From: Bacteroidetes bacterium ADurb.Bin302
GTDB lineage: Bacteria; Bacteroidota; Bacteroidia; Bacteroidales; Paludibacteraceae
Reading direction: 5' to 3'
Length of the DNA: 25,112 bases
Assembly: GCA_002069025.1 (NCBI GenBank)
Contig: MWBK01000052.1
Span: forward strand, 1-25,112
Shown here: positions 1-25,112 of the stretch, in pieces
How positions within the stretch are numbered: the first letter of the stretch is position 1
Layout of the letters: the number at the start of each line of letters is the position of its first letter
The notes under the pieces: generated by a model
The model's input: the letters and a program-made list of their open reading frames with translations, nothing else
Database searches by the model: none
What the model was told of the DNA's origin: nothing
Translations under genes and position numbers: made by a program

Positions 1-2
1 AT

Positions 3-98
3 GTTTATCAAGGACCTAGCGGACAAATAGTATTATATTACTTTGTATACGCAAAAAAGAAAGTGATATATAGCGGTAAATTTAGAACATCAAATTGA
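3..98 (+). CDS. 3' end of an unidentified protein (partial, cut by window start)
   Basis: One forward frame is open from the window edge for 31 codons to a TGA at 96-98, while the other two forward frames stop within the first 30 bases. The residues end ...YSGKFRTSN and look like a normal C-terminal beta-rich segment, but 31 residues are too few to assign a family. A strong terminator follows 18 bases later, as expected for the end of a transcription unit. I infer a truncated gene from the open frame plus terminator; the product is unknown. Confidence 0.4.
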   Translation, partial: VYQGPSGQIVLYYFVYAKKKVIYSGKFRTSN

Positions 99-116
99 TG
101 AAATAATAACACTGAG

Positions 117-151
117 AGTGTGGCAAGAGTTATGCTTTTGTCACACTTTTT
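117..151 (+). terminator. Rho-independent terminator after the partial first gene
   Basis: A 13-bp stem (AGTGTGGCAAGAG with CTTTTGTCACACT, two G-U pairs) closes a TTATG loop and runs into a T5 tract. It ends the upstream unit, so fabD begins a new one. Confidence 0.8.
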
Positions 152-236
152 GTTTGTATTGGTATCAAAAATTATATGTAAGGGGTGTATTTGTGAATGG
201 AGGTATAGACTATTTTCTACTTATGGATAAAAGTAA

Positions 237-244
237 TACTTTTG
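237..244 (+). promoter_or_regulatory. fabD promoter, Bacteroidota -7 box
   Basis: TACTTTTG matches the TANNTTTG -7 element. A weak -33 match (TTTC) lies at 214-217, 19 nt upstream. The box is 25 bases before the fabD ATG. Confidence 0.6.
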
Positions 245-269
245 CGGCGTTGAATTAAATTTTTAAAAT

Positions 270-1154
270 ATGAAAGCTTATGTTTTTCCCGGACAGGGTG
301 CTCAATTCGTAGGAATGGGCAAAAATATGTACGAGTCATCTAAGGTTGCAAAAGATTTGTTTGAAAAGGCAAATGATGTGCTTGGGTTTAGAATTACAGA
401 TTTGATGTTTAATGGAACAGATGAAGATTTACGTCAAACCAAGGTTACGCAACCTGCTGTTTTCCTTCATTCAGTAATATTAGCAAAAACTATGAATGAA
501 AAATTTCAGCCATCAATGGTTGCAGGTCATTCATTAGGCGAGTTTTCTGCTTTAGTTGCTGCAGGAGCTTTGAGTTTTGAAGATGGTTTGTTACTAGTTT
601 CAAAACGTGCAAAAGCAATGCAAAAAGCTTGTGAGTTGAATCCATCCACAATGGCTGCAATTATTGGATTGCCTGATGCTACAGTTGAGAATATATGTGC
701 AGAAATTAATGGCATTGTTGTTCCTGCAAATTACAATTGTCCTGGACAGTTAGTTATTTCTGGATCTGTTGAAGCAATTGATGCTGCTTGTGTGAAACTA
801 TTAGAAGCCGGTGCAAAACGCGCACTTAAATTATCTGTTGGTGGTGCATTTCATTCACCACTTATGGAACCTGCTAAAGTTGAATTAGCAGCAGCTATTG
901 AAGTTGCATCATTTTCTAAACCTATTTGCCCTATATACCAAAATGTAAGTACAATTGCAGAAATTGACCCGGTTAAGATTAAATCAAATTTGGTAAAACA
1001 ACTTACTGCTCCTGTTAAATGGACTCAGTCAGTACAAAATATAATAGCAGATGGTGCAACAGAGTTTGTTGAAGTAGGACCCGGCAAAGTACTTCAAGGT
1101 TTGGTTATAAAAATCAATAAAGAAGTTACTGCCAAATCTATCGAAGAATTATAA
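270..1154 (+). CDS. fabD: Malonyl-CoA:ACP transacylase
   Basis: This cytoplasmic enzyme moves the malonyl group from CoA to acyl carrier protein to feed fatty-acid elongation. The 294-residue length is normal for FabD. The N-terminal FPGQGAQ motif is present. The nucleophile elbow GHSLGE places the catalytic serine at about residue 88, and GAFHSPLM gives the catalytic histidine at about 195. The GQLVISG segment and the C-terminal EVGPGKVLQGL are also family-typical. The ATG at 270 lies 25 bases after a -7 box and gives the canonical start. The gene stands alone between terminators and is not in a fab cluster, which is usual in Bacteroidales. No oddities were seen. Confidence 0.96.
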   Translation: MKAYVFPGQGAQFVGMGKNMYESSKVAKDLFEKANDVLGFRITDLMFNGTDEDLRQTKVTQPAVFLHSVILAKTMNEKFQPSMVAGHSLGEFSALVAAGALSFEDGLLLVSKRAKAMQKACELNPSTMAAIIGLPDATVENICAEINGIVVPANYNCPGQLVISGSVEAIDAACVKLLEAGAKRALKLSVGGAFHSPLMEPAKVELAAAIEVASFSKPICPIYQNVSTIAEIDPVKIKSNLVKQLTAPVKWTQSVQNIIADGATEFVEVGPGKVLQGLVIKINKEVTAKSIEEL

Positions 1155-1177
1155 TTACGACTAGATCTTTTATATAA

Positions 1178-1210
1178 AAAATGCTGTATTCATTTAATAC
1201 AGCATTTTTT
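1178..1210. terminator. Bidirectional terminator between fabD and tRNA-Gln
   Basis: An 11-bp perfect stem (AATGCTGTATT / AATACAGCATT) around a short loop has a T6 run on the plus side and a matching A-run that becomes a T-run on the minus strand. It can stop fabD transcription from the left and tRNA-Gln transcription from the right. Confidence 0.85.
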
Positions 1211-1211
1211 G

Positions 1212-1282
1212 TTGCCCCACTAGGACTCGAACCCAGACAAGCAGAACCAGAATCTGATGTGCTACCATTACACCATAGGGCA
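1212..1282 (-). tRNA. tRNA-Gln (anticodon CUG)
   Basis: On the minus strand the full cloverleaf can be folded. The acceptor is TGCCCTA/TGGGGCA with one G-U pair. The D arm is GTGT..GCAC. The anticodon stem CAGA/TCTG, with a U-C mismatch at its base, encloses loop TTCTGGT, giving anticodon CTG. The T stem is CTGGG/CCTAG with loop TTCGAGT. The discriminator is A and the CCA end is not encoded. It reads the glutamine codon CAG. It has its own -7 box at 1295-1302. Confidence 0.93.
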
Positions 1283-1294
1283 GAAAAACGGGTA

Positions 1295-1302
1295 CAAATA
1301 TA
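1295..1302 (-). promoter_or_regulatory. tRNA-Gln promoter, -7 box
   Basis: TATATTTG on the minus strand matches TANNTTTG and lies 12 bases before the tRNA 5' end. Any -33 element would fall in the loop of the gapA terminator immediately upstream. Confidence 0.55.
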
Positions 1303-1304
1303 TA

Positions 1305-1342
1305 TAAAAAATGCGATGTTGAAAAGAACACCGCATTTTTTA
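1305..1342 (-). terminator. gapA terminator
   Basis: On the minus strand an 11-bp stem (AATGCGGTGTT / AACATCGCATT, one G-U pair) with a TCTTTTC-type loop is followed by T6. It begins 15 bases after the gapA stop. Confidence 0.8.
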
Positions 1343-1356
1343 TAATAGGATATAGA

Positions 1357-2436
<1,080 letters not shown>

Positions 2437-2461
2437 TTATTACTAAATTAGCAAAAAGTAT

Positions 2462-2498
2462 AACAAATTGTCAGATATTGTGAATCTGACTTTGTTAA
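2462..2498 (-). terminator. Possible terminator of the small lipoprotein gene
   Basis: On the minus strand GTCAGAT and ATCTGAC form a 7-bp stem, extended by AACAAA/TTTGTT across a two-base bulge. A T-rich stretch with TTTTT follows about 4 nt later. The T-run is not adjacent, so this is a moderate candidate only. Confidence 0.4.
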
Positions 2499-2500
2499 TG

Positions 2501-2626
2501 TTACGAATTTACTTCAATTGATGCCGGTACGTCGTTTTGTGCATATCCGCAATTACAAGGTGCTTTACAACCTTCTAAACTACACAAAGCAGCAATCAAT
2601 GTGGCTATTAATACAATTTTTCTCAT
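2501..2626 (-). CDS. Small cysteine-rich secreted/lipoprotein-like peptide, 41 residues
   Basis: I do not recognise a family. The minus strand has an ATG at 2626 and a TAA at 2501-2503, encoding 41 residues. The N-terminus is a textbook export signal: MRK, then the hydrophobic run IVLIATLIAALCSL, then EGC. The cysteine at position 20 could be a lipobox cysteine (SLEGC), with an alternative at position 15. Two more cysteines follow in APCNCGY, so four cysteines fall within residues 15-26. The short tail is acidic and hydrophilic. A good -7 box (TATCTTTG) lies 22 bases upstream and a hairpin lies downstream, so it looks like an independent transcription unit. Inference: a tiny envelope lipoprotein. 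It could also be the remnant of a larger gene, but no continuation was seen. Confidence 0.62.
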   Translation of the reverse strand: MRKIVLIATLIAALCSLEGCKAPCNCGYAQNDVPASIEVNS

Positions 2627-2647
2627 GATTAATATATTTTTGCGATG

Positions 2648-2676
2648 CAAAGATAATGAAATTACTCGTAAAACAA
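2648..2676 (-). promoter_or_regulatory. Promoter of the small lipoprotein gene
   Basis: On the minus strand TATCTTTG (2648-2655) matches TANNTTTG, and a TTG at 2674-2676 lies 18 nt upstream. Confidence 0.6.
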
Positions 2677-2727
2677 TTTGACTTTAGTAATTTTATTAAT
2701 GTTGACTTTTTGTATGATAAAAATTAG

Positions 2728-2735
2728 TACTTTTG
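2728..2735 (+). promoter_or_regulatory. rarA promoter, -7 box
   Basis: TACTTTTG matches TANNTTTG, with TTG/TTTG candidates at 2702-2704 and 2709-2712. The expected start of transcription falls only a few bases before the rarA ATG, giving a nearly leaderless mRNA. Confidence 0.6.
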
Positions 2736-2747
2736 CTCATTATTATA

Positions 2748-4013
2748 ATGCAAATGCAACCATTAGCAGAACGTCTTAGACCATTAGATTTTGAAGAATA
2801 TATCGGGCAAGAACACTTGGTCGGGAAGGGCGCTGTGTTGCGTAAGATGATAGAATCAGGCAATATCAGTTCTTTTATATTGTGGGGTCCTCCGGGTGTA
2901 GGAAAAACTACATTGGCAAGAATAATGGCTGAAAAATCGGAGCGTGGATTTTATAGTCTTAGTGCAGTTAATTCATCTGTAAAAGATGTTCGTGAAGTTA
3001 TTGAGAGGGCAGATAAAACTCGTTTCTTTCAGTCTCCTCCCCCAATTCTATTTATTGACGAAATACATCGTTTTAGTAAATCTCAACAAGATTCCTTACT
3101 TGCAGCAGTAGAAAAAGGTACAGTTGTTTTGATAGGAGCGACTACAGAGAATCCATCATTTGAAGTAATTACCCCCTTATTGTCCAGGTGTCAGGTTTAT
3201 GTTCTTAAATCTTTGGATAAAACAGCTTTATTGCATCTTGCTGAAGTCGCATTAAAAAAAGATACAGAACTTAAAAAACGTCATGTTGAACTTAAAGAAA
3301 CAGAGGCTTTGTTGCAATATTCGGGAGGTGACGCACGTAAATTGCTTAACGCTTTAGAATTAGTTGTTGGGACAGAAAGCGATAGAGATATTATTATTAC
3401 AAATGATTTGGTAACTGAAAAATTGCAAGAGAATCCGGCAGTCTACGATAAACAAGGCGAAATGCATTATGATATTATTTCTGCCTTTATTAAATCAATA
3501 CGTGGAAGTGATCCTGATGCAGCAGTGTATTGGTTGGCTCGAATGATAGCAGGAGGTGAAGATCCTAAATTTATAGCACGAAGGCTACTTATTTCTGCAT
3601 CCGAAGATATAGGTTTAGCTAATCCAAATGCTTTACTATTAGCAAACGCTTGTTTTGATGCAGTTAATAAAATCGGATTTCCTGAAGCGCGTATCGTTTT
3701 GTCTGAAACCGCAATATACTTGGCATCAAGTCCTAAAAGTAATTCTGCATATTTAGCCATTGACAGCGCCATCGAAGAAGTTAATAAATCGACGAATTTA
3801 TCAGTTCCATTAAAATTACGTAATGCTCCTACAAATTTAATGCGCGACATGCAATATGGTAAAGGGTACAAATATCCACATGATTTTGAAGAAAATTTTG
3901 TAAATCAGGAATATATGCCTAAGGAGTTGAAAAATCGTAAATTCTGGCATCCGCAGTCAAATACTTCAGAATCAAGACTAAGTGAGTTTTTGAAAAAAAT
4001 GTGGGGGAAATAA
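2748..4013 (+). CDS. rarA: Replication-associated recombination protein A (RarA/MgsA, WRNIP1 family)
   Basis: This is an AAA+ ATPase of the clamp-loader clade that acts at stalled replication forks and interacts with single-strand binding protein. The start MQPLAERLRPLDFEEYIGQEHL is the family signature. Walker A GPPGVGKT is at about residues 47-54 and Walker B is LFIDEIHRF, followed by KSQQDSLLAAVE. Sensor 1 is IGATTENPSFEV and the sensor 2 region is SGGDARKLLNALE. The C-terminal half contains the MgsA tetramerisation segment (AVYWLARMIAGGEDPKFIARRLLISASEDIGLANP). The predicted length of 421 is normal. ATGs at 2748 and 2754 are both possible. An in-frame TTG at 2733 lies inside the -7 box and cannot be the start. 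The gene appears monocistronic. Confidence 0.95.
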   Translation: MQMQPLAERLRPLDFEEYIGQEHLVGKGAVLRKMIESGNISSFILWGPPGVGKTTLARIMAEKSERGFYSLSAVNSSVKDVREVIERADKTRFFQSPPPILFIDEIHRFSKSQQDSLLAAVEKGTVVLIGATTENPSFEVITPLLSRCQVYVLKSLDKTALLHLAEVALKKDTELKKRHVELKETEALLQYSGGDARKLLNALELVVGTESDRDIIITNDLVTEKLQENPAVYDKQGEMHYDIISAFIKSIRGSDPDAAVYWLARMIAGGEDPKFIARRLLISASEDIGLANPNALLLANACFDAVNKIGFPEARIVLSETAIYLASSPKSNSAYLAIDSAIEEVNKSTNLSVPLKLRNAPTNLMRDMQYGKGYKYPHDFEENFVNQEYMPKELKNRKFWHPQSNTSESRLSEFLKKMWGK

Positions 4014-4047
4014 GCAAATTTTATTTTTTCATTTGTCTAAAAATATA

Positions 4048-4055
4048 TACCTTTG
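4048..4055 (+). promoter_or_regulatory. carB promoter, -7 box
   Basis: TACCTTTG is an exact TANNTTTG match about 175 bases before carB, implying a long leader. A TTTG at 4032-4035 is too close (12 nt) to be a standard -33 element. Confidence 0.55.
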
Positions 4056-4076
4056 CTGCGATTTAAACCGAACTAA

Positions 4077-4157
4077 ATGAACAAGCAGTTTTTTCTCCTG
4101 TACGATGGCAAATTTAAACATGCCATTGATATTTTTTTAGGTTTTGTTTTTATCTGA
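4077..4157 (+). CDS. Possible leader peptide upstream of carB (26 residues)
   Basis: An ATG at 4077, about 15 nt after the likely transcription start, opens 26 codons ending at TGA 4155-4157. The peptide begins MNKQFFLLYDGKF and is rich in phenylalanine and isoleucine. A terminator-like hairpin (4103-4138) lies inside it. This could be a regulatory leader ORF or chance; there is no homology that I recognise. Confidence 0.3.
   Translation: MNKQFFLLYDGKFKHAIDIFLGFVFI
4103..4138 (+). promoter_or_regulatory. Terminator-like hairpin in the carB leader (candidate attenuator)
   Basis: CGATGGCA (4103-4110) pairs with TGCCATTG (4121-4128), 8 bp with one G-U, around a 10-nt loop. A T7 run follows at 4132-4138. 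It lies between the carB -7 box and the carB start, where an intrinsic terminator would have to be conditional. Confidence 0.4.
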
Positions 4158-4229
4158 TGCGTTTGCTTTTTGGCGGCGCTTTTTTTTTGTAAAAAAGTAC
4201 AAACATACAATATTATATAACATATCATC

Positions 4230-7200
4230 ATGAAACAATCTTTTAAAAAAGTATTGCTGCTTGGCTCAGGAGCCTTGAAAATTGGTCAAGCAGGTGAGTT
4301 CGATTATTCCGGTTCACAAGCGTTAAAAGCTATGAGAGAAGAAGGAATTGAAACAGTTCTGATTAATCCGAACATTGCAACAATTCAAACCTCTGAAGGT
4401 GTAGCTGATAAAGTTTACTTCTTACCTGTAAATCCATATTTCGTTGAAAGAATAATTGAAAAAGAACGTCCTGATGGTATATTGTTAGCTTTTGGAGGTC
4501 AGACAGCATTAAATTGCGGTACGGCTTTGTACCAAAACGGAATCCTTAAAAAATATGGCGTTAATGTATTGGGAACATCTGTTGAGGCCATTATGATTAC
4601 AGAAGACCGCGATTTATTTGTTAAAAGCTTAAAACAAATTGATGCGAAAACTCCGGTATCTCAAGCTGTCGAAAGCATGGAAGATGCACTAACAGTTGCA
4701 CGTCGTATAGGCTATCCTGTTATGGTCCGTTCTGCTTATGCTCTTGGAGGTTTAGGATCAGGCGTATGTGCTAACGAAGCGGAGTTTATCCAATTATGCG
4801 AAAGTTCATTAGCATACTCAAAACAGATTTTGGTTGAAGAGAGTCTTAAAGGTTGGAAAGAAATCGAATTTGAGGTAATACGCGATGCAAATGATCATTG
4901 CTTTACTGTTGTTCCAATGGAGAATGTTGATCCACTAGGTATACATACAGGAGAAAGCATAGTTGTTGCACCTATTATATCTTTAACTAAAGAACAAATT
5001 TCACTTTTAGAAGAAATAGCTGCTCAAGTTGTACGTCATATCGGAATTGTAGGTGAATGTAACATTCAATATGCTTTCAATGCCGAAACCAATGATTATC
5101 GTATCATCGAAATTAATGCACGTTTAAGTCGTTCTTCAGCTTTAGCATCTAAAGCATCAGGTTATCCGCTTGCATTTGTAGCTGCTAAATTAGCATTAGG
5201 ATATACCCTTGATCAAATAGGTGAGATGGGTACTCTTAATTCTGCTTATGTAGCTCCTTCTGTTGATTATATAATCGCAAAAATACCACGTTGGGACCTT
5301 ACAAAATTTGTTGGAGTAAGTCGTGAAATAGGTTCTTCAATGAAGTCTGTAGGCGAAATTATGTCAATAGGTAAATCTTTCGAAGAAATCATGCAAAAAG
5401 GTCTACGTATGATAGGTCAAGGAATGCATGGTTTTGTAGGAAATACTGATTTGACTTTTGATGATGTAGAAAAAGCATTATCTCATCCTACAGATTTACG
5501 TATATTCGCAATTGCTGATGCATTCGAAAAAGGATACACTGTAGCTCAAATTGAGAAATTGACTAAAATAGATGTTTGGTTCTTAGAAAAATTGGAGAAT
5601 ATATATAAATACACTAAAGTTTTATCTAAATTTTCAAAAATTGAAGATTTGACCGCAGAAGTATTGAAAGAGGCAAAACGCTTAGGATTCTCTGATTTCC
5701 AAATAGCACGTTATGTTGAGAATTCAAAAGGAAATATGGAATCTGAAATGTTACGTGTGCGTAAACACAGAAAATCATTAGAAATTAATCCTAAAGTTTG
5801 TCGTATAAATACCGTAGCTTCTGAAAATCCTGATAAAACAAATTATTTGTATATGACCTACGGCGCTGAAAAATCTTTCAAGCCGGTTAAATCAAATAAA
5901 GAAAGTGTAGTTGTTTTAGGTTCAGGAGCATATCGTATCGGATCATCCGTAGAATTTGACTGGTGTAGCGTAAATGCAGTACAAACAGCCCGTAAATTAG
6001 GCTATCAATCTGTAATGATTAATTACAATCCCGAAACAGTATCTACCGATTATGATATGTGTGATCGTTTATATTTCGACGAGTTATCATTCGAAAGAGT
6101 ACTTGATGTTTTGGATATAGAAAACCCTAAGGGAGTTATTGTTTCTGTAGGAGGTCAAATTCCAAATAATCTTGCAATGAAACTATATCGTCAGAATGTA
6201 CCTATTTTAGGAACCTCTGCATTATCTATTGACAGAGCAGAAGATCGTCATAAATTTTCAGCAATGTTGGATACTCTAGGTATAGATCAACCTCGTTGGC
6301 GCGAACTTAGCAGTTTTGAAGATATTGATGAATTTATTTCTGAAGTGGGATTCCCGGTATTGATTCGTCCTTCGTATGTATTATCAGGAGCGGCAATGAA
6401 CGTATGTTATGATAAAGATCAAGTTCGTTCATTCTTAACAATGGCTGCTAAAGTGTCTAAAGATCATCCTGTAGTAGTATCATCATTCTTGCAAAATGCA
6501 AAAGAAATTGAGTTTGATGCTGTTGCAAAACAAGGTGAAATAGTTGAATACGCAATATCAGAACATGTTGAATTTGCCGGAGTTCACTCCGGTGATGCAA
6601 CCTTAGTATTCCCTGCACAAAAAATATATTTTGAAACAATGCGTCGAATCAAGAAAGTTTCAAAAATGATTGCAAAAGAATTGCAAATTACAGGACCTTT
6701 CAATATCCAATATTTAGCAAAAAATAATGATGTAAAAGTTATTGAATGTAATTTACGTGCATCACGTTCGTTCCCATTTGTATCAAAAGTATTGAAACGC
6801 AACCTTATAGAAACAGCAACAAGAATAATGTTGGGAGCAGATTACGCAAAACCTGATTCTTCTGTATTCGACATCGAACACATTGGTGTTAAAGCATCAC
6901 AATTTTCTTTTGCTCGTTTACACAAAGCAGATCCTATATTGGGTGTAGATATGTCTTCAACCGGTGAGGTAGGATGTATCGGTGATGACTTTAACGAAGC
7001 ATTGTTGAGCGCATTAATTTCAGTAGGCGTTAAAATACCTAATAAAAATATTATGGTATCTTCAGGAGAGGCTAAATCAAAAGTTGATTTACTTGATTCA
7101 TGTAAACTTTTACAAGAAAACGGCTATCAAATTTATGCTACAGAAGGCACACAAAAATTCTTGACTGAGAATGGTATTAAAGCAACAGTAGTTGGTTGGC

Positions 7201-7454
7201 CTGATGAACCGGGAGAATTGCAAATAATGGATATGATGGCTAAAAAGAAATTTGATTTGGTTATTAATATTCCTAAGAATCAAACAAAACGTGAACTTAC
7301 AAACGGCTACAAAATACGTAGAGCTGCTATAGATCACAATATCCCTTTATTGACTAATGCTCGTTTAGCGAGTGCATTTATACATGCATTCTGCGATATA
7401 AAACCTTCTGATATTAAAATAAAAGATTGGGAGTCATATTTTACAGAAAAATAG
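4230..7454 (+). CDS. carB: Carbamoyl-phosphate synthase large subunit
   Basis: The enzyme makes carbamoyl phosphate from bicarbonate, ATP and ammonia delivered by the small subunit CarA, for pyrimidine and arginine synthesis. The 1074 residues contain the expected internal duplication. The first ATP-grasp half starts at KVLLLGSGALKIGQAGEFDYSG and contains GGQTALNCG. The second half begins near residue 560 at VVVLGSGAYRIGSSVEFDW and contains GGQIPNNLA. The MGS-like allosteric domain is C-terminal (about 930-1074, with YATEGTQKFL and a substrate-pocket VVGWPDEPG). No carA is adjacent in this window. The ATG at 4230 gives the family start. Expression may be controlled through the roughly 170-nt leader (inference). 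Confidence 0.97.
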   Translation: MKQSFKKVLLLGSGALKIGQAGEFDYSGSQALKAMREEGIETVLINPNIATIQTSEGVADKVYFLPVNPYFVERIIEKERPDGILLAFGGQTALNCGTALYQNGILKKYGVNVLGTSVEAIMITEDRDLFVKSLKQIDAKTPVSQAVESMEDALTVARRIGYPVMVRSAYALGGLGSGVCANEAEFIQLCESSLAYSKQILVEESLKGWKEIEFEVIRDANDHCFTVVPMENVDPLGIHTGESIVVAPIISLTKEQISLLEEIAAQVVRHIGIVGECNIQYAFNAETNDYRIIEINARLSRSSALASKASGYPLAFVAAKLALGYTLDQIGEMGTLNSAYVAPSVDYIIAKIPRWDLTKFVGVSREIGSSMKSVGEIMSIGKSFEEIMQKGLRMIGQGMHGFVGNTDLTFDDVEKALSHPTDLRIFAIADAFEKGYTVAQIEKLTKIDVWFLEKLENIYKYTKVLSKFSKIEDLTAEVLKEAKRLGFSDFQIARYVENSKGNMESEMLRVRKHRKSLEINPKVCRINTVASENPDKTNYLYMTYGAEKSFKPVKSNKESVVVLGSGAYRIGSSVEFDWCSVNAVQTARKLGYQSVMINYNPETVSTDYDMCDRLYFDELSFERVLDVLDIENPKGVIVSVGGQIPNNLAMKLYRQNVPILGTSALSIDRAEDRHKFSAMLDTLGIDQPRWRELSSFEDIDEFISEVGFPVLIRPSYVLSGAAMNVCYDKDQVRSFLTMAAKVSKDHPVVVSSFLQNAKEIEFDAVAKQGEIVEYAISEHVEFAGVHSGDATLVFPAQKIYFETMRRIKKVSKMIAKELQITGPFNIQYLAKNNDVKVIECNLRASRSFPFVSKVLKRNLIETATRIMLGADYAKPDSSVFDIEHIGVKASQFSFARLHKADPILGVDMSSTGEVGCIGDDFNEALLSALISVGVKIPNKNIMVSSGEAKSKVDLLDSCKLLQENGYQIYATEGTQKFLTENGIKATVVGWPDEPGELQIMDMMAKKKFDLVINIPKNQTKRELTNGYKIRRAAIDHNIPLLTNARLASAFIHAFCDIKPSDIKIKDWESYFTEK

Positions 7455-7473
7455 ATTCTAATTAATGAGATTC

Positions 7474-7508
7474 AAACGCATGCTATTAAAATAGTATGCG
7501 TTTTTTTT
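7474..7508 (+). terminator. carB terminator
   Basis: ACGCATGCTAT pairs with ATAGTATGCGT (11 bp, one G-U, extended by A/T pairs) and is followed by T8 at 7501-7508, 20 bases after the carB stop. Confidence 0.88.
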
Positions 7509-7536
7509 GTATCTATCGAAAAAGCATGTATCTTTG
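7506..7536 (+). promoter_or_regulatory. Promoter of the carbohydrate-binding pair, nested in the carB terminator
   Basis: TTTG (7506-7509), a 19-nt spacer and TATCTTTG (7529-7536) give a full consensus. The -33 element is the end of the carB terminator T-run. Confidence 0.8.
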
Positions 7537-7566
7537 CAAAAATGAAAAACCTTAAAAACTACCACA

Positions 7567-8568
7567 ATGAAAAAGATAATTTATGCAATTTTAGGAATCT
7601 TTGCATTACCTATTAGTTTATTTGCTGTTCCCGGAGAATTAACAACAACTCCACAAAATCCAACAATCTCAGATAATATTACAATAACTTATGTACCATT
7701 GGCAAAACAACAATGGATGAGTTCGCAAGATGTATTTATTTATGTATGTCTTGAAATGGATGAAAATGGCGAATGGGTAAAAGAGAAATCTCCATGGTCA
7801 AAGAGCAATCAACCCACATTCAGATGGATTAAAAATGCTGATGGAAGTTTGAGTTACACTATTTCAGATATTAAGACTTATTTTAATTTATCTAATGCTG
7901 AACTTAATCGGGTTTCAGGTATGTTTGTTATATTGAAGAATGAAAAGTTTCAAACTACAGATAAATATATTAAGCTCCGTCACCTTAATGAGCCTGATTT
8001 GACTAAATTTAATGGAACCGTTCAATTCTCAGTAACGGTACCACTAGGCACAAAAGAGGTTTATGTTGCCGGAACATTTGGAAAAGAAGGTTCTGATTTG
8101 TATTGGAAACATGGAGAACCTACATTTAAACTTAAGAAGAAGGATGCTACGCATTTTGAAGGAACAATAAACAATGTTCCTGCAGATTTAGAATATTTAT
8201 ATGTTTGGGGACCACGTATAGATCAAACAGAATTTCGTCTAGGACATCGTCCATTGGGAAGCCGTAGTAAAGTATACGATATTGTTGAGTTTTGGGGTGA
8301 TATGACATTGAATGTAACAGTTCCTAGAGGTACTCGTGCAATGTATGTTTCAGGTTCATTTAATAATTGGGGCTATAATCAAATGATGGATGCAGGTAAT
8401 AATACATGGACATTTCATGTACCACCTACATGGTTGGGCAATACTGACATAGTAGAATACAAATATTATTATATGGATTCTGCCGAAGCTGGTGAAAAAC
8501 GTAGTAATCGTAAGGCAAGTTTCGAAGGTTTTTCGACACAGTATGATGAAATTCCAACATGGAAATAG
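7567..8568 (+). CDS. Secreted protein with tandem starch/glycogen-binding-like (E-set/CBM) modules
   Basis: The 333-residue precursor has a signal peptide (KKIIYAILGIFALPISLFA, cleavage near residue 20). An N-terminal Ig-like region (about 25-135) resembles the beta-sandwich found next to Bacteroidota amylases. Two repeats follow: VTVPLGTKEVYVAGTFG at about 155 and VTVPRGTRAMYVSGSFNNWG at about 255. The second has the SFNNW signature of the CBM20/CBM48 or AMPK glycogen-binding fold. No catalytic domain is visible. It shares a transcript with the next gene, also a secreted carbohydrate-binding type. The likely role is polysaccharide binding at the cell surface or in the periplasm, comparable to SusE/SusF modules, but no SusC/SusD is in the window. 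The ligand is inferred, not shown. Confidence 0.75.
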   Translation: MKKIIYAILGIFALPISLFAVPGELTTTPQNPTISDNITITYVPLAKQQWMSSQDVFIYVCLEMDENGEWVKEKSPWSKSNQPTFRWIKNADGSLSYTISDIKTYFNLSNAELNRVSGMFVILKNEKFQTTDKYIKLRHLNEPDLTKFNGTVQFSVTVPLGTKEVYVAGTFGKEGSDLYWKHGEPTFKLKKKDATHFEGTINNVPADLEYLYVWGPRIDQTEFRLGHRPLGSRSKVYDIVEFWGDMTLNVTVPRGTRAMYVSGSFNNWGYNQMMDAGNNTWTFHVPPTWLGNTDIVEYKYYYMDSAEAGEKRSNRKASFEGFSTQYDEIPTWK

Positions 8569-8609
8569 TTTTTTTTATCCTTTATATTAACTTATTAAAT
8601 TTTTGAATC

Positions 8610-9488
8610 ATGAAAAAGTTTTTACTTTCTGCAGCTATGTTAATCGCTGCAATCGGAATGTCTGCAACATCATATTACGTTGCAGGTAATGGTGGTGCTG
8701 ATGGTACAGGAAAATGGTGTAATGGTATTAATTGGGATCCGGGTGCTTCTGCTAATGCAATTGTTGGTGGTCAAATTGTTTTTACTGATGTTCCTGCAGG
8801 TACATGGGAATTTAAAGTAACCGATGGAACATGGAATAATGCTTTTGGTTATGATGCAGTTGATCTTGACGCCAGCTCAAAACCACTAAGTAACTCAGGT
8901 GGTAATGTTCAATTTACACTTACCAGTACTCAAGACATCACTGTTCAATTTGATGGTGCAAACATCATTGTTCTAGGTAATTTCAGTTCAGGTGATTTTG
9001 ATCCTATAAAAGATTATAGCATAATGGTTAGAGTTTATTCAACACCGGGAGTTGATGTGCCTATGACCTTTGTTGGTAATGGCGTTTATAAAGCTAATTC
9101 TGTTAATTTAGATGCAGCATTTAAAATAGCTGATGCAAATTATTCTCCTGTTAACTATGGTGGTGACGGTTCATTCGTTGATCCGGCTGAAGCTTATACA
9201 TTACTTAAGGGATCTATGAGTAACTTATCATTAGAAGCTCCTGGTCTTTATGATGTAACCGTAACAATTTTAGCAGATTGGTCTGCTGAATTGTCTTTAG
9301 CTCCTGCAACAGCTGTAGAAAATGTAAATGCTGCTGCTGTATCTTCTGCAAACGGAACAATATTTGCTGATGGGGAAATGCAAATTTTTGATTTGACAGG
9401 CAAAAACGTAACATCACAAAATGGACAATTAAAAGGTAATTATATTGTTGTTGTTAACGGACAATCAAGTAAAGTTAATGTACAATAA
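8610..9488 (+). CDS. Secreted pullulanase-type CBM protein with T9SS-like C-terminal sorting domain
   Basis: The 292-residue precursor has a signal peptide (MKKFLLSAAMLIAAIGMSA). The first module (about 20-125) starts SYYVAGNGGADGTGKW and resembles the small beta-sandwich domains found in Bacteroidota SusE/F and pullulanases. A second beta module follows (about 130-235). The last 50 or so residues (MQIFDLTGKNVTSQNGQLKGNYIVVVNGQSSKVNVQ-like, given here only as a pattern) match the type IX secretion C-terminal domain: a hydrophobic strand, a G-K turn, then GxYIVxVxxxxxKVxV. This predicts export by the Por system and surface attachment. It lies 41 bases after the previous gene without its own -7 box, so cotranscription is likely. 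A perfect palindrome overlaps its stop codon. Confidence 0.75.
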   Translation: MKKFLLSAAMLIAAIGMSATSYYVAGNGGADGTGKWCNGINWDPGASANAIVGGQIVFTDVPAGTWEFKVTDGTWNNAFGYDAVDLDASSKPLSNSGGNVQFTLTSTQDITVQFDGANIIVLGNFSSGDFDPIKDYSIMVRVYSTPGVDVPMTFVGNGVYKANSVNLDAAFKIADANYSPVNYGGDGSFVDPAEAYTLLKGSMSNLSLEAPGLYDVTVTILADWSAELSLAPATAVENVNAAAVSSANGTIFADGEMQIFDLTGKNVTSQNGQLKGNYIVVVNGQSSKVNVQ

Positions 9489-9505
9489 TATATTATTGTA
9501 CATTA
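9476..9505. repeat. Perfect 30-bp palindrome across a stop codon
   Basis: The half-site TAATGTACAATAATA (9476-9490) is followed directly by its exact reverse complement. The palindrome covers the last codons and stop (9486-9488) of the T9SS-type gene and lies just before its terminator. It could be a protein-binding dyad or an RNA cruciform-like hairpin with almost no loop. Confidence 0.9.
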
Positions 9506-9512
9506 CAAGTTT

Positions 9513-9547
9513 AAAACGCTTCGGATTTTATAATCCGAAGCGTTTTT
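9513..9547 (+). terminator. Terminator of the carbohydrate-binding pair
   Basis: AAAACGCTTCGGATT pairs perfectly with AATCCGAAGCGTTTT around a 4-nt loop, ending in T5. Confidence 0.9.
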
Positions 9548-9572
9548 GTTTTGTGTAATTTATATATCTTTG
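9545..9572 (+). promoter_or_regulatory. Promoter of the kinase/peptidase pair, nested in the terminator
   Basis: TATCTTTG (9565-9572) is an exact -7 box. The TTTG at 9545-9548 is the end of the terminator T-run and lies 16 nt upstream, slightly short of the usual spacing. Confidence 0.65.
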
Positions 9573-9577
9573 CCGAC

Positions 9578-10435
9578 ATGAATTTATATTATAAAGTCGC
9601 TGAACATATCTTTACTATAAGAACAGCTAATCCGGTTATGTTAGCTGCCGGAATGGAAAATCTTAAACCATTCGAATCAAAAAAATCTGATAATATAGTA
9701 TTTACCTTAGTTCTGGATGCATTTATCGAAGAACAAGGTATAGAAGTTCATAGTTACAACACCGATGTGTTATCATACAGATTGAAAAAAAATGATAAAG
9801 GATATTGTATATTATTTAATAATATGCATTATCAAAAAAAATGTATGATGGTGTCAAATGCCGATTTTACAGAGATTAAAACAAATATGTCGTCTGATGA
9901 CATAGATAATATGGCTTTGAATAATATACTCATGTTCGCATTTTCTTTTTCAACCATCAAAACAGCGACATTAATGATACACTCTTCTGTTGCTGTTCTT
10001 GATAATAAAGCCTATGCTTTTTTGGGTAAAAGTGGAACAGGTAAAAGTACACATGTAGGATTATGGCTTAAGCATATTCAAGGAGCTACTTTATTAAATG
10101 ATGACAATCCGATTATACGAATTCAGGATAATAAAGTATATATTTACGGATCTCCATGGAGTGGGAAAGGAGCTGTCTATTTGCAAGAAAAATATCTTTT
10201 AAATGGTATAATGCGACTTAAACAGGCAGCATATAATAAAATAGAACCAATATCAGGAACAAAAGCTTTTGCTGCATTGTTGCCTTCTTGTTCAAAGATT
10301 CAATGGGAGCATGATTTATTTAATTCATTGTGCTCATCAATAAATATAATCATAAAAAACGTCCCAATATATTGTTTGGAGTGTTTGCCTGATGAGGCTG
10401 CTGCCCGTTTGTCATATCAAACCTTAGTTAAATAA
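9578..10435 (+). CDS. HPr kinase/phosphorylase-like P-loop protein
   Basis: The 285-residue protein has an HprK C-terminal catalytic fold. A histidine at about 135 (MIHSSVAVL) is followed by the P-loop GKSGTGKST (150-158). The LLNDDNPII motif at about 172-180 corresponds to the HprK metal-binding aspartates, and YGSPWSGK follows. The N-terminal 120 residues do not match HprK receiver domains. Proteins of this type are found in RiPP clusters, where lasso-peptide-associated members phosphorylate peptides; a role in sugar regulation is not supported, since no HPr or PTS gene is seen. The ATG at 9578 is preferred because the in-frame TTG at 9551 lies between promoter elements. The stop codon directly abuts the next ATG. 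The substrate is unknown. Confidence 0.72.
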   Translation: MNLYYKVAEHIFTIRTANPVMLAAGMENLKPFESKKSDNIVFTLVLDAFIEEQGIEVHSYNTDVLSYRLKKNDKGYCILFNNMHYQKKCMMVSNADFTEIKTNMSSDDIDNMALNNILMFAFSFSTIKTATLMIHSSVAVLDNKAYAFLGKSGTGKSTHVGLWLKHIQGATLLNDDNPIIRIQDNKVYIYGSPWSGKGAVYLQEKYLLNGIMRLKQAAYNKIEPISGTKAFAALLPSCSKIQWEHDLFNSLCSSINIIIKNVPIYCLECLPDEAAARLSYQTLVK

Positions 10436-10918
10436 ATGGAAATTCAAACCAAACAAATATCAAACGAAAAACTTTTTTCTTGTGTAAAACAAGCAATATC
10501 AGAAGGGAAATGTGCTCGAATCAATGTCAAAGGGATAAGTATGACTCCATTTTTAATAGATGGACGAGATGAGGTGTTCTTAGATGCTGTAAATCCCAAT
10601 GAAATATGTGTTGGAATGATACTATTTGTTGAAATTAATAATACATACATTCTTCATAGAGTAGTTTATGTGTCAGATAATTATGTTATACTCAGGGGAG
10701 ATGGAAATGTTTCACAGTCCGAAAAAGTTTCTTTTGAACAAATAGTAGCTAAGGTATCTGCAGTAATACGTAATGGTAAACGAATTAATTACAGATCATA
10801 TCATTGGCAATTATATGCTTTATTTTGGCCAAAATCACATAGAATGCGTATTCTATTCTTGAAAATATTCAGAAAACTAAGTAAAATTAAGCGCATTTTT
10901 TCAGGTACTATTGCATGA
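10436..10918 (+). CDS. S24/S26 (SipW-type) signal-peptidase-like protein
   Basis: The 160 residues carry the S26 core: KGISMTPFL with nucleophile Ser about 35, GRDEVFLD, YILHRVVYV with His about 74, and VILRGDGN at about 85-91. The Ser/His arrangement with a RGDGN box is that of the SipW/ER-type branch, not the Ser/Lys LepB branch. There is no N-terminal membrane anchor. The C-terminal 45 residues are basic and aromatic-rich and might lie on a membrane. The ATG follows the kinase-like gene's TAA with no spacing, so the two are translationally coupled and probably act together. Peptidase activity is inferred from motifs. A downstream precursor peptide was looked for and not found. Confidence 0.7.
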   Translation: MEIQTKQISNEKLFSCVKQAISEGKCARINVKGISMTPFLIDGRDEVFLDAVNPNEICVGMILFVEINNTYILHRVVYVSDNYVILRGDGNVSQSEKVSFEQIVAKVSAVIRNGKRINYRSYHWQLYALFWPKSHRMRILFLKIFRKLSKIKRIFSGTIA

Positions 10919-10935
10919 GTTGAAATGATATTTCT

Positions 10936-10943
10936 TATCTTTG
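10936..10943 (+). promoter_or_regulatory. Sugar transporter operon promoter, -7 box
   Basis: TATCTTTG matches TANNTTTG. ATTG at 10910-10913 is a weak -33 candidate at 22 nt. The box predicts a leader of about 80 nt. Confidence 0.6.
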
Positions 10944-10982
10944 CGATTGCGTTGCCGTTTCGTTATATCCTTAAAAACTTGT

Positions 10983-11033
10983 ATGGAAAACCATTACAAG
11001 CTATTATTATTTTTTAAAACAAAGTTTATATGA
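10983..11033 (+). CDS. Possible upstream ORF of the sugar transporter (16 residues)
   Basis: ATG at 10983 opens MENHYKLLLFFKTKFI and ends at TGA 11031-11033, overlapping the transporter ATG (11030-11032) as ATGA. It lies wholly within the predicted leader. The overlap would allow translational coupling. It may be chance; no family is recognised. Confidence 0.3.
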   Translation: MENHYKLLLFFKTKFI

Positions 11034-12292
11034 AATCGGAAAGTAAAAGTTATGCATTGCCTATAGCAATGATGTTCGCGCTGTTTTTTATGATAGCGTT
11101 TGTTACTAATTTTGCCGGATCCATGGGTGTTATTGTGCAAAATCAGTTTGGCGCATCTAACGCCATGTCTCAATTAGGTACCCTCGCCAATTTTATTGCG
11201 TATGCTTGTATGGGTATACCTGCAGGTTTGATCTTAAAACGCAAAGGTTATAAATTTACTTCATTGCTTGCCATAACAGTTGGTTTTATTGGAGTAGGTA
11301 TACAATTTTTATCAGGATATGCTCAATCATTCCCTATATATGTAATAGGTGCTTTTGTATCCGGATTTTCTATGTGTATGCTTAATATTGTAGTTAATCC
11401 GATGTTAAACACACTTGGTGGTGGTGGTAATCGTGGTAACCAATTAGTGCAATTTGGTAATTCTGCCAATTCAATAGGTGGTACAATTGCTCCTATTTTA
11501 TTAGGATATTTGATTGGTGGTTCAACTGCTAATGCCCAAGTAAGTGATGCAAATCCTGCTATGCTTATAGCGATGTCATTATTTGTATTGGCATTTGTAA
11601 TATTTGTATTTACAAATATACCGGAGCCACACATGGAATCTGCAAAAGAGAGACAAGATCGTTTAGATGGAACAAAAACGAAAGATCCACATAGTCCATT
11701 GTCTTTCCGTCATTTTGTATTGGGCGCAATTGCTATTTTCTTCTACGTCGGTATTGAGGTAGGAATACCTAACACAGCAAACTTATACATGTCAAAAATG
11801 AGTGGTGTAGGTCCTACAATAGCAGGGTTCGCTGTAGGAGCATACTGGTTTTTGATGCTGATTGGACGTTTAATTGGTGGATCTGTAGGTGGTGTTGTGT
11901 CTAGTAAAACAATGATGACCACAGTTTCTCTATTGGCTATGGTATTTGTTTTGTGTATTATTTTTGTACCTGAAACATTAGTAACTGTATTCGGCTATTC
12001 ATTACCTTTAAATATGTGTTTTATGGTATTGTGTGGTTTATGCACATCAGTTATGTGGGGTGCAATCTTTAACTTGTCTACAGAAGGCTTAGGCAAATAT
12101 ACTCCATTGGCATCCGGTATTTATATGACCTTAGTATGTGGTGGTGGAATCATGCCTTTTATACAAAATCTTATAGCAGATAGTGTTGGAACTACATCAA
12201 GTTATTGGTTTGTATTCGCAGCATTAATATATATGCTGTTTTTCGCTTTGATAGGCTCTAAAAATGTAAATAAAAATATTCCAGTAGAATAA
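11030..12292 (+). CDS. FucP-family (FHS) major facilitator sugar:H+ symporter
   Basis: The 420-residue integral membrane protein has about 12 hydrophobic segments. The FHS features are clear: the first helix FFMIAFVTNFAGSMGVIVQNQFGAS, the PAGLILKRKGYK loop, and VVNPMLNTLGGGGNRGNQLVQFGNSANSIGG in the middle of the N-terminal half, with a cytoplasmic loop around residues 200-225 (hydrophilic, KERQDRLDGTK). The next gene, 16 bases downstream, is a ROK sugar kinase, so the imported sugar is probably a hexose such as glucose that is phosphorylated inside. This pairing is common in Bacteroidales. Substrate preference (glucose, galactose or another hexose) cannot be decided from sequence. Confidence 0.88.
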   Translation: MKSESKSYALPIAMMFALFFMIAFVTNFAGSMGVIVQNQFGASNAMSQLGTLANFIAYACMGIPAGLILKRKGYKFTSLLAITVGFIGVGIQFLSGYAQSFPIYVIGAFVSGFSMCMLNIVVNPMLNTLGGGGNRGNQLVQFGNSANSIGGTIAPILLGYLIGGSTANAQVSDANPAMLIAMSLFVLAFVIFVFTNIPEPHMESAKERQDRLDGTKTKDPHSPLSFRHFVLGAIAIFFYVGIEVGIPNTANLYMSKMSGVGPTIAGFAVGAYWFLMLIGRLIGGSVGGVVSSKTMMTTVSLLAMVFVLCIIFVPETLVTVFGYSLPLNMCFMVLCGLCTSVMWGAIFNLSTEGLGKYTPLASGIYMTLVCGGGIMPFIQNLIADSVGTTSSYWFVFAALIYMLFFALIGSKNVNKNIPVE

Positions 12293-12308
12293 TAATAATA
12301 AATAAAAA

Positions 12309-13286
12309 ATGAGTATTATGGAAAAACCTTATGTAGTCGGCATCGATATAGGTGGTCAGACAGCAAAAATCGGATTAGTTGACGCTCGTGGTAATGTGTT
12401 AGTACAAACTGCAATTAGAAGTGATGATACTGACGATTACAAAAAATTTATTAGCGATTTGTGTGATGCTATTGTTAAGTTGGTCAGTAAAGAATACAAA
12501 ATGGACCAAGTTCGTGGTATCGGTATTGGTGCACCCAATGGCAATTTTTACAAAGGCACAATTGAAAATGCTGTAAATTTAAAATTCGGTGGTATAAAAG
12601 TAATACCATTTGCAGAAGTAATGTCAAAGAAGATCGGTTTGCCGGTACGTCTTACTAACGATGCCAATGCGGCAGCTGTAGGTGAAATGACCTATGGAGC
12701 AGCTCGTGGTATGAATAATTTCATTATGATAACTTTGGGTACAGGTGTAGGTAGTGGTATCGTTGTTGGCGGTTCAGTGCTTTATGGTCATGACGGTTTT
12801 GCCGGTGAACTTGGACACGTAACAATGGTTCGTAAAAACGGACGTTTGTGCGGTTGCGGTAAAACAGGATGTTTGGAGGCTTATGCATCGGCAACAGGTG
12901 TTTCTCGTTCTGCAAGAGAACAATTAGAAGCAACCGATCGCAAAAGTTTACTTCGCAATATTCCTGCTGAAAATATTACATCAAAAGATGTTTTTGAAGC
13001 AGCCATGCAAGGCGATGAATTAGCCAAGGATATTTTTGATTTTACCGGTAATATGTTAGGTGAGGCATTAGCTGATTTTATTGCATTTAGTGCACCTGAA
13101 GCAATAATATTATTCGGTGGTTTAACAAAATCAGGCGATTTAATTATGAAACCTGTTGTTGAAAGCATGAATGCTAATGTTATGCCTTTGTGGAAAAACA
13201 AAATAAAAGTGTTGTTCTCTCAATTAAAAGAATCTGACGCTGCTATTTTAGGTGCAAGTGCTTTGGCATGGGAAATTAAAGATTAA
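12309..13286 (+). CDS. ROK family sugar kinase, probable glucokinase
   Basis: This cytoplasmic kinase of 325 residues has the ROK ATP-binding motif GIDIGGQTAK at 11-20, the catalytic LTNDAN with Asp at about 118, and the phosphate motif GTGVGSGIV. The ROK zinc site is made by the ELGH histidine (about 170) and the cysteines of CGCGKTGC (181, 183, 188). There is no N-terminal helix-turn-helix, so it is an enzyme rather than a ROK repressor. With the transporter upstream it would convert imported hexose to hexose-6-phosphate. ATGs at 12309 and 12318 are both possible; the first gives four extra residues. A terminator follows 20 bases after the stop. Confidence 0.9.
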   Translation: MSIMEKPYVVGIDIGGQTAKIGLVDARGNVLVQTAIRSDDTDDYKKFISDLCDAIVKLVSKEYKMDQVRGIGIGAPNGNFYKGTIENAVNLKFGGIKVIPFAEVMSKKIGLPVRLTNDANAAAVGEMTYGAARGMNNFIMITLGTGVGSGIVVGGSVLYGHDGFAGELGHVTMVRKNGRLCGCGKTGCLEAYASATGVSRSAREQLEATDRKSLLRNIPAENITSKDVFEAAMQGDELAKDIFDFTGNMLGEALADFIAFSAPEAIILFGGLTKSGDLIMKPVVESMNANVMPLWKNKIKVLFSQLKESDAAILGASALAWEIKD

Positions 13287-13306
13287 GAATTTAAATAACA
13301 TACTTT

Positions 13307-13340
13307 AATAGCCGCAATAATATTAATTGCGGCTATTTTC
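13307..13340 (+). terminator. Terminator of the sugar transporter/kinase operon
   Basis: AATAGCCGCAAT pairs with ATTGCGGCTATT (12 bp) around a 7-nt loop and is followed by a short T-run. Confidence 0.85.
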
Positions 13341-13372
13341 TTTGAGTAATCTATCAAAATAAAGTACATTTG
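13341..13372 (+). promoter_or_regulatory. Glucosaminidase/rhomboid promoter
   Basis: TTTG (13341-13344), a 20-nt spacer and TACATTTG (13365-13372) match the -33/-7 consensus. It begins immediately after the preceding terminator. Confidence 0.75.
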
Positions 13373-13392
13373 TGTTTTTTAAAAGTATTATA

Positions 13393-14256
13393 ATGAAATC
13401 TAATATTTTAGTAATAGCTGCATTGTTGTGTGTTTCATCTGTTAGCGCTTCATCATACGAAGAATATATTGATAGATATAAAACCATAGCAATACGTGAG
13501 ATGAATGATTATGGAATACCAGCAAGTATTACATTAGCTCAAGGTATTTTAGAATCCGCAAATGGGACAAGCAGATTAGCTGTAGAAGGCAATAATCATT
13601 TCGGTATAAAATGTCATAATGATTGGAAAGGGGAGACTTTGACTCACGATGACGATGCAATGCAAGAATGTTTTCGTAAGTATGACAATCCGGAGGCCTC
13701 TTTTATTGACCATTCTCAGTTTTTAAAAACACGTGCACGCTATTCATTCTTGTTTGAATTAGATAAAACTGATTATCAAGCATGGGCCAAGGGATTAAAG
13801 CAAGCAGGATATGCAACCGATCCTAATTACACTAAACTTTTAACCGATTTGATCGAAAGGTTTAATCTTCATCAGTATGATCTATTACCTCCAATTGCTG
13901 AAACTACACCTAAATTAGCACCACAGACAGATCCTGTTTCTGGTGTCAAATATGTGCGTGCTCAAAAAGATGAAACATATTACACTATAGGCAAAAAATA
14001 TAGAATACCATTTGGTTTGATTTATGTTTACAATGATGTAGATAAAGATAGTCGTCAGCCTAAAGAAGGTGATATAGTATATATCCGTGCAAAAAAATCA
14101 AAATGTCAAAAATGTGATAATCACGTAGTTGCTGAAGGAGAATCAATGTATGATATTTCTCAACATTACGGCATTAAAATACATAAATTGTACGATCTTA
14201 ATAATATGCCATATTCTGCAAAACCAAAGGTAGGACAAATACTTAAGTTACATTGA
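13393..14256 (+). CDS. Secreted glucosaminidase (GH73) with two LysM domains
   Basis: The 287-residue precursor has a signal peptide (MKSNILVIAALLCVSSVSA). The GH73 catalytic domain (about 22-165) carries the acid glutamate near residue 54 in LAQGILESANG, then NNHFGIKC and a conserved tyrosine-rich end (ARYSFLF). Two LysM peptidoglycan-binding domains follow (about 175-220 and 233-286). It is predicted to cut glycan strands of peptidoglycan in the periplasm during growth or division. The ATG at 13393 is chosen because the upstream in-frame GTG at 13372 is part of the -7 box. The stop shares one base with the rhomboid start (TGATG), indicating coupling. Confidence 0.9.
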   Translation: MKSNILVIAALLCVSSVSASSYEEYIDRYKTIAIREMNDYGIPASITLAQGILESANGTSRLAVEGNNHFGIKCHNDWKGETLTHDDDAMQECFRKYDNPEASFIDHSQFLKTRARYSFLFELDKTDYQAWAKGLKQAGYATDPNYTKLLTDLIERFNLHQYDLLPPIAETTPKLAPQTDPVSGVKYVRAQKDETYYTIGKKYRIPFGLIYVYNDVDKDSRQPKEGDIVYIRAKKSKCQKCDNHVVAEGESMYDISQHYGIKIHKLYDLNNMPYSAKPKVGQILKLH

Positions 14257-14933
14257 TGCCGTTTTTCTCGCAAGATATGGATCAAAATAAGCGTATGTTT
14301 TATCATGCGCTTGTTGTGCCTATATTACTAGTTATTTTGTTATTTTTAGTCTTTGCGCTAGAATATTTTGGTGGTTACGATTTCCATTTTCTAGGTGTGT
14401 ATCCTCGTGAATTAAAAGGGCTGATTGGCATATTAACTATGCCAATTATTCATAGCGATATTAAACATTTATACGCCAATATTATACCCATATTTGTTTT
14501 GACCTTATTCTTGTATATGGCATATAGAAAATATGCATATAAGGTATTGATTTTTGTATGGATAGTTACGGGCATGATACTATGGATAATAGGAAGATCT
14601 TCATGGCACATTGGTATATCAGGTATTATATATGGTTTAGTATGTTATCTTTTTTTTGGAGGCTTAGCCGGCAATAATAGAACGTCAATAGCAATAGCAT
14701 TAATTGTGGCTTTTTTGTATGGCGGTATTGTTTGGTATATGATACCGATAGGAATTGATAATCATATTTCGTGGGAAGGACATTTGTCCGGTGCTGTGTC
14801 AGGAATAATTGCTGCAGTAATATTTAGAACCAAGCCTAAGGGCGATGAAAATGCAGAAAAGCAAGAAGAACAAGATGATGTACAATATGATTGGCGAGAT
14901 TCGGATAAAACAGAATCTGAATTACCTTCATAG
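14256..14933 (+). CDS. Rhomboid family intramembrane serine protease
   Basis: The 225-residue membrane protein has six or so hydrophobic segments. The catalytic serine lies in HIGISGIIYGL (GISG, Ser about 122) and the catalytic histidine in WEGHLSGAVSG (about 176). The HSDIKHLYAN segment at about 66-75 carries the oxyanion-hole histidine and asparagine typical of rhomboids. The hydrophilic C-terminal tail (about 193-225) is acidic (EKQEEQDDVQ). It cuts transmembrane substrates, which are unknown here. The TGATG overlap with the glucosaminidase stop fixes the start and suggests coordinated expression. Confidence 0.9.
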   Translation: MPFFSQDMDQNKRMFYHALVVPILLVILLFLVFALEYFGGYDFHFLGVYPRELKGLIGILTMPIIHSDIKHLYANIIPIFVLTLFLYMAYRKYAYKVLIFVWIVTGMILWIIGRSSWHIGISGIIYGLVCYLFFGGLAGNNRTSIAIALIVAFLYGGIVWYMIPIGIDNHISWEGHLSGAVSGIIAAVIFRTKPKGDENAEKQEEQDDVQYDWRDSDKTESELPS

Positions 14934-14975
14934 TACATATATACGTTCAAATCGCAAAATTTGATTTTTTTTTAC

Positions 14976-14983
14976 TACTTTTG
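14976..14983 (+). promoter_or_regulatory. Wzz-like gene promoter, -7 box
   Basis: TACTTTTG matches TANNTTTG, 20 bases before the ATG. A TTTG at 14960-14963 is too close for a regular -33 element. Confidence 0.55.
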
Positions 14984-15002
14984 CAGCATTAATATAAATA
15001 CA

Positions 15003-15956
15003 ATGGAACAACAAGACTCTACTAATAAAAATAAAGAAGAAATGGATTTGATAGATGTAATCAAAATTGTGTGGCATTGGTTTGTACTATATATATGTAA
15101 ACCATTTGTATATCTATTTAGATTTGGTTTGAATAGATGGTGGCAGCTAATTATTTTCGGAATTTTAGGATTTGCTGCTTCGTACATGTATAGTGAATTC
15201 CGTCCAATATATCAAGGATTTGTAGTATATCAAACTAATACAGGAATTAGTAGTGATTTTATTACTGAAATAGATCAATTATCAAAGTCTTCTTTGGATA
15301 ATATATCTACAAAATTGGAAATTCCTGAAAAATCGATTGTCGAACTCAGGAGTATTGCACCCCATTATGTATATTCGGTGGATTCCTTACTTACTTCCCA
15401 TATAATTGATTATTATGATAAGTATTTAAACAAAAATAAGAAGATTGTAATAAATAATCGTTTTTGTGTTGAAATAAGGATGTACGATAAGAGTTGTTTT
15501 GATGATTGGGAATCTGGTTTTGTAAATTACTTTAATAAAAATAAATTCTTTTCTGATTTAAAGAAAAAGGATATAGCTAATGTAAAAACTAGAATTGGTG
15601 TATTAGAAGAAGAAATAGAAAAATTAGATAGCCTTCGTCAAATAGAGTATTTTGAAAACTCAAGAAAAAATGTTTCTATTACATCAGTAGGAACTATATC
15701 GACGTCACCTGAAACTAAATTGTTACATAACGATATATTGTCTCTTAAATCAGAATTACAATCAAATAAAAATAGATTGATATATGATACAGATGTTTTA
15801 TCTGTTGTAGTCCCAATGCAAGTTAATAAATTACCATACAACACTTGGTTGAAGACATATAAGGTGTTTGTCTTCTTCGGAGTATTTATTGGATTAGTAT
15901 TACTTCTATTGTGGGATAATCGTAAAAAAATATATAACTTTATAGTAATTAAGTAA
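15003..15956 (+). CDS. Wzz-like (chain-length determinant-type) inner membrane protein
   Basis: The 317-residue protein has the Wzz/PCP layout: an N-terminal cytoplasmic stretch with DLIDVIKIVWHW, a membrane helix at about 45-65 (WWQLIIFGILGFAASYMY), a long periplasmic region with a coiled-coil part (about 195-260, VLEEEIEKLDSLRQ and LSLKSELQSNKNRL), and a C-terminal helix at about 285-305 (VFVFFGVFIGLVLLLLW) followed by a basic tail. There is no tyrosine kinase domain. Wzz proteins set the length of surface polysaccharides. Here no polysaccharide genes lie nearby, so the role is inferred. The upstream TTG at 14961 precedes the -7 box and is not used. Confidence 0.7.
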   Translation: MEQQDSTNKNKEEMDLIDVIKIVWHWFVLYICKPFVYLFRFGLNRWWQLIIFGILGFAASYMYSEFRPIYQGFVVYQTNTGISSDFITEIDQLSKSSLDNISTKLEIPEKSIVELRSIAPHYVYSVDSLLTSHIIDYYDKYLNKNKKIVINNRFCVEIRMYDKSCFDDWESGFVNYFNKNKFFSDLKKKDIANVKTRIGVLEEEIEKLDSLRQIEYFENSRKNVSITSVGTISTSPETKLLHNDILSLKSELQSNKNRLIYDTDVLSVVVPMQVNKLPYNTWLKTYKVFVFFGVFIGLVLLLLWDNRKKIYNFIVIK

Positions 15957-15973
15957 GCAAGTTTGCAAGATAC

Positions 15974-16009
15974 AAAAAGAGCCGCATAATTTTTATGCGG
16001 CTCTTTTTG
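15974..16009. terminator. Bidirectional terminator between the Wzz-like gene and tmRNA
   Basis: AAAGAGCCGCATAA and TTATGCGGCTCTTT form a 14-bp perfect stem with a 3-nt loop, and T5 runs occur on both strands. It stops the Wzz-like gene from the left and ssrA from the right. Confidence 0.92.
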
Positions 16010-16403
16010 TGGAGCTGGAGGGTATCGAACCCTCGTCCAAACAAGGAAATAATACGCTTTCTACATGCTTATTTTGGCTTAAATTTTCGAGATGTAACAA
16101 GACCCAAACTACCAATTACATCCTTATCTTCTGTTTTTTACCTGCAACGCGAAGCCGAAGTAGGCGAGTTCTGATATTTCCGCACCTCCATGTTCAAAAA
16201 GCCTCAGAACAGCGGCATTTGGGAGATGTCTCGTTTTAGTACCTTGTACTAAAATAAAGTTAGTCTACTATAATTCGACTAAGCAGCAAGAGCGTAGTTA
16301 TTTTCGCCAGTTATAATTTTGAAAGTTCATATTATAGAGCCCACTTACAAAGCTCTGCATGCTTACATATCAGTTCTACCTGCTGTCAAATCCAGTCAAC
16401 CCC
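16010..16403 (-). ncRNA. ssrA: tmRNA (transfer-messenger RNA)
   Basis: The RNA rescues stalled ribosomes and tags the nascent peptide for proteolysis. On the minus strand the 5' end GGGGUUGACUGGAUUUGACAG and the 3' end with a TTCGATACC T-loop and CCAGCTCC close a 7-bp tRNA-like acceptor (one G-U). The tag reading frame GGC GAA AAT AAC TAC GCT CTT GCT GCT TAG (16279-16308) encodes GENNYALAA, the form seen in Bacteroidota. The length is 394 nt and the CCA is not encoded. Its own promoter lies inside the rny terminator. Open frames over this region are not proteins. Confidence 0.97.
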
Positions 16404-16415
16404 AATATGTTCTGG

Positions 16416-16447
16416 CAAAAGTACGACAAAAAAAAGTCCCTTACAAA
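16416..16447 (-). promoter_or_regulatory. ssrA promoter
   Basis: On the minus strand TTTG (16444-16447), a 20-nt spacer and TACTTTTG (16416-16423) fit the consensus. The -7 box is 12 bases before the tmRNA 5' end. The -33 element is within the stem of the rny terminator. Confidence 0.78.
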
Positions 16448-16464
16448 TTTGCAAGAGACTTTTT
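16427..16464 (-). terminator. rny terminator
   Basis: On the minus strand AGTCTCTTGCAAA pairs with TTTGTAAGGGACT (13 bp, two G-U) and is followed by T8. It begins about 16 bases after the rny stop. Confidence 0.85.
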
Positions 16465-16479
16465 AAATATTTTGATTGC

Positions 16480-18018
16480 TTATTTTGCGACAGCTACAGC
16501 TCTAATTTCGCGTATTACAGTAATTTTTACTTGTCCGGGATATGTCATTTCATCTTGGATTCTCTTTGCAATATCTTCAGACAAACGTTCTGTTTCTTGA
16601 TCGCTAATCTTATCAGCACCAACAATAACACGTAATTCACGTCCGGCCTGAATAGCGTATGTCTTTTGTACTCCCGGATAACTCATTGCGATATTCTCCA
16701 AATCGTTAAGACGTTTAATATATGCCTCAACAATTTCTCGTCTTGCTCCGGGTCTTGCTCCGGAAATAGCATCACATGCTTGTACAATAGGAGCAATTAA
16801 TGTTTGCATTTCTACTTCGTCATGGTGAGCACCAATTGCATTGCAAATATCCGGTTTCTCTCCACAACGTTGTGCAATCTTCATACCAAGTAATGCGTGT
16901 GGTAATTCTGGATCTTCATCAGCAACTTTACCTATATCGTGTATTAAACCTGCGCGACGTGCTTTCTTCGGATTTAAGCCTAATTCAGATGCCATTACTG
17001 CGCATAAATTTGCAGTTTCGCGTGCATGTTGTAAAAGATTCTGACCATACGAAGAACGATATTTCATTTTACCTATTAAACGAACAAGTTCAGGATGTAA
17101 ACCATGTACACCCATATCAATTGTAGTACGTTTACCTATTTCAACGATTTCTTCTTCAATCTGTTTTGTAACCTTTGCTACAATTTCTTCAATTCTGGCA
17201 GGGTGGATACGTCCGTCTTGAACCAATTGATGTAATGACAAACGTGCTATCTCTCTGCGGATAGGGTCAAATGCAGATAGAACAATTGCTTCAGGAGTAT
17301 CATCAACAATAATTTCAACGCCGGTTGCAGCCTCTAATGCTCTAATGTTTCTACCTTCACGTCCAATGATGCGTCCCTTTATTTCGTCAGATTCAATATG
17401 AAATACAGTAACTGCATTCTCTATAGCTGCTTCACTTGCAACTCTTTGTATAGATTTTATAATTACTTTTTTAGCTTCTTTGTTTGCATTCATGCGAGCT
17501 TCTTCCATAATCTCATTAGTGTAAGCCAATGCTGCTGTTTGAGCCTCTGCTTTCAATGATTCAATCATGTTGTTTTTAGCCTCTTCTGCAGATAAACCTG
17601 CGATAGATTCTAGTTTTTCAATAGCTTGATGATGTAAGCGATCTAATTCCTGATCTTTCTTTTCGGCTATTTCTAATTGTCCTTCGTAAGAAATTTTAAG
17701 ATGTTCTATTTCAGATTCTTTTTTTACAATACTTTCTTCTTGTGACAATAATTGTTTTTCTTTCTGTACCAATCTTGCCTCAGTAGATTGTAGCTTCGAA
17801 TTGCGTACACTTGCTTGTTTCTCGTATTCGTTTTTAAGTTGTAAGTACTTTTCTTTTACTTCAAGTAATTTGGCCTTCTTAATTGCTTCACCTTCTGCTT
17901 TTGCTGTTTGTATGATGCTTTTTGCTCGCAGGTTCTGTATAAAGAACACGAGTCCAATCGCAATGCCGCCACCAAGCACGAACGCTGCGATGATTAAAAT
18001 TATTTCTAATAGTTCCAT
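16480..18018 (-). CDS. rny: Ribonuclease Y
   Basis: This membrane-anchored endoribonuclease starts mRNA decay. The 512 residues give the full RNase Y order: an N-terminal transmembrane helix (about 3-27, [21 protein letters not shown]), a long coiled coil (about 30-200), a KH domain with [15 protein letters not shown] at about 213-227, and an HD domain with LIHDIGKV, metal-binding His/Asp, and HHDEVE. The C-terminal domain follows ([19 protein letters not shown]). Length and order are normal. It lies downstream of zapB-like and zapA in the same direction, separated by a strong hairpin, so it may have a separate, unseen promoter or depend on read-through. Confidence 0.97.
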
Positions 18019-18045
18019 TTTATTTTGTATATATAATTAATTAAT

Positions 18046-18095
18046 AAAAAAAATGCAATAACTGCCCGCATTTAGCGGAATCAGGAATTGCATTT
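18046..18095 (-). terminator. Structured terminator between zapA and rny
   Basis: On the minus strand AAATGCAAT (18087-18095) pairs with ATTGCATTT (18051-18059) and is followed by T-rich sequence. Inside is a second hairpin, CCGC/GCGG (18075-18078 with 18066-18069). It resembles a two-step terminator or the 3' part of a small RNA. Confidence 0.65.
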
Positions 18096-18127
18096 AATTA
18101 TGAAAGATATTCAGTAGAGATAGTGTA

Positions 18128-18436
18128 TTACTTCACTTCTGACAAGCATTTTAAAATCTTATCGTTCATCTTTTCGATAGAAATCTTAGCCGTATTATTG
18201 GTCTGCTCATTCTGTAATTTTATCAATTCAAGAGCATATTCTAGAGCAACCAGCGATGTTAAAAATACTTTGTTTTTAGCTACCGATGAATATTTCTCTT
18301 GATATTGCAGAATCTTTAACTTTAATTGTTTTGCTGCTTCTCGATATATGGCTTCTTCACTTCTTTCAATAATAGTATGAAAAGTACAATCATTGATTTT
18401 TAGTGTAATCTCAAATTGTTTCTGAAGCTGGTTCAT
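18128..18436 (-). CDS. zapA: Cell division protein ZapA
   Basis: ZapA binds and bundles FtsZ at the division ring. The 102-residue protein has the ZapA fold: an N-terminal strand-helix segment (FEITLKINDCTFHTIIERSEEAIYREAAKQL, here abbreviated as a pattern) and a C-terminal coiled coil (about 58-95, VALEYALELIKLQNE). The start at 18436 overlaps the upstream ZapB-like gene by 26 bases in another frame, a sign of translational coupling. The protein is cytoplasmic. Confidence 0.88.
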   Translation of the reverse strand: MNQLQKQFEITLKINDCTFHTIIERSEEAIYREAAKQLKLKILQYQEKYSSVAKNKVFLTSLVALEYALELIKLQNEQTNNTAKISIEKMNDKILKCLSEVK

Positions 18437-18737
18437 TTTGTTCGAGTTGTGCGATACAATTATTTATCTCTTCAATAATTTCTGACAGTGCTTTTTGTGC
18501 CTCTTTTACATCTCCTTTATTTAAAGATATGCTAGCTTTAGCTATTTTTAGACTGTCATACTTCTTTTGCAATTCCATGATTTCTGCATGTGACCGGAGT
18601 ATTTCGTTTCTTGCATTGCTATTTTCCTCAATTAGTCTTTCAATCTGTTCCTTTTGATTTTCAGACAAGCTGATCAAAGCATCAATATTTTTCTCTAGTT
18701 CATCTAATGAATTTGGATACACTTCGGCCATATACAT
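18411..18737 (-). CDS. ZapB-like coiled-coil protein, co-encoded with zapA
   Basis: The 108-residue protein is almost all heptad-repeat helix (about 8-100), with charge-rich segments such as QKEQIERLIEENSNARNEIL and no signal or membrane segment. It resembles the small coiled-coil proteins found before zapA in Bacteroidota. Sequence alone does not prove homology to ZapB, and the name is used for architecture and location. It overlaps zapA by 26 bases, so the two are probably translated together. A -7 box is 11 bases before the ATG at 18737; the ATG at 18731 is an alternative start with a longer leader. Confidence 0.65.
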   Translation of the reverse strand: MYMAEVYPNSLDELEKNIDALISLSENQKEQIERLIEENSNARNEILRSHAEIMELQKKYDSLKIAKASISLNKGDVKEAQKALSEIIEEINNCIAQLEQNEPASETI

Positions 18738-18747
18738 AAAATCTTTA

Positions 18748-18755
18748 CAAAAGTA
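18748..18755 (-). promoter_or_regulatory. zapB-like/zapA promoter, -7 box
   Basis: TACTTTTG on the minus strand matches TANNTTTG just upstream of the zapB-like start. No clear TTTG is found at the -33 distance. Confidence 0.55.
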
Positions 18756-18813
18756 GCAATAAAGGATGAGAAAAAAAAACGGCAGACAATAAAAAAATAA
18801 GATTTATATAAAA

Positions 18814-18844
18814 AAACAAAAGCCGCTTGTTTTAAGCGGCTTTT
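18814..18844 (-). terminator. rplS terminator
   Basis: On the minus strand AAAAGCCGCTT pairs with AAGCGGCTTTT around a short loop and is followed by a T-rich tail (TTTGTTTTTT). It starts 20 bases after the rplS stop. Confidence 0.88.
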
Positions 18845-18863
18845 ATATGTTTGACTGGTAAAA

Positions 18864-19217
18864 TTAAATACCTTTTTCTTTAATACGTGCTTTTTTACCC
18901 GTTAAATCGCGTAAGTAATATAATTTAGCACGACGAACTTTACCAATTTTATTTACTTCCAATTTTTCGATGAATGGAGAATCCAATGGGAAAATACGTT
19001 CTACTCCAATACCTTCTGACATTTTACGAACAGTGAAACGTTTTTTGTCACCATGACCTGCTATTTTAATAACAACACCACGATATTGCTGAATACGTTC
19101 CTTGTTACCTTCAACGATTTTATATGAAATCGTTACGGTGTCTCCGCTCTTAAATGAGGGAAGAGTTTTTTCTTTGCCTGTCGCTAACGACTCTTCGGCG
19201 ATTTTGATTAAGTCCAT
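18864..19217 (-). CDS. rplS: 50S ribosomal protein L19
   Basis: L19 lies at the interface of the ribosomal subunits. The 117 residues starting [14 protein letters not shown] give the family start and length. [33 protein letters not shown] and the C-terminal [22 protein letters not shown] are canonical. An in-frame ATG 36 bases upstream (19253) would add 12 basic residues outside the family and would lie inside the structured leader, so it is rejected. The gene has a -7 box at 19301-19308, a 5' leader of about 75 nt with pairing potential, and a terminator, so it is an independent unit downstream of the phosphatase. Confidence 0.96.
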
Positions 19218-19248
19218 TTTAAATTTTGTTTTTCGGTTTGACTTGCTG

Positions 19249-19287
19249 CGCAATATACCGGATTCCTCTGCTCCGACAGAGATTGCG
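19249..19287 (-). promoter_or_regulatory. Structured 5' leader of rplS (candidate ribosomal-protein leader)
   Basis: In the rplS leader the bases 19249-19254 (CGCAAT on the plus strand) pair with 19282-19287 (ATTGCG), and 19266-19270 pair with 19277-19281 (CTCTG/CAGAG) directly inside, leaving an 11-nt asymmetric bulge. This two-stem shape is what L19 autoregulatory leaders would need. Pairing is visible, but binding is inferred. Confidence 0.45.
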
Positions 19288-19300
19288 TCAAAAACGGCTG

Positions 19301-19308
19301 CAAAGTTA
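19301..19308 (-). promoter_or_regulatory. rplS promoter, -7 box
   Basis: TAACTTTG on the minus strand matches TANNTTTG. It lies 7 bases after the alkaline phosphatase stop, so the rplS -33 region falls inside that gene's 3' end. Confidence 0.6.
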
Positions 19309-19314
19309 ATGAAT

Positions 19315-20325
19315 TTATTTTGAAATATGCATTAAATCCAATATTTTATTTTTAAATCCAGTATTTTCTTGTATTTTCGAGAAGTTTTCGGCTCCTGTAC
19401 CATAGCTATATATAGGAACCATCACTCCGGTATGCTTTCCTGTTGAGAATTTATACTCTTTTTCGTTCTCTAATAAGCTTACTCCACCTGTTTCGTGGTC
19501 GGCAGTTACAATAATTAATGTCCCCGGGTTTGCATCAGCAAAATCCATACAAGCGCCAAGTACAGCATTTATATCTTGAATCTCAGTCTTTAAGTATTTT
19601 GCATTGTTTCCGTGAGATGCCCAATCTATTTGAGAAGCTTCAATCATCAAGAAAAATCCTTTTTTATTTTGCGATAATAATCTTAGTGCTTGTTGTACTG
19701 CTTGTGGAATTGTATCTTTTCTTTGTTCGGCAACAGGCATATCTTCTTTGGCAAGTAAACAAGCAATTTTACCGACTTTTTTTACTGATTTTAAATCGTC
19801 AAGATTGTTGCATACTTCATATCCAAGGTTTTTCAATGAATCTGTGCTAACAAATTTTGCTCCACCTCCAACAATCACATCTATATTTGATTTGTATAAA
19901 TCTGACACGATGGCACTGTCCATACCTCTGTTAGGTTGGTGCGCATAAAAAGCAGCCGGTGTGGCATGATTGATACGGCAACTTACAACTATACCTGTCG
20001 ATAAGTCATTCTCTTTTAATATAGTAAGAATAGATTTCACCGGAATAGAGTCTTGCGATACACCTAACATACCATTGTTTGTCTTTACACCGCAAGCTAT
20101 TGCAGTTCCTCCTGCAGCAGAATCTGTGACAGGACTATTAGCAGAGTAAGTTTTTGATAATCCGATTGCTTGAGCTCGTTCAAAATTATTAGGACTATTT
20201 AATGTGCATATATGATTTAATCCCATTCCATCTCCAATTATGACAATAACGTTATTAGGTCTGTTTACAGCCATAATTGGCATTGTTAACATAAAAGCAA
20301 CTAAAAGAAAATTGTATCGTTTCAT
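19315..20325 (-). CDS. Secreted alkaline phosphatase (PhoA family)
   Basis: The 336-residue precursor has a signal peptide ([19 protein letters not shown]). All PhoA-family metal and nucleophile motifs are present: IIGDGMG (Asp about 32), the nucleophile in DSAAGGTA (Ser about 69), [14 protein letters not shown] (Asp/His zinc ligands), TADHETG (Asp-His) and GKHTG (His). The protein is shorter than the E. coli enzyme (about 450 to 470), as many Bacteroidota versions are. It should release phosphate from monoesters in the periplasm. The gene follows the MerR-type gene by 11 bases and has no promoter of its own, so it is likely cotranscribed with the M23/MerR pair. No phosphate-regulation genes or Pho boxes were seen. 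Confidence 0.92.
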
Positions 20326-20336
20326 TGTTTTTGATT

Positions 20337-20675
20337 TTACTCTTCTAAATATTTCATTTCATTTTTAATATCATGCAATCTTGCTTTTATGATATTTAAT
20401 TTATCTATTACACTAGTTGTGTTGACATTATTGGCATTGTTCTTTTGTAATTGCTTTTGTGCGCCTTTAATAGTCATTCGTTTTTCTTTTAGCAAATACT
20501 TAATCATTCGAATATTTTGAATATCCTTTTGAGTGTAATGTCTTGTGCCTCTGTCATTTGTTTTTGGCTTGATAATTGAAAAATTCTTTTCCCAATATCT
20601 TAATAACGATGGTGTTAAGTCAAACTCTTCGGCAACTTCGCTTATTGAATAATATAATTTTCCTTCTTTTAGCAT
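20337..20675 (-). CDS. MerR-type transcriptional regulator
   Basis: The 112-residue protein has an N-terminal winged helix-turn-helix (about 6-75): YSISEVAEEFDLTPSLLRYWEKNF, then RHYTQKDIQNIRMIKYLLKEKRMTIKGAQKQL. The C-terminal 30 residues form a short helix without cysteines, so it is not a classic metal sensor. It looks like the MerR proteins commonly linked to cell-envelope genes in Bacteroidota; the effector and targets are unknown. The ATG at 20675 overlaps the M23 gene's stop by one base (TGATG on the minus strand). The neighbouring phosphatase is 11 bases downstream. Confidence 0.85.
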   Translation of the reverse strand: MLKEGKLYYSISEVAEEFDLTPSLLRYWEKNFSIIKPKTNDRGTRHYTQKDIQNIRMIKYLLKEKRMTIKGAQKQLQKNNANNVNTTSVIDKLNIIKARLHDIKNEMKYLEE

Positions 20676-21664
20676 CAATCAAATGTTTTAGCATTATTTG
20701 CAGAAATACGTACCATTTCATCATATTCTGCAGGCGACAAATCCAAGAAATAATAGTTTTGTGGATTTTGTGCCTTACCTTTAAATCTTACTTCGTAATG
20801 AAGATGGGGGCCTGTTGATTTTCCGGTATTCCCAACATATGCAATCACATCTCCTCGTACCACTTTAGTGCCTTTACGAATTGATTTTTGAAATTTACTT
20901 ATATGTGCATATACTGTTGAATAACCATATCCGTGGTCAATAACAATGCAATTACCATATCCTTGTTTCCAACCTACAGATACAATCGTACCATTACCTG
21001 TTGCGTATATTTCTGTGCCTATTGGTGCAGCAAAGTCCATTCCTTCGTGAAATCTTAAAGTCTTGTATATTGGGTCTATACGTCTGCCATAACCGGATGC
21101 TGTACGTTTTAAATCTTTGTTTAAAACAGGTTGTATAGCGGGTACATGCAATAATTTATCTTCACTTTGTTTGGCCAAACTAATTAATTCGTCAAAAGAA
21201 TTTGATTGAACATAAAGCATACGATTAAGAATGTCCATTTTCATTGACGATTCTTTTACAATAGATGCGGTACGCAAATCATCCCATTGGCTGTAACGAG
21301 CTGTTGCATCGTAATTACCGGTACGAAGAGTAGTAGGAATTGAATCAGCCTCTAACATTACTCTGTAAAAATTATCATCTCTTTCTCGAATAATATTTAA
21401 AATTTTAATAGCATCATCAAGTTGATGTGATAATAATTCAAATTGAGTTCCAATACGTTCATTTTCAGCTGCTAAAGTTTTTTCGTTAGGAGATTGGATT
21501 GTGAAAATGAATAATAAAAAGAATGCAGCTCCAAATATAAGTCCTAAACTTAAAACGCTGATAGCCCTTTTAAAATGATACTTCCAAGTGTGTTCAACAC
21601 GTTCATACTTGAGTGTACGTTTGTTAAATTGGTAGTGTGTATTATCTGATTTTAATGAGGTCAT
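20675..21664 (-). CDS. M23 family metallopeptidase, membrane-anchored
   Basis: The 329-residue protein has an N-terminal cytoplasmic stretch, one membrane helix (about 33-57, AISVLSLGLIFGAAFFLLFIF) and a coiled-coil/hinge region (about 60-180). The LytM/M23 domain at about 200-310 has the metal motifs HEGMDFAAP (His, Asp) and HLHYEV (His), with GYGRRIDP and AYVGNTGKSTGPH. All zinc ligands are present, so an active peptidoglycan endopeptidase is expected, anchored in the inner membrane and facing the periplasm. The start at ATG 21664 is used. An in-frame TTG at 21685 is part of the -7 box. First gene of a unit with the MerR and phosphatase genes. Confidence 0.93.
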   Translation of the reverse strand: MTSLKSDNTHYQFNKRTLKYERVEHTWKYHFKRAISVLSLGLIFGAAFFLLFIFTIQSPNEKTLAAENERIGTQFELLSHQLDDAIKILNIIRERDDNFYRVMLEADSIPTTLRTGNYDATARYSQWDDLRTASIVKESSMKMDILNRMLYVQSNSFDELISLAKQSEDKLLHVPAIQPVLNKDLKRTASGYGRRIDPIYKTLRFHEGMDFAAPIGTEIYATGNGTIVSVGWKQGYGNCIVIDHGYGYSTVYAHISKFQKSIRKGTKVVRGDVIAYVGNTGKSTGPHLHYEVRFKGKAQNPQNYYFLDLSPAEYDEMVRISANNAKTFD

Positions 21665-21682
21665 TATAACTTTTTTGAGTCG

Positions 21683-21690
21683 CAAATTTA
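21683..21690 (-). promoter_or_regulatory. M23/MerR/phosphatase operon promoter, -7 box
   Basis: TAAATTTG on the minus strand matches TANNTTTG and is 19 bases before the ATG. It diverges from the alaS promoter. Confidence 0.55.
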
Positions 21691-21805
21691 CAATTAAATC
21701 TCAACTATTTGTAAATATGCAGTCAAGTTTTTGTTCTATTTTGCAAAAATAAAGACTTGCCCTTATTTTTATACATACCTTGGTAAAATTTCCAATTATA
21801 TTAAC

Positions 21806-21813
21806 TATTTTTG
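21806..21813 (+). promoter_or_regulatory. alaS promoter, -7 box
   Basis: TATTTTTG matches TANNTTTG, 26 bases before the alaS ATG. A TTG at 21780-21782 (23 nt away) may be the -33 element. Confidence 0.55.
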
Positions 21814-21838
21814 CAAGTCAAAAAAATCATATAGTATA

Positions 21839-24451
21839 ATGATGACTTCTAAAGAAATACGTAAGTCCTTTTTGGACTTTTTTGCTTCAAAAGGGCATAA
21901 AATAGTTCCTTCTGCACCAATGGTAATTAAAGATGATCCTACCTTGATGTTTACCAATGCAGGTATGAATCAATTTAAAAATATCATTTTGGGTAATGAT
22001 CCAATTAAATATCCACGTATAGCTGATTCACAAAAATGTTTACGCGTAAGCGGTAAACATAATGATTTGGAAGAAGTTGGACATGATACATATCACCATA
22101 CAATGTTCGAAATGTTAGGTAACTGGAGTTTTGGTGATTATTTTAAATCAGAAGCAATTCAGTGGGCGTGGGAATATCTTACAGAAGTATTAAAATTAGA
22201 TAAGAATCGCCTATATGTAACAGTTTTTGAAGGCGCTCCTGCCGAAGGTTTGAGTAGAGATGATGAAGCTGCAAATATTTGGGCAAAATATATTGATCCA
22301 AGTCGAATAATAAACGGAAATAAACACGATAATTTCTGGGAAATGGGTGATACCGGTCCTTGTGGACCTTGCTCAGAAATACATATAGATTTACGTGAAG
22401 ATACCGAAAGAGCTAAAATTGATGGCAAAACACTTGTTAATGGCGATCATCCTCAAGTTATTGAAATTTGGAATAATGTATTCATGCAATACAACCGAAA
22501 ATCAGATGGCTCTTTAGAGGCTCTACCAAAGAAAGTTATTGATACAGGTATGGGCTTTGAACGTTTGTGTGTTGCTGTTCAAGGTAAAAAATCAAACTAC
22601 GATACAGATGTATTTATTCCTTTATTAAAGGCTGTAGGCGAATCTTGCTCCTGCGAATATGGTAAAGATAATAAGATTGATATAGCCATGCGCGTTGTCG
22701 CAGACCATATTAGAACTATATCGTTTGCAATTACAGATGGTCAACTACCTTCCAATGCAAAAGCAGGTTATGTAATACGCCGTATCCTTCGTAGAGCAGT
22801 TAGGTATGGTTATACATTCTTAAATCAACGTTCTGCATTTATGTATAAATTGGTGCCGGCTTTGATTGATAATATGGGAGAAGCTTATCCCGAACTTAAG
22901 TTACAACAAACTTTGATTGAGAAAGTTATCAAAGAAGAAGAAGATGCATTTTTACGTACTTTGGAAACCGGAATTCGTTTGTTAGATAAAGTAATGTCTG
23001 ATACAAAGAAAAACGGAAGAGATGAGATTAGCGGTGTTGATGCATTTGTACTTTATGATACTTATGGTTTTCCAATAGATTTAACCGAACTTATATTAAA
23101 GGAGAACGGATTAAAATTAAATCATAACGATTTTGATGCAGAAATGCAAAAACAAAAAGATCGTGCACGTAATGCAGCATCTATTGAAACGGGCGACTGG
23201 GTAATAATACGCGAGGGCGAAACTGCATTTGTAGGATATGATCAAACCGAAGCTGATGCACAAATTTTACGTTATAGAAAGATGGTTCAAAAAGGCAAAG
23301 AATTTTATCAAGTTGTTTTGTCTGTTACACCTTTTTATGCTGAGATGGGTGGTCAAGTTGGTGATTCAGGTGTGCTTGAAACCGAATCAGAAAAAATTCA
23401 GGTGATAGATACAAAAAAAGAAAATAATTTGCCGATTCACATATTAACCACTTTGCCAAAACAGATTGAGGCTACTTTTAAAGCTATAATCGACATTGAT
23501 AATCGTATGGCAACTGAAGCAAATCACACCGCAACTCACTTATTACATGAGGTTTTGCGCGATTTACTAGGTCAACATGTTGAGCAAAAAGGTTCTTATG
23601 TTTCTCCCGAATCATTACGTTTCGACTTCTCGCATTTCCAAAAGCTGACACCTGAAGAAATACGTAAAGTTGAACATGCAGTAAATAAGAAAATCCGTAT
23701 GAATGAGCCTTTGCACGAACGTCGCAATGTACCGATTGCAGAAGCTAAATCACTTGGTGCAATGGCATTATTTGGCGAAAAATATGGAGATAGCGTTCGT
23801 GTTATACAATATGGTTCTTCTATAGAATTATGTGGTGGAACACACGCAAAATCAACAGGTAACATAGGCATATTTAAAATAGTTTCTGAAAGTTCTATTG
23901 CAGCCGGTGTACGTCGTATTGAAGCTGTAACAGCAGAACATGCAGAGTTTTTGATAGATGATTTGCAAAATATGCAAGTATCTGTGCGCGAAATGTTTAA
24001 TAATGTACCGGATGTAGTACAAGCTGCTCAACGTACTTTGGAAGACAATACAGCACTTCGTAAAAAGATTGATATTTTTATGCAAGAAAGAGCTCTACAG
24101 ATACGTGATAATATGCTTAATAGGGCAGAACAATTTGGCGATGTTAAGCTTATTAGATATGTAGGTAATGATAATCCTGATATATTCAAAAACATTGTAC
24201 CTTATTTCAAAGGTAAATTTACAGATGTTAAGTTTGTATTTGTAGCAGGTACTGTTTATGAAGATAAACCGACATTGACCATATTATTAAGTAAGCCGAT
24301 GGTAGATGCAGGTTATAACGCAGGAAATATTATTCGTGAAGCAGCAAAATTCATTCAAGGCGGTGGCGGTGGTCAAGAGAGCTATTTGGCGTGGAACGAT
24401 AGCGTCGATTGCCGTGAGATCGGCAAGGACACGGATACGCCCCTTCGTTAG
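21839..24451 (+). CDS. alaS: Alanyl-tRNA synthetase, 3' end replaced at an assembly junction
   Basis: AlaRS charges tRNA-Ala and edits mischarged products. From ATG 21839 (or 21842) the class II catalytic core runs from [13 protein letters not shown] through the [20 protein letters not shown] motif. The editing domain carries HTATHLLH, and the second zinc half-site is [12 protein letters not shown]. The C-Ala domain begins normally and reaches [16 protein letters not shown] near residue 846. From there the protein should continue for about 25 residues (PxxATAGGK...), but instead reads 24 unrelated residues ([13 protein letters not shown]...) encoded by GC-rich DNA, then a TAG at 24449-24451. 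The genuine part is therefore 21839 to about 24376. The true chromosome surely carries an intact gene. Confidence 0.93.
24377..24451 (+). CDS. 3' end of an unidentified gene from the foreign GC-rich segment (possible)
   Basis: After the junction one frame (in phase with alaS by chance or microhomology) stays open to TAG 24449-24451. It encodes [15 protein letters not shown] and a short tail, with codons ending mostly in G or C, which fits real coding sequence of the GC-rich source. It would converge on the ligase-like gene with 21 bases between stops. The family is not recognised. Confidence 0.3.
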
Positions 24452-24472
24452 CTCAATCCGGCGTTCGCGCTG

Positions 24473-24961
24473 TCAGCCAAAGACAAAGGAATGGAGCACG
24501 CGCCATGGCTCGCCCGGCGTCTGCGCGATCAGATTGACTCCCGGAAACGTCAGCGCAATTTCTGACGGGAGTTTGTGAGCCGCATCGAGCGTGTTGCCTG
24601 GCGCGCGTGGATTTCTTGGATGCGCCAGCGTAATGTGGGGCTTCTGCGTGCCCAGCAGGCCTGCACCGAGCAATCTTTCGCGTAGTCGCATAAATTGATC
24701 TGCGCCCACGACGCAAGGCAGCAACACGCCGTGGCCGTCAAACATTATGGCGCGGCCAAACACAAGCGTAATCGGCGGCGCGCCAGCGAGCGCTTCTGTT
24801 ATGAGCGCACCAGAGAGCAACGCGGCCTCATCATCCCGGCACAGCGTGACGTGCGCCGGGATGAGCGCGTGCTGAACAGGGTCGAGCACGCGACGAACGG
24901 CGTCCAACGGCGCAGCCAAATGGTCCGGAACGTAGAGACTGATTTGGCGCCGCAGTGCCAA
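24473..24961 (-). CDS. 2'-5' RNA ligase family protein (2H phosphoesterase)
   Basis: The 2H phosphoesterase fold carries two H-x-T-L motifs: AHVTLCRDD near residue 37 and PHITLAHPRN near 112 of a 162-residue protein starting from TTG at 24961. Both histidine/threonine pairs are intact. Family members hydrolyse or ligate 2',5'-linked or cyclic phosphates on RNA; the substrate here is unknown. No ATG is available in the right place, so a TTG start three bases after the ettA stop is inferred. A longer upstream frame would overlap ettA. GC-rich codons show that it belongs to the foreign segment, not to the Bacteroidales chromosome. Confidence 0.75.
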   Translation of the reverse strand: MALRRQISLYVPDHLAAPLDAVRRVLDPVQHALIPAHVTLCRDDEAALLSGALITEALAGAPPITLVFGRAIMFDGHGVLLPCVVGADQFMRLRERLLGAGLLGTQKPHITLAHPRNPRAPGNTLDAAHKLPSEIALTFPGVNLIAQTPGEPWRVLHSFVFG

Positions 24962-24963
24962 GT

Positions 24964-25112
24964 CTAACGCCCAAACTTCTGAAACTTCACGCGGCTCGGA
25001 ATAATTTCCGTCACGCCGAGGCGGCGCATCTTGTCGGCTTCGTAGCTGTCGAAATCGCCTTCGAACCATTCTAGGTGGCTGTCGCCTTCGAAGGCGAGGA
25101 TGTGCGTGGCCA
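24964..25112 (-). CDS. ettA: C-terminus of energy-dependent translational throttle protein EttA (partial)
   Basis: The last 48 codons of an ABC-F ATPase run in from the window edge. The residues THILAFEGDSHLEWFEG, YEADKMRRLG and SRVKFQKFGR are the conserved end of EttA, which binds the ribosomal E site and gates translation by energy state. The nucleotide-binding domains lie outside the window. The 2H phosphoesterase start is 2 bases after the stop (24964-24966), suggesting an operon in the source genome. The protein reads as proteobacterial, probably alphaproteobacterial from the GC-rich codons (inference). Confidence 0.8.
   Translation of the reverse strand, partial: ATHILAFEGDSHLEWFEGDFDSYEADKMRRLGVTEIIPSRVKFQKFGR

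Follow-up and report, generated by a model that had tools for sequence, protein, structure and literature searches.

Near the right-hand end of the stretch of DNA analysed here (the window, 25.1 kb in its whole length), a gene for alanyl-tRNA synthetase (alaS) runs in one kind of DNA and is continued, shortly before its expected end, by DNA of another kind. Does this locus record the passage of DNA from one phylum to another, or have sequences of two genomes been joined by technical means? Here, we describe the gene and its relatives, the DNA on either side of the break, and the explanations that can be offered for the join. The features concerned are given by position, strand and content.

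21839..24376, + strand: codons 1-846 of alaS, from a Paludibacteraceae-like member of the Bacteroidales; the 3′ end is missing (profile TIGR00344, identity with P0001, named relatives).
24359..24376, + strand: the gene's own codons for Gly-Gly-Gly-Gly-Gly-Gln in C-Ala, next to the join on its left side (same residues in P0001).
24376..24377, no strand: putative chimeric join (end of identity with P0001 and composition break; about 2 bases uncertain).
24377..24451, + strand: 24 codons and a stop that continue the alaS frame in foreign DNA (unlike the AlaS tail; DHHA1 match cut).
24473..24961, − strand: gene for a 2H phosphoesterase (2′-5′ RNA ligase superfamily), attributed to a second organism (PF13563, E 9e-11).
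24964..25112, − strand: 3′ end of ettA, attributed to the second organism and cut by the window end (TIGR03719, positions 507-551 of 552).

The alaS gene and its missing end

The gene starts at 21839 (an ATG) or at 21842, and its product passes the cut-off of the bacterial alanyl-tRNA synthetase profile TIGR00344 (E 3e-264; 879 bits, cut-off 457). Relatives were sought among 5.8 billion proteins, and the best 120 of 7996 scored were examined. The closest of these, P0001, is an intact protein of 872 aa from the source jgi, whose longest contig measures 15,946 bases. It agrees with the window AlaS at 846 of 846 residues, compared at the protein level, starting with the initial Met and including the Gln of GGGGGQ. 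Identity ends directly after this Gln, where P0001 continues with the usual tail of 26 residues. The window sequence stays in frame through IQGGGGGQ (Gln codon at 24374-24376), after which come 24 residues that do not resemble the AlaS tail, and a TAG stop at 24449-24451. The join is placed at 24376/24377 with an uncertainty of about 2 bases, within the interval 24355..24380 assigned to it in a preliminary description of this DNA. That description was also right to read AlaS as normal up to IQGGGGGQ and to report the loss of its end, although the loss amounts to 26 residues, as measured by the P0001 tail, and not the ~25 it had estimated.

The remaining 119 of the best 120 relatives are only 76-80% identical, and for this reason P0001 probably derives from the same species or strain as the left-hand side of the window. 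The cluster of P0001 has 25 sequences at 90% identity, of which the version in the window may be one. The Gly-rich run and the 25-27 residues after it are present in 119 of the best 120 relatives (one was missed by the search expression). These 119 recognisable tails start with AFM, PFM, AFL or PFI after the Gln; the window has ESY. All 19 relative loci that were fetched likewise keep an intact tail beyond the Gly run. At the level of domains, the DHHA1 match of the window AlaS covers profile positions 8-75 of 102 and, at 18.3 bits, falls below the Pfam cut-off of 25.9, while in P0001 it covers positions 8-101 and scores 34.2 bits. The full-length C-Ala with a complete DHHA1 that marks a complete bacterial AlaS is lacking from the window protein.

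Variation of other kinds was seen among more distant relatives. Throughout the family of G640, alaS is matched in 100 of 101 genomes, with some matches split or cut and several at contig ends. Two of these genomes (contigs G759:C22 and G777:C16) carry the match in two pieces, about residues 1-456 and 460-869, in one open frame with a gap of 120 bases; the arrangement suggests an insert near the border between the aminoacylation and editing parts. In IMG/VR, five contigs listed as viral (L073-L077) match P0001 over residues 1-868, nearly the whole of AlaS, at 64% identity; this is perhaps bacterial sequence flanking proviruses.

The DNA on either side of the join

GC content, taken per 500 bases, varies from 0.27 to 0.42 along the window until the final two steps, where it rises to 0.54 and 0.62. 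Segments of 736 bases left of the join (n = 23,641, overlapping) have a mean GC of 0.343, with a standard deviation of 0.026 and a maximum of 0.405; 33 non-overlapping segments served for z and for tetranucleotides. The 736 bases to the right have a GC of 0.603, with a z of 10.4 relative to these 33. In tetranucleotides they correlate with the left at −0.274, and none of the 33 left segments falls below 0.722. Third codon positions have a GC of 0.16-0.27 (about 0.22) in the 19 genes compared on the left, and of 0.67 in the gene for the 2H protein. The abrupt turn from AT-rich to GC-rich DNA and the change to G/C-ending codons, both noted from the letters at the outset, are therefore borne out in numbers (GC 0.343 to 0.603; third positions as above), and the tetranucleotide comparison recommended there separates the two sides (−0.274 across the join, at least 0.722 within the left). 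Both GC and tetranucleotides break sharply at one point, and the foreign DNA shows no drift toward the composition of the left-hand DNA. A change-point fit to GC places its ten best positions at 24351-24361, slightly left of the join; GC is already high in the native Gly codons of that region.

The left-hand 24.4 kb looks like ordinary Bacteroidales chromosome, from the genes scanned. This reading rests on alaS, its relatives and its gene order, and on six further genes of ordinary chromosomal kind (M23 peptidase, RNase Y, GAPDH, carB, a ROK-family kinase and ribosomal protein L19). The M23 peptidase gene lies upstream of alaS and divergent from it in the window and in 16 of the 19 fetched relative loci. 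Those of the best 120 AlaS relatives that bear organism names are from Paludibacteraceae or Bacteroidales bacteria. In the nearest whole genomes found, AlaS is only 65-67% identical, which implies that the species or genus of the window is absent from the genomes sampled. A tmRNA gene (16009-16403, − strand; tag peptide GENNYALAA) is a possible further marker of the left-hand organism.

To the right of the join, the ettA piece comprises the last 48 codons of the gene with its stop at 24964-24966, and the 2H gene follows directly after. Eight of 72,556 plasmid and chromid records match the ettA end, at 78-83% DNA identity over 13% of the query; they belong to Sinorhizobium (four), Shinella, Rhizobium, Methylobacterium and Sphingomonas, all alphaproteobacterial genera, and three of these records annotate the matched stretch as ettA. 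The ettA end is also matched in 172 of 398 genomes of Pseudomonadota (the phylum of the Lysobacter genome G001); identity is 78-85% in the eight best, and the best match of all is in genome G124. By likeness of sequence, and mainly because of the eight alphaproteobacterial plasmid and chromid matches, the evidence points to an alphaproteobacterium-like donor. The preliminary description had called the genes past the join proteobacterial in appearance, and the matches of the ettA end to alphaproteobacterial replicons agree with it.

The 2H protein (P0121) keeps HVTL and HITL, presumably the two HxT motifs of the 2H family, as do the other sequences in an alignment of seven. Among the matches listed, relatives outside its own cluster are at most 71% identical. 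The cluster itself has two members and a longest contig of 1,029 bases, a maximum that would fit a thinly covered second organism. Of the 398 Pseudomonadota genomes, a single one matches P0121 (G001, the genome of Lysobacter that holds locus L003), and 200 genomes from the order of G124 gave no match; profile A2, applied to 385 genomes from the class of G124, which is taken here as Alphaproteobacteria, gave one weak partial match (E 4.7e-4). A profile scan of named species genomes returned 35 loci, the best 55% identical, with titles that include Lysobacter, Burkholderiales, Gemmatimonadetes, Bacteroidota and Planctomycetes, among others; none is titled as an alphaproteobacterium, and three (L007, L011 and L012) read just 'bacterium' or 'Proteobacteria'. 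The donor genome was found neither in these three genome sets nor in the scan of named species. Compared with the eight fetched ettA loci (3.1 kb each), P0121 gave no significant match (best E 0.65), and it had none in viral contigs. The order of ettA and then the 2H gene (24473-25112, − strand) may be uncommon, since it was seen in none of those eight loci. A phage origin of the foreign DNA was considered and set aside, as this DNA had no match in the phage record collection.

Origin of the join

The two sides differ in taxonomic origin, with Paludibacteraceae and Bacteroidales relatives of AlaS on the left and alphaproteobacterial matches of the ettA end on the right, and the correct continuation of the left side is found elsewhere, in P0001, as compared at the protein level. 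The junction is very probably a technical chimera, whether it was produced by the assembler or in the library. This is the best account because an intact and identical gene exists elsewhere, because the piece to the right is unameliorated and apparently of another phylum, and because it stands at the window end. The proposal of a chimeric join between two genomes, made from the letters alone, is upheld by the intact identical AlaS elsewhere, the sharp break in composition and the differing relatives. Sequence bearing the alaS of a Bacteroidales (Paludibacteraceae-like) bacterium would have been extended on its right by 736 bases or more of a genome resembling that of an alphaproteobacterium. 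A metagenome assembler would probably have made the join, by way of a short shared k-mer or of erroneous k-mers at low depth. Contigs of two genomes are a known product of metagenome assembly, according to passages of PMC7299287 and PMC8171044, and a passage of the former describes links in the assembly graph that can come purely from sequencing errors.

The join had been placed in repeat DNA of a kind able to mislead an assembler, which is a weak argument. It does lie close to GGCGGTGGCGGTGG, but this 14-base stretch (24359-24372) is made of the native alaS codons for the conserved Gly run and has one copy in the window; the Gly-rich run is shared by 119 of the best 120 AlaS relatives and by all 19 fetched loci. 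When 96 genomes from the class of G124 were sampled, 2 contained the 17-base extension GGCGGTGGCGGTGGTCA, with one copy in each, and 3 contained a reversed control. An overlap shared by the two genomes at the Gly-codon repeat is possible. Between 24200 and 24600 there is no repeat of 10 bases or more other than one palindrome (24499-24512), and the exact 26-base junction has no match in viral contigs, the one collection searched for it.

As a sub-case of a technical origin, ligation, PCR or whole-genome amplification could have made real chimeric molecules that the assembler then followed. It draws on the same evidence as misassembly (P0001 and the composition break) and gains from the fact that a repeat shared between the two sides could not be shown with GGCGGTGGCGGTGG, GGCGGTGGCGGTGGTCA or the repeat scan of 24200-24600. 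Where a site is well covered, on the other hand, a lone chimeric molecule seldom prevails against the correct sequence. We regard an origin in the library as unlikely and an origin in assembly as probably the likelier of the two; the biological conclusion is the same for a library chimera as for an assembler error.

The join could instead be real. Some cells of the population would then have undergone a rare event, by transfer or by illegitimate recombination, in which alphaproteobacterial DNA replaced the end of alaS and left a damaged C-Ala or was tolerated through a second intact copy. Such cells could survive: E. coli AlaRS 1-700 keeps wild-type-like aminoacylation (PMC4649089), and a natural mini-AlaRS of Tupanvirus does without C-Ala, according to part of PMC10036535. 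The loss of 26 residues need not be lethal, given the activity of AlaRS 1-700, and the preliminary argument that loss of the end of an essential gene speaks against transfer is weakened by this result (PMC4649089). Real transfer is nevertheless very improbable on other grounds. The intact allele is otherwise identical over 846 of 846 residues, and the foreign DNA has not moved toward the composition of its surroundings. The join has neither a tRNA (none was found near it in a scan of the window) nor a repeat, and the right-hand part holds no mobility gene, with one boundary visible. E. coli AlaRS, moreover, requires C-Ala for tight binding of tRNA, as stated in part of PMC10036535. The narrower case of a real Bacteroidales subpopulation, in which the end of alaS has been overwritten by alphaproteobacterial chromosomal DNA and which lives without the end of C-Ala, is a little less probable again.

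That the protein is a functional, selected variant of AlaS with a new C-terminus of 24 residues would suit the frame, in which no stop is met until 24 codons beyond the join, but is scarcely credible when those residues begin with ESY in place of the AFM, PFM, AFL or PFI of the 119 recognisable tails among the best 120 relatives, lie within foreign DNA downstream of the 2H gene, and leave DHHA1 cut at position 75 of 102. Insertion of a mobile element or genomic island was rejected, as the right-hand part consists of ettA and the 2H gene only, with no integrase or transposase and, at the one boundary visible (24200-24600), no repeats save one palindrome.

With a technical chimera as the preferred reading, the locus most likely holds no biological feature and is an artefact. 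The contig is to be split at 24376. The truncated AlaS, the ettA tail and the 2H phosphoesterase are not to be credited to the Bacteroidales genome, and the junction calls for caution against reading it as evidence of transfer across phyla.

Comparison with known systems

Set beside bacterial alanyl-tRNA synthetases (TIGR00344), the window protein has its catalytic and editing regions together with most of C-Ala, all identical to P0001, and differs in that the last 26 residues are missing and unrelated DNA stands in their place. As a member of the 2H phosphoesterase / 2′-5′ RNA ligase superfamily (PF13563), the protein to the right of the join is not unusual and serves merely to mark the foreign DNA. 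The window resembles the chimeric contigs of short-read metagenome assembly, in which the sequence of two genomes is found in a single contig (passages of PMC7299287 and PMC8171044). The same passages stress stretches common to related species, whereas the partners joined in the window are apparently of different phyla.
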